Assembly: GCF_016406105.1 (NCBI RefSeq)
Contig: NZ_CP066308.1
Location: forward strand, 2,329,501-2,393,500
Source of the DNA: Brevibacillus composti
GTDB lineage: Bacteria > Bacillota > Bacilli > Brevibacillales > Brevibacillaceae
Reading direction: 5' to 3'
Length of the DNA stretch: 64,000 nucleotides
Shown here: in pieces, positions 1 to 64,000 of the stretch
Numbering within the stretch: the stretch's first letter is position 1
How the letters are laid out: every line of letters starts with the position of its first letter
Notes under the pieces: generated by a model
Databases searched by the model: none
What the model saw: the letters and a program-made list of their open reading frames with translations, nothing else
What the model was told of the DNA's origin: nothing
Made by a program: the position numbers and the translations under genes

Positions 1-59
1 CCATCCAGCTTATGGAAGAACATTGTACCATAAAACGCTCAGGATGGTTTGGATCGATC

Positions 60-93
60 AAAAAAGCAACTGTCTGGGTGACAGTTGCTTTTT
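60..93. terminator. Terminator downstream of csp
   Basis: A 9-bp perfect stem (GCAACTGTC / GACAGTTGC) with a 5-nt loop has an A run on one side and a T run on the other, so it could work in both directions. It lies just beyond the stop of the minus-strand cold shock gene, whose transcript it most likely ends. Confidence 0.8.
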
Positions 94-107
94 GACACGG
101 GGATTCT

Positions 108-311
108 TTACAGCCTTACCACGTTCTCCGCTTGCGGACCACGGTTGCCTTGGACAATGGTAAACTGCACGCGCTGCCCTTCGTCAAGGGTTTTGAAACC
201 TTCCCCTTGGATCGCGCTGTAGTGCACGAATACGTCTTCCCCGCCTTCCACTTGAATAAACCCGAAACCTTTTTCTGCATTAAACCATTTTACTGTGCCA
301 ATTGTTTCCAT
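108..311 (-). CDS. Cold shock protein (CspA family)
   Basis: This 67-residue single-domain OB-fold protein should bind single-stranded RNA or DNA as an RNA chaperone in the cytoplasm. RNP1 is KGFGFI at residues 14-19 and RNP2 is VFVHY at 27-31; both are intact, and the length matches the family norm of 65-70. A GGAGG lies about 12 nt before the ATG. The gene stands alone, with a terminator immediately behind it. It cannot be matched by eye to one numbered Bacillus paralogue (cspB, cspC or cspD), so no symbol is given. Confidence 0.95.
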
Positions 312-679
312 ATCGGTAACCTACCTCCAACAGTTTTCCAACAGTATTATGTGCAAACCTGAAAAGCTTCATGTAAAAAGAAAAAAACACATGTCAGCAA
401 GGAAAATGAAGAATAGCTTCCCTCTAACAGGTGCCTTCATTTTTATCTATTGCACAAGGTTTCGTCTATGCTGTATCCAAAACGACGAAAGCCCTACCTC
501 TCTTCCATCCTTGCGGCTCCGAAGACCGCGCCAGTGTGAATCAGAGTTTCCACAGTTGTTATTCAAGTCTCTTCATCTTACTTGATTTGGCAACAGAATG
601 CAAATCGAGGAGTCACCTTGGCAAGATTTACAGGTTTCTTTCTCTATCGACTCTTGTTATCCTAGTAGGGCCAAACAAA
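312..679. other. Intergenic region between csp and the riboswitch
   Basis: This stretch holds the 5' leader of the minus-strand csp gene, which carries a repeated CTGTTGGA next to its ribosome site. It presumably also holds the promoter of the plus-strand riboswitch transcript. Short ORFs run across it, but none has a convincing ribosome site or a recognisable product, and no promoter could be chosen with confidence. Confidence 0.5.
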
Positions 680-820
680 CAAGCCGAAACTTCCCAAAAG
701 CGGGAAGTGCGGGGGACATCTATTTTGCCGAGATGACTTGTCTCTGCATTGGGGTGAATCACCGAATGTGATGGGTTGTATCCTCAGCCCAAACCCGACA
801 ACTAACCTCGTAGGCGAAGA
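680..820 (+). promoter_or_regulatory. c-di-AMP riboswitch (ydaO/yuaA type)
   Basis: The leader before the CAP-domain gene carries the conserved blocks of the ydaO/yuaA class in the right order. These are GCCGAA followed by a hairpin (ACTTCCC/GGGAAGT, 687-708), then GCGGGGGAC (709-717), GGGGTGAATC (751-760), and ACCCGACAACTAACCTCGTA (793-812) running into GGCGAAG. The class senses cyclic di-AMP and usually turns off genes for cell-wall hydrolases and potassium or osmolyte transport when the ligand is high. A ribosome site (AAGGAG) follows directly, so the switch most likely controls the downstream gene only. No obvious terminator stem was found between switch and gene. Confidence 0.85.
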
Positions 821-838
821 AAAGGAGACGATGAGAAC

Positions 839-1588
839 ATGAAACCATTTGGCAGATCTATCATCGCGATTGCTTTGGGATTGGCAGTTACCTCTGTATC
901 GACATCAGCATTTGCTGCCACCTGCCCTGTGAAAATGGATCCAAGTCAAGGACAGTGGCTTCCATATGTACTGAATTCCCAATCTTTGAAACAGTTCCAA
1001 ACATCGAACCAAGGATCCAACTGGAACTGGTCCTATCCGACTTACTTCCAATGGACGGGATATCCGGTACAACAGCCGGTTCAGCAACCGGTACAAAAAC
1101 CGTTTCAAAAGCCGGTTCAAAAACCGGTGCAACAGCCTGTTCAACAACCGGTTCAGCAACCTGCCAAAGCACCGGTCCAACAACCTGCACCAGCGCAAGC
1201 AGGCAAATCTGCTGAAGCTTCCTCCCAGTTTGCCCGTGAGGTTGCCAATCTGGTAAACCAGGAGCGTGCCAAAGCAGGATTGGCGCCGCTTGCCTATGAT
1301 GCGGCTCTGGAAAAAGTAGCGCTGGCAAAAGCGGCTGACATGGATCAAAACCATTATTTTGACCATAACAGCCCGACCTACGGCTCTCCTTTCGACATGA
1401 TGAAGAGTTTTGGCGTCCAGTACATGACCGCCGGTGAAAATATCGCCATGGGTCAGCGCAGTCCGCAAGAAGTCATGCAGCAATGGATGAACAGTGACGG
1501 ACACCGCAAAAACATTCTGAACCCGAACTTCACCAAGATCGGTGTAGGCTATCAGAATGGCTACTGGGTCCAAGAATTCACGGGATAA
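839..1588 (+). CDS. Secreted CAP-domain (SCP/YkwD-like) protein
   Basis: This is a 249-residue exported protein. Residues 1-26 are a signal peptide ending in AFA. A linker at about 78-118 is built from repeated P-V-Q-[QK] units, as in wall-spanning spacers. The C-terminal half (about 128-249) is a CAP/SCP domain with conserved features such as an HYFDH segment, GENIA and the WMNSDGHRKNIL-type block. CAP domains of this bacterial YkwD type are common in Bacillales spore and wall proteins; their biochemical activity is mostly unknown. The start is the ATG behind AAGGAG. The c-di-AMP riboswitch upstream suggests a role linked to wall or turgor homeostasis. A terminator follows the stop. Confidence 0.9.
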   Translation: MKPFGRSIIAIALGLAVTSVSTSAFAATCPVKMDPSQGQWLPYVLNSQSLKQFQTSNQGSNWNWSYPTYFQWTGYPVQQPVQQPVQKPFQKPVQKPVQQPVQQPVQQPAKAPVQQPAPAQAGKSAEASSQFAREVANLVNQERAKAGLAPLAYDAALEKVALAKAADMDQNHYFDHNSPTYGSPFDMMKSFGVQYMTAGENIAMGQRSPQEVMQQWMNSDGHRKNILNPNFTKIGVGYQNGYWVQEFTG

Positions 1589-1606
1589 TGAAACAGAATG
1601 AGGAAA

Positions 1607-1638
1607 AACCGAGTCGGCGGAATCGCAGCTCGGTTTTT
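1607..1638 (+). terminator. Terminator of the CAP-domain gene
   Basis: A stem AACCGAG / CTCGGTT with a 15-nt loop is followed by seven T residues on the plus strand, 18 bases after the CAP-gene stop codon. Confidence 0.8.
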
Positions 1639-1675
1639 TTGTATGGGCAGGGAAATTCTTTTCACCGCATAAAGA

Positions 1676-1704
1676 GAAAAAGCCGGACAGGCTTCCGGCT
1701 TTTC
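1676..1704 (-). terminator. Terminator of the 48-aa gene
   Basis: A stem AGCCGGA / TCCGGCT with a short loop is flanked by A residues on the plus strand, which read as a T run on the minus strand. It lies just past the stop of the small minus-strand gene. Confidence 0.75.
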
Positions 1705-1718
1705 CCTGCTGCACGAAC

Positions 1719-1865
1719 CTACTCCTGACATGGAGCGCAGTTGTTGTCCGCCTTGTCCTCGAACAAGGGAATCTTCGTGTCGTGCATCTCCTGTTTGGTC
1801 GCGTATGCTCCCACCTGTTGCAACTCAACGCTGACGTCTTTGTCTTTGTTTCGCTGTTTGTCCAT
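1719..1865 (-). CDS. Small acidic protein with C-terminal CxxC
   Basis: This is a 48-residue, highly charged protein that begins MDKQRNKDKD and ends NNCAPCQE. The ATG is preceded at good distance by GAGGAGG, and a terminator follows the stop, so it looks like a real gene despite its size. The paired cysteines near the end could bind metal or form a disulphide; that is inference. No membrane segment is visible. It is not a family recognised here. The homoserine dehydrogenase gene lies 66 bases upstream on the same strand, so the two may share a transcript. Confidence 0.6.
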   Translation of the reverse strand: MDKQRNKDKDVSVELQQVGAYATKQEMHDTKIPLFEDKADNNCAPCQE

Positions 1866-1931
1866 GGGATGCCTCCTCGAGAGTCCGACCTGCAAGTAGT
1901 ATTTGCACCCGCGAGGATGGTATGCGCCGAT

Positions 1932-2948
1932 TTATCCGGACTGCTGCAGGAGATGCTCCAAGTCCTTCAGCGCAGCGGCTGCGGCCGCGACCGGATCGGA
2001 TTTACCTCCGATGACGAGCAGCTCTCCCATCGTGTCCGTTTCCACCCGGACCGCCTTGGTCGTGCCCCGCACGTGGACAAATGGATGCGTCGGCTCCAAC
2101 AGTCTCAGCTCAACCGCCGCCTCCACTCTTCCCTGCGCGGATTGCAGGCGGCCGACCAGCTTGGGAACAAGTCCGGCAGCTCTCCACGCGGCGAGCTGCT
2201 CGTGAGTCAGCTGCTCGATCCCTTCCCTCTTTACGTCCGACAGTCGGAGCGGGGCACCGAATGCCGCATTGGCGAGGATGGTCAGTTTGCAGGCCGTGTC
2301 CCATCCCTCCAGGTCAAAGCGGGGATCAGGCTCCGCGATCCCCATTTGCTGGGCCCGCTCGATCGCTTGCGTCAGCGACAGTCGCTCGTCCATCATGGCT
2401 GTGAGCACATAGTTGGCCGTTCCGGTAAATATCCCTTCCATCAAGGATATCTCGCAACCGGCCAAATTGTACGCCAGCAAATCAACGGTGGGGAGGGCAG
2501 CCGCTGTCGCTCCGCTCACCTTGAGCTGGACGCCGTTTTCGCGGGCGAGCGCGGACAGTCCGGGATAATCCGCGACCAGCGCTCCCTTGGAGATCGCGAT
2601 CACATGCTTCCCTCCCCCCAGGGCTGCCCGCATCGCTTCGAGGGCATGCCCCCCTGTCTGGATATCGGAGGGGCCCGCTTCGATGAGCACGTGATACGCG
2701 CACGACTCTAGAAAATCGGCTCCAGTCCACTCCGGTCTTCCCGCTCCCGCATCGGCGGAAAACGCACGCAGCTGATCCAAAGTCAAACCGTCGGCGTCAT
2801 ACGAACCGGCTGCCGAGCGCAATGCCCCGACGATCCGCACGTCCGCTCCATACCTCTTCCGATACCGCTCCTGCCGCTCCAACAGCAACCTGCCTGCTTG
2901 CCTGCCGACGGTACCATAACCGGAGATGATGACATCCCATCTTTTCAC
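1932..2948 (-). CDS. hom: Homoserine dehydrogenase-like, no ACT domain
   Basis: This would be an NAD(P)-dependent enzyme reducing aspartate semialdehyde to homoserine for threonine and methionine synthesis. The nucleotide-binding loop GYGTVG is at residues 10-15, and a family-typical GTANYVL block lies near the middle. With the GTG start behind GGGAGG it is 338 residues. This is shorter than the usual Firmicute Hom of about 430, because the C-terminal ACT regulatory domain is absent, so threonine feedback through that domain is not expected. The def gene lies 52 bases upstream on the same strand. A main Hom with an ACT domain may exist elsewhere, which would make this a paralogue. Confidence 0.8.
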   Translation of the reverse strand: MKRWDVIISGYGTVGRQAGRLLLERQERYRKRYGADVRIVGALRSAAGSYDADGLTLDQLRAFSADAGAGRPEWTGADFLESCAYHVLIEAGPSDIQTGGHALEAMRAALGGGKHVIAISKGALVADYPGLSALARENGVQLKVSGATAAALPTVDLLAYNLAGCEISLMEGIFTGTANYVLTAMMDERLSLTQAIERAQQMGIAEPDPRFDLEGWDTACKLTILANAAFGAPLRLSDVKREGIEQLTHEQLAAWRAAGLVPKLVGRLQSAQGRVEAAVELRLLEPTHPFVHVRGTTKAVRVETDTMGELLVIGGKSDPVAAAAAALKDLEHLLQQSG

Positions 2949-3000
2949 AGTGTGTTCCTCCCTTTGGTAAACCTGGACATTCTTCAATACGTCTCTTGCG

Positions 3001-3525
3001 TCAGCGAATGATCGGGATACGCTGTGCGAGAATCGGGGCCGCATCGGCCGGCTTCAGTTTTTTCCCGCTGCGATTTGAGTACAGCTCGTTTACATAATCG
3101 ATATAAAGGATGCCGTGGAGATGATCCACTTCATGCTGAATGCAGCGGGCCAAAAAACCTTCGGCTTCGATGATCTTCTCTTCTCCCGCACGGTCGAGCG
3201 TCCCTACCTTTACATACTGCGCCCGCTTCACCAATCCGACGACGCCCGGTATAGAAAGGCATGCTTCCGTGCCCTCTTCCTCACCCTCCTTTTCGAGAAT
3301 GACGGGATTGATCAGTTCGATCAGACCGCTGCCGCAATCCATGACGACGAGCTGCTTCGGGATCCCGACCTGAATGGCAGAGAGACCGGCACGCCCCGGG
3401 GCTGCATAGATGGTATCCACCATATCATCGAGGAGTTTGTACACATGCTGGTTGATGATTTTTACCGGCTTTGATTTTTCCCGCAAGATCGGATCTCCAA
3501 GCTGTACGATGAACCGCTCTGCCAT
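3001..3525 (-). CDS. def: Peptide deformylase
   Basis: This metal enzyme removes the formyl group from the initiator methionine of new proteins. It is 174 residues from the ATG behind GGGAGGG. The three family motifs are present: GLSAIQ at about 46-51, EACLS in the middle with the metal-binding cysteine, and HEVDH at 131-135 with the two metal histidines and the catalytic glutamate. Motif 2 has alanine where the canonical sequence is EGCLS, which is unusual. A good promoter lies upstream, divergent from the aminotransferase gene. Other deformylase copies elsewhere in the genome are likely. Confidence 0.9.
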   Translation of the reverse strand: MAERFIVQLGDPILREKSKPVKIINQHVYKLLDDMVDTIYAAPGRAGLSAIQVGIPKQLVVMDCGSGLIELINPVILEKEGEEEGTEACLSIPGVVGLVKRAQYVKVGTLDRAGEEKIIEAEGFLARCIQHEVDHLHGILYIDYVNELYSNRSGKKLKPADAAPILAQRIPIIR

Positions 3526-3561
3526 CCTCTTTCCCTCCCTCTCAAGCAACCTGTTAATCTC

Positions 3562-3590
3562 AACGTAACAAAGCGCTCTTTATTCGTCAA
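3562..3590 (-). promoter_or_regulatory. Predicted sigma-A promoter for def-hom
   Basis: Read on the minus strand, the -35 is TTGACG (3590-3585), the spacer is 17 bases and the -10 is TACGTT (3567-3562), leaving a short leader before the def start. It is predicted from the sequence only. Confidence 0.55.
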
Positions 3591-3617
3591 ACGCTTTTCT
3601 GGAGAGCTGTTTTTTCA

Positions 3618-3646
3618 TCGACAAAACCACTCATATACGCTATCTT
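3618..3646 (+). promoter_or_regulatory. Predicted sigma-A promoter for the aminotransferase
   Basis: The -35 is TCGACA (3618-3623), the spacer is 17 bases and the -10 is TATCTT (3641-3646), 44 bases before the chosen ATG. It is back to back with the def promoter. Confidence 0.5.
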
Positions 3647-3690
3647 AAATGGTAAAGATGAACCTGATGGAAACAGAGAGGGAGGAAACC

Positions 3691-4986
3691 ATGCATCCAC
3701 TGGCATCTCAGCTTAACGACACGCTCCAACGCGAAAATCGGCATTACTATGACATGCTGTCGGAATTGGGCCGACTGATTTACTTCCCCAAAGAAGGCAT
3801 CCTCAGCCAATCCGCTGAGGCCAAGGCGAAGGCCGGCAAGTACAACGCCACCATCGGCATTGCCCTGGAAAATGGACAACCCATGCATTTGAAGTCCATT
3901 CAGGACACTCTCTCGGCATACGCCCCCAAGGATTTGTACGAATACGCTCCTCCTGCGGGCAAACCGGAATTGCGCGCAGCCTGGCGGAAAAAAATGCTGG
4001 AGGAACACGCCTCGCTGCAAAACAAAACCTTTGGCAATCCGATCGTTACCAATGCGCTGACGCATGGACTCAGCGTGGTCGCCGACCTGTTTGCGGGCCC
4101 TGGCGATGCGGTCATCATCCCGGACAAAAACTGGGAAAACTACGAACTCACCTTCTCCATTCGCCGCGGGGCCGAGATGGTGTACTACCCGCTTTACAAT
4201 GAAGAGATGAAATTTAACGCGGCGGGGCTGCGCGACGCGATTCTGGCCCAAAAGGAAAAAGGCAAAGCGATCGTCGTGCTCAACTTCCCGAACAATCCCA
4301 CCGGCTACACGCCAGGGGCGAAGGAAGCCCAGGAAATCATCGCAGCCTTGCGTGCCGGCGCAGAAGCTGGCATCAATATCGTCGCGGTAACGGATGATGC
4401 CTACTTCAGCCTGTTCTTTGAAGATTCGCTCACGGAATCTTTGTTCGGCGAACTGTGCAATCTGCATCCCCGCATCCTGCCGGTAAAAGTAGACGGCGCG
4501 ACCAAGGAAGAATACGTCTGGGGCTTCCGCGTCGGATTCATCACCTACGGCGGCCCGAGCGATGCCGCACTGGCTGCGCTGGAACAGAAAACGATGGGCA
4601 TTATCCGCGCCACGATTTCCAGCGGTCCGCATCCTTCCCAGACGTTTATCCTGCACGCGCTCAACTCGCCGAGCTTCCACCAGGAAAAGCAAGAAAAGTT
4701 TGAGATTATGAAACGGCGCGCCAATCGCGTGAAGGAGATCCTGGACAGCGGCAAATTTGACGACGTCTGGACCTACTATCCGTTCAACTCCGGCTATTTC
4801 ATGTGTCTCAAGCTGAAGCATGTGGACGCGGAAGCCCTGCGGACGCATCTTCTGGAAAAGTACGGCGTCGGCACGATCGCGCTCGGCCAGACCGATTTGC
4901 GCATCGCCTTCTCCTGCATCGAAGAGGAAAATATCGAAGAACTGTTCTCCCTGATTCACCAGGGTGCGCTCGATCTTCAAGCATAA
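3691..4986 (+). CDS. PLP-dependent aminotransferase, class I/II
   Basis: This 431-residue fold-type I aminotransferase should be cytoplasmic. The FPNNPTGY motif starts near residue 200, and the PLP-binding lysine is most likely K272 in the GATKEEYVWGF segment, followed by the conserved arginine-containing FRVGF. The start is the ATG behind GGAGG; the frame stays open further upstream without a better ribosome site. It is monocistronic, with its own promoter and a strong terminator. Substrate cannot be read from the sequence. Aromatic or branched-chain amino acids are possible, and the tyrosine/aspartate aminotransferase-like subgroup is a reasonable guess. Confidence 0.85.
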   Translation: MHPLASQLNDTLQRENRHYYDMLSELGRLIYFPKEGILSQSAEAKAKAGKYNATIGIALENGQPMHLKSIQDTLSAYAPKDLYEYAPPAGKPELRAAWRKKMLEEHASLQNKTFGNPIVTNALTHGLSVVADLFAGPGDAVIIPDKNWENYELTFSIRRGAEMVYYPLYNEEMKFNAAGLRDAILAQKEKGKAIVVLNFPNNPTGYTPGAKEAQEIIAALRAGAEAGINIVAVTDDAYFSLFFEDSLTESLFGELCNLHPRILPVKVDGATKEEYVWGFRVGFITYGGPSDAALAALEQKTMGIIRATISSGPHPSQTFILHALNSPSFHQEKQEKFEIMKRRANRVKEILDSGKFDDVWTYYPFNSGYFMCLKLKHVDAEALRTHLLEKYGVGTIALGQTDLRIAFSCIEEENIEELFSLIHQGALDLQA

Positions 4987-4996
4987 GCGCTCCACG

Positions 4997-5034
4997 AAAA
5001 AAAGCGTCATGGCCGATGCCACGACGCTTTTTTA
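4997..5034. terminator. Bidirectional terminator
   Basis: The stem AAAAAAGCGTC..GGC / GCC..GACGCTTTTTT, with a 4-nt loop, sits between the convergent aminotransferase gene and the EamA remnant and can end both transcripts. Confidence 0.85.
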
Positions 5035-5059
5035 TATCCGCTCCGTCTGCAAGCTTCCT

Positions 5060-5832
5060 CTACGCACTGCTCTGTTCCGTATCGTTTGCCCGGGGCTGCT
5101 CGGCCGTGCCCCGTGTCCCGGCCACGATCGCTCCCAAGACGAACAGCATGCCGACTGCATGTGCCCAGGTAAAATCTTCGCCCAGAAATAAGACAGAGAC
5201 CAGCGCAGCGCTAAGCGGCATAAATCCGGTAAACAAGCCGGCTGTGGAGGCCGTCACCTTGGCGACACCCAGATACCAGAGAAGGAAGGAAAATACGCTG
5301 GCCGTGAGGGCGTAATAGATCATCAACACCCAGACCTGGAGCGGCACGGCTGACAGGTTGGTTTTCATGAAATCGGAGATGGCAAAAGGTAAAAACAGGA
5401 AGAGGCTGATCACATTGATCGCCGCCGTCATTTGAAAAGGCGTAATCCGCCCGGACAGTTGCTTGGCAAAGATCGTAAAGAGGGCCTCCGATATCACTGC
5501 CAAAAATACGAGGAAATTCCCGAACATGGCACCTGCCTCGATCTGCCCCATCCCTCCGGCAAAGGTGATGAGCCCGATACCGGCGACAGACAGCAGAATC
5601 GACAGCCACTGATGCGAACGAATCCGTTCGCGCAAAAGGGAAATAGGAGAGCAGCGCAAAACAGGCGGGCACGGTGCTCGTGATAATCCCCGCTGACGCG
5701 GCGCTCGTCCATTGGACCCCGTACAGCATGCATATGCTGAACAGGAACACCCCGAAAAAAGCCTGCCAGAACAAGGTTTTCCCCTCTTGCCAGCCCCAGG
5801 AAGTTTTCCACTCGTTGCGCAGGGCCTTCGGC
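5060..5832 (-). pseudogene. Broken EamA/DMT-family exporter
   Basis: This is a remnant of a drug/metabolite exporter of the EamA (10-TM) type. The C-terminal repeat is intact and ends in one frame at 5060. The preceding piece (from about 5830 to 5641), with hydrophobic text such as FGVFLFSICMLYGVQWTSA, is in another frame. The two join if one base is removed from the GGG run at 5638-5640 (CCC on the coding strand). In addition, roughly the first 60-70 residues of a normal EamA protein are missing: recognisable homology begins right at the stop codon of the acyltransferase gene. Both a deletion and a frameshift are therefore visible. The frameshift alone could be a sequencing error. Confidence 0.8.
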
Positions 5833-7026
5833 TCAAACAGCTTCTCTTTTCGCTTCCCTCTGCACGGCGGGCGCAGCGACGCTCTTCCCTTTCTCTGTTG
5901 CCCCGACGAGCCATGCGCCAAAAGGCAGTTTGGCCAAAAGGTAAGTCGCGCCGAACGATACCGCGGAGCAAAGCAGAAAGGCGACGACGCTTCCTCCAAG
6001 GCCGCTGGCAGTCCACTCCCATCGGTTCAGCAGCTTCATCACATAGGTCAAGGCCACCGCATGAATCAGGTAGGCCCCGTACGAGTAATGCCCCAGCTTC
6101 GTCAGCCATTTTTTCCACACGGACTTCGTATGGCTGAGCCAAACGGCGAGCAGGTAGATGATGAGCAGTTGGGCGACGGTGTAGAGAAACATCGAGGGCT
6201 TCAGCGAGGTGGCGACATTCAGGTTCACGCGCAGACCGCCCGAATATTTGATCAGCTCATAGCTGATGTAGGCAAACGTGCCTGCAAAGGCTGCCACGAG
6301 CAAAAGCCACCGGCGCTGCAAAAAGGCGCGAAACTGCGGGAGCGCCAATGCGACCATGCCCCCCATCAAAAAATAGAAAGAATAGTACAGGAAGTTGCGG
6401 TCGCGGTATTTAATCAGATAGGCATCGAGCCATGCCCCATCCAAACGGAAGGGATGCGCCGGCAAATACCGCGAGGAAAACCACATCAGGCCGCCGTAAG
6501 CAACAGCGGCGAGGCCCACTGCCGCCCACATGCCCAGCCGACTTGTCCGGAGGGCTTGTCTCGCCGAGCGAAACAGCCGCAGAATGACCGGATAGAGCAA
6601 ATAAAATTGAAAAATCATGACCACAAACCACAAATGATAGGAAGCCGATCCGGTGAGCAGTTTTTTCCCGATCACAAGGAAAGTGTCCAGATTGATTCGG
6701 GTGATGTCATGATGCAGCACCATGTAGACCAGCGACCAGAAACCATAAGGGACGATGATTTCGGTAAACCGCTTCTGAATAAAGCGCGGATAGTGCAAGC
6801 GCTCATAGTAATTGTAGACGAGCACCAGCCCCGTGACGAAAACGAAGGCGGGCACGGCAAATTTCAGCAATTGAAACAGCATCCCAAAGAGAAAGGAGGT
6901 TTCCTCGCTGACTCCGGGCTTGCGGATATAGACGCCGATAACATGCTGGTAGACGACCGCCAAAAACGCGAACGACCGCACGTAATCCAGCTCAACAATA
7001 CGCTCTTTACGGGCCATGTACGACAT
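5833..7026 (-). CDS. Acyltransferase 3 family membrane protein
   Basis: This is a 397-residue integral membrane acyltransferase (OafA/YrhL type, about ten TM segments) that would transfer acyl groups to an extracellular polymer or glycolipid. The family signature is at the N-terminus: D14 and R17 at the start of TM1, and the catalytic-type H28. GAAAGG precedes the ATG. The C-terminal tail is short, charged and alanine-rich, and ends where the truncated EamA gene begins, so the tail may have been altered by the same deletion. The acceptor is unknown. The neighbouring DUF418 gene is also a many-TM protein, but there is no evidence that they act together. Confidence 0.85.
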   Translation of the reverse strand: MSYMARKERIVELDYVRSFAFLAVVYQHVIGVYIRKPGVSEETSFLFGMLFQLLKFAVPAFVFVTGLVLVYNYYERLHYPRFIQKRFTEIIVPYGFWSLVYMVLHHDITRINLDTFLVIGKKLLTGSASYHLWFVVMIFQFYLLYPVILRLFRSARQALRTSRLGMWAAVGLAAVAYGGLMWFSSRYLPAHPFRLDGAWLDAYLIKYRDRNFLYYSFYFLMGGMVALALPQFRAFLQRRWLLLVAAFAGTFAYISYELIKYSGGLRVNLNVATSLKPSMFLYTVAQLLIIYLLAVWLSHTKSVWKKWLTKLGHYSYGAYLIHAVALTYVMKLLNRWEWTASGLGGSVVAFLLCSAVSFGATYLLAKLPFGAWLVGATEKGKSVAAPAVQREAKREAV

Positions 7027-7124
7027 TCAAACCTTTCTCTTCTATAATTAAAGGCAACTCCCAGTCCTTTTTCATCCTACCTGCCCATCCAAATCAATCG
7101 CAAGGGGAAATATTGCCCATCCCT

Positions 7125-8315
7125 TCACCGCTTCAAGGGCTGCCATGCGCCATAGGTCAGGCAGCGCCACAGCCATTCGACGGGTCCGAACCGATAGCGG
7201 GCCAGCCACCAGCGGCTCCCCAAGGCTTGAAGCGGCAGGATCACCAGGCAAAACAGCAATCCGGCCCACAGCGGTGTTCGTCCGTACAGATGAAACAGGT
7301 CGATGATGGTCACGCAGAGCAGGGTTTGAGCTGCGTAATTGGTCAGCGCCATTCGCCCGACAGGCTCCAGAAAAGCGAGTCTTTCTCTCCCCTTTTCCTT
7401 TCTCATCAAGAGCAGGATCGACGTGATATAAAAGACGAAGAGCGCAAGTCCGCTCCACTGGACAAAGACGAGACGGGCCATCTCGCTCGAAGCAGGCAGG
7501 CTGATGATGTCAAAATGAACCAGCGGTATCATCGCCGAAAGCGGCATGCCGATGAGAAAGGAGACGCGCCAGTAGCGTCGAACAGCGGGGAGATGCTGTT
7601 CCGGTCGGTGAAACAGCCCGATCTTTGCCGCGTACAGTCCCAGCAAAAACAGCGGCAGCACGCTGAGCACTACCAGCCATTCGTTGCTTGCGAGAATCGG
7701 CAGTTCGTATTGGATGCGAAACGACAGCCATTCCTGCCAGCCCCCATTTTGATAGACCTCGATGGCCTGGCGGGCCAACTGGTCATCGTAAGCCGCCCGA
7801 CTCATCTGACCGTCATCGGGGACCAGCAAGGCAAGTCCCATCGGAATCTGGAGCAAAGCCAGGAGCACAATCGCCCAGCGCCGGATGACAGCAGGAGACC
7901 TGCGGTAAAACAAAAGAAGAAAAACACCGGCCAGCGCATAGCTGTGCAGGATGTCACCAAACCAAAACACGAGGTGTATCAATCCAAACACGAGCAAAAC
8001 AAACAGCCGCCGCAGATACTTGCCGACCACCGCTTCCCCCTTTTGTTCCAGGCGGCTTATGAACAGGAAAAAACCAGCCCCAAACAAAAAGGAGAAGATC
8101 GTGTAAAACTTGGTCTGGACGAACATATCCAGTACCATGCGCAGCCCGACATCGACGGCGCCGGCATTCTCCGGCAGACGCTGTGCATTGGCCATCAACA
8201 GCTCCGGCAGCAGGAAGCCGGATATGTTAACCAAAAAGATTCCGAACAAAGCAACCCCCCTGATCACATCCAGTTCGCGTATTCTCTCCGCAGGCGGGGT
8301 GGGACTGGCATGCAT
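7125..8315 (-). CDS. DUF418 family membrane protein
   Basis: This is a polytopic membrane protein of about 396 residues. It begins with the DUF418-type segment (RIRELDVIRG, then hydrophobic ALFGIFLVN), has many hydrophobic helices, and ends with a C-terminal WxRYRFGPxEWLWR block that is the hallmark of DUF418 (YeiB/YxaH-like). Function is unknown; these proteins resemble acyltransferase-3 relatives. The start was set at the ATG at 8315, which lies 8 nt behind AGAAAGGA; the reading frame extends about 40 residues further upstream but those residues are unlike the family. Confidence 0.8.
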   Translation of the reverse strand: MHASPTPPAERIRELDVIRGVALFGIFLVNISGFLLPELLMANAQRLPENAGAVDVGLRMVLDMFVQTKFYTIFSFLFGAGFFLFISRLEQKGEAVVGKYLRRLFVLLVFGLIHLVFWFGDILHSYALAGVFLLLFYRRSPAVIRRWAIVLLALLQIPMGLALLVPDDGQMSRAAYDDQLARQAIEVYQNGGWQEWLSFRIQYELPILASNEWLVVLSVLPLFLLGLYAAKIGLFHRPEQHLPAVRRYWRVSFLIGMPLSAMIPLVHFDIISLPASSEMARLVFVQWSGLALFVFYITSILLLMRKEKGRERLAFLEPVGRMALTNYAAQTLLCVTIIDLFHLYGRTPLWAGLLFCLVILPLQALGSRWWLARYRFGPVEWLWRCLTYGAWQPLKR

Positions 8316-8582
8316 GGATTTCATCCTTTCTGTCAACCGCTTTTCTATTTTTGCCTTCTCACCTATTACGGTTCTCGCTGGCAAAAGTAACATGTATTTC
8401 CATAGGGAGGAGCGTATCCGTATCTGACGCACGAACACCCCGCTTCCCAGAGGCGGGAGAAAACGAGGTCGCTCGGGTCAGGGTTCGTCGCCGAGAATAA
8501 CCATTCGGCAAATATTGCCACCAGTCTACCACAGCGGTGTGCGAACGACAAGAACGAGGCGACCCATCATCCGCTGCGAGCC
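8316..8582. other. Intergenic, no gene seen
   Basis: This is a 267-base gap between the NCS2 permease and the DUF418 gene, both on the minus strand. It presumably holds the 3' end of one transcript and the start of the other. No stem followed by a T run, no clear promoter and no small ORF with a good ribosome site was found. Confidence 0.5.
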
Positions 8583-9869
8583 TCATGATTCCAGCTCTTG
8601 TGACAGGTTCGATCGCCTCGACCGCAATGCTTTTTCCATCAACATGCTGATCAGCACCCCCATCAGCAGGCCATTGCTCACGAGCGGGGTCAGATACGGC
8701 GGCAGCAGTGAGAAGAACGACGCCGGGAGAAACATCGTACCCGTCCCAAACATCAACGCCACTCCGACGATAAACATCTGCCTTTCATCCAAGCCGCCTT
8801 TTACAACTTCCCGCACTCCCATGCCCAGCATATTGGCAAATGACAAAAAGACAGCGGCATATCCGACCGATACCGGTATCGAAGCAAACAGAGCGGTGAC
8901 GGACGGGAACAGGCTCATGAGCATCACCGCCAGACTCCCCAGGATAAAGGGCAGCCTTTCCTTGATCCGGGTGGTGAGGATAAATCCGGCCGTATAGGAG
9001 AGCGGGACGAAGCCGACTGTGGAAAAGAGGGTGGACAACAGCTGGCTTACCCCCATCCAAAGTCCGGAGCGGTTGGCATTGGCCTTCTCTTTTGGCTGCA
9101 CCACCTGTTCGACCGCTTCCAGACTGGCAATCAAATTGCTGAACAGCAGGAGCGTGACGATCATCGACGTCAGGATAATCCCGCTGTTCCACTGGGGCCA
9201 TCCCCAGGCGAGCAGTTCGGGAAAGGAAAGGAGGCTGCCGCTTGCGCCCTCCGCAGGCTTGTAGAGACCTGCCACGGCGAAGAGAATCCATCCAAACAGG
9301 ATCGCAATCAGCACAGAGTAACTGCGGAGCAGCGCGACGGATGTGCGGGCGAAAAGCAGCGCGACGAGCAATGTCGCCAGCGAGATCAGCGTCCCGATGC
9401 CCGAGCCGCTCTCCTCTCCCGTCATCAGAATCCCGTTCAGAAAAGGACCGCTCATCTGAACTACGAGCAAAATGAAATACATCCCGATCACGGTCGGCGA
9501 AAACCAGCGGCGTATCGCATTCATCCACCCAAAAGCTCCCGCCGCTACAAAGATCAGACCGCTCGCGAAAAGACCCATCCCCAATGCCGGCAGCACTTCC
9601 GCTTGCCCGATCCCCATCGCGGGGCCGAGTGACGCGAAAAGGAGAAATACCCCCCACCACAAGACTGCCGGCCCCTCCATGATCGGCATCCGATGCCCCC
9701 AGGTCACCTGGAACAGCGAGACCAATCCAAGCACAAACAGGGTTCTCTGGACGAAATCAGCGGTCTCAGCGGGCGTCATCCCATACGCCTGTCCAATCGC
9801 CAAGGGCGCGACAACCGAACCGGCGAGAATGAACATGGTCCACTGAACGGCTGAGAAGAAGACACGCAT
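8583..9869 (-). CDS. NCS2 family nucleobase permease (uracil/xanthine type)
   Basis: This is a proton or sodium symporter for a nucleobase, with 12-14 TM segments over about 428 residues. Hydrophobic segments and the PIMEGPAVLWWG-type N-terminal block fit the uracil/xanthine permease family (PbuX, PyrP, UraA). The start was put at the ATG of MRVFF (9869) with a G-rich site ahead; an earlier codon at 9887 is possible. It lies downstream of the 5-oxoprolinase genes on the same strand, but a terminator-like hairpin separates them, so it may be its own unit. Substrate is not decidable by eye. Confidence 0.8.
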   Translation of the reverse strand: MRVFFSAVQWTMFILAGSVVAPLAIGQAYGMTPAETADFVQRTLFVLGLVSLFQVTWGHRMPIMEGPAVLWWGVFLLFASLGPAMGIGQAEVLPALGMGLFASGLIFVAAGAFGWMNAIRRWFSPTVIGMYFILLVVQMSGPFLNGILMTGEESGSGIGTLISLATLLVALLFARTSVALLRSYSVLIAILFGWILFAVAGLYKPAEGASGSLLSFPELLAWGWPQWNSGIILTSMIVTLLLFSNLIASLEAVEQVVQPKEKANANRSGLWMGVSQLLSTLFSTVGFVPLSYTAGFILTTRIKERLPFILGSLAVMLMSLFPSVTALFASIPVSVGYAAVFLSFANMLGMGVREVVKGGLDERQMFIVGVALMFGTGTMFLPASFFSLLPPYLTPLVSNGLLMGVLISMLMEKALRSRRSNLSQELES

Positions 9870-9911
9870 TTCCCTACCCCCTACCATCTCTGTATCAAAC
9901 GGAAAAGAAAA

Positions 9912-9946
9912 AGAAAAGAGACCGCAGAAAAAATCGATTCTGCGGT
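9912..9946 (-). terminator. Terminator after the pxp/NRAMP operon
   Basis: The stem ACCGCAGA / TCTGCGGT (9921-9946) is followed on the minus strand by a pyrimidine-rich CTCTTTTCTTTTTC run. It lies just behind the NRAMP-like gene. Confidence 0.65.
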
Positions 9947-9968
9947 ACAGTACGGACCGTTTAGCCCG

Positions 9969-11156
9969 TCAAGTGAAGAGCTTTGGCAGTTCTTTAAACA
10001 GCGTATAGACTCCCATGATCGCCATCGAGACGACGACCACCCCGCCGAAAATCGTCATCCAGAGCGGGTGCTTGTAATCTCCGACGATGTTTTTCCGGTA
10101 GGCGGCCACCAGAATCACGCCGAGCGTCAAGGGCAGAATCAGTCCGTTCAGCGCTCCCACCAGCACGAGGATTTTCACCGGACGGCCGACGAGCAGAAAG
10201 ACAAGCGTAGATAGCGCAATAAATCCGACGATCACATATCTGTAATTCTTTTCAATCTTGTGGTGGAAAGTACGGATAAAGGAAACCGAGGTATACGCAC
10301 AACCGATCACCGAAGTGATGGCTGCTGCCCACATGACGATGCCAAAAATTTTGTAACCGATTTCACCAGCCGATAGCTGAAAGACAGATGCCGGGGGATT
10401 TGCCGGATCCAGCTTCAACCCCTGCGCAACTACGCCCAGGGCAGCCAGGAACAGGAAGATCCGCATAATCGAAGCGATCGCGATCCCGGAGACCGAGCTT
10501 CTGGTCACTTCCGGCAGCGCGCCGATCCCTTTGACACCGGCATCCAGCAGGCGATGCCCGCCGGCAAAGGTAATGTATCCTCCGACTGTACCGCCGACCA
10601 GCGTCACGATGGCCAGCACATCGATCGTATCAGGGACGAACGACTTGATGACGGCCTCCCCGACAGGCGGTGCAGAGGTTACTGCTACATACAAGGTTAA
10701 CAGGATCATGACAAAGCCCATCAATTGGGCAAAGCGGTCCATCATCTTGCCCGCTTCACGGACCAGAAAGATGCCGATGGCGATAAGGGCACTGACCAAA
10801 GCACCGGTCTCCGGGGTGGTGCCAAACAGGACATTCAGCCCCAGGCCTGCACCCGCGACGTTCCCGATATTAAAGGCGAGTCCCCCCATCACGACCAGTA
10901 CAGCGACGAGATACCCCATACCCGGGACGACCAGATTCGCAATATCCTGTGCTCTTCTCTCCGAGACGGCGATGATTCGCCACACGTTCATCTGCGCTCC
11001 AATATCCAGCACAATCGACATCAAGATTACAAAGCCAAAACTGGCCGCCAATTTCTCCGTAAAAAATGTAGTCTGCGTCAGAAAGCCAGGGCCAATTGCC
11101 GATGTCGCCATTAAAAAGGCTGCCCCCAACAGGAGGCTCCATTTCGTAGCCTTCAC
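9969..11156 (-). CDS. NRAMP-like transporter (YcsG type) of the 5-oxoprolinase operon
   Basis: This is a 395-residue polytopic membrane protein that starts with a GTG behind GGGGAG. The N-terminal GPGFL motif and the overall pattern place it in the NRAMP superfamily. The B. subtilis counterpart, ycsG, sits in the same operon as ycsF and kipI/kipA. The classical DPGN metal-binding motif of true Mn2+ transporters is not obvious in TM1, where the sequence is IGPGFL. A substrate other than a divalent metal is therefore plausible, perhaps 5-oxoproline or a related compound given the neighbours. That substrate is inference. Confidence 0.8.
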   Translation of the reverse strand: MKATKWSLLLGAAFLMATSAIGPGFLTQTTFFTEKLAASFGFVILMSIVLDIGAQMNVWRIIAVSERRAQDIANLVVPGMGYLVAVLVVMGGLAFNIGNVAGAGLGLNVLFGTTPETGALVSALIAIGIFLVREAGKMMDRFAQLMGFVMILLTLYVAVTSAPPVGEAVIKSFVPDTIDVLAIVTLVGGTVGGYITFAGGHRLLDAGVKGIGALPEVTRSSVSGIAIASIMRIFLFLAALGVVAQGLKLDPANPPASVFQLSAGEIGYKIFGIVMWAAAITSVIGCAYTSVSFIRTFHHKIEKNYRYVIVGFIALSTLVFLLVGRPVKILVLVGALNGLILPLTLGVILVAAYRKNIVGDYKHPLWMTIFGGVVVVSMAIMGVYTLFKELPKLFT

Positions 11157-11226
11157 AATTGATTTCTCCCCTCATTCTGTTACTTTCATTCCAGGTGTTG
11201 ATCCTTGCACGAGAACGGGCGCTTCC

Positions 11227-11991
11227 TTACCCCCCCATAGGCTGAACGACGATGCCAGCTGCCTCCAGCGACGCGCGAATGCGCCGTGCAAAAGCCAGTG
11301 CGTGGGGACCATCGCCGTGAATGCAAATCGTCTCGGCCGCAATGTCGATATCCTTCGCTTGCCGGGTCATCACCTTTCCTTCTTTGACCATGCGGATGAC
11401 CTGGCTCGCGGCCACCTCCTCGTCCGTGATCAGCGCATCCGGCTGCGAGCGGGAGGTGAGTGTTCCGTCTTGCTGATATGTCCGGTCTGCGAACACCTCG
11501 CTCTTTACCCGCAAGCCAGCCTTTTTCCCCATTTCGATCAATTGGCTGCCTGCCAACCCTACCAAAATGAGCTCCGGATTTACGCGATAGACCGCTTCTG
11601 CAATGCCCTCCGCCAGCTTTCCATCCACTGCAGCCATATTGTACAGGGCCCCATGCGGCTTCACATGCTGCATGACGCCTCCTTCGGCTCGGACGAAGGC
11701 GTGCAGCGCACCGATCTGGTAGACCACGTATTCATAGGCTTCTTGTGGCGAGATGGCCATATTGCGCCGGCCAAAGCCTTGCAAATCCGGCAGGCCGGGA
11801 TGGGCGCCGATGGCTACTTCATGGTCCAAGGCTCGTCTTACTGTTTTTTTCATGGTAGCCGGATCGCCCGCATGAAAGCCGCAAGCGATGTTGACAGAGG
11901 TGATATACGGCAGGATGGCTTCATCATTTCCGATGCGGTAGGCACCGAAGCTCTCCCCCATGTCACAGTTCAAGTCCACTTGATACAACAT
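11227..11991 (-). CDS. pxpA: 5-oxoprolinase subunit A (LamB/YcsF family)
   Basis: PxpA works with PxpB and PxpC to hydrolyse 5-oxoproline (pyroglutamate) to glutamate using ATP, clearing a spontaneous breakdown product of glutamine. The 254-residue protein opens with the family signature NCDMGESFG and then [11 protein letters not shown], with [13 protein letters not shown] further on. The ATG has GGAGG upstream. It lies 15 bases after pxpC in the order iclR-pxpB-pxpC-pxpA, which is strong context support. Confidence 0.93.
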
Positions 11992-12006
11992 GATCGTACG
12001 TACCTC

Positions 12007-13014
12007 CTACATGTATTTGAGTTGAATGCCCAGTTTGGCTTGCCAGATCAGCTGCTCTCTTTCGAAAAGAAGTCTTTCCGCCTCCGCGTGAGTGACCTCC
12101 CGGAAATGAATCAGGTCCCCGGGCTTGGTCTGGGCGATGATAGGCAAATCGACGCTGATGATTTGCGCGATCTTGGGATAGCCTCCTGTCGTCTGCCGGT
12201 CTGCGAGCAGGACGATGGGATTTCCTTCCGCCGGCACCTGTACGGTGCCGAAGGTGACAGCCTCGGAGATCAGCTCCTGGTTGGGATGGGTCCGCTCCAG
12301 CGTATTCCCTTCCAACCGGTAGCCCATCCGGTCGGACTGGGAGCTGACGCGGAATGGTTTGGCAAAAAAGTTTGCTCTGCTTTCCTCTGTAAACCAGTCA
12401 AACTGGTTGCCTCTCAGCACGCGAATCGTCGGCCTGGCGTCATAGCGGGGAAATAGCTCCGAGGCGATGCTCCACTCGGGTGCAAAGAACGGCTCTCCCC
12501 CTGCCTGTTTTTGCAGGGAAGCAAATAATCGCTGCGCTTGTGCCGGAGGGTTGTCCGCCGCGAGCTCGTCCCCCTTTTGCAGGGCACGTCCCTGGTACCC
12601 CCCGATTCCTGCCCGGAGGTATGTGGAACGGCTCTCCATCACAGGCGTTACGCGAAACCCGCCCGCGATCGCGAGGTACGCACGGGCTCCCTCCCTGCTG
12701 CCTCCAAACTGGATACAGGCGCCTTTGCGAACCCAGACCGGCTTCCACAAGGGGAGCGGCCGATCCTCGACGAGCGGTCTCATATCGGCGCCGCAAATGG
12801 CCAAAAGCGAATCCTCCAGCACCTCCCAAGTATCGCCCCGCAGGCTCATTTCGACAGTGGCCTCATGCCCCTCATTTCCCACCAGCAGATTGGCGATCCG
12901 ATGGGCAAACGGGTCCATCACGCCGCTGACGATGACACCATGCTTCTGATAACCGGTCCTGCCCCCATCCTGGATGCTGGAGAGCAAACCGGGACGAATC
13001 ACTCTGAGCTTCAC
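12007..13014 (-). CDS. pxpC: 5-oxoprolinase subunit C (KipA-like)
   Basis: This 335-residue biotin-dependent-carboxyltransferase-like protein is the partner of PxpB. It begins with the typical segment around PGLLSSIQDGGR, followed by GVMDPFAHRIAN. The GTG start overlaps the pxpB stop (GTGA), with GGAGG seven bases ahead, so translation is coupled. The B. subtilis homologue KipA was first described as countering KipI, the inhibitor of sporulation kinase KinA; the pair is now known mainly as 5-oxoprolinase. Confidence 0.93.
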   Translation of the reverse strand: MKLRVIRPGLLSSIQDGGRTGYQKHGVIVSGVMDPFAHRIANLLVGNEGHEATVEMSLRGDTWEVLEDSLLAICGADMRPLVEDRPLPLWKPVWVRKGACIQFGGSREGARAYLAIAGGFRVTPVMESRSTYLRAGIGGYQGRALQKGDELAADNPPAQAQRLFASLQKQAGGEPFFAPEWSIASELFPRYDARPTIRVLRGNQFDWFTEESRANFFAKPFRVSSQSDRMGYRLEGNTLERTHPNQELISEAVTFGTVQVPAEGNPIVLLADRQTTGGYPKIAQIISVDLPIIAQTKPGDLIHFREVTHAEAERLLFEREQLIWQAKLGIQLKYM

Positions 13015-13727
13015 GACTCTTCCTCCTTATATGCGTCGTAGGCTTCTTTGGAGATCGGCACGAATCGCACGAAATCTCCCGCTTGCAGCAAACTGGGAGG
13101 ATTGCGGTCGGGGCGAAACAGGCTGACGGGCGTCCGCCCGATAATTTGCCATCCGCCTGGTGTCTCCAGCGGATAGATCCCCGTCTGCTTGCCGGCGATC
13201 CCGACAGAGCCTTTGGGAATGCGCAGACGCGGACTTTTCTTTCGCGGAGTGGCGATCTTCTCGGACATGCCGCCGATATAGGGGAAGCCGGGGGCGAAGC
13301 CGATCATAAAGACTTGATAGCGCCCCTCTGCGTGGATGCGGATGACCTCCTCCTCGCTGATCTGGTGGTAAGCGGCTACTTCCGCCAGATCGGGGCCCAG
13401 CTCGCCGCCGTACAAGACCGGGATTTCCACCGTTTTTCCAGCGGCGGGCAGTATGTCGGCAGACTGCGCCAGCGCATCGCTCACAAGCTGCTTGACCAGC
13501 TCATAGGGCGACGACCGGTAGCCGTCCGTTTCTGCGATCTCGAATGGATCGTAAAAGATCGTAACCGTGGTGTAGGCGGGGACGTATTCGATCATACCCG
13601 GGATGGGATGCTGATCCATCCAGGCGGCGAATCTGCGTACCTGCTCATGCGTCTCCTGGCTGATGACCGTGCCAAATCGGATGATGATCGCCTGTTCGCC
13701 CAGCGGTTCCATGCACACGTCCATCAT
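13011..13727 (-). CDS. pxpB: 5-oxoprolinase subunit B (KipI-like)
   Basis: This 238-residue PxpB/KipI protein has the cyclophilin-like carboxyltransferase domain 1 fold. Visible family blocks are PLGEQAIIIRFG near the start, then GFAPGFPYIGG, and TPRKKSPRLRIPKGSVGIAG near the C-terminus. The ATG overlaps the iclR stop by four bases and the gene's own stop overlaps the pxpC start by four, so three genes are translationally coupled. In B. subtilis the equivalent protein can also inhibit KinA; whether this one does is not visible. Confidence 0.93.
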   Translation of the reverse strand: MMDVCMEPLGEQAIIIRFGTVISQETHEQVRRFAAWMDQHPIPGMIEYVPAYTTVTIFYDPFEIAETDGYRSSPYELVKQLVSDALAQSADILPAAGKTVEIPVLYGGELGPDLAEVAAYHQISEEEVIRIHAEGRYQVFMIGFAPGFPYIGGMSEKIATPRKKSPRLRIPKGSVGIAGKQTGIYPLETPGGWQIIGRTPVSLFRPDRNPPSLLQAGDFVRFVPISKEAYDAYKEEES

Positions 13728-14506
13728 GAGTCTCCCCCTTTCCTGCTGCTTGGTTCATGCCAGCCCAGCTGTCGCGATATTTCCTCTGCGGCATCGACGG
13801 TTTTTCGGGCGAGCAAAGGAATCTGTTCTTCCCCATAGCGATTGGAGGGTCCGACGATGCTGATTCCGGCGATGAGCCGGTCCTTGTGGTCGTAGATGGG
13901 GGCGCCGACAGCCGACGTGTAGTTATACAGCTCGGAGTGGCTGACGGTGTAGCCCTTCCGCTTCGAGTCTTCGAGAACGGCGCGCAGCGTATCCAGGTCG
14001 GTGATCGTCTCACTTGCGATCGGCTCCAGCCGTACTTTCGACAGGTACTCTTCCTGTTCTGCCTGCGGAATAAATGTGAGCAGCACCCGCGGACAAGCCC
14101 CGGCGTACAGCGGCGCCCGCCTCCCGATCGCCGTATATACTCGGACCGGTTCCTTGGTATCTACTTTTTCCACATAGATGGCTTCCTCCCCGTCGCGGAC
14201 GATCAGGTTGACGGCTTCGCCGATCTCCTCGTTTAGCCGCTTCATCACCGGCAGTGCGACTCGCCGGATATCCAACCGTTCGGAAACGGCTTGACCATAT
14301 TGTAATAAACCGAGGCCCAGCTCAAACGCTCCCTCAGCGGTTCGCCGGAGGAATCCCCCCTCCTCCAGAGACAGCAGCATGCGGTAGACGGAGGTCTTCG
14401 GTTGACCCGAGAGACGGACGGCTTCCGGCAGTGTCAACTGAGGATGTGTCAGGAACAGCTGAAGCAATTCCATCGCTTTGATGACGGTGCGGTTTGTTTC
14501 GGACAA
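13724..14506 (-). CDS. IclR-family regulator of the 5-oxoprolinase operon
   Basis: This is a 260-residue regulator with a winged helix-turn-helix in the first 70 residues (LPEAVRLSGQPKTSVYRML) and an IclR effector domain over the rest, ending near the EEISRQLG block. The start is TTG, five bases behind GGAGGGAG; no ATG fits. It is the first gene of the operon and is the positional counterpart of B. subtilis kipR. A palindrome lies between its promoter and its ribosome site, so it probably represses itself and the pxp genes, with relief by 5-oxoproline or a related signal (inference). Confidence 0.88.
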   Translation of the reverse strand: MSETNRTVIKAMELLQLFLTHPQLTLPEAVRLSGQPKTSVYRMLLSLEEGGFLRRTAEGAFELGLGLLQYGQAVSERLDIRRVALPVMKRLNEEIGEAVNLIVRDGEEAIYVEKVDTKEPVRVYTAIGRRAPLYAGACPRVLLTFIPQAEQEEYLSKVRLEPIASETITDLDTLRAVLEDSKRKGYTVSHSELYNYTSAVGAPIYDHKDRLIAGISIVGPSNRYGEEQIPLLARKTVDAAEEISRQLGWHEPSSRKGGDS

Positions 14507-14518
14507 TGCACTCCCTCC

Positions 14519-14544
14519 GTTCCGAATATCGGAACTACTGTTCC
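14519..14544 (-). promoter_or_regulatory. Predicted IclR operator
   Basis: A 17-bp perfect palindrome GTTCCGAATATCGGAAC (14519-14535) is followed by a further half site, giving GGAAC-TACT-GTTCC (14531-14544). The three GTTCC/GGAAC half sites lie between the predicted -10 and the ribosome site of the iclR gene, where a bound repressor would block transcription. Confidence 0.7.
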
Positions 14545-14565
14545 AAATCTGTTAATTATAATCCC

Positions 14566-14593
14566 ATTATAACGATTTCTAATTCCTTTACAA
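14566..14593 (-). promoter_or_regulatory. Predicted promoter of iclR-pxpBCA
   Basis: On the minus strand, TTGTAA (14593-14588) and TATAAT (14571-14566) are separated by 16 bases. A second TATAAT-like box lies a few bases nearer the gene. Confidence 0.6.
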
Positions 14594-14670
14594 TCCCGAA
14601 TTTTCAAATTGTTCATCTGCCGGCGGTTCGCTGTTTGAACGGTCTTCAACCGATTCAGCGCCCATTTATA

Positions 14671-14705
14671 ATAAAAAGGCTCCGCCAGGGCGTTGGCGAA
14701 GCCTT
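14671..14705 (-). terminator. Terminator after the ATP-grasp gene
   Basis: The stem AAGGCTTCGCCA / TGGCGGAGCCTT (with a mismatch) ends in a T run on the minus strand, about 40 bases past the ATP-grasp stop codon. Confidence 0.8.
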
Positions 14706-14744
14706 CGTTTACTATGGTCTCGATTCGTAGCAGGCTGCTTCGTT

Positions 14745-15434
14745 CTAGCTGCTGCGATGGCCGATGATCTGGCGGTACATCCGCCGATCCGGCAGTTTTT
14801 GAAACAGGGAGATGGCCGGTCGGAAATTGGCTTCGATGATCCAGGGGTGGCCGCTTACATCAATCCCCACATCGAGCCCGACCATGCGCAGCGTGGGATA
14901 TTTTTTCCCCAGCCGATACCCCACGGTCAGGGCGAGTTCCTGGAGCGTCTCCCGCAGCTCCGGGACCACCTGGCAGTTTGATTGGGCCAGCGCCGTCCCG
15001 AGCGGCAGCACTTTTCCTCTGCTCCTCGCTACATTGGTGACGATGTAGCCCGGGCCGGCCAGCTTCGCCAGCCAACCGGTGACGACCCACGGCTGCCCCT
15101 TCTTCCGCTGAATCATCACCCTGACATCAAACGGCCGACCCTGAATCTGTCCGAGCGACAGGTACGGTTGAATCAGGTAGGGCTTGGGTCGAAACAGGGA
15201 TCGGATATACGCCACAGCCGCTGTTCTGCCGTCCAGCGTTTTTTTTCCGCTGCCGGAATGGACCAGAAATTTCTCGTCCTCCAGCTGTGTCAGTTTGATG
15301 ATCCCGGCACCACCTCCGCCTCCGGATGGCTTCAGGATAACCGCGCCGTATTTCTCCAAATGCGACCACAGCGCCTCCGGACTGAAGCGGACCGTATCCG
15401 GCAGATAGGGGTGCAGCTTTTCGTCCTGAAGCAA
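14745..15434 (-). CDS. ATP-grasp protein of the YheC/YheD family
   Basis: The family was first described as endospore coat-associated. At least 229 residues are visible. The ATP-grasp features are a glycine-rich loop (KPSGGGGGAGIIKL), a central PFDVRVMIQR block and a C-terminal metal site (WIIEANFRPAISLF). The start is uncertain. TTG at 15434 is given, but the frame is open upstream and the preceding residues (PPNVGKWSKH) look like family sequence. A start overlapping the panD stop, for example ATA at 15476 right behind GGGGGGGAAAG, would make it about 14 residues longer. It directly follows a panD paralogue, which suggests co-transcription. Confidence 0.8.
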   Translation of the reverse strand: MLQDEKLHPYLPDTVRFSPEALWSHLEKYGAVILKPSGGGGGAGIIKLTQLEDEKFLVHSGSGKKTLDGRTAAVAYIRSLFRPKPYLIQPYLSLGQIQGRPFDVRVMIQRKKGQPWVVTGWLAKLAGPGYIVTNVARSRGKVLPLGTALAQSNCQVVPELRETLQELALTVGYRLGKKYPTLRMVGLDVGIDVSGHPWIIEANFRPAISLFQKLPDRRMYRQIIGHRSS

Positions 15435-15472
15435 GACCAGATGCTTGCTCCATTTTCCGACATTTGGCGGCT

Positions 15473-15865
15473 TTATGGACTTTCCCCCCCATTGGTAATC
15501 AGATGATGCTCCTGGATTCCGGTGATGCGGTTCTCGCCGTCGACAAACACGACTCGCGGAACCAATTGGCTTGCTTCCTCCTCCGTGAACATTCCCATGC
15601 TTAGGATGATGACGATATCACCAGGCTGAAACAGATGGGCGGGCGGCCCGTTCAGACAGATTTTCCCGGAGCCCTCCGGTGCCGGGAGCGCGTAGGTTTT
15701 CCAGCGTGTCGCATTGCGCAGGCTGGTGATTTGCACCATCTCATAGGGCAAAATATTGGCTTCCTTCATCAATTTGCTGTCAATCGTGATACTCCCTACG
15801 TAATCCAGCTCGGCCTGGGTGACGGTAGCACGATGAATCTTACCCTTGCACATATGTCTCAGCAT
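15473..15865 (-). CDS. panD: Aspartate 1-decarboxylase, divergent second copy
   Basis: PanD makes beta-alanine from aspartate for pantothenate synthesis and works by self-cleavage to a pyruvoyl group. This copy has 130 residues. KIHRATVT is at 9-16 and the cleavage site G24-S25 sits within YVGSITID, so processing should be possible. K9, the TRWKTY arginine and the tyrosine are retained, but the usual NGAAAR block is NGPPAH here. Another, canonical panD lies in the panBCD operon at 49.4 kb. The start was set at the ATG of MLRHM, by analogy with the other copy. It probably forms one transcript with the ATP-grasp gene. Confidence 0.85.
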   Translation of the reverse strand: MLRHMCKGKIHRATVTQAELDYVGSITIDSKLMKEANILPYEMVQITSLRNATRWKTYALPAPEGSGKICLNGPPAHLFQPGDIVIILSMGMFTEEEASQLVPRVVFVDGENRITGIQEHHLITNGGESP

Positions 15866-15930
15866 TTCGTGATTTCTTCCCCTTTCCAAACACCTCTTCA
15901 GGGCAGTTTATGTCTGGACGTCTGTCCATG

Positions 15931-17001
15931 TCATCGGATGAGCGCCTCTTCCAGATCCACCCCGAGTACGGCTCCGAGCGCTTCCAGCTCGGCGGCTACT
16001 TTTTCGGGCAGAGGGATCCCTTCTTTCATGTGCTGCTCAGCCAGGAACCATTCCTTCTCGCCGGGGATCCATATTTTCTCATGACCGGTTGCATGCGGCT
16101 CGGCCTTGATCTGTCTCAGATAGTGGTCCATCTGCTGCCGAAACACCGGAAGCGGCATAAATCTATCGATGTCGATGACCCAAAAGAAATGGCCGACATT
16201 TTGCGGGTGATCCGCGTTGTCGTAGAGGCTCTGCACCCCGGGGCCGTGGCCCGCTCCTGTCAGCAAGCCGCAGAATATGTCCGCAAACATGGCCAGTCCA
16301 TATCCTTTCGCACCTCCGATTGGAAGCAAGGCACCCCGCAGCGCCTTGGCCGGGTCGGTGGTCGCTTCTCCCTGCTCGTCGATGGCCCACCCTGGCGGAA
16401 TCGCTTCTCCTTTTTGCATGGCCAAAGCGATCTTGCCCCGGGCTGCGACCGTCGTCGCCATATCCAGGACGAAGGGGGGCTCCTCACCCGTCGGGACTCC
16501 CACTGCGATCGGATTGGAGCCAAAGAACGGGCGGATCCCGCCTGTCGGGGCCATCGTCGCCGGCGCATTGGACATGACAAGCAAGATCTGCCCTTTTTCT
16601 ACCGCTTGCAACGCAAAATAGGAACAGGCGCCGAAATGGTTGGAGGCGCGGACACCGACGATTCCCGTGCCGTAGCGTTTGGCCAGTTCGCTCGCGGCAT
16701 GCAAGGCAGCGTCTCCTACCACCGCTCCGAGCTGATTCTTTCCGTCGAGCAAGGCCGTCGCACCCTCCTGCCTGATGATCTCTGGCCTGGTGCCGGGGTC
16801 GATCAGGCCCGCCTGCACTCTCTGTACATACACCGGCAATCGTGCCAATCCATGGGAATGAACGCCGCGCAGGTCGGCATGGACAAGCGAACGGGCGACA
16901 GTCTCCGCATCCGCCGGAGATACTTTCGCCCGTGCAAAAATCTCTTCTGCAAACCTCTCCAGCCGTTTCCATTCATACAGCTTTCGCCTCACCTCTTCCA
17001 C
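15931..17001 (-). CDS. LDH2/MDH2-family oxidoreductase (malate/lactate/ureidoglycolate type)
   Basis: This NAD(P)-dependent 2-hydroxyacid dehydrogenase belongs to the LDH2 fold, which differs from classical Rossmann dehydrogenases. Family blocks are DLRGVHSHGLARLP near residue 40, NHFGACSYFA, APTGG..PFFGSNPIAVGVP and GAKGYGLAM. About 356 residues from the GTG at 17001 fits the family; a GTG at 16992 is equally possible, and the longer upstream frame is probably noncoding. Substrates in this family include malate, L-lactate, ureidoglycolate, sulpholactate and 2,3-diketogulonate, and the sequence does not let me choose. It precedes panD by 65 bases. Confidence 0.85.
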   Translation of the reverse strand: MEEVRRKLYEWKRLERFAEEIFARAKVSPADAETVARSLVHADLRGVHSHGLARLPVYVQRVQAGLIDPGTRPEIIRQEGATALLDGKNQLGAVVGDAALHAASELAKRYGTGIVGVRASNHFGACSYFALQAVEKGQILLVMSNAPATMAPTGGIRPFFGSNPIAVGVPTGEEPPFVLDMATTVAARGKIALAMQKGEAIPPGWAIDEQGEATTDPAKALRGALLPIGGAKGYGLAMFADIFCGLLTGAGHGPGVQSLYDNADHPQNVGHFFWVIDIDRFMPLPVFRQQMDHYLRQIKAEPHATGHEKIWIPGEKEWFLAEQHMKEGIPLPEKVAAELEALGAVLGVDLEEALIR

Positions 17002-17123
17002 GCCCTCTCTGCTGGAAATCTGCCTACCCGGCTCTCTGCTAATCTGAATATAGATATGAACGCAAAGAAAACACCGACACGGACAGAGGCCTAAACCGCA
17101 GGAAAAACGACGAGGCGGAAACA

Positions 17124-17154
17124 TAAAAAAACCAGCCCGGAAAAGGGGCTGGTT
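17124..17154 (-). terminator. Terminator of the tandem PBP4 gene
   Basis: The stem AACCAGCCC / GGGCTGGTT with a 7-nt loop and a seven-base T run on the minus strand lies 51 bases after the stop at 17205. Confidence 0.85.
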
Positions 17155-17204
17155 ACAAGCAAAGTCGCCTGCACAGGCATAGGGAAAAGGCTCAGGCCAA
17201 TTCA

Positions 17205-20105
17205 TCAGTCTGCGTAGGATGCCAATGCTTCCACGATGCGGTCCTGAATTCCTATCAAAAATCCGCTCTTGGGCGTGTACCCGTTCAACATGATGGAAAA
17301 GATCAGCGTCTGCCCGTCTTGGGTATGGACGTATCCGGAAAGGCTGCTCACTCCGGTGAGCGTTCCCGTTTTGGCCCGGGCATTGTCGGCAGCCGCCGTC
17401 CCTTTCATCCGGTTCGCCAGCGTGCCATCTACCCCCGCGATGGGCAGCGAGTCGAGATAGGTCTGGTATTCGTCATGGGCCGCCATGCCCTCCAGGAGAG
17501 CGGCAACATGGCGAGGCGAGATCAGATTGTAGCGAGTCAGACCGGATCCGTCGACCATGTCAAAATTGCTCGGGACGCCAAGCCGGTCTAGCGTCTCCAT
17601 GACCACCTCGACGCCAGCGGACGCGCTCCCCTCCTGTTTCCTCACGGCTCCCAATGTCTTCAGCAGCATTTCCGCATAGAAATTGTCGCTCCGTTTGTTG
17701 AGATACGTGATGATTTCCGAGAGCGGACGGGAGTGGAACGACGTCCATTTCACCGCCTGAGCCGGCACGGTGCCGATGCGGATATCGCTGTTCCCGCCAA
17801 AGGAAATGCCATCCTTTTCCATCGTCTCGCGGAGAACGGTTCCGACGTACAATGCAGGATTTTCCACCGGCACGCGCTCGTAATCCTGTGCCGTGCCCAA
17901 TGGCAGATTGCCGGTCACGTGAATCGTGTTGGTTCCCCGATCGCGCTCGATGGCAAAGGTTTTGGGCTGGTCGGCGCTGACCGTTTTCGCCTCGTTGATG
18001 ACTGTGACATAGTCAGTCTTCGGCAAGAGCTGGATCGGAACCGGATCGCCCACCCCGCTGCCCGGCTCAAATTCGATCATGACGGTGCCGCGGTTCATGG
18101 CCAGGGCACCGAGCAGCGGGTTGTAGTAGTAGCTCTCGTCATCCCATGCCCAGCCCAGGCCGAGCCGCTGCTGATCAAAATAGCTCTCGTCCAGGATCAA
18201 ATCGCCATTCACCCGCTTGATCCCCTGTTCTTTCAGCCAGGCGACGATCGACTCGATGGAGACGCCCTCCTGCACCTTGAGCTTGTCTTCGGTATGCAGG
18301 GTCGGATCGCCATAGCCTTTGAGATAGAGATCGCCCTGGTAAATGCCATTGGACGGCGGTGCAGCCGACCCCCACAGCTCTGTCGCGTACTGGTAGTCAC
18401 TGCCCAACTGGTCCAATGCTGCCGCTGTCGTGAGCAGCTTCAGATTGGATGCAGGCGTCAGCAGTGTATCTGCTTCATGCTCGAACCAGACCGCTGGCTC
18501 ACCAGCTTCTTCCGCGCCGCCCGCTTTTTTGACCAAGACACCGGCAGTGATGCCTGCGCCTTCCGCTTCCGCCACGATCGGATCCAACAGGGCGGAGAGC
18601 TTGTATGTCGTCTCCTCCGAAGTCTCACCGCCCGGAGCCTGGCTCTGGGGATACTCGGCGAGCAGAATCGCGATCCGGTCCTGGAGGTCTCGCGCGTACT
18701 TCGATTTGTAGATGCCGTTGATCAGGATGGAAAAGGCGAGCTTGTTACCGTTCTTCGCGGTTGCATAGCCGGAGAGGGTATTTACCCCGCCCATCGAGCC
18801 GGTCTTGGCCGCCACCCGCTTTTCGGCTGCAGTTCCTTTCAACCGGTTTTTCAAGGTGCCGTCGACACCGGCGACAGGAAGAGATTGCTCAAACACATCC
18901 CGGTACTCCTGGTCCTGCACGAAGCTGAGCAGACGAACCATCTGACTCGCCGTGATCCAGTTAAAGCGGGAAAGGCCCGATCCATCCTTTTGCACAAAGC
19001 CGCCTTCGATGCCGGCCCGTTTGAGCACCTCCGCGACGACTTCGCTGCCCGCCTCGGCAGAGCCTTCCCCTTTTTCGACGGCTCCCAGCGTCTTGAGCAG
19101 CATCTCGGCATAGAAGTTGTCGCTCTCTTTGTTCAGCTCCGTAATAATCTCAGAGAGCGGCGGGGAGAGATGGGTATAAAAAGGCACGCCATTTGTCACG
19201 GTTGTCTTTTCCGCTTTTGCCTGCGGATGCAGTTTGATTCCGGCTGCGCCGAGACGCTGCATCCAGATATCGGCTGCAAACAGCGCCGGGTCCTCCATCG
19301 TCACCGCCTCTTCATAGGGAGGGGCGTCCACGCCGATCGTCCCGGTAAAGATCAGCCTGTTTGTTCCGCGCGGCCGCTCGACAGCGATCTGGCTGCCCTT
19401 GCCAGCGACAGTCTGCAGTTGATTGTCGACCTGCAGGTATTCCGTACCGGGGTCCATGGTCAAAACGGGCGTGTCTCCCGCTGCCGCTCCCGGTTCAACC
19501 GTAATGTTCACTGCGTTCTTATGTACAGCCAGCGCGCTGATCTGGGCACTGTATCCGTACGGTTCATCATCCCACATCCAGCCAAAGCCGAGGCGGATGC
19601 CGTCAAAATAACTGTCATCGACCAGCAGTTTTCCGTTTACCTGCTCGATTCCCTTTTCCTTCAGAGCCGAGGCGATGCTTTGCAGATCGGCTGAGGTCAG
19701 ACTTGGGTCTCCCAAGCCCTTCAGCACCAGATCCCCGTTCAGGACGCCGCCGTTTGACACCTCTCCGGTGAGGTACACCTCTGTTTTCCACTGGTAATCG
19801 GGTCCCAGGCGGTCGAGTGCAGCGATCGTGGTAAACAGCTTCATGTTGGATGCGGGGACGTATGTCCTGTCCGCCAGATGGCTGTACAGGATTTTCTTCT
19901 CCGTCAGGTCGTACACCTGAATCCCCGCATGCAGACCGATGCTTTCGGGGTTTTTGTCCAGCTCGGCGAGCAGTTGTTCGATACCGGCTGCTAGCGGTTC
20001 GGCCCGGACAGCCGTGTCCTGGGCAAAAGCCGGCACTGCCGCTAGCTGAAACAGTAGCATCACCAGCAGCAGCCAACAGCCTGTCCGTGAAAGCAGTCTT
20101 TTCAT
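17205..20105 (-). CDS. Tandem double-domain PBP4-type D-Ala-D-Ala carboxypeptidase
   Basis: This is a 966-residue exported penicillin-binding protein made of two full peptidase S13 (DacB/PBP4) units in one chain. It begins with a signal peptide ending AFA at about 28. Unit 1 has SNMK at 86-89 (nucleophile S86, K89), SDN at 328-330 and KTG at 434-436. Unit 2 has SNLK at 553-556, SDN at 806-808 and KTG at 912-914. Both therefore keep all three catalytic motifs. Normal family members are about 450-500 residues with one unit. These enzymes trim the terminal D-alanine of peptidoglycan stem peptides or cut cross-links. The gene is monocistronic with a terminator. Confidence 0.92.
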   Translation of the reverse strand: MKRLLSRTGCWLLLVMLLFQLAAVPAFAQDTAVRAEPLAAGIEQLLAELDKNPESIGLHAGIQVYDLTEKKILYSHLADRTYVPASNMKLFTTIAALDRLGPDYQWKTEVYLTGEVSNGGVLNGDLVLKGLGDPSLTSADLQSIASALKEKGIEQVNGKLLVDDSYFDGIRLGFGWMWDDEPYGYSAQISALAVHKNAVNITVEPGAAAGDTPVLTMDPGTEYLQVDNQLQTVAGKGSQIAVERPRGTNRLIFTGTIGVDAPPYEEAVTMEDPALFAADIWMQRLGAAGIKLHPQAKAEKTTVTNGVPFYTHLSPPLSEIITELNKESDNFYAEMLLKTLGAVEKGEGSAEAGSEVVAEVLKRAGIEGGFVQKDGSGLSRFNWITASQMVRLLSFVQDQEYRDVFEQSLPVAGVDGTLKNRLKGTAAEKRVAAKTGSMGGVNTLSGYATAKNGNKLAFSILINGIYKSKYARDLQDRIAILLAEYPQSQAPGGETSEETTYKLSALLDPIVAEAEGAGITAGVLVKKAGGAEEAGEPAVWFEHEADTLLTPASNLKLLTTAAALDQLGSDYQYATELWGSAAPPSNGIYQGDLYLKGYGDPTLHTEDKLKVQEGVSIESIVAWLKEQGIKRVNGDLILDESYFDQQRLGLGWAWDDESYYYNPLLGALAMNRGTVMIEFEPGSGVGDPVPIQLLPKTDYVTVINEAKTVSADQPKTFAIERDRGTNTIHVTGNLPLGTAQDYERVPVENPALYVGTVLRETMEKDGISFGGNSDIRIGTVPAQAVKWTSFHSRPLSEIITYLNKRSDNFYAEMLLKTLGAVRKQEGSASAGVEVVMETLDRLGVPSNFDMVDGSGLTRYNLISPRHVAALLEGMAAHDEYQTYLDSLPIAGVDGTLANRMKGTAAADNARAKTGTLTGVSSLSGYVHTQDGQTLIFSIMLNGYTPKSGFLIGIQDRIVEALASYAD

Positions 20106-20174
20106 AGTACCCTCCTCGTCCTATTTTGTTGTCCCTGCAGCAGTTCTAGAAGCATACTTCCTTATTCTATCACT

Positions 20175-20597
20175 TTGTCCAACTTTTCGGAATATTACCA
20201 CAATACTATGCGTGAAGTCGCATTTCTTCTTCTGGGCATGTCCCGGCATACAAAAAATGAGAGGATCGTCAACTACGTCCAGACGATACAGCTTGAACAT
20301 GGCCTTTTGGGGACTCCTCCGCGTCCGCTCCGTCTGCTCAGCACAGGTGTGGGGCCCTTGCCCGATCGTTCCCATCGCTTGAACCTGAGCTACCCCGGCC
20401 CGCTCGCAGAGGGGCAGTATGTCCTGTTTTTGAAAAAGGTAAGGCGCAGCGATCTGTACAGTACCGTCGGGCTCTGGCAGGGCATCTACCCCGTCTATGA
20501 CGGCAAGACGATCACCCTGGAGGGTCAAGGCTTCCCGGAGTTGAACCAACTGACGATCGCCGAGCTGCGGCGAAAAATCAACCAGAACCGCCGGTAA
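20175..20597 (+). CDS. Hypothetical protein, start unclear, possibly 5'-truncated
   Basis: This is an open frame of up to 140 residues. The C-terminal part (YVLFLKKV, GLWQGIYPVYDGK, ELNQLTIAELRRKI) looks like genuine protein and resembles small secreted hypothetical proteins of Bacillales, but the expected signal peptide is missing. The first possible start is a TTG at 20175 and the next an ATG at 20208; neither has a good ribosome site. It may therefore be the surviving 3' part of a damaged gene. A terminator follows about 75 bases later. The divergent neighbour is the tandem PBP4 gene. Confidence 0.5.
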   Translation: MSNFSEYYHNTMREVAFLLLGMSRHTKNERIVNYVQTIQLEHGLLGTPPRPLRLLSTGVGPLPDRSHRLNLSYPGPLAEGQYVLFLKKVRRSDLYSTVGLWQGIYPVYDGKTITLEGQGFPELNQLTIAELRRKINQNRR

Positions 20598-20672
20598 ACG
20601 AGAAGAGGCCGCTCGCTTTTCCCCGCGGAACAGGCAGCGGGGACAGGCGAGCAGCCTGTGTGTCGCATCAAC

Positions 20673-20704
20673 GTCACGGAAAGCATCGCTCCCGTGACTT
20701 TTTT
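20673..20704 (+). terminator. Terminator after the 140-aa ORF
   Basis: The stem GTCACGG / CCGTGAC with a 12-nt loop is followed by TTTTTT on the plus strand. The T run touches the stop codon of the convergent 41-residue gene. Confidence 0.75.
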
Positions 20705-20829
20705 CATCCATACAAGGCCTGGATCTCCCGATACATAAAAATGCCGATGGCCAGTGCGGATACCACGACGGTCGCGATGAAGGCCCAGATCACCAGCTTG
20801 CTGTTTCGGTTATTGTTCGGATTGCTCAT
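20704..20829 (-). CDS. Small single-span membrane protein (41 aa)
   Basis: This 41-residue protein has a polar, asparagine-rich start (MSNPNNNRNSK), one hydrophobic helix at about 12-31 and a short charged tail (MYREIQALYG). A strong AAGGAG lies seven bases before the ATG, so translation is likely. Such one-TM microproteins are common in Bacillales, often in sporulating cells, but no family is recognised here. It lies downstream of the thiamine operon terminator. Confidence 0.6.
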   Translation of the reverse strand: MSNPNNNRNSKLVIWAFIATVVVSALAIGIFMYREIQALYG

Positions 20830-20898
20830 TTGTCGTCTCCTTGTAAAAAGTTGCCTTTCTTTCTGCTACCCTCACTTTATACTATAAAACGCTTCTTC

Positions 20899-20929
20899 AC
20901 AAAACAAAACTCCCCAGAGGAGAGTTTTG
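20899..20929 (-). terminator. Terminator of the thi operon
   Basis: The stem CAAAACTC / GAGTTTTG (20905-20929) with T residues on the minus strand lies 12 bases beyond the thiY stop. Confidence 0.7.
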
Positions 20930-20940
20930 TCGGTTTGCCA

Positions 20941-21969
20941 TCATTTTGTTAGATTTCGCATGACATCTTCCGGTTTTACTTCTTTGGCAATCAGCTTTTC
21001 CTGCAGCATCCAATCGATCAGCTTCTGGTAGGATTCGGCGGATTGGCTTCCAAACGGCTCGCTGCCGGCATCCATCAGCGGAAGCAAAATGTCTAGGCTC
21101 CTCGTTTCCACATCCTCTTCGAGCGGGAATTCCTTTGCCTGTTTGGCGAGCAGTGATGTCAGCACTTCTTCCTTGTGTTCCTGCACATAGGCTTGTCCTT
21201 TGGCTGCTGCCCGGAGAAATGCCGCGAGCGCCTCTTCCTTTTTGGCGAGCGTGTCGTCGCTGGTGGCGATGACCAGCTCATAGTAATCGGGCACACCGAA
21301 ATCGCTCGGCTTGATCACATGCACAGGCACGCCGTGCTTCTCCAGGATCACCTGTTCGTGGTTGATATAGCCGCCGACGACTGCGTCCACTTTTTTCGCG
21401 GTCAGCGCCGGGATAATGTCAAAGCCGATGTCGGTAAAGGACAGGCCGGAATCGTCGCCCCCTGCTTCTTTCACTACTGTGCGCACGATCGATTCATCGA
21501 GCGGCACCGACGGATAGCCGATGTTTTTGCCGGCTAATTTCTCCGGGCTGTCCAGGCCGCTGTCTTTGCGCGTCATGATTACATTCAGCGGATGGCGGAC
21601 CAGTGCCGCGATCGAGACCACCCCGATGTCCTCCGAGCGTGCCTGCACGACCTGCGGCTGATAGCTGATCGCCATATCCACCTTGCCCGCTCCCACCATC
21701 CGCAGCGGATCATTGGCATCTGACGGCATCTGCAGATTCACCTTCAGATTTTCATCCCGAAAATATCCCTGCTCTTCCGCGGCATAGAGAAAAGAATGCA
21801 CCGCATTGGGGTACCAATCTAGCGCCAGGGTCAATTCGACCGGTTCCGCAGCTGCCTTCTCCGGCTGTGCGCTGCCCTCCTCTTTGCCCGGCGCTGCAGG
21901 TTGTGATCCGCATGCCGCAAGTGCGGCAGCCAGACTCATCATGATGAGTGTTTTCGTCCATTTTTTCAT
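20941..21969 (-). CDS. thiY: ThiY-like pyrimidine-binding lipoprotein of an ABC importer
   Basis: This is a 342-residue lipoprotein: signal peptide, lipobox LAAC with the modified cysteine at about 20, a short acidic linker, then an NMT1/THI5-like solute-binding domain (LALDWYPNAVHSFLYAAEEQGYF and on). In characterised systems ThiY binds N-formyl-4-amino-5-aminomethyl-2-methylpyrimidine, salvaged from degraded thiamine, and passes it to ThiXZ. It sits last in an operon with thiX, thiZ and tenA, which supports the substrate. The permease gene is 13 bases upstream. Confidence 0.9.
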   Translation of the reverse strand: MKKWTKTLIMMSLAAALAACGSQPAAPGKEEGSAQPEKAAAEPVELTLALDWYPNAVHSFLYAAEEQGYFRDENLKVNLQMPSDANDPLRMVGAGKVDMAISYQPQVVQARSEDIGVVSIAALVRHPLNVIMTRKDSGLDSPEKLAGKNIGYPSVPLDESIVRTVVKEAGGDDSGLSFTDIGFDIIPALTAKKVDAVVGGYINHEQVILEKHGVPVHVIKPSDFGVPDYYELVIATSDDTLAKKEEALAAFLRAAAKGQAYVQEHKEEVLTSLLAKQAKEFPLEEDVETRSLDILLPLMDAGSEPFGSQSAESYQKLIDWMLQEKLIAKEVKPEDVMRNLTK

Positions 21970-21982
21970 GGTGCTCTCCTAC

Positions 21983-22759
21983 CTATCCATTCGATTTTCT
22001 TTTTCTATTCTTCGTTTGCGGCTTTGACCACAGCTCCAGACGCCCCGCCAGCCAGAAGAGCAGCATCCCCAAGACGGAGAGAAGCAGCACGGAGGCGAAC
22101 AATGCAGGGGCCTGAAAATTGCCCGATGCCCGCCGGCCGAAATAGCCCAATCCCTCGCTGGCTCCCAGCCATTCCCCGATAGTCGCACCGGATACGCTGT
22201 AGGTCGCCGCTACCTTTAATCCGCTGAAGAAGTGCGGCAGACTGGCGGGCAGCTGTAGCTTGCGGAATATCTGCCATTTGCTGGCGCCCATCGTGCGGAG
22301 CAGATTCATCATTTCCCGGTCGCAAGCGCGCAGCCCGTCATAGGTGCTGACGACAATGGGAAAAAACGTAAACAGAATCGTTACGGCAATTTTTCCGGAC
22401 AGATCATAGCCGAACCACAGGATAAAGACCGGGGACAGCGCGATGATCGGGATGGTCTGCGAGATGACGATGTAGGGATAGACCAGGCGCTCTGTCGTTT
22501 TGCTCATCGTCATCGCCAAGGCCAGCGCAATGCCGAACAGCACCGAGATGCTCAGTCCGAGCAGCACCTCTTTCAGCGTGGCCCATAAATGAATCCCCAG
22601 CAGCTGCTCCCGCAAATTCCACAGCGCGAGGAAGACCGCGCTCGGCGGCGGCAGGATGAAGACGGGCACGTCCAGCAGACGGCAGCCTGCCTCCCAGGCG
22701 AGGAGCAAGGCGCACAGGGAGATCACGAACCACAGCCCATTTCGCACCGATGCCATCAT
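21983..22759 (-). CDS. thiX: ThiX-like ABC permease for thiamine precursor
   Basis: This 258-residue inner-membrane permease of the SsuC/TauC-like type has about six TM segments and a conserved EAA loop (LRTMGASKWQIFRKLQLPASLP) that contacts the ATPase. The ATG overlaps the thiZ stop by four bases, so translation is coupled. It forms the channel of the ThiXYZ importer. Confidence 0.88.
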   Translation of the reverse strand: MMASVRNGLWFVISLCALLLAWEAGCRLLDVPVFILPPPSAVFLALWNLREQLLGIHLWATLKEVLLGLSISVLFGIALALAMTMSKTTERLVYPYIVISQTIPIIALSPVFILWFGYDLSGKIAVTILFTFFPIVVSTYDGLRACDREMMNLLRTMGASKWQIFRKLQLPASLPHFFSGLKVAATYSVSGATIGEWLGASEGLGYFGRRASGNFQAPALFASVLLLSVLGMLLFWLAGRLELWSKPQTKNRKRKSNG

Positions 22760-23538
22760 GCTCGCCCCCCTGCACTTGCCCCGTGGTGGGCGGTCTGATC
22801 GCGCAACAGCTGCCAGATCTCTTCCCGCAGAGCGTGAAACCGCGGGTGATTGCGGCTCTGCATGGACCGGGGACGCGGGACATCTACAATCAGCTCCACT
22901 GGCCGCCGGATCGGGCTGCCGGCAAGCACGATGACGCGGTCAGCCAGGAGGATCGCCTCGTCCAGGTCATGCGTGATCAGGAGCATGGTGCTGCCTGTCT
23001 GCTGCCACATGGAAAGCAGCCACTCCTGCATCTCCATGCGGGTGATTCCGTCCAATGCGCTGAAGGGTTCGTCCAGCAGCAAAAGGTCTGCGCCGGTCAT
23101 CAGCGCACGCAGGAAGGAGACGCGCTGCCGCATGCCCCCGGACAGCTCCGCGGGATAGGCATCTCTCCACTCGGCCAGTCCATAGCGGGGCAATTCTTTT
23201 TCAATGCGGGCCCGAACCTCTTTTTTGGGAAGTCCTTGTATCTCGAGCGGCAAGCCGGCATTTTCGCTGACGGTCCGCCACGCCATCAATAGGTCGCGCT
23301 GCGGCATATAGCCGACCTGCCCCAACCGATTTTTTTGCACCTGGCCATCCAGGCGTATTTCGCCGCGCTCCGGCTGCAACAGCCCGGCAGCCAGTTGAAA
23401 CAGCGTGCTTTTGCCGATGCCGCTCGGGCCGATCAGACTGACCAGCTCTCCCGCGCCGATCCGCAGGTCGAAGCCGTCCAGGATCGGCTTGTTTCCGTAG
23501 GAAAAGCGGACGCCGGAAAACGCTAGTTTATCTCGCAC
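22756..23538 (-). CDS. thiZ: ThiZ-like ABC transporter ATPase
   Basis: This 260-residue ATPase powers ThiXY. Walker A is GPSGIGKST, the signature is LSGGMRQR, and Walker B runs LLLLDEPFSALD with the switch histidine in LITHD. The start is a GTG with GGAGG ten bases ahead; it lies inside the end of tenA (16-base overlap), so the longer upstream frame is out-of-frame tenA. Genes thiZ-thiX-thiY are tightly packed. Confidence 0.9.
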   Translation of the reverse strand: MRDKLAFSGVRFSYGNKPILDGFDLRIGAGELVSLIGPSGIGKSTLFQLAAGLLQPERGEIRLDGQVQKNRLGQVGYMPQRDLLMAWRTVSENAGLPLEIQGLPKKEVRARIEKELPRYGLAEWRDAYPAELSGGMRQRVSFLRALMTGADLLLLDEPFSALDGITRMEMQEWLLSMWQQTGSTMLLITHDLDEAILLADRVIVLAGSPIRRPVELIVDVPRPRSMQSRNHPRFHALREEIWQLLRDQTAHHGASAGGRA

Positions 23539-24203
23539 GGCCACATTTCCTCCGTGTACGCCATCTCCCAGAACAGATATTCCATGCGGGATGTGTTCAG
23601 AAAATGCTCCTCCAGGATCGCCAGCTCTGCTTCTGATTTGCCCTCCGCGAGCTGATCCATCAGATCGATCAGCCACTGTGCGAGCTGGCCGAACTCTTCC
23701 GAGCTGTAGGTGCGCACCCAATCGCCGTACCACTCATGCTCCGCCGCCCCTTCGATTCTCGCCAGTCTCTTTCCGATCTCCCAATAGCTCCAGGCGCAGG
23801 GCAGCACCGCACTCACCAGCTCAGCCAGCGTTCCCTGATGCGCCACCTTCAGCATGTAGCTAGTGTAGGCCAGCATGACAAAGCTCGGCTTGGTCTGTTC
23901 CAGCTCTTCGCGGGTAATACCGAAGCGGGCCGCATACTGGCGATGCAGATCCATCTCGAAGTTGAGCGTGGCTTCTTGAAGTGCGGCGAACCGTGAGCTG
24001 GTCGCCAGATCATGGGCTTTGGTGCTGGCGATGGCGAACATTTTCGCGTATTCAATGAGGTAGACGTAGTCCTGTTTCATGTAAAAGCGGAAGGACTCGA
24101 TCGGCAGACTGCCATCCCCCAGGCCCCTGACAAATGGATGCTGGTATTTGCGTTCCCAGAGAGGCCCCACTTTTTCCAACAGACGCTGCGTAAATGTTGA
24201 CAA
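23523..24203 (-). CDS. tenA: TenA thiaminase II / aminopyrimidine aminohydrolase
   Basis: TenA hydrolyses 4-amino-5-aminomethyl-2-methylpyrimidine to HMP, allowing reuse of degraded thiamine. The protein has 226 residues. The nucleophile is C136 in LPCAWSYWE, and the acidic residue near the C-terminus is E213 in FWEMAY, which is the TenA_C type. The TTG start is eight bases behind AAGGAG; a GTG three codons earlier is too close to that site. Together with ThiXYZ this is the classic thiamine-salvage set. Confidence 0.92.
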   Translation of the reverse strand: MSTFTQRLLEKVGPLWERKYQHPFVRGLGDGSLPIESFRFYMKQDYVYLIEYAKMFAIASTKAHDLATSSRFAALQEATLNFEMDLHRQYAARFGITREELEQTKPSFVMLAYTSYMLKVAHQGTLAELVSAVLPCAWSYWEIGKRLARIEGAAEHEWYGDWVRTYSSEEFGQLAQWLIDLMDQLAEGKSEAELAILEEHFLNTSRMEYLFWEMAYTEEMWPCEIN

Positions 24204-24232
24204 TTCACACACTCCTTTTTCCTTGGACTTGC

Positions 24233-24271
24233 TAAAAATTGAATAGACGTCCCTGCCGCAGGCTATTCAAT
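24233..24271 (-). terminator. Hairpin with T run spanning the thiG stop codon
   Basis: On the minus strand ATTGAATAG and CTATTCAAT pair across a 16-base loop and are followed by TTTTT. The thiG stop codon lies inside the upstream arm. It may lower expression of tenA-thiZXY relative to thiSG rather than end the operon fully. Confidence 0.5.
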
Positions 24272-25033
24272 CATGCCTTCCAGCGGACTGCTCGCGGAGG
24301 CATAGCGTTTTTTCGGGATGCGGCCGGCCAGAAAGCCCTTGCGCCCTGCCTCGACTCCCAGCTTCATCGCTTCGGCCATCAGCACCGGGTCATCGGCCTG
24401 TGCGACGGCGGTATTGAGCAAGACCCCGTCGGCGCCCAGCTCCAACGCCTTGGCGCAATCTGCCGGAGAGCCGATGCCGGCGTCGATAATGACAGGCACT
24501 TTGGCTTCCTCGATGATGAAGCGCAGATAGTTTTCATTGAGAATCCCTTGACCGGAACCGATCGGCGAGGCACCCGGCATGACCGCATGAACACCGACTT
24601 CTTGGAGACGGCGGGCGAGAATCGGGTCGTCATTGGTGTAGGTCAGCACGATAAAGCCTTCTTCGACCAATATGCGGGAGGCTTCCAGCGTACCGATCGG
24701 ATCGGGCAAGAGGGTCTTGGGATCGCCAATCACCTCCACCTTGATCATGTCGCACAGGCCGGAAGCTTTGGCCAGGCGGGCAATGCGCACTGCCTCTTCG
24801 GCCGTGTAGGCGCCCGCGGTATTGGGCAGCAATGTGAACTTTTTCAAGTCCAGCTGTTCCAGAAAATTCGGTTCATGCGGATTTTCCAGATTCAAGCGGC
24901 GAATCGCAAAGGTCAAAATCTCCGCTTCGGAGACCTCCACCGCTTTGCTTTGAATCTCCAGATCGGAGAATTTTCCCGTCCCGAGCAGCAAGCGGGAGCG
25001 AAATTCATATGGTCCGATTTTCCATGTGTCCAT
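24263..25033 (-). CDS. thiG: Thiazole synthase
   Basis: ThiG builds the thiazole phosphate ring of thiamine from deoxyxylulose phosphate, dehydroglycine and the sulphur carried by ThiS. It has 256 residues, matching the B. subtilis length, when the ATG at 25033 is used; that ATG is nine bases behind GGAGG, whereas an ATG three codons earlier touches the site. Family blocks are RLLLGTGKF at the start, [14 protein letters not shown], the Schiff-base lysine K98 in IKVEVIGD, and [21 protein letters not shown]. The thiS stop is five bases upstream. Confidence 0.95.
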
Positions 25034-25038
25034 CCTGA

Positions 25039-25242
25039 TCATCCTCCACCGACAAAATGTACAATCTCAATCCGGTCGCCCGCCGCAACAGGCGTCTCCT
25101 CGTAGCGGGTACGGTCGATAATCTCTCCGTTTCGCTCGACGATCACGATCTTTTCCTGCAATTGATAGGAAGCGAGGAGCTCGCGAATATTCGTGATCGC
25201 CGCGGCCAGCTCCACGCCCTTGCCGTTCAGTTGAACAAGCAT
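25039..25242 (-). CDS. thiS: Sulphur carrier protein ThiS
   Basis: This is a 67-residue ubiquitin-like carrier that holds sulphur as a C-terminal thiocarboxylate for ThiG. The tail is FVGGG, so it ends with the required diglycine. The body has the beta-grasp pattern and the typical [11 protein letters not shown] segment. The ATG has a weak GGAGGGGG site. It is the first gene of the thi operon and follows the riboswitch and two hairpins. The activating enzyme (thiF) and glycine oxidase (thiO) are not in the window. Confidence 0.92.
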
Positions 25243-25283
25243 AATCCCCCTCCTTCTCTTCACAAATCCGTCATGCGGGGACG

Positions 25284-25331
25284 AAAAAAGGCTTCTCCTC
25301 CTGCGCCATGACGCAAACAGAAGGAAGAAGC
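25284..25331 (-). terminator. Second hairpin-T-run in the thiS leader
   Basis: The stem GGCTTCTTCC / GGAGGAGAAGCC (with small mismatches and an inner GCGTC-rich hairpin) is followed by TTTTTT on the minus strand. It lies between the first leader terminator and thiS. Confidence 0.6.
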
Positions 25332-25355
25332 CGTGTATACGGTACACCCGAGGCG

Positions 25356-25384
25356 GATAAAAAAAACCATCCGCCCCGGATGGT
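25356..25384 (-). terminator. Riboswitch terminator upstream of thiS
   Basis: The stem AACCATCC / GGATGGTT with a 5-nt loop is followed by eight T residues on the minus strand, about 80 bases after the TPP aptamer. It is the likely expression platform. Confidence 0.8.
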
Positions 25385-25462
25385 TTTGGTTGCTCATCTG
25401 CCTATGCCGAACGCCGGGCCCATGTACAGGCGCCGACAACGACGTGATCGCTGATAGCTGAT

Positions 25463-25550
25463 ACCTCTTCCTCCGCTGGCATGACCCAGGTCAGGTTCAA
25501 CGGTCAGTAACGCATTCGTTACAATCTCAGCCGATTTTGCCCGGCCCCCG
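25463..25550 (-). promoter_or_regulatory. TPP riboswitch (THI element)
   Basis: Read on the minus strand, the thi-box blocks are in order: CTGAGAT after a GC-rich arm, then ACTGACCGTTGAACCTGACC, then CTGGGTCATGCCAGCGGAGG. These match the conserved thiamine pyrophosphate aptamer. Binding of TPP should favour the downstream terminator and switch off thiSG, tenA and thiZXY. Confidence 0.93.
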
Positions 25551-25596
25551 TTTGGTATTGCGTGACACTATTCAATTCGCTTCCTACACTATCATG

Positions 25597-25983
25597 CTAT
25601 TGGCCGTTTGTAAAGGTTTCCTTGTACATTTGCTCCAGCTCCACCAGGCAGCGCTCCGCCCATCGGACGGTCTTGCGAAGTTTCTCCATTTCCCGCTCCA
25701 GAGCAGCCTTCGCGGATTCCTTGTAGTCGGGCAAAGCTCCGTTATAGCGGATGACGCTTTGCGCCGGCACCATGATTTTTTCCATGTACGAGAGCGCGGG
25801 TCTCTGGTGAAAGAGCGGGACATCAACTTCCAACGGATTGTGCAGATCTCCCTGTGTCGGATATTTGGTGACCGCCATGACTTTTACCAGCAGCTTTTCA
25901 CCGTGGTTCTCCAAGACCTCTGTCAGGTACTCGCCGGTCTTGTGACTTACCCGCACGATATCTCCCGGGTTCCAGGTCATCAT
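25597..25983 (-). CDS. kapB: KapB, kinase-associated sporulation phosphorelay protein
   Basis: In B. subtilis KapB is needed for KinB-driven phosphorylation of Spo0F at the start of sporulation. The 128-residue protein shows the family text: an SH3-like N-terminus (GDIVRVSHKTGEYLTEVLE), then KYPTQGDLHNPLEVDVPLF-type and LPDYKES segments, ending in a basic coiled-coil-like helix. The start is an ATG pair behind GGAGGG. No lipobox is visible, so the old name lipoprotein B does not fit this copy. It lies between the AlaX gene and the thi operon. Confidence 0.88.
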   Translation of the reverse strand: MMTWNPGDIVRVSHKTGEYLTEVLENHGEKLLVKVMAVTKYPTQGDLHNPLEVDVPLFHQRPALSYMEKIMVPAQSVIRYNGALPDYKESAKAALEREMEKLRKTVRWAERCLVELEQMYKETFTNGQ

Positions 25984-26036
25984 CTGTTCTTCCCTCCAGT
26001 GTCGTATTCATCCGTCGTCAGGGCAGCTACGCTGCG

Positions 26037-27251
26037 TCAGGCGTTTGCTCTGCTTACCAGCAGCTGGCGGGCGTGGGCGAGCAAATCTTCCGCAGGCAAT
26101 GTCGGCGCCCCACCGCCTTGAGCCATCGCCGCACTTCCTCCGCCTTTGCCATCGATGAGCGGCAGCGTCTCTTTCAGCAGTTGATTCATCTCCGCTTGGA
26201 CGGCTGTCCCTCTGGCAAAGACCAGCTGCAGCTTTTCTCCTGTCGTCGCCAGCAGCACGATGGCTTGCTCTTCGCGAGAAACGATCTGTCTCGCCAGTTG
26301 CTGCAGCTCCTGCATACTGCGTCCGGCAAACGAGGCCTGCATCAGCCATTCGCCGCCAGCCAAACGCTCCGCAGACTGGAGGGCGCGCTCAGCCTCGGCG
26401 GCGAGCAATTCCGCCTCTCTCTGCTGCAAGCTCTCCTTCAGCGATTCTTTCTCCGCGAGGACACGCTCCAGCACATCGGCCAGCTCTTGCTCGCTCGTTG
26501 CAAGCAATCCCGTTACTTTCTGCAGCAGCATTTGCTTGCGGGCGTGATCGGCCAGCGCTCTCCAGCCGCAGACGAACTGGACGCGGATATTGCCGCGATG
26601 ACGCTCCCAGCCGATGATCTTGATTGGCCCGACTTCTCCCGTCGAGCGCGGATGCGTGCCGCCGCATGGGTTGTAGTCAAAATCGGGGATGATTACCACC
26701 CGAACATTCTCCGTGACAGCAGGCGGTTTGGTGAGCGGCAGCGAAGCCAGCTCTTCCTCTGTGACAAATCGCGCCTCAATCTGCCGATTTTCCAGCACGA
26801 TTTGATTGGCCTGCCGCTCTACCTGTTCCGCCAGCTCAGCCGACAGGGAGTCGAGCTGCACATCGATCGTGACATGCTCCCGCCCCAGATGGAAGGCCAC
26901 CGTCTGGGCGTCCGCGATCTTGATAAAAGAAGCGGACAGGATATGTTGACCCGCATGCTGCTGCATCGCATCAAACCGTCGCTGCCAATCGATGCGGCCC
27001 GTGACCTTTCCGCTTCCGCCGGTGAGCGGACGATCCAGGCGATGCCGAATCTCCCCTGCTACTTCCTCCACATCGATCACGCGGCAATCTCCCAGCGTAC
27101 CCGTATCGCAGGGCTGCCCGCCTCCGGTGGGGTAAAAGGCGGTATGGTCCAGCACGACATACGCGGTGCCGTCCTCTTCGGTGCCGCACCGCAGTATGGC
27201 CGCTTCAAAGGTAGTCAGATACGCGTCCTGATAGTATAATCTGTCGTTCAT
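26037..27251 (-). CDS. AlaX-type alanyl-tRNA editing hydrolase with DHHA1 domain
   Basis: This is a trans-editing factor that should deacylate tRNA-Ala mischarged with serine or glycine. The 404-residue protein has the AlaRS-like editing core: FYPTGGGQP near the start, HAGQH in the middle and CGGTHPRSTGEVG for the metal site. A coiled coil and a C-terminal DHHA1 domain with a glycine-rich KGGGSAAMAQGG block follow, as in AlaX-L. AAGGAG precedes the ATG at good distance. It is divergent from the DUF2203 gene. Confidence 0.9.
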   Translation of the reverse strand: MNDRLYYQDAYLTTFEAAILRCGTEEDGTAYVVLDHTAFYPTGGGQPCDTGTLGDCRVIDVEEVAGEIRHRLDRPLTGGSGKVTGRIDWQRRFDAMQQHAGQHILSASFIKIADAQTVAFHLGREHVTIDVQLDSLSAELAEQVERQANQIVLENRQIEARFVTEEELASLPLTKPPAVTENVRVVIIPDFDYNPCGGTHPRSTGEVGPIKIIGWERHRGNIRVQFVCGWRALADHARKQMLLQKVTGLLATSEQELADVLERVLAEKESLKESLQQREAELLAAEAERALQSAERLAGGEWLMQASFAGRSMQELQQLARQIVSREEQAIVLLATTGEKLQLVFARGTAVQAEMNQLLKETLPLIDGKGGGSAAMAQGGGAPTLPAEDLLAHARQLLVSRANA

Positions 27252-27322
27252 TGTGTCTCCTTCCTCAGCATCGCCGCACCCGGCGCACCATTCTTCCATT
27301 TCCTCCCTCCCATGCTTCCCTG

Positions 27323-27328
27323 TATAAT
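27323..27328 (+). promoter_or_regulatory. Predicted -10 box for the DUF2203 gene
   Basis: A TATAAT hexamer lies 20 bases before the DUF2203 start. The matching -35 (TTTCCT, 18 bases upstream) is poor, so the call rests on the -10 only. Confidence 0.4.
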
Positions 27329-27348
27329 GGATAGTGGAGGTGTTAGGT

Positions 27349-27735
27349 ATGAGCAAAAAATATTTTACTATCGATGAAGCTGATCTCCTACTCCCGTATG
27401 TACGCGAAGAACTCTCCTTTTTGCAGGAGACCAAGCGCCGCTTTACCCGCATGTACCAGGAATTGCAGCAGATAAAAAAGCAGCAGCCATCCGATGAGCA
27501 CGCTATTTTTACCATGGAGTGCCAGCTGGAGTTTATGGAGCTGGAGGCACAAATGCATATCCGCCAGCTCATGGATAAAGGGATTCAGGTCAAAGATATC
27601 GACATCGGTCTGTTCGACTTCCCTGCGCTGATTGACGGCGAAGAGGTTCTCCTCTGCTGGAAGGCGGGAGAACCCCGGATCACGCACTATCACGGCCTGA
27701 CGGATGGCTTTTCCGGACGCAAGCCGCTGGAGTAG
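27349..27735 (+). CDS. DUF2203 family protein
   Basis: This is a 128-residue cytoplasmic protein of unknown function. It starts with the family text YFTIDEADLLLPYVREEL, has a long charged helix, and ends with IDIGLFDFPALIDGEEVLLCWKAGE-like sequence and a YHGL motif, all typical of DUF2203. The ATG at 27349 is eight bases behind GGAGG. A repeat array begins shortly after the stop. Confidence 0.88.
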   Translation: MSKKYFTIDEADLLLPYVREELSFLQETKRRFTRMYQELQQIKKQQPSDEHAIFTMECQLEFMELEAQMHIRQLMDKGIQVKDIDIGLFDFPALIDGEEVLLCWKAGEPRITHYHGLTDGFSGRKPLE

Positions 27736-27810
27736 GGGGGCCGGCCGGAGCGGCTGTCGCCCTCTGGTTATCGCTTGCTGCCTCCGTACTGGCCTGCGCC
27801 TCCGGTTCTG

Positions 27811-27946
27811 GCATGCTGCCTACGGTTCTGGCCAGCCGCCCTCGTTTCTAGCCTGCTGCCTCCGGTTCTGGCCAGTCGCCCTCGTTTCTAGCCCGCTGTC
27901 TCCGGTTCTGGCCAGCCGCCCCTCGTTTCTAGCCTGCTGCCTCGAC
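27811..27946. repeat. 40-bp degenerate tandem repeat, three full copies plus a part
   Basis: The unit (about 40 bp, core CCGGTTCTGGCCAG then CGCCCTCGTTTCTAGC) occurs at 27811-27850, 27851-27890 and 27891-27931; the last has one extra C. A partial fourth copy runs into the coding end of the small minus-strand gene, and a degenerate piece lies just before 27811. The array fills the space between two convergent genes. Confidence 0.85.
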
Positions 27947-28165
27947 GAGCTCGGCCATTTTGGCTTCGCGCGCGCTCCGTTCTTCAGCCGATGCCAGGTC
28001 GTATTTTTTCAACAGGTGAAACAGCTCGTTCAGCCGCTCTTGCGACTGCGGCTTCTCCAGCATGCTGCGCAGCCGCTCACCAAGCTGTGCTGGCAAATAA
28101 GGGGTCTGTTCCGCGAGTTTGCCGAGGACATCCTCCGTACTGTGATTCAGTCTGCACTCTCCCAT
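27929..28165 (-). CDS. Hypothetical helical protein (78 aa)
   Basis: This is a 78-residue acidic, leucine-rich, probably all-helical cytoplasmic protein. GGAGG and a closer GGGAG precede the ATG. It holds a repeated pattern of charged helices (LGERLRSMLEKPQSQERLN, then LLKKYDLASAEERSAREAK). No family is recognised. Its last codons (EAAG and stop) fall within the tandem repeat unit, so the 3' end appears to be the seed of that repeat. Confidence 0.6.
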   Translation of the reverse strand: MGECRLNHSTEDVLGKLAEQTPYLPAQLGERLRSMLEKPQSQERLNELFHLLKKYDLASAEERSAREAKMAELVEAAG

Positions 28166-28215
28166 GATCTCCCACCTCCTGCTTTTGCCACCATCATACC
28201 ATGTTCAGGCGCAGG

Positions 28216-28252
28216 AAAAAAAGCGTACAACCCTCTCGGAATGTACGCTTTT
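28216..28252 (-). terminator. Terminator of the SleL-like gene
   Basis: The stem AAAGCGTACA / TGTACGCTTT with a T run on the minus strand lies 18 bases past the stop at 28271. Confidence 0.85.
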
Positions 28253-28270
28253 CTTACGTATATCGGTGTT

Positions 28271-29554
28271 TCATCTGCGCTTCCTCACACGGAAGTTCTC
28301 CTCGATCAGCAGCCAGTTTTGTGGAAAAGGCAATCCCAGCTTCCAGTAGCTGACGCCGCGCAGCCCCAACTCTTTGACCAGATTAAATTTGGCCTGGATC
28401 GATCGGGCGTCTTCAAACCAGACGCGATGACGCCTCCCCCGGTCGTCCGTATACTCAAAAAACGGGGCCTGGGCCTCGCTGTCATACTGAATGGGCACCT
28501 GCCTCTGCTGCGCCAGCGCTGTCGCTGCCCGCGGACTGAGCGCGCGGGCCGTCGTTCCTGCTTCATAAGGCAGCGTCCAATCGTACCCGTACAGATTCTG
28601 CCCCATCATGATTTTGCTGGCCGGCATTTCCGTCAGCGCATACTGGAGCACACGCCGCACAGGACCGATCGGTGATACGGGCATCGGCGGTCCGCCGCTG
28701 TACCCCCACTCATAGGTCATGATCACGACAAAGTCGGCGATCTCCCCGATGGCTCGATAATCGTGGGCCGGATACCATTTTCCCGGCTGATCCGCTCTGG
28801 TCTTCGGAGCGACGGCCACGGACATCATCAGCCCGTTCGCCCTGGCCCGTTCGCGGGCACGGCGTAGGAAGCGGGCGTAAGCGTCGCGGTCTGTGGCCGG
28901 AAGCGCCTCCATGTCAAAGTGAATATCGCCAAAGCCCAGGCGCTGGGCCGTGCTGAAAATGTTGTCCAGCAGCCGATTTTGCACCGCCATGTCATTCAGC
29001 ACCAGACTGCCTAGCTCGGTACTGAACTGATTCCCCTCCAGGTTGGTAATGACCATCATCAGGACGACGTTGTTACTCTCGGCGATGGCTGGCAGATCGC
29101 CCAGCGGCGGCGGAGTAAGCGTCCCGTCCCGGTTGATCCGAAAGCTGAACGGCGCCAGATAGGTAAGCCGGGGGGCCGCGTTCCGCACATCTTCTTCCAG
29201 GGCGGGCGTCACCCTCGTCCGCGGTTCCGCGTAGGCGTTAAAATCGGCAGCGCGGCGCGGGCGAGGCGGGATGTACAGACGAAGCCCCACCTGAATCGGC
29301 CGATACAGGGATATGCGGTTGACCCGGGCCAGCTCTGCCGCGCTGATCCCAAAACGCTGCCCGATCATGTAAAGTGTATCCCCGGGCCTCACCCAGTAGT
29401 AGCTCCCGACAATGGGAATGACGAGCGCCTGTCCGACGACAAGGCGATCCGGCTCAGGGATCTGGTTCGCCTGGGCGATGGCGATGGCCGTGGTATTGTA
29501 TCGCTCGGCGATGGCGTTCAGGGTCTGGCCTCGCTCTACAACGTGGATTTGCAT
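28271..29554 (-). CDS. sleL: LysM-GH18 spore germination hydrolase (SleL/YaaH type)
   Basis: This is a 427-residue cortical fragment lytic enzyme, an N-acetylglucosaminidase acting on spore cortex muropeptides. Two LysM modules occupy about 1-46 and 52-97 (VVERGQTLNAIAERY; VRPGDTLYMIGQRF). The GH18 barrel follows, with the catalytic signature in FGDIHFDMEALP and a VVIMTYEWGY strand. There is no signal peptide, as is usual for SleL and YaaH, which are placed in the spore coat. The start ATG is that of the first LysM. The gene has its own terminator. Confidence 0.9.
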   Translation of the reverse strand: MQIHVVERGQTLNAIAERYNTTAIAIAQANQIPEPDRLVVGQALVIPIVGSYYWVRPGDTLYMIGQRFGISAAELARVNRISLYRPIQVGLRLYIPPRPRRAADFNAYAEPRTRVTPALEEDVRNAAPRLTYLAPFSFRINRDGTLTPPPLGDLPAIAESNNVVLMMVITNLEGNQFSTELGSLVLNDMAVQNRLLDNIFSTAQRLGFGDIHFDMEALPATDRDAYARFLRRARERARANGLMMSVAVAPKTRADQPGKWYPAHDYRAIGEIADFVVIMTYEWGYSGGPPMPVSPIGPVRRVLQYALTEMPASKIMMGQNLYGYDWTLPYEAGTTARALSPRAATALAQQRQVPIQYDSEAQAPFFEYTDDRGRRHRVWFEDARSIQAKFNLVKELGLRGVSYWKLGLPFPQNWLLIEENFRVRKRR

Positions 29555-29620
29555 GCTTCTCCTCCTTCGCGTTTTGTCTCTCTCTCAGGTGTATTCAACG
29601 CGAAGGAAATAGGTGTATGT

Positions 29621-29935
29621 CTAGAAGAAGCTTTTCAGTTGCTGGTAGAGAAAGTCGACCGAATGAAGAGCGAAATGTTTTTCGGCGATAACGCCGCGCT
29701 CCACGAGATACAGTCCGGGTACGCTGGTCACTTGCCATTTTTCAGCAAGCTCTGGCATGGCATTGATATTCACCTGATACAAAGGCAGTCCGGGGAGCAT
29801 CTGTTCGACGATCTCCAGCATCCTGGCCGCGAGCTTGCATGTACCGCACAGGGGCGTATAGATAAAGACAGCTGCTTTGCCGCTGCTGGCGGGGTCGAGT
29901 ATATTTGCGATCGAGGTTCTGCTCAATTCTTCCAC
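29621..29935 (-). CDS. Thioredoxin-like protein
   Basis: This is a 104-residue protein of the thioredoxin fold. The redox motif is CGTC at 30-33, rather than the CGPC of housekeeping thioredoxin, and the cis-proline follows in TSVPGL. There is no signal peptide or TM segment, so it is cytoplasmic. It resembles the YtpP/YdbP group of Bacillales. The partner is unknown. Confidence 0.85.
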   Translation of the reverse strand: MEELSRTSIANILDPASSGKAAVFIYTPLCGTCKLAARMLEIVEQMLPGLPLYQVNINAMPELAEKWQVTSVPGLYLVERGVIAEKHFALHSVDFLYQQLKSFF

Positions 29936-29986
29936 CTGTCATACTCCGTTTCTCTGCGAGTCGTCTATCCGTACCTCGCTAGCGTA

Positions 29987-30427
29987 TCAGAACTTGCCTT
30001 GGATACGGAAGACCATCTCGGCAAAAAGAGCCGCAAAGAGAAAAGTGCCGGTGTAGACGACAAGCGAGACGACCACAATCCGCCAGCTGAGCCGCTTGAA
30101 GCTCTCGATGTCTTTTCCCAGCGATAAACCGGCATAGGCGAGAATCGGCGTCGCCAAAGCCATGAAGTTTAATTTGCCGGTGACCTCGGCGAGCCAGGCG
30201 TTCCCGGGAAAAATCGGACTCGTCACGATCAGGGCGACCAGCGATATCCAGACGACCGCCGGACTTTTAAACGGCAGGATCGCCGCAATTCCCCAGCCGG
30301 CCAGCGTAATGGCAATAATGACGATGATGCCGGGAAGTGCCTCGATAGGGGAAACCTTGAAACCGATCCAGTTGCCGATGACCGCGATCAATCCGATGAG
30401 CGAGATAATGAGCAGTCTGTCTTTCAT
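29987..30427 (-). CDS. Small membrane protein partnered with DUF3100
   Basis: This is a 146-residue hydrophobic protein with about four TM segments and only short loops. The ATG overlaps the stop of the DUF3100 gene by four bases, so the two should be made together. The sequence (a glycine-rich GWGIAAILPFKSP region and LAYAGLSLGKDIESFKR) looks like one half of a secondary transporter whose other part is the DUF3100 protein. Function is unknown. Confidence 0.7.
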   Translation of the reverse strand: MKDRLLIISLIGLIAVIGNWIGFKVSPIEALPGIIVIIAITLAGWGIAAILPFKSPAVVWISLVALIVTSPIFPGNAWLAEVTGKLNFMALATPILAYAGLSLGKDIESFKRLSWRIVVVSLVVYTGTFLFAALFAEMVFRIQGKF

Positions 30428-31245
30428 GCGCTTCTCTCCTCCTCTTTTGCCGCAGGCGGATTTTTCCCGATGATCGGCGCGAGCCATTTATACAGCTTGA
30501 CGGTGACAGGCAGGGAGAAAAAGATGCAGATGTACGTGCCCAGTATCGTCGTCAGCAGGTTGGCCGCACCGGCAAAGACCGCGATATCCTTCTCGTAGTC
30601 GGGGAAAACGACGGCGAGCGCCCCGGAAGCGGCTGCCATCATGCTGCCTGAGCCGACGCCTGCTCCCATCGCCAAGGAGATCGGATGCAAAAAGCCCATG
30701 CTCCCGAGAAAACCGGCCAAGAGCGCCAGGTATATCGCCCCGAACAGCGTTCCGCATACATAGACCCCCAGCGCTCCTCTGCCTTCGGGTGAGTCAGCGC
30801 CGTATTTCTCGGAGATGATCGCCAGGTTCGGCTCCCGGTCGATCGAAAACGTCGCCCCGATCGATTCTCTGCCCATGCCCAGCCATAGAGCGATAGGCAA
30901 GCCCAGAATGATCGTGCCGATAAAATGGCCGACCTCTTGAAAGGCGAGCGACCAGCCGGCGTCAAAGATTTTCAGCAGAGAAGGACCCAGCATCGTCCCC
31001 AGCTTGGCGACGAACAGCATAAACGCTATGCCCAAAATCGTAGCCGCTTTTTTCATCTGGCCTTCGGTCAGCCAGCGAAATGACGGCCAGCTGATGACAC
31101 CCCCGAGTATCAAGACGTACAGCATGGGGAAGAGGGCCAGAACGCCAAAACCCAAATCGATCTTCCGGGACCCGATCAGCTCCCCGACGATCACCAGCAG
31201 CAGGACGATGCCATGCAGCTTCCAATCGCGCACACTCTCTCTCAT
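30424..31245 (-). CDS. DUF3100 family membrane protein, putative transporter
   Basis: This is a 273-residue polytopic protein with about eight TM segments. It starts at the ATG (31245) eight bases behind GAGG. The C-terminal half has a glycine/alanine/serine-rich TM stretch (MGAGVGSGSMMAAASGA), a feature seen in re-entrant regions of ion-coupled transporters. It is identified as DUF3100 from overall pattern. With its overlapping partner it may import the substrate of the dehydrogenases encoded just upstream (inference). Confidence 0.7.
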   Translation of the reverse strand: MRESVRDWKLHGIVLLLVIVGELIGSRKIDLGFGVLALFPMLYVLILGGVISWPSFRWLTEGQMKKAATILGIAFMLFVAKLGTMLGPSLLKIFDAGWSLAFQEVGHFIGTIILGLPIALWLGMGRESIGATFSIDREPNLAIISEKYGADSPEGRGALGVYVCGTLFGAIYLALLAGFLGSMGFLHPISLAMGAGVGSGSMMAAASGALAVVFPDYEKDIAVFAGAANLLTTILGTYICIFFSLPVTVKLYKWLAPIIGKNPPAAKEEERSA

Positions 31246-31296
31246 TGCGATCACCTCGAACTGTTAGTGGTAGAACTGGCAAATCCCTGGAAACGG

Positions 31297-31324
31297 GAAA
31301 AGCGTGTTCCCCGGGGGAAACACG
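31297..31324 (-). terminator. Terminator-like hairpin between the dehydrogenase and DUF3100 genes
   Basis: The stem CGTGTTTCCCC / GGGGAACACG (31303-31324, one mismatch) with CTTTT after it on the minus strand. The T run is short, so partial read-through into the DUF3100 pair is possible. Confidence 0.6.
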
Positions 31325-31331
31325 AACCCGA

Positions 31332-32222
31332 TTAACGCGCGATGCTGTCTTGTCCCAGTTGTTCGATGACCGTGCATACTGCCGAAGAATCCCACCTCCC
31401 TTTCCCCTGTGCCTTGGCAGCCTCGTACAGCTGCAACACCGTAGAACCAACCATGGACGGCACCTGGTGTTTGCGGGCGGTATTTTCGTACAGCTGCAAG
31501 TCCTTGTGCATATGATCAAGCGAAAAGATGGTTTCGCTGTACGTCCCGTACAAAATATTGGGGCCAAAGATGGCCAGGACGCGATTGTGGGCGGATCCTC
31601 TGTCGATTACGGAGGCTACCTTTTGCGGATCGACTCCCGCTTTGCGCGCGACCAGGAGCGCCTCCCCCAATGCGGCGGTGATGCTGGCGACGACCGAATT
31701 ATGGCACAGCTTGGCTACCTGCCCCGCGCCCGCGTCGCCGATGTGGATGATCTCCTTGCCGATGGCTTTCAGAAACGGCATCGCTGCTTCTAGCTGCTCG
31801 GACTCCCCGCCGACCATGATCGTGAGCGTGCCGGCCTCTGCTCCTGCCGGTCCGCCGCTTACGGGACAGTCAAAAAATTGAAAGCCGCGCGCTTTGGCCT
31901 CTTCGAACAGTTTGCGGGCTGTATTCGGATCGATTGTGCTGGTGTCAAACACCATGCTTCCTGGCTGCAGGGTCGCAAACAAACCGCGATCCCCCAGCAT
32001 GACCTCCCGGACGGTTTCCGGTCCAGGCAGAGACGTAAATACGATTTGCGCCTTCTCACCCACCTCGGCCGGGGATGATACCGTCTCGGCTCCCCGCTCT
32101 CTCGCCCATTCCATCGCTCCCGGAAACGCATCGTGCGCATAGACCCGGTATCCTTTTTGCAGCAGATTGGCGATCATTCCTTTGCCCATGACCCCGATCC
32201 CGATAAAACCGACATTCTTCAT
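31332..32222 (-). CDS. Beta-hydroxyacid dehydrogenase (3-hydroxyisobutyrate / tartronate semialdehyde reductase family)
   Basis: This 296-residue NAD(P)-dependent oxidoreductase has the Rossmann loop GFIGIGVMGKGM near residue 6, the substrate motif DCPVSGGPAGAEAGTL in the middle and the catalytic lysine K171 in GQVAKLCHN. The ATG at 32222 lies eight bases behind GGAGG. The family includes 3-hydroxyisobutyrate dehydrogenase, tartronate semialdehyde reductase and others; the exact substrate is not visible. An aldehyde dehydrogenase gene is 14 bases upstream, suggesting one catabolic pathway. Confidence 0.88.
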   Translation of the reverse strand: MKNVGFIGIGVMGKGMIANLLQKGYRVYAHDAFPGAMEWARERGAETVSSPAEVGEKAQIVFTSLPGPETVREVMLGDRGLFATLQPGSMVFDTSTIDPNTARKLFEEAKARGFQFFDCPVSGGPAGAEAGTLTIMVGGESEQLEAAMPFLKAIGKEIIHIGDAGAGQVAKLCHNSVVASITAALGEALLVARKAGVDPQKVASVIDRGSAHNRVLAIFGPNILYGTYSETIFSLDHMHKDLQLYENTARKHQVPSMVGSTVLQLYEAAKAQGKGRWDSSAVCTVIEQLGQDSIAR

Positions 32223-32236
32223 GAACTGCACCTCCC

Positions 32237-33688
32237 TTATGGGCGAATATAGACCGTCTTCAACTCCACGTAGAAATCCAGTGCGGATTCTCCCTGCTCA
32301 CGCGGCCCGAGGCCGGATATTTTCTTCCCGCCGAACGGGTAATGCGATTCAAAATGTGTGGATGGCATGTTGACATGCGTGACGCCGGACTGTATCCCCT
32401 TGACGAACTGGAAGGCTTTCTTCAGGTCGTTGGTAAAGATCGTCGAGGACAGGCCAAATTCTACCTGATTGGCCACCTCCATCGCCTCTTCGAAGCTGCC
32501 CGCATCGATCACGGCGATCACGGGTCCGAAAATTTCCTCTTGGGCGATCGTCATCTGCGGTGTCACGCCCGTAAAGACGGTAGGAGCCACGAAGTATCCG
32601 TCTTCCAGACCTCCGCCTTGGAGCCGCTTGCCTCCGCACTCCAGCTTCGCCCCTTCCTCAATCCCTTTTTGGACGTAGTGCAGATAGGTTCTCAGCTGAT
32701 GCTCGTCCGCCAGCGGACCGTTGACGCTGTTTGGATCGAAGCCGTCGCCTACGCGGATCGCCTCCGCCCGCGCGATCAGCTTTGCCTTCACCTCTGCGGC
32801 CACTTCCGGCAGGACGATTACGCGGCTGGTTCCGGTACAGCGCTGGCCGTTATCCAAAAATCCGCTCGTGACGATGCAGTCAATCGCCAGATCGATATCT
32901 GCGTCCGGCATGATGATCGCCGGGTTTTTGCCGCCCATCTCCGCCTGGATTTTTCCGCCACGGGCGCCGACCGCTTTCCCCAAAGCAAGTCCCACTTCGG
33001 ATGAGCCGGTAAACGAGATGCCTTTGATCAGCGGATTGCGGGTCAGCTCTTCCCCGATGACCGCTCCCGGACCGGTAACCAGATTGACGACGCCTGCGGG
33101 CACACCCGCCTCCACCAGCAACTCGACGAGCTTGACGCTGATCAGCGAGGTGTTGCTGGCCGGCTTAAAGACGACCGTATTCCCTGCAAGGATCGCCGGA
33201 ACGATTTTCCACAGTCCGATTCCCAAAGGAAAATTCCACGGAGCGATGATGGCAAAAACGCCAATCGGCTCCCGGACCGTATAGGCAAAGACCTGTTCAT
33301 CAAAGGACGGAAGCGTCTGGCCGCTCAATCGCGTAACCTCTCCCGTCAACTGCTTCATGGAGGCGATCGTCTTGTTCACTTCCCCTCTCGCTTCCTTCAG
33401 GGTTTTGCCGACCTCGCGAGTGATCGTCTCCGCTAATTCCTCCCGCTTCTCCTCCAGGAGTGTGATGAGCTTGTACAAAAATTCGCCGCGCAGCGGGGCC
33501 GCGACGCGGGACCAAGAGATAAATGACTCCGCAGCCGCTTCGATGGCATGGCGTGTATCGGCTGCATTTGATTTCTGGAAATAGCCAAGCACTTCCTGTG
33601 TCCGGGCAGGATTGATGCTGGGAAATACTTCTCCCGTCTGGCTGGGCACCCACTCTCCGTTGATGTAGTTGGCATAAGTTTGCGCCAT
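32237..33688 (-). CDS. NAD(P)-dependent aldehyde dehydrogenase
   Basis: This is a 483-residue ALDH superfamily enzyme with general base E250 in QAEMGGKNP and nucleophile C284 in GQRCTGTSR. The cofactor region APWNFP and the C-terminal PFGG motif are also present. The ATG is placed behind GGAGG. It resembles the 2,5-dioxovalerate / succinate semialdehyde branch, but this is a guess. It is the first gene of a minus-strand unit with the hydroxyacid dehydrogenase and probably the DUF3100 pair, and it is transcribed away from the PucR-like regulator. Confidence 0.9.
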   Translation of the reverse strand: MAQTYANYINGEWVPSQTGEVFPSINPARTQEVLGYFQKSNAADTRHAIEAAAESFISWSRVAAPLRGEFLYKLITLLEEKREELAETITREVGKTLKEARGEVNKTIASMKQLTGEVTRLSGQTLPSFDEQVFAYTVREPIGVFAIIAPWNFPLGIGLWKIVPAILAGNTVVFKPASNTSLISVKLVELLVEAGVPAGVVNLVTGPGAVIGEELTRNPLIKGISFTGSSEVGLALGKAVGARGGKIQAEMGGKNPAIIMPDADIDLAIDCIVTSGFLDNGQRCTGTSRVIVLPEVAAEVKAKLIARAEAIRVGDGFDPNSVNGPLADEHQLRTYLHYVQKGIEEGAKLECGGKRLQGGGLEDGYFVAPTVFTGVTPQMTIAQEEIFGPVIAVIDAGSFEEAMEVANQVEFGLSSTIFTNDLKKAFQFVKGIQSGVTHVNMPSTHFESHYPFGGKKISGLGPREQGESALDFYVELKTVYIRP

Positions 33689-33717
33689 TTGCTCCACCTC
33701 CCAAGTATTATGAGACA

Positions 33718-33746
33718 ATTGTATAAATTCATAATAGTTGGTACAA
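33718..33746 (-). promoter_or_regulatory. Predicted promoter of the aldehyde dehydrogenase operon
   Basis: On the minus strand TTGTAC (33746-33741) and TACAAT (33723-33718) are spaced by 17 bases. The region is AT-rich, contains a self-complementary ACAATTGT, and is shared with the divergent regulator. Confidence 0.55.
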
Positions 33747-33809
33747 TGTGTAAATATCCAAGGTTACGGCTAGACCTATGTAGAATTTCCCACTCGAGAG
33801 GAGGATTCC

Positions 33810-36002
33810 ATGCGTACGCTGCAGATGCTGCAAGCTTACTTGCAACAGACATGGTGCGGTGTGGAATTTGCCGTCTGGGTGAAAACAAGGAGAGACCGGC
33901 ACATGCGGCTGCTGATCAGTGCGGATGACGGTCTTTCAGGCAGGCCGGACGATTATATGCCTGCCTTTTTTCCGTCACTACCGTCCGCTCCGTCGTCATC
34001 GTCCAGCCTCCCTGCCGCCCGCTATGACGTGTTTGAAAAGCCGCCCGATACCTACATCCGGTATGTCCTGTCGACGGACAGCTCCGCGCTGGTGCGATTC
34101 CGGCCGAGCGAGCCTGATCAGCCGCTTGCGCTCACGGACGGCCCGCTGCATACCCTCGGCTTGTACCTCTGCCTTTTGGAGGCGGAAGAGACGATCGAGG
34201 CGAAGGACAAGGTGTTGACCAAGCTGATCGAAAGCACGCGCTCCATCGCCTCCTCGCTGGATATCGAGAGCGTCATCCACGATCTCATCCGCAATACTCT
34301 CACGGTCATCCCCGCAGCTGATGCCGGGCTGCTCCATCTGTACGATCCCGAGCTGGAGCGGCTCGTGCCCAAAGCGGCTGTCGGCTTCCGCGAGAGTGTG
34401 ATTCACCGCTTCCGCCTGCGGGTGGGCGAATCCATCGCGGGCAAAGTCTATCTGGACGGCAAGCCGCGCATCTTTCACACGCACAAAGAAATCCAGGCCG
34501 CGATGGCTGACCTGTCCATCGAAAACTATCAGCATCTGGATGACGCCAAAGAGCTGCGCCATCTGCACGGACTGATGTGCGTCCCGATTTCGCGCGGGGT
34601 GCAGCGCATCGGCGTACTGGTCATTCACCAGTTCCATCAGGAGAACGTCTTTTTGGAAAGCGATCTGCGCATCCTGCAGGACGTGGCCGATCTGACTGCG
34701 GTCGCCCTGGAAAATGCCCGTCTCTACGCCGATACCAAAGCGGCGCTGGAGCAAACCGCCAAATTGACCGAGGAGCTCAAAGCCAAACACGACGATCTGG
34801 TGAAACGGACGCAGATCCATGAAACGCTCAAACGGCTCTCACTCCGCAATAATGGGACGGAAGCCATCGCATCTGCTCTGGGCAACATGGTGGGCAAGCC
34901 GCTCCTCTTGATCGACTGGCTGGAACAGCGCCACTACCCGCCTCACTCCGAGCTGCGGGAGCTGTTCAGCTGGGACGAGCTCACGCTGCTTGTCAGCAGC
35001 CGCCTCCACCCTCGCTGGATCAGCGTCTCCGACAAAACTGCCGATGGATGGCCGGAACAGCCCTTTTCCGTATATATCTACCCGCTGGCAAACGGCTCCG
35101 TCTTCCTCGGCTGTCTGCTGATCCGCGCCGATTCGTGCACGCTATCCGATCTGGAGCGGATCACGATCGAGCAGGGAATTGCGATATTGGCTCTCGATCT
35201 GGTGAAGAAACAATCGCTCAGCTCTGTCTTCTACAAACGATCCCACGATCTTTTCCAGCACCTCCTCACCGCAAAAGGAGCCGAACTGTCCCATCAAGCG
35301 CAATCCATCGGTCTTATGCCCGGTGCCACGTATCTCTGTGTCCATGCCATGCTGCTCCGCTGCTACGACCTCGCCAAGCAAGAGGCACATATCCACCGGA
35401 TCGTCCATCGATGGAAGCAGCTTTTCAACGGATGGGAAGTGATTACCTACGGATTTCACAATCAGCTGACGATGTTGATCGAGGCAGCCAGCCATGCCCA
35501 TCCGCGTTCCTGCGCAGAGAAGCTGGGAGATTTCGCACGCGAATGGAATCAACAGGAGGACTGCCAGATCGCCATCGGAGTCGGGGGTGCCTACAGCGGG
35601 CTGGAGCAGATCGCCAAAAGCTTTGAGGAAGCAAAAAAAGCGGTCCAGTATCTTAACAACCGGAACCGCTTCGGGGTCGTGCGATATGGAGAACTGGGCG
35701 TCAATCAGCTCATGATCAATCAGACTGCAGAAGACATGGCTGCCTTCGTGAGAGATGTGTTTCGTCCGTTTTGGGAGAATCGGGCAAAATACGCGGAGTT
35801 GGAAAAAACCTTGCTCGTCTACATCCAATGCAGCCAGTCCGCGCAAGAGACCGCAAACGAGCTGCATATCCACATCAATACGCTCTACCAGCGGCTGCGC
35901 AAGATAGAAGCCCTGCTGAATATCGACTTCAAGCGGCCGGAGGATATGCTCAAAATTCAGTTGGCCTGCCATTTGCGGACCGAAGCCGCCGGCGCCCTCT
36001 AG
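33810..36002 (+). CDS. GAF-domain PucR/CdaR-type transcriptional regulator
   Basis: This is a 730-residue cytoplasmic regulator. The N-terminal 130 residues are unassigned with a serine-rich stretch. A GAF domain lies at about 145-305 (small-molecule sensing) and a short coiled coil follows. A CdaR-like GGDEF-related region comes next, and a PucR-type helix-turn-helix is at the C-terminus (HINTLYQRLRKIEALL). GAGGAGG precedes the ATG at 33810. Its divergent position next to the aldehyde dehydrogenase operon suggests that it activates that operon in response to the pathway substrate. Confidence 0.85.
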   Translation: MRTLQMLQAYLQQTWCGVEFAVWVKTRRDRHMRLLISADDGLSGRPDDYMPAFFPSLPSAPSSSSSLPAARYDVFEKPPDTYIRYVLSTDSSALVRFRPSEPDQPLALTDGPLHTLGLYLCLLEAEETIEAKDKVLTKLIESTRSIASSLDIESVIHDLIRNTLTVIPAADAGLLHLYDPELERLVPKAAVGFRESVIHRFRLRVGESIAGKVYLDGKPRIFHTHKEIQAAMADLSIENYQHLDDAKELRHLHGLMCVPISRGVQRIGVLVIHQFHQENVFLESDLRILQDVADLTAVALENARLYADTKAALEQTAKLTEELKAKHDDLVKRTQIHETLKRLSLRNNGTEAIASALGNMVGKPLLLIDWLEQRHYPPHSELRELFSWDELTLLVSSRLHPRWISVSDKTADGWPEQPFSVYIYPLANGSVFLGCLLIRADSCTLSDLERITIEQGIAILALDLVKKQSLSSVFYKRSHDLFQHLLTAKGAELSHQAQSIGLMPGATYLCVHAMLLRCYDLAKQEAHIHRIVHRWKQLFNGWEVITYGFHNQLTMLIEAASHAHPRSCAEKLGDFAREWNQQEDCQIAIGVGGAYSGLEQIAKSFEEAKKAVQYLNNRNRFGVVRYGELGVNQLMINQTAEDMAAFVRDVFRPFWENRAKYAELEKTLLVYIQCSQSAQETANELHIHINTLYQRLRKIEALLNIDFKRPEDMLKIQLACHLRTEAAGAL

Positions 36003-36034
36003 CGGCACAGGGGCACGCGCAAAATGCGGACAGC

Positions 36035-37935
36035 ATCGGGTAGGGGGCTACCCATTAGTTGAGTAGCCGACCTCCCACACCACCGTACGTACCGTTCGGT
36101 ATACGGCGGTTCCTTAGTTCACGCAGTCACTTGTCGATAATAATCTGAGAAGAAAAGAAATCCGAGGCCTTTAATGGTGTTGTTATCGAGGGCTTTCGCG
36201 AGGATGGGGCTATTGGAGATTCTCCAGTAGCTCTTTCTTGTATTTGCGTATTCCCATGCCTTGAACTTTGGGATTCCAAACGAGATCAGCTTTTCGAATT
36301 TTGTCCTTATTCGTTTCCATTGTTTCCAGTAGATCATTCGAATCCTTCTTCTCATCCATTCATCCGTTGTTTGGAGCAGGTTCTTCATATCCGCAATCTT
36401 GAAGTAGTTGACCCATCCCATGATATAGCGTCTGAGCCTTTCGGCTCTCTCTTCATTTCCCATGCCATTGCTTCTTGCGGTTAGTTCCTTCACTCTTGTT
36501 TTCATTTTGGCGATGGATTTGGGATGGATGCGGACTTTCACTTGCCCTCGTTGGTTGTAGAATGAGAATCCCAGAAACTTCACTCGAATGGCTAGGTCCA
36601 CCACGGTTTTCTCCCGATTTACTTTTAGGAACAGCTTCTTTTCAATGTAGGGGAGAATGTTGGTTAGTGTCCGTTCGGCACTTCGTCTGCTCTTGCAGAA
36701 GATGAGTAAATCATCTGCGTATCGCACAAACTTGTGTCCTCTCTTCTCCAGCTCCTTGTCCAACTCATTCAGCATGATATTACTGAGAATTGGACTCAGA
36801 TTCCCGCCCTGCGGTACGCCGACTTCTGTTTCCTCAAACTTGTGCTTCACGACAACTCCTGCCCGAAGATATTTATGAATTAGTGAAATGACTCGTCCGT
36901 CCTTAATCGTTCTTGAGAGTACTTCAATGAGCTTGCTTTGGTTGACGGTGTCAAAGTATTTCTCTAGATCCATATCCACAACATAGCGGTAGCCTTCCTG
37001 AATATATTGCTGGCTGCGCCTTATGGCTTGGTGGGCACTTCGTTTGGGTCGGAACCCGAAGCTGTTGTCCGAGAACTGTTGCTCATAGATCGGCGTGAGC
37101 ATTTGTGCAATTGCCTGCTGGATTACTCGATCAACCACCGTTGGGATGCCCAGGTTTCTTTTCTTTCCGTTCTCTTTTGGGATTTCTACCCTTCGAACGG
37201 GATTTGGGCGATATCTGCCCGCCAGGATTTGTTCCTTGATGGTTTCACCGTTTTCTTTGAGATATTGTAGAAGTTCATCTACGCCCATCCCGTCGATTCC
37301 GTGTGAACCTTTATTCGCTTTGACTCTTTTGAACGCTTCGTTCAAATTGTCTCTGCTTATGATTTTCTCAAGTAACCTTTCCTTCGACTCGTTTGCGTTG
37401 GTGTCGTCGGTTTCAGCTATCCTCTCAGGAACGTGCACTCCCGCATATCCTTCGTGTTCCGCACTATTCTTTTGCGGTGAGCCTTCCGTTGGAAGTTGGC
37501 TGCCCTTATCTCCTGTTTCGGTAACATTCATTGACGACCACCTCCTAAGGTTCAGCCCTTCCCTCAAGCCGTCGACTGCTCGAGGTACTATGGCGTCTGC
37601 TGACTTCTCATGATAAATCTTGTTTCAACCGTGATTCGAATGTCATCTTCTCACGTCCATGAGACCTCCCACGGTAAGACGACTCACTTTCCTCCCATAT
37701 ACCCGCATCATTTACACCGGAATGTCCGTGTAGTGTATTGGACTTTGCTTTGTCTCGCAAGCTTGTCCCATTCCATATGCCTGATGATGTTCGTGTTCCT
37801 CGGGCCGGGATTTTGCCTCCAGCTTCCTTCAGATTCCACCTCACGGTGGACACCCTTGCTCTTGGCTAGTGGTTGGCCACTACCAGCCCCCACAGCGGAC
37901 TTTCACCGCCTAGTTAGTCGCCATGCGTGGCGCAC
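36035..37935 (-). mobile_element. Group II intron, class IIC
   Basis: The 5' end on the minus strand is GTGCGCCACGCATGGCGAC, followed by conserved domain I text (AAGGGTGTCC, GGAATCTGAAGGAAGC, GAGGAACACGAAC, GACAAAGC). The reverse transcriptase is inside domain IV. Domain V (about 36080-36113) reads ACCGCCGTATACCGAACGGT and GTACGGTGGT, closely like the Oceanobacillus IIC intron. Domain VI (GGCTACTC..CTAAT..GGGTAGCC) holds the branch-point A. The 3' end is placed at AT (36035). It sits immediately after the T run of the FtsH-like gene terminator, the classic IIC target. It appears complete at about 1.9 kb. Confidence 0.9.
36119..37531 (-). CDS. ltrA: Group II intron reverse transcriptase/maturase
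   Basis: This 470-residue intron-encoded protein performs maturase-assisted splicing and reverse transcription for retrohoming. The RT core has GIDGMGVDE, the template motif GVPQGGNLSP and the catalytic YADD; an X/maturase domain with the RRYIMGWVNYF-type block follows. No endonuclease domain is seen after it, as expected for class IIC. The ATG of MNVTETG is nine bases behind AGGAGG. The reading frame is intact. Confidence 0.95.
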   Translation of the reverse strand: MNVTETGDKGSQLPTEGSPQKNSAEHEGYAGVHVPERIAETDDTNANESKERLLEKIISRDNLNEAFKRVKANKGSHGIDGMGVDELLQYLKENGETIKEQILAGRYRPNPVRRVEIPKENGKKRNLGIPTVVDRVIQQAIAQMLTPIYEQQFSDNSFGFRPKRSAHQAIRRSQQYIQEGYRYVVDMDLEKYFDTVNQSKLIEVLSRTIKDGRVISLIHKYLRAGVVVKHKFEETEVGVPQGGNLSPILSNIMLNELDKELEKRGHKFVRYADDLLIFCKSRRSAERTLTNILPYIEKKLFLKVNREKTVVDLAIRVKFLGFSFYNQRGQVKVRIHPKSIAKMKTRVKELTARSNGMGNEERAERLRRYIMGWVNYFKIADMKNLLQTTDEWMRRRIRMIYWKQWKRIRTKFEKLISFGIPKFKAWEYANTRKSYWRISNSPILAKALDNNTIKGLGFLFFSDYYRQVTA

Positions 37936-37968
37936 AAGAAAAAAGAGCCGGCATTATCCTGCCAGCTC
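37936..37968 (-). terminator. Terminator of the FtsH-like operon, intron target
   Basis: GAGCTGGC / GCCGGCTC pair (one G-U) around an 8-base loop and run into TTTTTTCTT on the minus strand. The FtsH-like stop codon TAA lies in the loop. The group II intron begins at the next base. Confidence 0.85.
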
Positions 37969-39462
37969 CTGTGTGGTGGGAGAATATTGTTTCAACAGGC
38001 TGCGGAATTCGTCCCCCTGCAGAACTTCCGCTTCCATCAGTGTCTCAAGGCCTTGCCGGAAGACGGGATCGTGCTTGCCCAGCAAATCGCGCGTCTTCTC
38101 CAGCAGCTCTTCCAGGAGGAAGTTTACTTCATCGTGGATGCGGTCCTTGGCGATATACCCCACATGGACGATGCCGAGGCGAGACATCCCGCTCTGCACG
38201 ATTTCCTGCGCCATGTTCAGCGCCTGCTCAAAGTCGTTTTTCGAGCCGGTGCTGCGGCCGCCGTAGTAGATTTCTTCCGCGACGGCTCCGCCGAGACAGA
38301 CCATGATCTGTTTTTCCAAAGCGTCCTTGGTATAGAGATAACGGTCTTCCATCGGATTTTGCCGCACGTACCCCAGCGCTTTGCCCCGCGGGCTCAGCGT
38401 CACCTGGGAGACCGATCCCGGGCGGACGATTTCGCTCATGATGGCATGGCCCAGTTCATGCAAGGCGACGCGTCTCTTTTCTTCGCCCGACGCTTCTCTG
38501 TCTACCTTTTCACCCAGCATCACCTTGTCTACAGCGTAGGCAAAATGGCGGGCTTCGATGCTCGCACTCTTTTCACGCATGGCGTAGATGGCTGCCTCAT
38601 TGGCAACGCTCTCCAGCTGTGCGCCGGAAAAGCCGAATGTCTCTTGGGCCACCTGCTCCAGCGAGACATCGGGCGCGAGCGGTTTATTTTTGGTATGGAT
38701 CGCGAGAATCTGCTCCCGCGCTGTCTTGTCCGGCAAATCGACGCTGATGTGCCGGTCAAAACGGCCCGGACGAAGCAGCGCCGCGTCCAGCATATCCTTC
38801 CGGTTGGTGGCCGCAATTATCAGAATGCGCGGCTTTTCACTCGTCCCAATCCCATCCATCTCGGTCAACAGCTGGTTCAGCGTCTGATCGTACTCGCGCT
38901 GCTGCTGTCCGTCTCGCTTTCCACCGATGACATCGATCTCGTCGATGAAAATGATCCCGCTGTCCTGCCCGTTTTTCTCTGCCAGCGCTTTGACCTCTTT
39001 AAACAGGTCGCGCACGCGCTGGGCACCAACCCCAACGTACATCTCGACGAATTGGGAGCCGGATGCAGCGACAAATGCGGAATTGGTATAGTTGGCGGCA
39101 GCTTTGGCCATCAGCGTTTTGCCCGTACCCGGAGGTCCTGTCAGCAGCACGCCTTTCAGCGGACGAATGCCGTATTGGGCGATCTGATCCTTGTGCTTCA
39201 GGAAATCGAGCGCTTCCATCAATTCGTTTTTGGCTCTTTCCTGCCCGCCGATCTCCGCAAACTGCACAGTCGATTTGGGGACGACGTGCTTTGCTTTCCC
39301 CTTGCCGCCGATAGACAGATTGCCCTGACCCTGGCGGTTGATCAGGAAAAAGAGCGCCGTCAGGACGACAGCAAAGACGATAAACGGCGTGATATTGATC
39401 CCCAGGAACAAGAGAAATACCAGCACTGCAGGGATGACACCGATCAGGATTTCTTTACCCAC
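37954..39462 (-). CDS. Compact FtsH-like membrane AAA+ metalloprotease
   Basis: This 502-residue ATP-dependent zinc protease has two N-terminal TM helices, at about 5-21 and 24-41, with almost nothing between them; the extracytoplasmic domain of normal FtsH (about 640 residues) is missing. The AAA+ module has Walker A GPPGTGKT (K115), Walker B IIFIDEID and RPGRFDRHI of the second region of homology. The peptidase site is HELGH (335-339), with a third ligand probably in SKNDFEQA. The GTG start overlaps the stop of the partner gene by eight bases. It is a paralogue of housekeeping FtsH. Confidence 0.88.
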   Translation of the reverse strand: MGKEILIGVIPAVLVFLLFLGINITPFIVFAVVLTALFFLINRQGQGNLSIGGKGKAKHVVPKSTVQFAEIGGQERAKNELMEALDFLKHKDQIAQYGIRPLKGVLLTGPPGTGKTLMAKAAANYTNSAFVAASGSQFVEMYVGVGAQRVRDLFKEVKALAEKNGQDSGIIFIDEIDVIGGKRDGQQQREYDQTLNQLLTEMDGIGTSEKPRILIIAATNRKDMLDAALLRPGRFDRHISVDLPDKTAREQILAIHTKNKPLAPDVSLEQVAQETFGFSGAQLESVANEAAIYAMREKSASIEARHFAYAVDKVMLGEKVDREASGEEKRRVALHELGHAIMSEIVRPGSVSQVTLSPRGKALGYVRQNPMEDRYLYTKDALEKQIMVCLGGAVAEEIYYGGRSTGSKNDFEQALNMAQEIVQSGMSRLGIVHVGYIAKDRIHDEVNFLLEELLEKTRDLLGKHDPVFRQGLETLMEAEVLQGDEFRSLLKQYSPTTQELAG

Positions 39463-39982
39463 GGGCGATCACCTCACTCTCTGCGACACGCGGAATGATC
39501 GCGTAATAGTCTTCATTCCCCCGCTTGAGGTACACGTACACATGTTCGCCATCCATCTGCGCCAGCGCCTGATCCAGCTTATACGCCTCTTTCCATTCGC
39601 TCACCATTTGCGGGATGCGGCTGTACTGGTGCAAATCTACGGCTTCCGTAAACGAGAAAAGCCCCTTCATCCAGACCTGTTCCAGCTCCTCCGATTGGTT
39701 GGCCAGTGTCACTTCAATCTGTTTGTTCCCCGCAAGCTCTTTCGCTTCCTTCAGCAATTGACGGTATTCCTGCGGAAACAGCTCCGGGTTTGTCACTTTC
39801 AAATCTATGTGAATATTGTGCTTGCCCGCATGCAATTCTACCAGCTCAGCAGATTGAAAACGGCCAATCTGGTCGCGGATTGGCTGTTCTACCTCAAGTT
39901 TTTGGTACAAGAACCAACCGCCGAACAAGAGAATCAGCGTCGCCAGCAATGAGAGTCCAATGGCATTCTTACGCAATTGCAC
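39455..39982 (-). CDS. Membrane-anchored protein, putative partner of the FtsH-like protease
   Basis: This 175-residue protein has one N-terminal TM helix (about 7-24) and then a soluble domain of about 150 residues that should face outside. The start is a GTG seven bases behind AGGAGG. No family is recognised. It overlaps the FtsH-like gene by eight bases, so the two are probably made in fixed ratio. Since that protease lacks its own external domain, this protein could supply one (inference). Confidence 0.65.
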   Translation of the reverse strand: MQLRKNAIGLSLLATLILLFGGWFLYQKLEVEQPIRDQIGRFQSAELVELHAGKHNIHIDLKVTNPELFPQEYRQLLKEAKELAGNKQIEVTLANQSEELEQVWMKGLFSFTEAVDLHQYSRIPQMVSEWKEAYKLDQALAQMDGEHVYVYLKRGNEDYYAIIPRVAESEVIARG

Positions 39983-40086
39983 AGCTTCTCCTCCTATTCT
40001 ACAATACCTTTCGTTCAACCGAGTCAACGGCTCCAGTATATCATATCCGTCTATCATTTTTTCCTTACAGTTGTTGGATGGAAACG

Positions 40087-40118
40087 AAAAAAGCCCCTCC
40101 TGATCGGAAGAGCTTTTC
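40087..40118 (-). terminator. Terminator after tseB
   Basis: AAAAGCTCTTCC and GGAGGGGCTTTT pair with small mismatches, followed by TTTT on the minus strand, between tseB and the FtsH-partner gene. Confidence 0.6.
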
Positions 40119-40143
40119 TATTCCGCTTGCGAATCCGCAATCT

Positions 40144-40620
40144 TTACGAGTGGATGACATAGGAGGTGAGCAAGGCGCCTGTATACAGATCGTAATGCAA
40201 ATAGTGGAAGCGGCCTTCCTCGTCGCGGACCGTCACTTCCCAGAAGCGTTTCTCCCCGTCAATGCCCGCGACGATCCGATAGATTTCCCCCTGGGGAAAA
40301 CCCTTTTTCACAGCCGCTTCTACACTTTCCCGCGTCACCATTCGCTCCATCGTATCAAAGGCGATCGTATCGGCAGTCATCCAGACGATCACGGGCGTGC
40401 CCGCCTTGTTTACTCCGGTGACGACGGCGTAGGATTCCTTGCCGCGGTACTCGTCAATTGTGGCGATCTGCGCGATCGTCGTACGCTCTTGCACCCATTG
40501 TCTGACCTGACTTTCAAAGTCTTTTTGCTTGCCCACGACTGTCGATCCCAGGTGGTAAGCCGAGCTGAGGCCGACGACCAGCAAGATTGCAAAGACTCCT
40601 GCGATGATTCTCCAATACAC
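40144..40620 (-). CDS. tseB: TseB-like protein (YpmB, DUF5590)
   Basis: This 158-residue protein has an N-terminal TM anchor and an external domain related to PepSY/DUF5590. In B. subtilis TseB (YpmB) works with penicillin-binding protein 2A in cell elongation. Sequence signs are the short N-terminal anchor, VTGVNKAGTPVIVWM in the centre and a C-terminal HYDLYTGALL segment like the end of YpmB. In B. subtilis it lies near dinG, as here (4 kb away). Confidence 0.8.
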   Translation of the reverse strand: MYWRIIAGVFAILLVVGLSSAYHLGSTVVGKQKDFESQVRQWVQERTTIAQIATIDEYRGKESYAVVTGVNKAGTPVIVWMTADTIAFDTMERMVTRESVEAAVKKGFPQGEIYRIVAGIDGEKRFWEVTVRDEEGRFHYLHYDLYTGALLTSYVIHS

Positions 40621-40647
40621 GGGTCTAACTCCTTTATCTCCTCCGCC

Positions 40648-41340
40648 CTATAACTGAAAACGAAGCTGATCCCGTTTCAGTCCGGCCGAGGTCTCCATTT
40701 GCAAATAGACTTCCAATTGCCGCAATTCACGGGTCGGTCCATCGTACCATAATTGATATTCCACCGCAATCTGTTTGGCCAGGCGGGGGGTCAGATCCTG
40801 AATCGAAAACGAAGGTCCCAGCCAAAGTCCCAGCAAATCCGTGATCTCCTGGGCGGGCACCGTCAGCCGATAGCCCTGCCACCCTTGGCCCGAACCGTCC
40901 GTTACCGGAAGCAAAGTGATATGCTTCAGTTTGGTCTTCAAGATGGTCGCGTGCTGATGCGGCGTATAGAGGGAGTACGGCAAGCCCTGATGATCCTGGG
41001 GCTCGCCGTCTATTTTTACCTGCACTTGTTCATCCTCCCGCACCAGTTCGAAGCTGTGGCCGGAGATATCGCCGTTCAAGTGAAATTGTTCTCCTTTGTA
41101 TGTGCCGCTCAACACATGTTCCTTCATCAATACGGAAAACGCACGTTCCCGATCACCGGTCAGTTGATCCAATAGGCTGGCGATCATCTGACGGTCGGCC
41201 TCCTCCCGCTGCGCGGGCGATATCACGGAGGCCTCTTGTATGTCCAAGCGGTTGTGGAGTTGTCCAATCAGCGCGCCTAAGGTAAACAGGACGAGAAAAA
41301 TGGTCGGCAACCACCAAAGTTGTTTGGGCTTCAGATACAA
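40648..41340 (-). CDS. Membrane-anchored hypothetical protein (230 aa)
   Basis: This is a 230-residue protein with one N-terminal TM segment (about 9-26) and an extracytoplasmic domain. It contains a SVLMKEHVLSGTYKGEQFHL segment and a beta-rich middle, which loosely resemble lipoprotein-like wall sensors, but no family is assigned. The start is a TTG with a GGAG/AAGGGA site. The tseB gene is 27 bases downstream, so they probably share a transcript and may share a role at the wall. Confidence 0.65.
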   Translation of the reverse strand: MYLKPKQLWWLPTIFLVLFTLGALIGQLHNRLDIQEASVISPAQREEADRQMIASLLDQLTGDRERAFSVLMKEHVLSGTYKGEQFHLNGDISGHSFELVREDEQVQVKIDGEPQDHQGLPYSLYTPHQHATILKTKLKHITLLPVTDGSGQGWQGYRLTVPAQEITDLLGLWLGPSFSIQDLTPRLAKQIAVEYQLWYDGPTRELRQLEVYLQMETSAGLKRDQLRFQL

Positions 41341-41475
41341 GTCCCTTCACTCCTGTCCCCGTTTTTCCTTATGCGTATGAACGATGGGAAGGTTTTAGAA
41401 CGGGACGGAAAACTTGCTAAACATACGCGGGCACAGGGAGGCCATACTACAAGTACACCCCGAGGAGGTGAGCGC

Positions 41476-41637
41476 GTGAAGCTGTCAAACCAAACGACAT
41501 CTCCTGACCTTTTAGGGGCGATGCTGCAGGATTATCGCGTCTCGTGGGCAGCATTATCTTCACCTCTACGAGCATCGTCTCACTCATCCACACTGGAATT
41601 TCGGCATACCTCCCTCACCGAAGTATGGCGAAAATAA
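41476..41637 (+). CDS. Possible small protein (53 aa)
   Basis: A GTG start five bases behind GAGGAGGTGA opens a 53-residue frame rich in serine and threonine. The ribosome site is excellent, but the protein has no recognisable fold and its second half looks random. It could be a short real gene, a leader peptide, or the stump of a frameshifted gene. It is the only candidate in the otherwise empty 41341-41772 stretch. Confidence 0.35.
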   Translation: MKLSNQTTSPDLLGAMLQDYRVSWAALSSPLRASSHSSTLEFRHTSLTEVWRK

Positions 41638-41772
41638 GTCGGCAAGGTGGCCAATCAAAATCTCTCTACCTACACCTACACAACTCTTTTCTCCTGTCAC
41701 CCATGGGCAGGAGCCTTTTCCTTACACACGTACTCGCCTCGCGTCCTGCAAGCACCCGCATGCACTTTGCCT

Positions 41773-43074
41773 TTAGCGATTGAGCTGTTGAAACATGCGG
41801 TTGACTTCATAGATCGCGCGTTCTTCATCCACGGTCAGCAGTTCTCCGTTGCGCATCAAGAAGCTGCCGGCCACGATCGTATCTGTCACGTCGCGCCCAT
41901 TGGCGGCGTACACCACGTGGGAGACCGGATCGTGAGCAGGATGGAAATGCGCCTGGTGGCTGTTCAAGACGATCAGGTCGGCCTGTTTGCCCACCTCAAT
42001 CGATCCCAGCGATTCAGCCTGAAACACGCCATCCGCACCGTAACGCGTCGCCATCCGCAAGGCGGCATCAGCTGGCACAGCCACAGGGTCATGATTGACG
42101 CCTTTGTGCAGAATAGCTGCCAGCTTCAATTCCTCGAACAGATTGAGGTTGTTGTTGCTTGCACTGCTGTCCGTTCCGAGCGATACGCTGATCCCCTTGG
42201 CGAGCATTTTTGGCACGGGGGCTACACCGCTGGCCAGCTTCAGGTTGCTGACGACATTATGGGACACCTTTACCTGATAGTTTGCCAAGACATCGATCTC
42301 TTCATCCGTGAGATGAACGGCATGAGCCAGCAGTGTCGGACGATTGAAGACACCGAGATTCTCCAGGTGGGCAACCGGGCGTACGCCGTAATCCTTCACG
42401 TTCTGTCCAACTTCCCATGCGGTCTCCGACATGTGGATGTGGATCGGCAGGTCCAGCTCCTCCGCTTTATCCACGATTTGGCTGATGAACGATGGCGGGC
42501 AGGTATAAGGAGCATGCGGCGCCATCATGACCGTGATCCGTCCATCCGCCTGGTTATGCCAATTGCGCGCAAAGGCGACCGATTCGCGCAGCTTGGCCGC
42601 GCGCTCCTCCTCCGAGCAAAGCCCGATCATCCCCCGGCAGAGTCTGGCTCTCATCCCGGAGGCTTCCACCGCTTTTGCCACTTCATCCATATGGTCGTAC
42701 ATATCCACGAACGTCGTCGTTCCGGTTCGGATCATCTCGATCAAGGATATGTATGTGCCCCATTTCACATGATCGGACGTGAATTGAGCCTCCAGGGGCC
42801 ACATCTTGTCTTCCAGCCATTGCTGCAGCGGCAAGTCATCCGCATAGCCGCGCAGCAGGGACATTCCTACGTGGCCATGCGTATTGACCAGTCCCGGGAG
42901 CAGATAGTTTCCTTTGAGATCAATCACTTCGTCATAGCCGCTGAGATCTTCCGGAGTCGGACCGACATAGGTGATGACACTGCCTTCGTAGCCGACAGCC
43001 CCGTCCGAAATCACTTCGTTTTGTCCGTTGACGGTGATTACTGTCGCATGTGTTAAGATTGTCTTTTTGTTCAA
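41773..43074 (-). CDS. mtaD: 5-methylthioadenosine/S-adenosylhomocysteine deaminase
   Basis: This 433-residue amidohydrolase deaminates methylthioadenosine, S-adenosylhomocysteine or adenosine. The metal site starts with H66xH68 in NTHGHVG; further ligands appear in LPIHIHMSE, the HAVHL block and LGTDSSASN. The TTG at 43074 is eight bases behind CGGAG; a GTG three codons earlier is too near that site. It is followed by nothing on this strand for about 430 bases and preceded by rex. Guanine or other amidohydrolase activity is less likely given the sequence blocks. Confidence 0.85.
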   Translation of the reverse strand: MNKKTILTHATVITVNGQNEVISDGAVGYEGSVITYVGPTPEDLSGYDEVIDLKGNYLLPGLVNTHGHVGMSLLRGYADDLPLQQWLEDKMWPLEAQFTSDHVKWGTYISLIEMIRTGTTTFVDMYDHMDEVAKAVEASGMRARLCRGMIGLCSEEERAAKLRESVAFARNWHNQADGRITVMMAPHAPYTCPPSFISQIVDKAEELDLPIHIHMSETAWEVGQNVKDYGVRPVAHLENLGVFNRPTLLAHAVHLTDEEIDVLANYQVKVSHNVVSNLKLASGVAPVPKMLAKGISVSLGTDSSASNNNLNLFEELKLAAILHKGVNHDPVAVPADAALRMATRYGADGVFQAESLGSIEVGKQADLIVLNSHQAHFHPAHDPVSHVVYAANGRDVTDTIVAGSFLMRNGELLTVDEERAIYEVNRMFQQLNR

Positions 43075-43091
43075 TTCGCACACTCCGTTCT

Positions 43092-43715
43092 CTATGTTAA
43101 ATAATAGGCAAGGCTCTGCAGGCTGGATGTCACGTCTGCGTAGTGGATGCGCACGTCCCGGTCCGCCCGGATCGTGGTCGGCGCAAAATTGAGAATGCCT
43201 TCAATCCCTGCTTCCAATAGAAGGTTGGCCACCGACTGGGCGGCAGATGCCGGTACCGTGATAATCGCCAGCCGGATCTTTTGGCGCTGTACGGTTTCAA
43301 CCAGCTCTTCCAGCGGCTGAATCGTGATGCCCGCCAGCACTTTTCCGCATTTCGCCGGATCATTGTCAAAGATGGCGGCGATCCGCATGTAATCTTCCAC
43401 ATGCGCATTGTAGTTGCTGATGGCGTGTCCCAAATGGCCCGCTCCGATCAATGCCACCCGAATTTCTTCGTTTAACTTTAAAATCTGCCGGATTTTTTCC
43501 ACCAGATAGTTGACGTCGTACCCGATCCCTTTTTTGCCGAAATCCCCAAAGGAGGAAAGATCTTTTCTGATCTGCGCCGGATTGACATCCAGATTTTTGC
43601 CCATCTGCTGGGAGGACACCGTCGCTACGCCCACTTGCTGCAAGTAACTTAGGTAGCGCAGATAGATCGGCAAGCGACGCACTACAGCTTCCGAAATCTT
43701 TTCACTTTTGGCCAC
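43092..43715 (-). CDS. rex: Redox-sensing transcriptional repressor Rex
   Basis: This is a 207-residue repressor that senses the NADH/NAD+ ratio and controls fermentation and respiration genes. The N-terminal winged helix includes VSSQQMGKNLDVNPAQIRKD, followed by the SSFGDFGKKGIGY block, and the Rossmann domain has GAGHLGHA. The start is a GTG with GGAGG about 11 bases ahead. It is followed by mtaD after 17 bases. No Rex operator with the usual TTGTGA-type palindrome was found nearby by eye. Confidence 0.95.
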   Translation of the reverse strand: MAKSEKISEAVVRRLPIYLRYLSYLQQVGVATVSSQQMGKNLDVNPAQIRKDLSSFGDFGKKGIGYDVNYLVEKIRQILKLNEEIRVALIGAGHLGHAISNYNAHVEDYMRIAAIFDNDPAKCGKVLAGITIQPLEELVETVQRQKIRLAIITVPASAAQSVANLLLEAGIEGILNFAPTTIRADRDVRIHYADVTSSLQSLAYYLT

Positions 43716-43731
43716 GTACGGTCGATCCTCC

Positions 43732-44631
43732 TTATTTTTTTCGTTTCAAAATGCGGTAATCCTTCCCGTTGGAAAAGATGACAATGGTTCCGTCCTGACT
43801 GGTGAGATAGGTCTCCGCCCATGACTCGCCCAGCCGCTCCAGCACTTCTTCCTGGCCCAGGCGGCTCTCATCTTTGGTCTGGGCGGTCAAGATCACGGCC
43901 ACCTGCGGGTCTACTCTGCTTAAAAACGGCTGCGTCGTGGCCTGGTTGCTGCCTTGATCGGCTACCTTCAGGACAGCCGCCTTCAAGCGCTCCTTATGCT
44001 TTTCCAGCAGCCGCCCCTCGGCTTTTTCATTGATCCCGCTGACGAATAAAAACGGCAGCTCCCCGTGCCGCAGCTGGAAGACCAGCGAATTGTCCTGCGG
44101 CGAGAGAAACAGCGGCTCGCTGGGATGGAGCACCTCCATCACGACTTCGCTGTCCAATTTGACCACATCTCCGTCAACCACAGTCTGCACATGTTTGCCC
44201 GGCCGGAGCATCGTCGCCTTTTGGATGGGCAGCTCGATCAGCTTGGGCAATATCACCTTTTCCATCGGAAAGCGCTCCGCCAAAAAAGCAAAGCCGCCCG
44301 CATGCTCCGGCTGATCATTGGTCAGAACGACATACTCCAGCCGGGTGATGCGCCGATCTGTCAATTCTTTAAATAACCGCGGCCAATCTTCGGCACTGCC
44401 GGTATCGACCAGCATGTGCTTTCCGCTTGGCAAGCGTATCAATATACTTTCGCCATGCGCCAATTCCAGATAATAAATGACAAGGCCGATAAAGTCACGC
44501 TCGTCTTCACTTGCGAACGGGTCCTCCACCTTCACCGTTTTTTGTAAATGGTCGTCGATCGAGCAGCCGGGCAGCAACAAAATCAGGACAGCCATCACCA
44601 ACAGCCAAGCTCTTCCCGCTTTCCATAGCAT
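43732..44631 (-). CDS. Metallo-beta-lactamase-fold lipoprotein, degenerate metal site
   Basis: This is a 299-residue protein with a signal peptide and lipobox LLPGC. The body resembles the ComEC C-terminal hydrolase family (GESILIRLPSGKHMLVDTGS, later LKVADQGSNQATT). The HxHxDH metal motif is replaced: where ComEC-type enzymes have SHPHADHIGG, this has TNDQPEHAGG, so zinc binding is probably impaired. It may be a structural or binding protein rather than an enzyme. It lies between rex and dinG. Confidence 0.75.
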   Translation of the reverse strand: MLWKAGRAWLLVMAVLILLLPGCSIDDHLQKTVKVEDPFASEDERDFIGLVIYYLELAHGESILIRLPSGKHMLVDTGSAEDWPRLFKELTDRRITRLEYVVLTNDQPEHAGGFAFLAERFPMEKVILPKLIELPIQKATMLRPGKHVQTVVDGDVVKLDSEVVMEVLHPSEPLFLSPQDNSLVFQLRHGELPFLFVSGINEKAEGRLLEKHKERLKAAVLKVADQGSNQATTQPFLSRVDPQVAVILTAQTKDESRLGQEEVLERLGESWAETYLTSQDGTIVIFSNGKDYRILKRKK

Positions 44632-44672
44632 TTATTTTATCACCTAGATCCCTGAGAGACTATTGCTTCATT

Positions 44673-47621
44673 TTATGAGTCAGACAAGGATTGCATGCCC
44701 TCCAGATAGGGACGGATCTCTTCGCGCAGCGAAGTCCAGGGACCGGTGCGCACATCAAACGGCGGCAGGGATTTTAAAAAGGAGCGGCCGTAGCGAGATT
44801 CAACGATCCGGGCATCGAGTACGATGACGGCACCGCGATCCTCGTGATGGCGGATCAGGCGTCCCACGCCCTGTTTGAACTGGATGACGGCCTGCGGCAA
44901 TGCCAGCGACATAAAAGCGTTCTTGCCCCGCTCTTTGAGCCTCTCCGCCCGTGCCTGGTAGACCGGGTGATTGGGCGGGGTAAACGGCAGCCGGACGATG
45001 ACCAGGCAGCTCAAGGCTTCTCCGGGGATGTCCACCCCTTCCCAAAAGCTGCTTGTGCCGAGCAGCACCGTTTTGGCTTCCCGCTGAAAGAGCCGCACCA
45101 GCTTGGTCCGGTTATTGCTGTCGATGCCGTGGCCGAGCAGCGTATACCCTTCCTCTCCCAGCTGCTCCTTCATCCCCTGATAAACTTGCCTCAGCATCGA
45201 GTAGGAGGTAAACAGGATCATCGTCCGCCCGTTCGCGGCTCGAACCGTATCCACACAGCCTTGAATGACCGCCTCCAGATAATGCTGTTCACTCTCTTTT
45301 CCCAGGAGAGGAAGATCGGAAGGGATCAGCAGCAGCCCCTGTTTTTCGTAGGAAAAGGGAGAAGGCAGCAGCAGGGTGCGGACGCGATGCTCCGGGAGCT
45401 GGTCCAGTCCCATGCGCTCCAGGATGTAGGAAAAGCTGTCTTTGACCGTCAGGGTCGCCGAGGTGAGGATGACGCTGCGCCGTTCGGCAAACAGAGGCTC
45501 CTCCAGGTTGCTCGCGATATCCAGTGGCGCGGCATAGAAAAACACCTGCTTCTTCGGTGTTCGCGATTCAATTTCCATCCAGCTGACGTATTCGTCCTGC
45601 GCCTCCAGCAGGAAAAAGTGGATCATCTCCAGAACTGCCTGCCATTCTTTGACCAGTCCGCTCACATCGGTAAACAGGCTGCTCAGTTCGAAAGACTGCT
45701 GTTCTCCTGCGGGCATCCGGCGCAGCAGCGCGTCCAGATCGCCCGCAAAGACTCCCATCTCCTCCATGACTCGCCGTGCCGTTTTGCGAATGCGCTCATG
45801 CTTGCCGGAAAAGGAGCTGATCCGGTAGCGGACGGTGTCCCGGCCCGTGTCGGAGGTCTCTTCTCCCCGGTCTGCTGCCCACTGGTAGATAAGCTGGGTC
45901 AGTTGAAGCGCCTTGTCTCTCAGCGGCGGAAATGCCTTCTGCAGCTTTCCGATCGTCGCGCGGACCTCATCGCGTCCCTCATCCGAAGAATGATCATACA
46001 GTTCCTCGGCAAAGCGTTTCAGGAAGCTGCCTTCGGATGGATTGGCCCTGTCCAGCAGGAACAAGAGCTGGGTGGTGGAGAACTGCTTGCCCATGTGGTG
46101 CGTCGCCACGTCTTCCAGATGGTGAGCCTCGTCGATGACGACGATGTCATGCGCAGGCAAAATGCGATGTTCGGCCTGCAGGTCGCTGACCAGCAGCGCG
46201 TGGTTGACGATCAAGAGGTCGGCTTCATTTGCCTTCTCCCGCGCCTGGAAATAGTAGCAGCGGCTAAACCAGGGACATTTTCGGTGGAGGCATGATTCCG
46301 TATCGCTTTTCACCTGCTGCCAATATTGCTGACCCGCCGCAGGCATGCTTAATTCTTCCACATCCCCGGTCTCAGTCTGCGTCAGCCAGGCGACCATCTG
46401 CCCTTTGACCATGAGCAGTTCTTGGCTGCTTCCTTCGGTTGCTTCGTCCAGGCTCTGCTCAAATTTGCGCAAGCAGAGGTAATTGCCCCGGCCTTTCAGG
46501 GTAGATGCGCGAAAGGAAAAGGGCAAAGACTGCGTCAAGGCGGGGATTTCCTTGTGAAAAAGCTGCTCCTGCAGCTGAATCGTGTTCGTGCTGATGATCA
46601 CGGGCTCGCCGTGCTGTTTTGCCCAAAGGATGGACGGGAGCAGGTAGGCCAGCGATTTTCCCGTGCCCGTCCCCGCTTCAACCAGCAGGTGGGAGCCCGA
46701 TTCCATCGCCTCAAAGATCGCCCGCATCATCGATTCCTGCGCCTCTCTGCGCTGGTACCCCGGGAGATTTTGCGCAATGGCGGCCTTCTCCGCGATCATC
46801 TGTTCGACCACCTCGTCAAAAGGCGTGGTCACCCGCTCTTCTCGCTTGAGAGAAGCGCGCAGGCGCTCCGGTCTTTTTCGCAAAGCCAGCTGTCTGTAAA
46901 TGTCCCACTTATCCGACTCCGCAGGCATTTGCCGTCTCCCTGTGGCCGATTCGTCCAGCGGCTGATTTTCTCCGCCGCCCTCCAGCCCCTCCTCCGCAAA
47001 CCCTTCTACGGATGACCATTTTTTCATCTCGACATACCGAAGCAGCTCGGACAAGTCCGAGCGGAAGGAAGCGACCAGCATCTGCAAGCGCTGGATCGTC
47101 ACCAATGGCAGCTGCTCCAGAATATCCAGCAGGTGCAAAAATAACCCGGCCGTCGCCATCGCATCGCTGTCAGCCTGATGGGGCCGATCATGTTCGATTT
47201 GCAGATCGTCCGCCAATTCCCCGAGCCGATAGCTTCCCTGCATGGGAAGCAAAAAGCGGGAGAGCTCTACGGTGTCCAGCACATATCCGTCAAACGTATA
47301 ATAGCCCTGGCTCAGCAGGGCTTCTTGCAGGAATTGCAGATCAAAGCTGGCATTATGGGCGACAAAGGTCCGCCCTTCCAACATCGGAAGAAAACGGGGC
47401 AGAATCTCCTCCAGGGTGGGAGCATCCGCTACCATCTCGTCGCTGATGCCAGTCAGTTGTTGAATAAAAGGCGGGATCGCCTGTCCGGGATTGATCAGGG
47501 TGGAAAATGACTCGGTCACAATACTGTCGTCAATCGTAACAGCACCGATTTGGATGATACTGTCCCCGTGCCTCGGATGGCTCCCCGTGGTCTCAAAATC
47601 TACTACGATGAAACGATTCAA
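44673..47621 (-). CDS. dinG: DinG-family helicase with N-terminal exonuclease domain
   Basis: This is a 982-residue protein. Residues 1-180 are a DnaQ-like 3'-5' exonuclease starting at D8 (DFETTG), and the rest is an XPD/DinG superfamily 2 helicase. Walker A is AGTGTGKS (K322) and the DEAH box is at D497. Between them, cysteines in NYLCLR and CLHRKCPWFSRC could hold an iron-sulphur cluster as in XPD. In Bacillales the fused form acts mainly as a nuclease. The TTG start has GAGGTGA ahead; the reading frame extending further upstream is noise. Confidence 0.93.
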   Translation of the reverse strand: MNRFIVVDFETTGSHPRHGDSIIQIGAVTIDDSIVTESFSTLINPGQAIPPFIQQLTGISDEMVADAPTLEEILPRFLPMLEGRTFVAHNASFDLQFLQEALLSQGYYTFDGYVLDTVELSRFLLPMQGSYRLGELADDLQIEHDRPHQADSDAMATAGLFLHLLDILEQLPLVTIQRLQMLVASFRSDLSELLRYVEMKKWSSVEGFAEEGLEGGGENQPLDESATGRRQMPAESDKWDIYRQLALRKRPERLRASLKREERVTTPFDEVVEQMIAEKAAIAQNLPGYQRREAQESMMRAIFEAMESGSHLLVEAGTGTGKSLAYLLPSILWAKQHGEPVIISTNTIQLQEQLFHKEIPALTQSLPFSFRASTLKGRGNYLCLRKFEQSLDEATEGSSQELLMVKGQMVAWLTQTETGDVEELSMPAAGQQYWQQVKSDTESCLHRKCPWFSRCYYFQAREKANEADLLIVNHALLVSDLQAEHRILPAHDIVVIDEAHHLEDVATHHMGKQFSTTQLLFLLDRANPSEGSFLKRFAEELYDHSSDEGRDEVRATIGKLQKAFPPLRDKALQLTQLIYQWAADRGEETSDTGRDTVRYRISSFSGKHERIRKTARRVMEEMGVFAGDLDALLRRMPAGEQQSFELSSLFTDVSGLVKEWQAVLEMIHFFLLEAQDEYVSWMEIESRTPKKQVFFYAAPLDIASNLEEPLFAERRSVILTSATLTVKDSFSYILERMGLDQLPEHRVRTLLLPSPFSYEKQGLLLIPSDLPLLGKESEQHYLEAVIQGCVDTVRAANGRTMILFTSYSMLRQVYQGMKEQLGEEGYTLLGHGIDSNNRTKLVRLFQREAKTVLLGTSSFWEGVDIPGEALSCLVIVRLPFTPPNHPVYQARAERLKERGKNAFMSLALPQAVIQFKQGVGRLIRHHEDRGAVIVLDARIVESRYGRSFLKSLPPFDVRTGPWTSLREEIRPYLEGMQSLSDS

Positions 47622-47713
47622 TCTGTGGTCACCTCGTACGTTCGCGGTCTGTGTTCGTAAGTCCGCTCCCCTACAATTCGGCAAAGACCGGGAAATTTCC
47701 TGCTCACGCCTGC

Positions 47714-49267
47714 TTACGGGTGAAAGAGTTCGCGTTCCGTGGCGGGCTCTCCCAGTTTGTTCGCACACATTTGCAGATAAAACGGGATTTCGCGAAAATG
47801 GTCGCTATGCGGCAGCACCCTGCGGAAATACTGCTCGGCGAGCCGCCAATTTTCCTCGGCCATGGCGATCCGTCCGAGGTGGTAGCAACCCAAGGAGCGT
47901 ACATAGGTGTCCGGATCATCCAGAAAGGGTTTGGCCAATTTTTTGGCTGCCTGGATGTCTCCCATCCATTCGTAGGCGGTAATCATGCCGGACTGAGCCA
48001 GACGGTGTTCGCGCTCGGTCAGCAGAATCGCGCGGAATGTTTCCAGCGCTTCTTCCACCCTGCCGTCGAAGAGAAGCATCCAGCCGTAGCTGAATTGAAA
48101 GTCGAGCTGATCCGGCGCCAGGCTTATCGCCTTTTTCATCAGGGTCAATGCCCGCTTCGTCCCGGCAATCAGCCAGGTATTCCACGCGAGACCGTGCCAG
48201 GTCCAGCCTTCCCGCGGCAAACGCTCGGTCAGAAAATGATAGCATACCTGCGCGCGGTGGTAATTGCCCAGCGACTCGTACAAAGAAGCCATCTCACGCA
48301 GCGTCTCGCTGTCCAGATGGCGGCTTGGCAAGCGAAGTGCAGGTGGCGCCTCCCGCTCGGCAGACGGGTCCTGGAGCTGCATCAAGCGCCACGCGCGCAG
48401 CCAGAGCATCTGGGCCTCCCAGTCCTGATCCGATTCTTCCAACAGATTCTCCACCGTATCCAGAGCTTCATGGGCTTCGCCGTCCTGCAAATAACACAGC
48501 GCCAGATTAAACCACGCATCCCCATGCTTGGGCCGTACGGCGATCGCCTCCCGAAAAGCTTGCGCCGCCTCCAGCCATTGCCCCTCTTCCGCCAGTATGC
48601 ATCCGATCGCATTGTAGCTGATGGCCGTGACAGACGGAGAGCTGGCCGATCGGCTGAGCAGCCGAAATTCCCGCAGCGCCTCTTCTTTTTTTCCGCAGAA
48701 CAGCAGACTGTAGCCGTAGTACAGGCGGCCGCTCTCCCAATCCGGTGAGGCTTCCACCAGCTCTTCGAAGCAGCGCTGCGCGTCCTGATACATCCGCAGA
48801 TGATAGAAGCCTTCCCCTTTTCGGAACATATGCTCGTACTGAAGGTGGGACTGCAGTTCGGCCTCTTTTTGCAGAGCAGTGCCTGCCTTTGCGGGAGCAA
48901 AGGCAATAAGGGACTCGCTGTCCCCCGCCTTTTCTTTGCTAGCGATGGCGGTCTCCGGCTCCTTCTGCTCGGGAGATGCTTCGCCCTTTTGCGCTTGGGC
49001 GGCTAACCCTTTGGCTTCCTGCAGGATTTCTTCCAAGGAGCTCTCCTGCTCTACTTCATGTCCTTCCATTTTTTTGATCTGCCGAATGGCATAGGACAAT
49101 TTCTCTTCGAATTGCAGCCACAGATCAACCAGTTTATCGCTAACCTTCCGAAGCTGAAAAAGCTGATCGGCGAGCTGAAGCTTTTCATGCTCGGTGGCGT
49201 CTGGCCATTCTCGTTCAATCGTCTCTGCTTTCCGTTGCAGTGTAAGGAACCAATCTTCTAGCTTCAA
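47714..49267 (-). CDS. Tetratricopeptide repeat protein
   Basis: This is a 517-residue cytoplasmic protein. It has an N-terminal coiled-coil-like region (1-70), a low-complexity Glu/Ala/Lys linker (about 70-125) and then around eight TPR-like helix pairs to the end, such as GDAWFNLALCYLQDGEAHEAL. TPRs bind partner proteins; no target is evident. The start is a TTG with GGGGG upstream. It is located between panD and dinG. No enzyme domain was seen. Confidence 0.75.
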   Translation of the reverse strand: MKLEDWFLTLQRKAETIEREWPDATEHEKLQLADQLFQLRKVSDKLVDLWLQFEEKLSYAIRQIKKMEGHEVEQESSLEEILQEAKGLAAQAQKGEASPEQKEPETAIASKEKAGDSESLIAFAPAKAGTALQKEAELQSHLQYEHMFRKGEGFYHLRMYQDAQRCFEELVEASPDWESGRLYYGYSLLFCGKKEEALREFRLLSRSASSPSVTAISYNAIGCILAEEGQWLEAAQAFREAIAVRPKHGDAWFNLALCYLQDGEAHEALDTVENLLEESDQDWEAQMLWLRAWRLMQLQDPSAEREAPPALRLPSRHLDSETLREMASLYESLGNYHRAQVCYHFLTERLPREGWTWHGLAWNTWLIAGTKRALTLMKKAISLAPDQLDFQFSYGWMLLFDGRVEEALETFRAILLTEREHRLAQSGMITAYEWMGDIQAAKKLAKPFLDDPDTYVRSLGCYHLGRIAMAEENWRLAEQYFRRVLPHSDHFREIPFYLQMCANKLGEPATERELFHP

Positions 49268-49354
49268 AAAAAGCCACCCCCTGTGAGGCGTGTGTAGTAC
49301 TCATTGTCTCACAAGGGATGGGCCTCTATGCAGCGTCGCTGCACTTCCTCTCGG

Positions 49355-49735
49355 TCAAAGCACAGTCGCGTGCACTTCTTCCGAGAGCAGTTGGGCTATT
49401 TTATTATGTTCGTCCATAATCGCTACACGCGGCTGATGACGGCGCGCTTCTTCGTCGCTCATCAGCGCATAGGCGATAATAATCACGATATCTCCCGGCT
49501 GCACCAGTCTGGCAGCCGCTCCGTTCAAACAGATGACGCCGCTGCCCGGCTCGCCCTCGATCACATAGGTTTCCAGACGAGCACCGTTGTTGTTGTTTAC
49601 AATCTGCACCTTTTCATTGGGCAAAATGTCCAGTGCGTCGAGAATCTCCTTGTCGATGGTAATGCTGCCGACGTAATTCAAATTGGCTTCCGTCACAGTA
49701 GCTCGGTGAATTTTTGCTTTCATCATCGTACGAAG
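49355..49735 (-). CDS. panD: Aspartate 1-decarboxylase (canonical copy)
   Basis: This 126-residue pyruvoyl-dependent enzyme makes beta-alanine for pantothenate. The cleavage site is G24-S25 in YVGSITID; the [10 protein letters not shown] and LNGAAARL blocks are canonical. The GTG start is nine bases behind GGAGG, and alignment with other PanD sequences ([16 protein letters not shown]) supports it. It is the last gene of panB-panC-panD; panC is 29 bases upstream. Confidence 0.95.
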
Positions 49736-49764
49736 CACAGTGGAAATCCTCCTCTTCCCCTCTA

Positions 49765-50628
49765 TCATCGGGTCAAGATCATGTTGTCGATCAGCCGCGT
49801 GGCGCCGAAGCGGACGGCCAAAGCAACCAGGATCTGTTGACCCGTCCCCGCTGCTTCGACCGGCGTCAGATCGGGGTAGTTCAGTATTTCGATATAATCG
49901 ATTTGGGCCAGCGGCTCCGCCTCGATCAGCCGCATCATCTCGCTTCTCACTTGCGCGGGAGCCTTATCCTGCGCGAGCAGCTCTTTGGCCATTTGCAGGC
50001 TGCGATACAGCACGGCGGCCTGCTTTCTTTCTTCCGGACTCAGATAGACATTGCGCGAACTCATCGCGACCCCATCTGCCTCCCGCACGATGGGACAAGG
50101 GATGATCGTCACGGGGACGGACAAATCCCGCACCATTTGCTCGACGACAGCCACCTGCTGGGCATCCTTTTGACCAAAAAAGGCTTCATCCGGCTGAACA
50201 ATCTGAAACAGCTTCATGACCACCGTCGCCACTCCATCAAAATGGCCGGGACGGGAGCGGCCGCACAGCGGCTCCGATACACCGCTGACCGACACGGTGG
50301 TCTTGACCTGCGTCGGGTACATCTCTGCTACGCTCGGCGTAAACAACAGGTCTACGCCAGCCTCGGCCGCGAGACGGCTGTCCCGCTCCAAATCGCGCGG
50401 ATAGCGCTCATAATCTTCGCTCGGGCCAAATTGGAGAGGATTGACGAAAATGCTCATGACGACAAAATCCGTTCGTTTCTTTGCTTCTTCCACCAGACTG
50501 AGGTGTCCCTCATGCAGATAGCCCATCGTGGGGACGAAGCCGATCCGTTTTCCCTGGCGGCGTGCTGCCCGGATCTGCTCGCGCAGCGCTTCGATGGTCT
50601 CGATTTGCTGAAGTGTCCGCATCGTCAC
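49765..50628 (-). CDS. panC: Pantothenate synthetase
   Basis: PanC ligates pantoate and beta-alanine with ATP to make pantothenate. The 287-residue protein has the HIGH-like [10 protein letters not shown] motif near residue 36, [23 protein letters not shown] and [15 protein letters not shown]. The GTG start overlaps the panB stop (GTGA) and lies seven bases behind GGAGGGG; an ATG two codons later is the alternative. Confidence 0.95.
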
Positions 50629-51485
50629 TGTTCATCCCCTCCCCCGTACAGCCGGGAAATAACCTCTTCTTTGGCGTGAAAGACATGCTCCGGCCCGGGG
50701 AACTGACGCTCTTTCACTTCCGCTACATAGCTTTTGATCGCCTCGCGGACCGTATCGCCGATTTCTGCGTAGCGCTTCACAAATTTGGGCTTCAATTGGG
50801 AAGCGTAGCCGACGAGATCGTGATAGACAAGCACCTGGCCGTCAACGGAAGGACCTGCGCCGATCCCGATCACCGGGATGTCCAGCCTTGAGGATATCAG
50901 AGCGGCCAACTCCTCCGGCACGCATTCCAATACCAGCGCAAAGATTCCTGCTTCCTGCAGCACCTCTGCTTCTTCGACCAGCCGCCTTGCGGACTCCACA
51001 TCTTTTCCCTGTACCTTGTATCCGCCGAGCTGGTGGACAGCTTGAGGCGTCAGGCCGATGTGGCCCATGACGGGAATGCCCGCCTGCACGCATTTTTTTA
51101 CGAGCGGAGCCAGCTCGACGCCCCCCTCCATCTTTACAGCCTTGGCGAAGCCCTCTTGCATGAGCCGCCCCGCATTCTTCACGCCTTCCTCCAGCGTGCC
51201 ATGATAGCTGAGGAAAGGCAAATCCGCCACGACAAACGCTCGTTTGGCCGCTCTCGTCACCGCTTTGGTGTGATGAACCATATCCTCCATGGTAACAGGC
51301 AGCGTAGAGTCGTACCCGAGAACCACCATGCCGAGTGAATCTCCCACCAGGAGGATGTCTGCCCCCGCTTCTTCCGCTAGCTTGGCCGATGGAAAATCGT
51401 ACGCCGTGATCATGGCGATCGGCTCGCTTGCATGTTTTTTTGCACGCAGATCCGCAGTCGTGATCGGTGCCAGGTTGTTTGTCAT
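50625..51485 (-). CDS. panB: 3-methyl-2-oxobutanoate hydroxymethyltransferase
   Basis: PanB makes ketopantoate from ketoisovalerate and methylene-tetrahydrofolate. The 286-residue barrel protein shows ITAYDFPSAKLAEEAG, VGDSLGMVVLGYDSTLPV, GHIGLTPQAVHQLGG and VIGIGAGPSVDGQVLV, all family hallmarks. It is the first gene of panBCD, with a structured leader and terminator directly upstream. Confidence 0.96.
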   Translation of the reverse strand: MTNNLAPITTADLRAKKHASEPIAMITAYDFPSAKLAEEAGADILLVGDSLGMVVLGYDSTLPVTMEDMVHHTKAVTRAAKRAFVVADLPFLSYHGTLEEGVKNAGRLMQEGFAKAVKMEGGVELAPLVKKCVQAGIPVMGHIGLTPQAVHQLGGYKVQGKDVESARRLVEEAEVLQEAGIFALVLECVPEELAALISSRLDIPVIGIGAGPSVDGQVLVYHDLVGYASQLKPKFVKRYAEIGDTVREAIKSYVAEVKERQFPGPEHVFHAKEEVISRLYGGGDEQ

Positions 51486-51534
51486 TCCTCTCCCACCTCT
51501 ACATGCGCCCCTCGTCCGTGAGACCTGTCAGGAA

Positions 51535-51569
51535 ACAAAAAAACCTTCTCGCCGAAAAGGGAGAAGGTT
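51535..51569 (-). terminator. Terminator just upstream of panB
   Basis: AACCTTCTC / GAGAAGGTT with a 10-base loop and a seven-base T run on the minus strand. It lies about 50 bases before panB and after the structured leader, so it could be an attenuator rather than the end of birA. Confidence 0.75.
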
Positions 51570-51679
51570 GTCCACACAAAGAAAAGCCACACGGTTCATG
51601 TGTGTCACTGGATTCCCTCTGTCTCGGTCCACACAGGCTCTGAGCAGATTGTTGTCCATAGCATTGCACAATAATCAAA

Positions 51680-51753
51680 AGAAAAAACTCCATGTTCACC
51701 TTGCCGATGAGAGTGCCGTTCGGAAAACCGATACCGCCTCTACCACATGGAGT
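51680..51753 (-). ncRNA. Structured leader element with its own T run, between birA and panB
   Basis: ACTCCATGT and ACATGGAGT form a perfect 9-bp outer stem enclosing about 49 bases that can fold further (TCGG-TTTT-CCGA inside). The outer stem ends in TTTTTT on the minus strand. A TATACT box lies at the top of the stem with a GTGCAA 17 bases before it. It may be a terminator of the birA transcript or part of a panB leader. The known pan RNA motif occurs before panB in relatives, but its consensus could not be confirmed by eye. Confidence 0.55.
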
Positions 51754-51765
51754 ATACCAGAAAAT

Positions 51766-52749
51766 TTAGGAATTTGCACGATAATTGACATCGGCGGAGT
51801 ATACCTTGTGCCGTTTGCCTTGGGCGTCCTCCAGGATCAGGACCCCTTCCGCATCGAGGCCAATCGCTTTTCCCTCGAGGGATTGCTGAATCGTGCTGAC
51901 CGTGATCCATTTGCCAATGGTATAAGAATTCTGCTCCCACTCCGACTTCACACGTTCGAAGCCTTCCCGCAGATAATCGTCGTACTCGCGCTCGAAATTT
52001 TCGCAAAAGCGCTGGATAAACCGGGCCCGCTTGAGCTTTTTGCCGGATTCGATCCGCAGAGACGTGGCGATCGACGCCAGTTCTTCCGGGAAATCCTCGC
52101 GGGTCATATTGGCATTTAAACCAATACCGATAACCAGGTAGTTGACGCGATCGGACTCGGCATTCAGCTCGGTCAGGATGCCGCTCACTTTTTTGTCTCC
52201 GATGAAGATATCATTCGGCCATTTGATCTTGGGCTCCACCCCGGTCTCCTCCCAGATCGTCTTGGCCAGCACGACTGCCGTGAGCAGCGTCATCTGCGGC
52301 GTCTTCGGCAGAGGTATCGCCGGTCTGACAATCAGGCTCATCCAGATGCCCGTGCCGCTCGGCGAATGCCAGGGGCGACCAAGACGCCCCTTTCCCCCTG
52401 TCTGCTGCTCAGCGATCACCAGCGTCCCCTCCGGCGCCCCTTTGCTGGCCGCTTCATGGGCGAGCGGCTGCGTGGACGGGACGGAATCATGGGCCATCAC
52501 CACTTGGCCGATCCGGTAGGTATCCAGACCTGCCCGGATCTCCTCGGCGGAGAGACGGTCCGGTGCCGCGATCAACCGATACCCGGATTTGCGCACGGCT
52601 TCGATCTCGTAGCCGTCTTTGCGCAGCTCTTCGATATGCTTCCAGATCGCCGTCCGCGAACAGCCGCAGGTCTGGCTCAATTCCTCTCCGGAGATGAATT
52701 CTCGCGGTTTTGCGTGGAATGCATTGATGATCTCCTGTTTAATGTTCAT
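51766..52749 (-). CDS. birA: Bifunctional biotin ligase / biotin operon repressor
   Basis: BirA attaches biotin to carboxylase carrier proteins and, with biotinyl-AMP, represses biotin genes. The 327-residue protein has an N-terminal winged helix (CGCSRTAIWKHIEELRKDGYEI) and the ligase core with GGKGRLGRPW and KWPNDI motifs. The ATG at 52749 is used; a TTG three codons upstream is possible. It overlaps the end of cca by about 11 bases, as in B. subtilis, where cca and birA are also adjacent. Confidence 0.95.
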   Translation of the reverse strand: MNIKQEIINAFHAKPREFISGEELSQTCGCSRTAIWKHIEELRKDGYEIEAVRKSGYRLIAAPDRLSAEEIRAGLDTYRIGQVVMAHDSVPSTQPLAHEAASKGAPEGTLVIAEQQTGGKGRLGRPWHSPSGTGIWMSLIVRPAIPLPKTPQMTLLTAVVLAKTIWEETGVEPKIKWPNDIFIGDKKVSGILTELNAESDRVNYLVIGIGLNANMTREDFPEELASIATSLRIESGKKLKRARFIQRFCENFEREYDDYLREGFERVKSEWEQNSYTIGKWITVSTIQQSLEGKAIGLDAEGVLILEDAQGKRHKVYSADVNYRANS

Positions 52750-53965
52750 ATCGGACAACCTCTTTCCTCGCTTCCTCCAGCAAGGCCTCCGGCGTGTTGG
52801 GCAGGCGGTGAAACGCCGTCTGCTGCCAGAGATGCTGCAGGATGTGTTGGATCCATTGGCCCGGTTTTTTATCCAGCAGCACGGAGAGCTCTCTTCCGCT
52901 GATGGCGAGCTCCTGGATCGATTTTACCTGCATCTGTTCATAGGTCTCCCGCAGCGACCTGGTCACATCCGAAGCCGCGGCGCTGTTATGCCAGCAAGCC
53001 TGCAAAATACCGTCCAGTTTCTGACAAAATGCCCAGCCTCTCTGCAGCAAAAGCGATCGCCAGTCGATCTCCCGCGGCTGATCCCAATGCGGGCGGAGCT
53101 CTGTCAGACACTCCACAAACGCGCAGATGGTCTCCTTTTCCCGCTTGGACAGCTTGAGCACCTGACATACCTGCCTGGCTTCTTCTGCGCCAAACCCGCT
53201 GCCGTACAGCAGCAGCGACCATTTTTGGGTCAGCTCCGCAAGCCGGGGCAGCCGCGGTGCGTGTGGGATCCCAGCGGAGAAGAGCCGGTCAAGCAGCGGC
53301 CAGCTCTTCAATGCGGCGGTTTGGCAGAGCAGCGCGACGCCTACGGCCGGGGCCGGGCTGTCGATGATCTTGTGCAGCTCTTCCCGGACGCGCTCGATCG
53401 CGATATGGATCAGCAAGCTGGCGGTCTCCTCCATCGCCCGCAGCGTATCCGGCTCGATTTGAAATTGCAATTGCGCGGCAAAACGGGCTGCACGCAGAAT
53501 GCGCAAGGCATCCTCGCGAAATCGCTCGGCGGGCACCCCTACCGCGCGAATCCAGCCCTGTTTCAAATCATCCAAACCGGCGAAGGGATCCTCCAGTTTG
53601 CCGCGAAGATCCATCGCCATCGCATTCATGGTAAAATCACGGCGCATCAGATCAAGCCGGAGCTCCGAAACGAAGCTGACTTCGCTGGGTCTTCGATAAT
53701 CCTCGTACTTCCCCTCGGTCCGGTAAGTGGTCACCTCGAACAGCATTCCCCCCGATTTGACCGAAACCGTCCCATGCTTCAGCCCGGTAGGCACATGGGC
53801 GGGAAACAGCCGCATGACGTCGCCCGGATGGGCATTTGTGCATATATCTATATCGTGCACAGGCCGATTCAGCAGCCAATCGCGGACGCAACCACCGACA
53901 AAGTACGCTTCGTACCCGCTGGCTTCCAGCTTTTTCAAGATCTCCTCTGCCAGTTTTTTTGCCAC
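52739..53965 (-). CDS. cca: CCA-adding tRNA nucleotidyltransferase
   Basis: This 408-residue class II enzyme adds or repairs the 3' CCA of tRNAs. GG at 24-25 and the two catalytic aspartates D38 and D40 (HDIDICT) mark the nucleotidyltransferase head; the RRDFTMNAMA block and an ERxxxE-like region follow. The GTG start is eight bases behind CGGAG. The gene order bshA-cca-birA is the conserved Bacillales order. Confidence 0.95.
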   Translation of the reverse strand: MAKKLAEEILKKLEASGYEAYFVGGCVRDWLLNRPVHDIDICTNAHPGDVMRLFPAHVPTGLKHGTVSVKSGGMLFEVTTYRTEGKYEDYRRPSEVSFVSELRLDLMRRDFTMNAMAMDLRGKLEDPFAGLDDLKQGWIRAVGVPAERFREDALRILRAARFAAQLQFQIEPDTLRAMEETASLLIHIAIERVREELHKIIDSPAPAVGVALLCQTAALKSWPLLDRLFSAGIPHAPRLPRLAELTQKWSLLLYGSGFGAEEARQVCQVLKLSKREKETICAFVECLTELRPHWDQPREIDWRSLLLQRGWAFCQKLDGILQACWHNSAAASDVTRSLRETYEQMQVKSIQELAISGRELSVLLDKKPGQWIQHILQHLWQQTAFHRLPNTPEALLEEARKEVVRYEH

Positions 53966-54012
53966 AAGCTACACTCCGTTTTCGTCCGCCTGCAAAAAAG
54001 GAGGCGTCATTC

Positions 54013-54090
54013 ATGAGATGGGTCATGGGCTTGACGATCATGATTGCCAAGCTGTTTCAGTTAGCCAAAAGCGGATTTCCCCGCTCTTGA
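54013..54090 (+). CDS. Possible 25-residue amphipathic peptide
   Basis: An ATG eight bases behind a perfect AAAGGAGG opens a 25-codon frame that ends just short of the bshA stop on the other strand. The product (MRWVMGLTIMIAKLFQLAKS and a short tail) is hydrophobic and basic, like a membrane-active or signalling peptide. It lies in a 127-base gap within a conserved minus-strand operon, on the opposite strand. No promoter was identified. Confidence 0.4.
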   Translation: MRWVMGLTIMIAKLFQLAKSGFPRS

Positions 54091-54092
54091 AG

Positions 54093-55217
54093 CTATCTCG
54101 ATTGTTGGAGCAGTTCCAGATAAAGCGTTTCGTATTCCGTGGTGATCTTTTCGTGACAAAACGTTTCACAGGAGCGCTCGATGCTGCTGCGGGAAAAACG
54201 GGCATACAGCTCCTCATCCTGCAGCAGCAGCAAGGTTTTCTCCGCCAAGCCGGCTACATCGCCGATCGGCCGCAGAAAGCCGCATACGCCATCGAGAACG
54301 ACCTCGGGCAGACCGCCAGCCACCGTTGCCACGACGGGTACGCCGCAGGCCATCGCTTCCAGCGCGACGAGGCCAAAGCTCTCTTTTTCTGATGGAAGCA
54401 GCATGACATCCGCCAGTGAAATCACTTCGGCGACGTCCTCCTGCTTGCCCAGAAAATGAACATCTGCCTCTAGCTTCTTCTCCGCAATCTTTTCACGCAC
54501 CATGCTCAAATCGGGACCTTCCCCGATCAGAAGCAGTTTGGCGGGCATTTGCGCCCGGACCCGATCGAATACCTCAATCACATCCGGCGTCCGCTTCACC
54601 GGCCGGAAATTAGAGATGTGCATGATGATCTTTTCGCCATGGGGGGCAAACATCCGCCTGATCTCGCTCACTTCTTTGGGATAGTAGCGCCGCTTGTCGA
54701 CGAAATTATAGACCGGGACGATCTGCTTTTCCACATGCAGGAGCTCTTTCGTCTCGCGAATCAGATCGTGGGAGACGGCCGTCACCAAATCGCTTTGCTC
54801 AATCCCGAACCGGATCAGGCTGGACAGGCTGGAGTCGTATCCGAGGACCGTAATATCGGTTCCATGCAGGGTAGTGACAATTTTCAAATGGTCGCCCACC
54901 ATCTGTTTGGCCAAATAGGCGCACAGCGCATGGGGCACCGCATAGTGGACATGCAAAAGGTCCAGCTTTTCCGATCGGGCCACCTGGGCCATCCGATTGG
55001 CCAGTGTCAAATCATAGGGCGGATATTTAAACACATCGTAGTGGCTCACTTCCACTTCGTGATAAAAAATGTTGGGATGAAACTTGCTGAGGCGAAACGG
55101 CATACTTGACGTAATGAAGTGCACCTGATGCCCGCGCTCCGCCAACAGCTTCCCCAGCTCCGTCGCCACGACGCCGGAGCCCCCAAGTGACGGATAACAA
55201 GTAATGCCGATTTTCAT
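54093..55217 (-). CDS. bshA: Bacillithiol biosynthesis glycosyltransferase BshA
   Basis: BshA joins UDP-GlcNAc to L-malate, the first step of bacillithiol synthesis. The 374-residue GT4 glycosyltransferase starts with [18 protein letters not shown], has HVHYAVPHA and the donor-site motif [18 protein letters not shown]. The ATG (55217) lies behind GAGGTGAG; a GTG four codons earlier is the alternative. bshB1 is 17 bases upstream. Confidence 0.95.
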
Positions 55218-55234
55218 ATATTTTCTCACCTCTA

Positions 55235-55930
55235 TTATAAGCGGTCCACGACATACGGAACCGAACTGACAAAGCCTTCCGCATAGGCCACACCCGTTTG
55301 CTGCCCGAACAGTCGCTCGCGGTAGGAGACCGACTCCAAATACCCGTTATTGAGCGGAGTTGCGACACTGTCCGTCTCCAGCTCAAACTGGCTCCGATAG
55401 CAGCGCAGCACATTCATCTTCTCCTCGAAGACGCCGGAAATATCGACGACGATATCCGGTTTTGCCGTCGTGTTGATAAAGTAGTACAACAGCTTCGCCG
55501 GACGATAGGCTGGATGAGATTGGCCGGCCGCATACTTGCGAATGCCAGCGGAAAAAACCGCCTCGCGGACGATTCGGCTGACGCTCTCATGATCGGGATG
55601 GCGGTCTTGCCAGTAGGGCGCGAGCACCACGCGCGGCTTCGTCTCGCGAATCAAATCGACCACCCGGCTGATCGCCTCCTCTCTCACCCTCTCCAGTCCG
55701 CGGTCGGGCAAGCCAAAGTTGTAGCGATGCGCCGCCCCGAGTAGCCGATCGGCGGCCGCCGCCTCACTTTGTCTTCTCTCCACCGTGCCGTTGGAGGAGA
55801 GCTCGGCATAGGTCAGATCCAGGATGCCGACACGCTCGCCCCGTTTGGCCGCAAGAAGCAAGGTGCCTGCTGCACCGATCTCCACATCATCGGGATGGGC
55901 GCCAATCGCCAGTATATCCAGTTCCTTCAT
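55235..55930 (-). CDS. bshB1: Bacillithiol biosynthesis deacetylase BshB1
   Basis: This is a 231-residue zinc deacetylase (LmbE family) that removes the acetyl group from GlcNAc-malate. The metal motif AHPDD is near residue 11, and a further histidine lies in DRHPDHE. Its position between mgsA and bshA matches other Bacillales. Confidence 0.94.
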   Translation of the reverse strand: MKELDILAIGAHPDDVEIGAAGTLLLAAKRGERVGILDLTYAELSSNGTVERRQSEAAAADRLLGAAHRYNFGLPDRGLERVREEAISRVVDLIRETKPRVVLAPYWQDRHPDHESVSRIVREAVFSAGIRKYAAGQSHPAYRPAKLLYYFINTTAKPDIVVDISGVFEEKMNVLRCYRSQFELETDSVATPLNNGYLESVSYRERLFGQQTGVAYAEGFVSSVPYVVDRL

Positions 55931-55936
55931 CTTCCT

Positions 55937-56338
55937 TCACTCCTTGTGCACGACTTCCCGCCAATCCAGCTCCCCGCGCTCCAATGCTTTGAGCAAAATT
56001 TCCGCCGTCCCCATGTTGGTCGCAAACGGAATTTTATGAACATCGCAAAGTCTCAGCAGGGCAAGAATATCCGGCTCATGGGGCTGAGCAGTCAGCGGGT
56101 CGCGGAGGAAAATGATCAGATCCATCTCATTGCGCGCAATCATCGCCCCGATCTGTTGATCGCCACCCAGCGGACCGGACAAGAACCGGGTCACTGTCAA
56201 AGAGGTGGCTTCCATGATCCGCTGACCCGTCGTCCCTGTCGCGAAAAGCTCGTGGTCCTGAAAGATCGTTTCATACGCCATGGCCAATTGGACTATCTCT
56301 TCTTTCTTGCGATCATGGGCAATCAATGCTATCTTCAC
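55937..56338 (-). CDS. mgsA: Methylglyoxal synthase
   Basis: MgsA converts dihydroxyacetone phosphate to methylglyoxal, a bypass of lower glycolysis used when phosphate is short. The 133-residue protein has the family blocks [31 protein letters not shown] and NMGTAE. The genes next to it make bacillithiol, which helps to detoxify methylglyoxal. Confidence 0.95.
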
Positions 56339-56396
56339 GCAGACCTCTCCCTTGCTGTCGGTAGGATGTAAACGAACGTTTAAATTTTCGTGCTAG

Positions 56397-57155
56397 CTAG
56401 TCGATCAAATGCTCCAGACCGTATATCAACGAATCGAGATTCATGACAGCTTTGATCGCCATATTGACGCCCGGCATAAACGATTCCCGATTGATCGAAT
56501 CATGGCGAATGGAGAGCGTCTGCCCCGTCGCTCCGAACAATACTTCCTGATGGGCGACCATTCCCGGCAAGCGGACACTGTGTATGCGGAATCCATCGTA
56601 GTCTGCCCCGCGCGCACCCGCGATGGTTTCAGTCTCATCGGGATGTCCCTGCTGTTGTTTTTCACGCACAGCCGCAATCATTTCGGCTGTTTTCAGCGCG
56701 GTTCCGCTGGGGGCGTCCAGTTTTCGGTCGTGATGCAGCTCGATGATCTCCACATGGGGCATATATTTGGCCGCAATCGCAGCAAATTTCATGCATAAAA
56801 TCGCCCCGATTGCAAAGTTCGGCGCGATGATTGCCCCGAGTCCCGCTTCTTTATAACGTGCGGTCAAATCTTGCAACTGTTCCGGGCTCAAGCCGGTTGT
56901 CCCGACGACGGGCCGGATCTGGCGGCGCAGGCACATTTCCATATGCCGATAGACCGAGTGAGGCGTCGTAAAATCTACCAGCACATCCGGCTTCATCTCG
57001 TCGAGCTGACGTTCCAGCTCGGCGTCGCTCACCCGCGTATCCAGCGGGCCTGTATAGATGAGTGTCTGATCCTCGCCGAGCATTTTGACGACTTCTTGTC
57101 CCATTCGTCCAGATGCTCCTGCTACGGCAACGCGAATTTGTCTGTTCATCGTCAT
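56397..57155 (-). CDS. dapB: 4-hydroxy-tetrahydrodipicolinate reductase
   Basis: DapB acts in lysine and diaminopimelate synthesis. The 252-residue protein has the Rossmann loop VAGASGRMG, the VGTTGLS block, the EIIELHHDRKLDAPSGTAL substrate motif and the C-terminal FMPGVNMAIK-type segment. The ATG overlaps the stop of the pyrophosphohydrolase gene (ATGA), with GAGGAG ahead. Confidence 0.96.
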   Translation of the reverse strand: MTMNRQIRVAVAGASGRMGQEVVKMLGEDQTLIYTGPLDTRVSDAELERQLDEMKPDVLVDFTTPHSVYRHMEMCLRRQIRPVVGTTGLSPEQLQDLTARYKEAGLGAIIAPNFAIGAILCMKFAAIAAKYMPHVEIIELHHDRKLDAPSGTALKTAEMIAAVREKQQQGHPDETETIAGARGADYDGFRIHSVRLPGMVAHQEVLFGATGQTLSIRHDSINRESFMPGVNMAIKAVMNLDSLIYGLEHLID

Positions 57156-57490
57156 TGGCTCTCCTCGATTCTTGTCCACCGATCTTTGTCACGGGTGTTG
57201 AATTTGTGCATAATACGATCAAACGCCTCTTGCAAATCGATTCCGAGCGAATTGGCAAAACAAAGTACAATAAAGAAAACGTCGCCCAATTCCTCCTCGA
57301 CCGTTTTCGCGTCCTCGTCCTTTTTCTTTGGCTTTTCACCGTAGTAGTGATTAATCTCCCGAGCCAATTCGCCCACTTCTTCTGTCATGCGGGCCATCAT
57401 GGCCAGTGGAGAAAAATAGCCTTCCTTATACTGCGATATGTATTGATCCACTTCTTGCTGGATTTCCTCCAGAGTTTTTCGCTGATTCAT
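57152..57490 (-). CDS. MazG-like nucleotide pyrophosphohydrolase (YpjD type)
   Basis: This is a 112-residue single MazG-fold domain that should hydrolyse (d)NTPs to monophosphates. The acidic metal-binding pattern is visible in MTEEVGELAREI and VEEELGDVFF. It heads the operon running through dapB, as B. subtilis ypjD does, and has a good promoter. Confidence 0.88.
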   Translation of the reverse strand: MNQRKTLEEIQQEVDQYISQYKEGYFSPLAMMARMTEEVGELAREINHYYGEKPKKKDEDAKTVEEELGDVFFIVLCFANSLGIDLQEAFDRIMHKFNTRDKDRWTRIEESQ

Positions 57491-57530
57491 CGGGTCACTC
57501 CTTTGCAGCCTTCATTTTTCCATTCTCTTT

Positions 57531-57559
57531 ATCGTAACCGATCTACTGCCGTTTGCCAA
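57531..57559 (-). promoter_or_regulatory. Predicted promoter of the ypjD-dapB operon
   Basis: On the minus strand TTGGCA (57559-57554) and TACGAT (57536-57531) are 17 bases apart, about 40 bases before the first gene. Confidence 0.55.
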
Positions 57560-57587
57560 ATCTGAAAATCTCTCTGCTGGGGACATA

Positions 57588-57617
57588 TGGACATTTCCAG
57601 CGGCGTTCCATTATAAT
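57588..57617 (+). promoter_or_regulatory. Predicted promoter of the YitT-family gene
   Basis: TGGACA (57588-57593), an 18-base spacer and a perfect TATAAT (57612-57617) lie 80 bases before the start. Confidence 0.6.
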
Positions 57618-57696
57618 GGCAGTCGTATACACCTGGACGGTCACCTGACCACACATCGGGATTTTTGGGGCTTAAGCCCGTAGGGGGAATTACTTG

Positions 57697-58554
57697 ATGA
57701 AACTTCGGCTGAAAAGCGTAATCGCCATCATCATCGGGTCTGCTATCATGGGATTCGGCATCAATGCATTTAACATCCCAAACAATTTAGCCGAAGGCGG
57801 TATTACCGGGATCAGCATCCTCTTAAAGCTACTCTTTCCTGTCATTGACCAAGGGCTTGTTTTCTTCGTACTGAATATTCCTTTGTTCATTCTCGGCTGG
57901 AAGGTGTTAGGCCGAACTTCTTTTATTTATACCATTATGGGAACGGTGTCCCTGTCGCTCTTCCTCTCTTTATTCGAAGGCCTCTATCCTATGCCGATGG
58001 AGGACCGTCTGCTCGCCTCGCTCTTCGCCGGGGTCGCGGTGGGCATCGGGCTGGGAATCATCTTCCGGTATGACGGTACCACAGGCGGCGTCGATATTAT
58101 CGCCCGCTTGCTGCAAAAGTACATGGGCATCAGCATGGGCAGAACCCTTTTCTTTGGCGACATGCTGGTGATCGCCGCCTCCCTGGTTTACTTGAATCTC
58201 GAAAGTGCGATGTACACGCTGGTCGCGGTCTTCATCGCCGCGCGAGTCATCGATTTCTTCCAGGATGGCGCCTACGCCGGAAAAGCGCTGACGATTATTT
58301 CGAACCACGCGGATGACATTGCCAAGCAAATTCTCGAACTGGGCCGCGGCGTCACCCTGCTTGCCGGAATAGGCGCTTTTTCCGGCGAAGAGAAAAAAGT
58401 GATCTACGTGGTCGTCAGCCGCAATGAAGTGATGCGTTATAAATCGATTGTCCAAGGCATCGATCCGCATGCCTTCGTCATCGTCAATGATGTCCATGAG
58501 GTGCTGGGAGAAGGCTTTACGCTTGACGAGAACAAGCAGCCCCTTCGCGAATAA
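57697..58554 (+). CDS. YitT family membrane protein with DUF2179 domain
   Basis: This is a 285-residue protein with five to six TM segments in the first 190 residues (starting KSVIAIIIGSAIMGFGINAF) and a C-terminal cytoplasmic DUF2179 domain (KVIYVVVSRNEV, HEVLGEGF). Function is unknown; a transporter role has been suggested. The ATG has GGGGG ahead. B. subtilis has a YitT-family gene (ypjC) at the same place next to ypjD. A strong bidirectional terminator follows. Confidence 0.9.
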   Translation: MKLRLKSVIAIIIGSAIMGFGINAFNIPNNLAEGGITGISILLKLLFPVIDQGLVFFVLNIPLFILGWKVLGRTSFIYTIMGTVSLSLFLSLFEGLYPMPMEDRLLASLFAGVAVGIGLGIIFRYDGTTGGVDIIARLLQKYMGISMGRTLFFGDMLVIAASLVYLNLESAMYTLVAVFIAARVIDFFQDGAYAGKALTIISNHADDIAKQILELGRGVTLLAGIGAFSGEEKKVIYVVVSRNEVMRYKSIVQGIDPHAFVIVNDVHEVLGEGFTLDENKQPLRE

Positions 58555-58603
58555 ACGGCACATTCAGTATCGAAACCCATACAGCATCGCATCCAAACCA
58601 AGC

Positions 58604-58655
58604 ACAAAAAAACAACACCTCGAAAGCTGCTATCCAGCCGGCAGGTGTTGTTTTG
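58604..58655. terminator. Bidirectional terminator between YitT gene and ypjB
   Basis: AACAACACCT / AGGTGTTGTT (58611-58652) forms a perfect 10-bp stem with a 22-base loop, with A and T runs on both sides, between convergent genes. Confidence 0.8.
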
Positions 58656-58671
58656 CTTTGCCCATATCCAT

Positions 58672-59487
58672 CTACGAGACCGTTCGAAACTGCCCCTTGT
58701 ACTTTTTCCACGCGACGTAACCGAGAGCCATCACCACTGCGGTCAAGACGCTCAACATCATTCCCGCAGGGGAATCGCTCATGATCAGGGAGGCGAGCGT
58801 GCTCCTGTCCTCTCCGATGAAAGCCGTCTGCGTGCTTGCTTGCAGCTCCCGCAGGTAACTCCTCACCTGATTCCATTCGATTTTGCTGTTTCGAATTTCC
58901 TTGGAGATCGCGTCATAGGCCGCGTCCATTCTCTTCAGCTGCCCCTCCGCGACGTGTATCGTCATCGCCGGGCGAATGGCTAGGTACAAGCGAGAATTTT
59001 CTTCAAACTGCTCCCGAAAATGTGCATAGTCCCGCTCGACCGCCGCCAACAGCAAATCGTGAAGCTGCGAAGAAAAGGAAGAGTAGTATCCGCGCCACAT
59101 CGGCTGATGGTCATGCGTAAGCGCGTCGACGACCACCCGTACGCGTGTCGCATCCCAAAGCAGCTGCTGTTCGCTGATAGACTTGCTGTTCAAGTTGTTT
59201 CGAGCCGCCAAGATGGATTGGGTGACGGCGTTCAGGCTCTCGATCCGCAGGGTTTGCGGCAGCTTTTGCTTAGGAAACTTCTCCGCAAGCAGGAGAATCT
59301 GCTGCTGCGCGTCTTCCACATCCCCTTTTTTTGCCGCGAGCAAGAACCGATGAGCTATTTCATCCAGCTCGGCAAGCTGCTGTACCTCCGCCGGCCTGCC
59401 AAGTTTGGTGACCAACGTATGAATCGGCCAGGAAAGCAAGAGGCCGATCACCAGGAAGAACAGCAGAAACCGGATGTTTTTCTTCAA
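58672..59487 (-). CDS. ypjB: Sporulation protein YpjB family
   Basis: This is a 271-residue protein with a signal-type N-terminal helix, a long helical external domain and a C-terminal TM anchor followed by a basic tail (about 246-262). Its sequence and its place between YitT/ypjC and ypjA identify it as the YpjB sporulation protein. Its exact role is unknown. Confidence 0.85.
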   Translation of the reverse strand: MKKNIRFLLFFLVIGLLLSWPIHTLVTKLGRPAEVQQLAELDEIAHRFLLAAKKGDVEDAQQQILLLAEKFPKQKLPQTLRIESLNAVTQSILAARNNLNSKSISEQQLLWDATRVRVVVDALTHDHQPMWRGYYSSFSSQLHDLLLAAVERDYAHFREQFEENSRLYLAIRPAMTIHVAEGQLKRMDAAYDAISKEIRNSKIEWNQVRSYLRELQASTQTAFIGEDRSTLASLIMSDSPAGMMLSVLTAVVMALGYVAWKKYKGQFRTVS

Positions 59488-59535
59488 GACAAACCCCCCC
59501 TTCCCTTAGTACAACCTATGGAAAGGAGGACGTGA

Positions 59536-60141
59536 CTAGAACTTGTTTCTGTTTCTGCCGAATCGCATATTGGCGAACCAAATCACCGCGATGGACGCGA
59601 TACTGAGCATCACCGTGCAAAAGCCGACGGTACCTGTATAGGGCACGAGGACACTGGGCAGCCAAGGATGGATGTCCATCACATAATCGAGGAAATCATT
59701 GTTTAATGTCCACAGCGCTGCAATCCCCACCGGGAGCCAGCTCAATTTGTAAAAGCGCGCGTATAGCACAGATTCGGCAGCCATTCCTGTATGGGAGATG
59801 AGCAGCATGACATCCGTCCAGCGTATGGGATTCCCCATCATCCAACCCGCGAGGATAATCCCCACAGCCCATACTCCGTATTTAAAATTGGTAATGCCAG
59901 CAAGAGCCTCCAACACAGGAATGTGGCGTCCCATTAAATATGTCAGCAGCACCAGGGTAAACAGACCGCTGCCTGTCGGGCTGTCCGGTACGAACAGGCG
60001 CAGATACGCCGGGGTCTCGGCCAGTTGATTGCCGTACCAGATGAATCCGTATATGGTTCCGAGCAGGTTGACGACAAACAGGGTCCAGAGAAACCATCTC
60101 TTCCCTAGTGACTGCCAAAACCACTCCCATAACAAGCTCAT
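59536..60141 (-). CDS. ypjA: DUF1405 membrane protein (YpjA)
   Basis: This is a 201-residue hydrophobic protein with about six TM segments. Family text includes TLFVVNLLGTIYGFIWYGNQL and FVPDSPTGSGLF, then ISHTGMAAESVLY. Function is unknown. It sits between qcrC and ypjB, as in B. subtilis. Confidence 0.88.
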   Translation of the reverse strand: MSLLWEWFWQSLGKRWFLWTLFVVNLLGTIYGFIWYGNQLAETPAYLRLFVPDSPTGSGLFTLVLLTYLMGRHIPVLEALAGITNFKYGVWAVGIILAGWMMGNPIRWTDVMLLISHTGMAAESVLYARFYKLSWLPVGIAALWTLNNDFLDYVMDIHPWLPSVLVPYTGTVGFCTVMLSIASIAVIWFANMRFGRNRNKF

Positions 60142-60175
60142 GAAAATCGTCTCCCGCTATATTCGCCTCTAAAGA

Positions 60176-60204
60176 AAAAGCTGACCGAACGTCAGTCAGC
60201 TTTT
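60176..60204 (-). terminator. Terminator of qcrABC
   Basis: AAAAGCTGAC and GTCAGCTTTT pair around a short loop, with T residues on the minus strand, 11 bases beyond the qcrC stop. Confidence 0.8.
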
Positions 60205-60214
60205 CCGTATTAGC

Positions 60215-61006
60215 TTATTTCAAGGATGCCAGGTATTCGGCCAGCTTTTGGATTTCTGCTTCATCCTTAATCAGACCGCCAGGCATTTGTCCCTTACCGT
60301 TTTTGATCACATCAGCAATTTGTGTGGCGTCCAGAGTAGCCCCGATCTTTTGGAGATTGGGTCCCATGCCGCCTTCCAGGCTCTTGCCGTGGCAGCCCAT
60401 GCAGCTTGTTTGCGCAGTCCAGATCGCATCCGCTTTGAAGCTGGTGTCTGCTGGCGCTGCAGGTGCTGCTGCGTGGTTGCCGCCACCGCCGCTGCCGCCT
60501 TTGCTCGCGGAATGCTTCAGCGAATGCTCATGGTCAGCAGCCCAAGTCAGGTAGAAGATCCCGACCAAAGCCGTCAGCATCAAGCCAGTAGCAACCGGAC
60601 GACGGGACGGACGGCGTTCGCTGCCGGCATCAAGCCAAGGAGCCAGCATCAGAGCACCGAAAGCGATACCCGGGATGACCACTGTACCGAGGACGACCCA
60701 GTCCCCTGCAGCCCAAGGATACTTGAGCAGCTGGTAGAGGAACAGGAAGTACCAGTCCGGCAGCGGGACGAAAGATGTGTCATTCGGGTTTGCCAGGTCG
60801 GTCAGCGGCGACGGATGGGATACCGTCAAAACCAAGAAACCAACGAGACAAACCGCCGCCACCATCCACTCTTTCAGCAGGAAGTTCGGCCAGAAAGGCT
60901 CTGTTTTTCCCGGAAAGTCCGAGTAGGATGGAGCGATGTTTGGGATACGCTTCGCCGATATCCGGGAGTCTCCGACGAAGGTAGCATCTTTATCGTGTTT
61001 AGCCAT
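60215..61006 (-). CDS. qcrC: Menaquinol:cytochrome c reductase, cytochrome b/c subunit
   Basis: This is a 263-residue subunit of the Bacillus-type bc complex. The N-terminal part has three to four TM helices equivalent to the C-terminal half of cytochrome b. A Gly/Ala-rich linker (about 168-188) follows, then a cytochrome c domain with CMGCH at 202-206 and an axial methionine probably in GQMPGG. The complex passes electrons from menaquinol to cytochrome c and moves protons. Confidence 0.95.
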   Translation of the reverse strand: MAKHDKDATFVGDSRISAKRIPNIAPSYSDFPGKTEPFWPNFLLKEWMVAAVCLVGFLVLTVSHPSPLTDLANPNDTSFVPLPDWYFLFLYQLLKYPWAAGDWVVLGTVVIPGIAFGALMLAPWLDAGSERRPSRRPVATGLMLTALVGIFYLTWAADHEHSLKHSASKGGSGGGGNHAAAPAAPADTSFKADAIWTAQTSCMGCHGKSLEGGMGPNLQKIGATLDATQIADVIKNGKGQMPGGLIKDEAEIQKLAEYLASLK

Positions 61007-61034
61007 GCTATTGCCTCCTTAGTATCGAAAACTC

Positions 61035-61706
61035 TTATAGTGGACCGGAAATACCTTGTGCGCGAATCATGACGAAGTGAGCTCCCAAAAGTCCAAGCAG
61101 TGCGCCTGGCAGGAAGAACACGTGGATGGCGAAGAAGCGGGACAGGGTTGTCGCCCCTACGATATCGCCGCCCGTCAGCAGTGTCTTCGCATAAGGGCCA
61201 ATCAGCGGTACGGAGTTTGCGATCTCCAGACCTACCTTGGTCGCGAAGTACGCTGTGTTATCCCAAGGCAACAGATAACCGGTAAATCCAAGACCGAGCA
61301 TGACGAAGAAAATAAGTACGCCGACTACCCAGTTCAATTCACGCGGTTTTTTATACGCACCGGTAAAGAAGACACGCAGCGTATGTAGGAACATCATAAC
61401 GATGACCAAGCTGGCACCCCAGTGGTGCATACCACGCACGATAACCCCGAAAGCGACTTCATTTTGCAGGTACTTTACAGACTCGTACGCGTTGATGATG
61501 TCTGGCACGTAGTACATGGTCAGGAACATCCCAGACAAAATTTGAATGACGGTGATAAAGAATGTAAGGCCGCCAAAGCAATAAACAAAGGCAGAGAAGT
61601 GGTGAGCAGGGTTTACGTGCTCAGGCACTTCATGGTCCGCCAAATCACGCCACATCGGGGTGATGTTTAATCGCTCATCGACCCAGTCATACATTTTTTG
61701 CATCAT
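61035..61706 (-). CDS. qcrB: Menaquinol:cytochrome c reductase, cytochrome b subunit
   Basis: This 223-residue cytochrome b6-like subunit has four TM helices and two heme groups. Heme-ligand histidines appear in HHFSAFVYCFGG, GMHHWGASLV and FFAIHVFFLPGAL. The ATG at 61706 is one base past the qcrA stop and has GGGGGTGA nine bases ahead. Confidence 0.95.
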   Translation of the reverse strand: MMQKMYDWVDERLNITPMWRDLADHEVPEHVNPAHHFSAFVYCFGGLTFFITVIQILSGMFLTMYYVPDIINAYESVKYLQNEVAFGVIVRGMHHWGASLVIVMMFLHTLRVFFTGAYKKPRELNWVVGVLIFFVMLGLGFTGYLLPWDNTAYFATKVGLEIANSVPLIGPYAKTLLTGGDIVGATTLSRFFAIHVFFLPGALLGLLGAHFVMIRAQGISGPL

Positions 61707-61707
61707 G

Positions 61708-62226
61708 TTAGCCACTCACCCCCGGACGTGGATTTGGTTTCAGTTTGCCCAGATAGAGCTTGCCGTCTTTTACTTCCGTCTCGTATTCATCGAGGGATGC
61801 AGTCGGCGGAGTATTCAGGATGTGTGCCCCTTCGATATTGTAGCGTCCGAGGTGGCACGGGCAGAAGTATTCGTTCGGATGTCCTGCCGGGTCATTCCAG
61901 TTTACTGTGCACCCCAAGTGCTTACAGATCGGGGAAAGAGCAAGAATTTCGCCCTTCTCGTTTTTGGTAATCCATGCAGACAATGTGGAATCGGACTCAT
62001 ACCAACCGTCCTTGGTATGGACCTTAAATTCGACACGCTTCGGCTCTGGGCCAAATTCATCTACACTTCCAACCGCTACTGTATCTCCACCCGCATGGCC
62101 CTTGAGCAAGGGGTCGACCGCAAAACGGATCATAGGTGTGATCATACCCGCAGCAAGGAACCCGCCAGTTCCCATGAGTGCGTAGTTTAGAAATGTTCGT
62201 CTGGAAATCTCCTGTTTGTCGCCCAT
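61708..62226 (-). CDS. qcrA: Menaquinol:cytochrome c reductase, Rieske iron-sulphur subunit
   Basis: This 172-residue Rieske protein has a twin-arginine-type signal (RRTFLNYALMG) and one TM anchor. The 2Fe-2S ligands are in CKHLGC and CPCHLGRYN. It is the first gene of qcrABC, with a very good promoter upstream. Confidence 0.96.
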   Translation of the reverse strand: MGDKQEISRRTFLNYALMGTGGFLAAGMITPMIRFAVDPLLKGHAGGDTVAVGSVDEFGPEPKRVEFKVHTKDGWYESDSTLSAWITKNEKGEILALSPICKHLGCTVNWNDPAGHPNEYFCPCHLGRYNIEGAHILNTPPTASLDEYETEVKDGKLYLGKLKPNPRPGVSG

Positions 62227-62301
62227 CTCTATTTTCCCTCCTTATCCTGTAGAATCGCACAACGATGGCTTTTTCAATACATATACACTAGGTCAATCCC
62301 A

Positions 62302-62330
62302 ATCATAGCTAACGCCCAAAAAGATGTCAA
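62302..62330 (-). promoter_or_regulatory. Predicted sigma-A promoter of qcrABC
   Basis: On the minus strand a perfect TTGACA (62330-62325), a 17-base spacer and TATGAT (62307-62302). Confidence 0.7.
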
Positions 62331-62433
62331 GAATGTCCAAGGGACGTGCCGCTTGGCAATCCCGTCCGTCAAACATATTGTTGCCATTTTGTCAAAAATG
62401 ACAGCAGAGAATGAGCTGTTTTCTCCGTTTCCT

Positions 62434-62841
62434 CTATTTCCCCTGCCAGATTCGGATGATTTCTTGTGAAAAAATATCAGCTGTGACCTCGAAACGGAGG
62501 GCGGATTCCAGATCTTCTTCCCCCACTGTCAAAACAGTCACATTCTCTGCCTCTACTTTTAGCTGCTCTCCCGGAAACTGCAGGCAGACACAGTGTTTGA
62601 ACTCCTTTGGAAACTGCTGCGGCCTAGCCGCTTCGCCCAGCTGATAGCAGAGAGGGAACAGCAGCACTCTCCCTTTCAGTTTTTGCTCGATGGCGGCTCC
62701 CAGATTCATCAGATAGCTCATGCGCAGCACCTGTTTGGGGAGCTCCATCTCAGTCCGGTACAAATAAAGAGGGAGCAGCGCAGTATCCACATAGGGCTGC
62801 AGCTCCTCCCATTTTTCCATTTCCTGCAGATTCCATTGCAT
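62434..62841 (-). CDS. DUF2487 family protein (YpiF-like)
   Basis: This is a 135-residue cytoplasmic protein. It begins MQWNLQEMEKWEELQPYVDT, and the middle has GRVLLFPLCYQLGE, both like DUF2487/YpiF. The ATG follows GAGGGG. Function is unknown. It precedes qcrA as in B. subtilis. Confidence 0.85.
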   Translation of the reverse strand: MQWNLQEMEKWEELQPYVDTALLPLYLYRTEMELPKQVLRMSYLMNLGAAIEQKLKGRVLLFPLCYQLGEAARPQQFPKEFKHCVCLQFPGEQLKVEAENVTVLTVGEEDLESALRFEVTADIFSQEIIRIWQGK

Positions 62842-62925
62842 AAGCCGTCCCCTCTTTCCCTAGCCTTTTGGAAACTAGCGTAACACGAATTCTGCAAAAC
62901 AAGCAACGATACTTCTTTTACGCGC

Positions 62926-63141
62926 TCACGCCTTTTCGTAGGCCATGATTTCGCGCAATTCTCCCGTCAGTTGCAAAAACCGCTCTTTGTTCTTTTCCGC
63001 GAGGGCATCGTCGATCTCCTGATACAGCGTTCTCTTTCGATATAGACGGACTTGTTCATCGATCAGCATTTCGGACAGCAAGCCCGACACGAGCTGATTG
63101 TTGCTTCCGTAGGTATTGGAATAAAAATTGGCCCATTCCAT
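62926..63141 (-). CDS. Short IDEAL-domain protein
   Basis: This is a 71-residue protein with an IDEAL-type helical region (DEQVRLYRKRTLYQEIDDAL). The B. subtilis gene at this place, ypiB, encodes about 179 residues with an extra UPF0302 domain in front; here only the IDEAL part exists. The ATG at 63141 lies six bases behind GAGGG. The upstream gene ends nine bases before it. Confidence 0.75.
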   Translation of the reverse strand: MEWANFYSNTYGSNNQLVSGLLSEMLIDEQVRLYRKRTLYQEIDDALAEKNKERFLQLTGELREIMAYEKA

Positions 63142-63150
63142 GTACATCCC

Positions 63151-64000
63151 TCACTTCAATAAAATGGTAGTATCTGTAAATCCATTGTATTTGCGAAGCC
63201 ATGATTGGCTGGCATAGGTCCCCGAGTAGATCCACTCTCCGTCGTGTACCTGTCCGACTCGAATCAAACCGAGATGTACCATCATTTTTAAAATTCGATT
63301 GACGAGAATATTTTGAGGTTCGTCGTAGTAAAAGGGTCGTATCCAGGGAAGCAGGCTGCGCGAAAACTCTCTCTGGGATACCCAGCCTTGCGAGGCCATC
63401 ATGGGGATCAGCTGCACCAGCATGGGCAGATTGGGAATCGCCCGCTTGTACAATCTCATCCAAAACCGGATCACCTCATGGTAGAGTGTGTCGCCGTGCA
63501 GCGCGTCGCCACTCGGGGTTTGCAGCCGCTCCAGACCGGCTTCGGTCAGCATCACCTGGCCCGGCACTTCCTCGATCCATCGCTGGTAATAACAGAAGTC
63601 ATAGATCAGCGAAAAGCGGTCCGGATAGAGATCGAAGTGAAGCCCGTACCCAAAGCGCCAGCGCTGGGGCGCGAGCGGCTCCTCCTTGATTTGCAGAAAT
63701 TGCAGCAGCTGCTGCTGGTATCGCTTGTACATGCTGCCGTCTGCCGTCAGCGGCACAGGCTCTCGCTGTAGGAATTGCAAAAATTGCATGATATCGTCAA
63801 CCAGTGCTGTCCCTTCATCCCGATACGCTTCCGGCTCGGCCGCAAAGGGCTCCGCCTCGTTCTGCCATCGGAGCAGCCAAGCCTGCAAAAGCGGCTCTCG
63901 AATATCATGGGGCACCTGGTATTGTCCGACGGCTTTTGTTTTGGCGGGAAAAATCCAGCCGCGCTTCATCGCTTTCGCTATGTATGTACGGGCTTCCTCC
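63151..64000 (-). CDS. Hypothetical protein, 5' end beyond the window
   Basis: The visible 273 residues start at an ATG at 63969, but the frame is open to the window end and the upstream residues (EEARTYIAKA) look like protein, so the real start is probably outside. It is a soluble, aromatic-rich protein with winged-helix-like stretches (LTEAGLERL, MASQGWVSQREF). It vaguely resembles the helicase-associated XPB-type N-terminal domain proteins of Paenibacillaceae, but this is a weak guess. It is transcribed with the IDEAL gene. Confidence 0.6.
   Translation of the reverse strand, partial: EEARTYIAKAMKRGWIFPAKTKAVGQYQVPHDIREPLLQAWLLRWQNEAEPFAAEPEAYRDEGTALVDDIMQFLQFLQREPVPLTADGSMYKRYQQQLLQFLQIKEEPLAPQRWRFGYGLHFDLYPDRFSLIYDFCYYQRWIEEVPGQVMLTEAGLERLQTPSGDALHGDTLYHEVIRFWMRLYKRAIPNLPMLVQLIPMMASQGWVSQREFSRSLLPWIRPFYYDEPQNILVNRILKMMVHLGLIRVGQVHDGEWIYSGTYASQSWLRKYNGFTDTTILLK

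What the first reader, a model, noticed from the sequence alone, without database searches (positions are those of the whole stretch)
29987..36002. Uncharacterised catabolic locus: DUF3100 membrane pair, hydroxyacid and aldehyde dehydrogenases, GAF-PucR regulator
Two overlapping membrane genes (one DUF3100) follow a 3-hydroxyisobutyrate-family dehydrogenase and an aldehyde dehydrogenase. All lie opposite a divergent GAF/CdaR/PucR regulator. The combination suggests uptake of a small hydroxy acid or polyol, and its oxidation via a semialdehyde. The DUF3100 pair would be a two-subunit transporter with no assigned function.
Basis: inference. Interest (0 to 1): 0.6.

Follow-up and report, generated by a model that had tools for sequence, protein, structure and literature searches.

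The report
Two-part transporter of amide-salvage operons
Two overlapping membrane genes of unknown function look like the two halves of one small-molecule pump that bacteria often keep beside enzymes that split amides, and here beside two enzymes that would oxidise an alcohol to an acid, which narrows an unknown protein family to a few testable substrates.

Summary
At 29987-36002 lie a GAF/PucR-type regulator and, divergently, an aldehyde dehydrogenase, a 3-hydroxyisobutyrate-family dehydrogenase, DUF3100, and a small membrane gene that overlaps DUF3100 by 4 bases (likely start 30427, not 30487). New: (1) the small gene is next to or fused with DUF3100 in 84 of 84 loci (18 fused); a natural fusion folds confidently like CPA/AT-type elevator transporters (best solved match CitS, Z 15.2), the window's DUF3100 alone less well (Z 7.2). 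(2) The steadiest partner of DUF3100 is an M20 amidohydrolase (61 of 84 loci within 6 kb; about 0.07 expected); the two dehydrogenases are there in 27 of 84, mostly Pseudomonadota (13 of 17) and as other subfamilies. (3) Paralogues of the regulator sit beside M20 genes in 11 of 11 fetched loci. (4) The repeat ATTGTA-N18-TACAAT lies between regulator and enzymes in 12 of 12 genomes. Most likely a two-subunit organic-anion permease of amide-conjugate salvage, here tied to oxidation of a hydroxy acid. The window has no M20 gene, and substrate and direction are open.

The parts
33810..36002 (+). GAF + GGDEF-like + PucR-type HTH regulator (REG), 730 aa, divergent to the enzyme genes
   Evidence: Pfam GAF_2 E=1.6e-12, GGDEF_2 E=1.8e-12, HTH_30 E=2.8e-19; orthologue within about 2 kb of the dehydrogenase in 19 of 19 relatives that have the latter, by coordinates; paralogues beside M20 genes in 11 of 11 fetched loci
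33718..33747 (.). Conserved inverted repeat ATTGTA-N18-TACAAT between REG and ALDH, a candidate operator (the arm nearer to ALDH may double as a -10 box)
   Evidence: Exact, with spacing 18, in 12 of 12 REG-ALDH regions looked at; 25 sites in 12 genomes against 0 for the reversed-pattern control; two of the 25 lie at the start of REG paralogues
32237..33688 (-). Aldehyde dehydrogenase, 483 aa, nearest to alpha-ketoglutarate semialdehyde dehydrogenases but below that family's cut-off
   Evidence: PF00171 E=1.3e-163; NF042993 588 bits, cut-off 770; ATG and ribosome site; Cys284, Glu250
31332..32231 (-). 3-hydroxyisobutyrate dehydrogenase-family NAD(P) oxidoreductase (HIB), 299 aa
   Evidence: PF03446, PF14833 over cut-off; no NCBIfam model over its cut-off; closest solved chains 3cky, 1vpd
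30424..31254 (-). DUF3100 membrane protein, 276 aa, larger subunit of the predicted transporter
   Evidence: PF11299 E=7.6e-94; model of the window protein alone pLDDT 82.7, pTM 0.75; first 16 rows antiporters and CitS, best Z 7.2
29987..30427 (-). Small membrane protein, 146 aa, smaller subunit, ATGA overlap with DUF3100
   Evidence: Alignment of 38; next to or fused with DUF3100 in 84 of 84 loci; relative L117 matches Lys_export PF03956 over the cut-off, the window copy below it

Best explanation
DUF3100 and the small gene encode the two halves of one elevator-type permease of the CPA/AT kind. The family mostly works in gene groups that salvage amide conjugates (N-acyl amino acids and the like): the permease moves the organic anion, an M20 amidohydrolase splits it, and, where present, a HIBADH-family enzyme and an aldehyde dehydrogenase oxidise the hydroxyl of the hydroxy acid or hydroxy amino acid set free, via the semialdehyde, to a carboxylate. 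In this genome the permease stands with the two oxidising enzymes beside a GAF/PucR-type regulator whose paralogues stand beside M20 genes; the regulator would act on ATTGTA-N18-TACAAT. The hydrolase is not in the window, so either one elsewhere in the genome (21 M20 matches) feeds the pathway or the free hydroxy acid is taken up. Shown by computation: pairing and fusion, predicted fold, gene association, conserved repeat. Inferred: transport and its direction, substrate class, the order of the reactions, binding of the regulator to the repeat.
For: Pair in 84 of 84 loci, 18 fused. Natural fusion L115: pLDDT 91.4, pTM 0.89; best solved match CitS 5xat Z 15.2, 299 residues, 4.3 A, then NapA 13.3, SbtA 12.6, bile-acid symporter homologue 12.5; all 50 rows shown (of 392 with Z>=2) are transporters that I recall as CPA/AT-type. 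Window DUF3100 alone: best Z 7.2, 182 residues. M20 within 6 kb in 61 of 84, about 0.07 expected from the 21 M20 matches of the window's genome. HIB+ALDH in 27 of 84, 13 of 17 in Pseudomonadota, HIB 30-38% and ALDH 30-35% identical to the window's. Psychrobacillus soli L025 has the window-type group and, behind it, a regulator-like gene, M20, a DcuC-family permease and a second DUF3100 pair. REG paralogues beside M20 in 11 of 11 fetched loci, about five types; in the window's own genome a REG paralogue, an M20 gene and a divergent AbgT (PF03806 E=4.9e-205) lie side by side. Repeat in 12 of 12.
Against: No M20 gene in the 64-kb window. No exact repeat at the M20-DUF3100 loci of the same genus, so the two kinds of group do not share this control. 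In 15 of 19 genomes with the REG-ALDH-HIB trio it stands without DUF3100, which lies elsewhere, beside M20 in 13 of 13 fetched: trio and permease are separable. 13 of 84 loci have neither partner by my thresholds, though seven of these have other M20s or other hydrolases near. The HIB and ALDH of the two phyla are not the same subfamilies, so they need not share a substrate. Foldseek alone gave no match at E<=0.001; no PDB sequence relative was found; Z 7.2 for the window protein alone lies in the range that the tool calls common for helical proteins, and its lower score may partly reflect a poorer model. The one Pfam link of a small subunit is to an exporter family.
Confidence: 0.6

Rival explanations
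1. The permease takes up a free small hydroxy acid (3-hydroxypropionate, 3-hydroxyisobutyrate, 4-hydroxybutyrate, glycerate kind), oxidised via the semialdehyde; M20 neighbours elsewhere mark other substrates of other DUF3100 subfamilies.
For: No amidohydrolase of the M20 kind in the window; enzyme classes fit; trio and permease stand together in four genomes of the family and in two further Bacillota.
Against: DUF3100 stands within 6 kb of an M20 gene in 61 of 84 loci; 11 of 11 fetched REG paralogues stand beside M20; in Psychrobacillus soli both kinds of group lie in tandem.
Confidence: 0.2
2. The substrate is an N-acyl beta-hydroxy amino acid (N-acyl-serine or -threonine): M20 frees serine or threonine, which is then used by serine ammonia-lyase, by threonine dehydrogenase and glycine C-acetyltransferase, or by the HIB + ALDH pair. 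A specific form of the best explanation.
For: Annotated L-serine ammonia-lyase near DUF3100 in L085 and L087 and a relative of it in L150, two relatives 4-5 kb off in L105; annotated threonine/serine dehydratase and Rid in L093, a Rid relative in L105; annotated threonine 3-dehydrogenase and glycine C-acetyltransferase in L088, relatives of both in L107.
Against: Only these 7 of 84 loci; none in the window; that HIBADH-family enzymes act on serine is recalled, not tested.
Confidence: 0.2
3. The pair is an exporter (LysO manner) that sheds an amino acid or acid product, not an importer.
For: Small subunit of L117 matches Lys_export PF03956 over the cut-off; LysO exports lysine (PMC8498466, passages seen); three Psychrobacillus loci (L025, L029, L035) hold a second permease, of the DcuC family in the one scanned, beside the pair.
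Against: Many loci hold just M20 and the pair, where an importer gives the hydrolase a purpose (inference); AbgT beside M20 is an importer (PMC5082436, passages seen); PftAB, a two-gene transporter of like build, is a facilitated transporter of pyruvate (PMC5626966, abstract seen).
Confidence: 0.2
4. Chance neighbourhood: genes with unrelated tasks.
For: The trio occurs without DUF3100 in 15 of 19 genomes that have it.
Against: The same partners recur in distant groups, with 0.01 (HIB) to 0.07 (M20) expected per locus from the counts of this genome; on the DUF3100 tree the labels need fewer changes than any of 200 shuffles, and enzyme-bearing rows lie in three separate starred clades.
Confidence: 0.03

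Closest known systems
E. coli abg region (AbgA/AbgB hydrolase + AbgT permease)
   Same: A permease for an N-acyl amino acid goes with M20-type hydrolase genes; AbgT imports p-aminobenzoyl-glutamate (PMC5082436, passages seen; that AbgA/B are M20 proteins is recalled). The window's genome has REG paralogue, M20 and AbgT side by side.
   Different: The permease is the DUF3100 pair, not AbgT; in the window the hydrolase is absent and two dehydrogenases stand there.
LrgAB / CidAB / PftAB two-gene transporters
   Same: Large membrane subunit with a small helper, apart or fused; a reentrant-helix-reentrant fold is described for LrgB and LysB with a short partner (PMC8396727, section 9 read).
   Different: No Pfam match of either window protein to LrgA or LrgB among families with E<=1; neighbours differ.
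LysO (Lys_export, PF03956)
   Same: Listed in the CPA/AT clan (PMC8396727, passages seen); one small subunit (L117) over the Pfam cut-off, window copy weak (17 bits, cut-off 23.8).
   Different: hhalign of 38 small subunits against the single E. coli LysO sequence finds nothing; LysO exports lysine.
CitS (2-hydroxycarboxylate transporter family)
   Same: Best solved structural match of the natural fusion, Z 15.2, 299 residues, 4.3 A.
   Different: 15% identity; single chain; no sequence match.

Membership tests
DUF3100 (PF11299) | profile match over the curated cut-off | tested here: met
   314 bits against 27
CPA/AT-type elevator transporters | the fold, over the whole pair | tested here: met
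   on a predicted model of the natural fusion L115 (its DUF3100 part 48% identical to the window's): Z 15.2 to CitS, 13.3 to NapA; the window's DUF3100 alone gives Z 7.2; the window's pair itself was not modelled as a complex
CPA/AT-type elevator transporters | sequence match to a member family over its cut-off | tested here: inconclusive
   window proteins none over cut-off; small subunit L117 over the Lys_export cut-off; no PDB sequence relative
CPA/AT-type elevator transporters | transport activity | not testable with these tools
   needs an uptake assay
LysO / Lys_export (PF03956) | profile match over cut-off by the window protein | tested here: not met
   17 bits, cut-off 23.8
LrgAB | LrgA or LrgB profile match | tested here: not met
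   not among families with E<=1 for either window protein
3-hydroxyisobutyrate dehydrogenase (TIGR01692 equivalog) | score over the equivalog cut-off | tested here: not met
   232 bits, cut-off 291.6; the superfamily domains are met
alpha-ketoglutarate semialdehyde dehydrogenase (NF042993) | score over the equivalog cut-off | tested here: not met
   588 bits, cut-off 770; Cys and Glu of the catalytic motifs present
PucR/CdaR-type regulators | C-terminal HTH_30 and GGDEF-like domain | tested here: met
abg-type amide salvage group | M20 hydrolase beside the permease | tested here: not met
   no M20 in the 64-kb window; only its relatives have it

The most novel reading that the evidence does not exclude
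The DUF3100 pair, M20 hydrolase, HIBADH-family enzyme and aldehyde dehydrogenase together are the long-missing genes for pantothenate breakdown: the pair takes up pantothenate, the M20 enzyme is a pantothenase, HIB is pantoate 4-dehydrogenase and ALDH is dehydropantoate dehydrogenase. The three reactions match the three enzyme classes in order (pathway recalled, not from a call), and PMC10393543 (passages seen) says that the protein behind pantothenase is currently unknown. I noticed no dimethylmalate dehydrogenase among the annotated neighbours but did not search for one; its absence would speak against a full pathway.
Probability: 0.07. Interest if true: 0.8.

Novelty: new variant of a known kind. 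Interest (0 to 1): 0.5.

Why it matters
DUF3100 has no assigned function, and no paper in the held library names it. The results turn it into half of a two-gene permease with a predicted fold, a small set of enzyme partners that recur across phyla, and a regulator family with a proposed operator and a link of its own to M20 amidohydrolases. Substrate tests shrink to a short panel, and one candidate (pantothenate) would settle an orphan pathway.

Tried and rejected
A shared regulon of the trio and the M20-DUF3100 loci within the genus: rejected, no exact repeat at the M20-DUF3100 loci. Assigning a substrate from NCBIfam: none of the HIB, ALDH and M20 proteins scanned passed an equivalog cut-off; the four M20 proteins pass only the broad amidohydrolase subfamily TIGR01891. 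Profile comparison with E. coli LysO: nothing. PDB sequence relatives of either membrane protein: none credible. Recurrent neighbours of some Pseudomonadota loci (ETF-QO, TPR, IspE, RecG, OxyR-like) look like chromosomal flanks, no pathway hint. The 399-aa membrane protein beside REG paralogues shows no DUF3100 or small-subunit match. Papers on DUF3100, pantothenate breakdown and M20 operons gave nothing on this system. Foldseek alone gave no confident match; the structural claim rests on VIA-align. The simple promoter scan found no excess over shuffles (3, mean 3.1). The DUF3100 tree (83 rows) has long branches (L117, L091, L096, L118, L109) whose places are unsure. M20 genes were not sought systematically at the trio-only loci.

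Rows dropped before counts: the truncated DUF3100 of the own genome (L002, L055) was not counted in the 84; two of 22 genus/family genomes with DUF3100 (G004, G006) and 9 of 29 Bacillota-sample genomes were not fetched with flanks; 17 of 70 plasmid records were taken from the 40 listed, leaning to annotated ones; the Pseudomonadota set is 17 of 17 matches among 398 genomes, one of them (L034/G453) the seed of that search; one of 12 REG-paralogue loci (G009:C34) was not fetched. Two over-long fused reading frames (L145, L151) were left out of the tree. An earlier count gave 17 of 25 same-genus genomes with DUF3100; the table shows 19 of 25.
Full report
Observation. Minus strand: aldehyde dehydrogenase (ALDH) 33688-32237, HIBADH-family dehydrogenase (HIB) 32231-31332, DUF3100 31254-30424, small membrane gene 30427-29987; plus strand: regulator (REG) 33810-36002. 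The small gene most likely begins at the ATG that overlaps the DUF3100 stop by four bases, as in its nine closest relatives. The simple promoter scan found no excess over shuffles (3 found, mean 3.1).

The pair is one transporter. In 84 DUF3100 loci from five sets (20 genus/family with the window, 10 other named Bacillota, 20 sampled Bacillota, 17 Pseudomonadota, 17 plasmids) the small gene is adjacent or fused in 84 and fused in 18 (first seen). A natural fusion, L115, 433 aa, in a 69-row alignment gave an AlphaFold2 model of pLDDT 91.4 and pTM 0.89. VIA-align over the Foldseek shortlist put CitS first (5xat, Z 15.2, 299 residues, 4.3 A), then NapA (13.3), SbtA (12.6) and the bile-acid symporter homologue (12.5); the 50 rows shown, of 392 with Z>=2, are transporters that I recall as CPA/AT-type. 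Foldseek by itself was weak (5a1s, E 3e-3, prob 0.96, with MFS transporters among the next rows). The window's DUF3100 alone was modelled less well (pLDDT 82.7, pTM 0.75) and reached Z 7.2 (NHA2, 182 residues), its first 16 rows antiporters and CitS. That fits a small protein which completes the fold, but the drop may partly come from the poorer model, and the tool warns that such Z values are common for helical proteins. In DUF3100 two broken helices (130-151, 191-216) flank a long one (156-186) around the motifs R129-E130, R140-E141 and G201-S202-x-S204-M205, which are invariant in 36 rows. This resembles the reentrant-helix-reentrant build described for LrgB and LysB with their short partners (PMC8396727, section 9 read); that step is my inference from the helix list.

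Partners of DUF3100. Home-made profiles over the loci gave, within 6 kb: M20 amidohydrolase in 61 of 84 (16 of 20, 6 of 10, 16 of 20, 11 of 17, 12 of 17 in the order of sets above); HIB plus ALDH in 27 of 84 (4, 2, 0, 13, 8); all three in 17; neither in 13. In L044 the M20 lies 5.8 kb off. The window's genome holds 21 M20 and 4 PF14833 matches, so about 0.07 and 0.01 would be expected per locus; other genomes may differ, and loci within a set are not independent. Of the 13 without either, L099 has an M20 cut by a contig end and a second one of another subfamily, L117 one of that subfamily, L110 and L112 an Amidohydro_1 enzyme, L147 a C-N hydrolase, L093 an AstE/AspA enzyme and L034 an isochorismatase-type enzyme close by. 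In the other six (L027, L028, L031, L038, L092, L095) I recognised none next to the pair; L095 has an annotated agmatinase about 3.4 kb off, and L027 lies behind genes that look like a meta-cleavage pathway (names recalled).

Two lineages. The HIB and ALDH proteins beside DUF3100 in Pseudomonadota are only 30-38% and 30-35% identical to the window's. The two pairs scanned (L086, L097) score best with HIBADH and betaine-aldehyde dehydrogenase models, the window's with tartronate semialdehyde reductase and ketoglutarate semialdehyde dehydrogenase models; none passed an equivalog cut-off. On the DUF3100 tree (83 rows) enzyme-bearing rows fall in the starred clade of the window and in two separate starred clades of Pseudomonadota. 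So the same two reaction classes, as different subfamilies, go with the same permease; that they share one substrate is not shown.

The regulator. HIB at E<=1e-60 is found in 19 of 79 genomes, and in 19 of these 19 a REG orthologue lies within about 2 kb by coordinates. In 4 of the 19 DUF3100 follows (G000, G008, G032, G035). In the other 15 it lies elsewhere in the genome, beside M20 in 13 of 13 fetched. Of eight trio-only loci fetched, five keep the thioredoxin-like and LysM/GH18 genes downstream that also follow the window's group. The 12 lower-scoring REG matches are paralogues; 11 were fetched and 11 have an M20 gene within 1.5 kb, of two M20 subfamilies. In five a transporter-like gene lies between (MFS_1 in L217, the one scanned). 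In the window's own genome (L214) the M20 gene lies behind the REG paralogue and AbgT is divergent to it. The 11 loci fall in about five types, so five is the fairer count.

Operator. ATTGTA-N18-TACAAT lies exactly once in each of 12 REG-ALDH loci looked at (window 33718-33747). Genome-wide there are 25 sites in these 12 genomes and none for the reversed control: 12 at the trio; 10 at a second place, six of which were fetched and lie beside an EamA-like gene (L206 scanned, the others by likeness); two at the start of REG paralogues beside the transporter-like and M20 genes; one unexplained. No site was found at the other nine REG-paralogue loci. The genomes are close kin, and the arm nearer to ALDH also looks like a -10 box, so part of the conservation may be descent or promoter.

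Reading. Permease and M20, REG family and M20, and permease with HIB and ALDH are linked pairwise, and AbgT stands beside M20 and a REG paralogue in this genome. This is why I prefer salvage of an amide conjugate, with the dehydrogenase pair oxidising the freed hydroxy compound. Against it stand the missing hydrolase in the window and the separability of trio and permease. Serine- or threonine-degrading neighbours in 7 of 84 loci point to beta-hydroxy amino acids; pantothenate is the boldest candidate (PMC10393543, passages seen). Direction of transport is open.

Literature. DUF3100 and PF11299 gave no paper. Seen: PMC8396727 (passages and section 9), PMC8498466 (passages), PMC5082436 (passages), PMC5626966 (abstract and outline), PMC10393543 (passages).

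Noticed in passing
36119-37850 (-): Group II intron with reverse transcriptase/maturase (RVT_1, GIIM) and catalytic RNA domains; its reading frame ends 117 bases past the regulator's stop.
   Followed up: partly
37954-39462 (-): FtsH-like AAA + M41 protease, 502 aa.
   Followed up: no
L002/L055 (G000:C1:794931-795329): A second, truncated DUF3100 (profile positions 103-235) that abuts a glutamine synthetase-like gene; perhaps a remnant of the M20-type copy.
   Followed up: partly
L054 (G035): DUF3100 lies in two overlapping frames, a frameshift or a sequencing error, beside an open trio and small gene.
   Followed up: no
L206-L209, L212, L213: A second conserved ATTGTA-N18-TACAAT site between an EamA-like gene and a RarD-like gene (names partly recalled) in 6 of 6 fetched genomes, with longer matching arms; regulator unknown.
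   Followed up: partly
L215:11200-12399, L216:11356-12555, L218:4937-6136: 399-aa membrane protein behind an M20 gene and a REG paralogue; no Pfam match for the copy scanned (L215); possibly another permease of the same trade.
   Followed up: partly
L214 (G000:C1:740000-758000): REG paralogue, M20 and divergent AbgT side by side in the window's own genome.
   Followed up: yes
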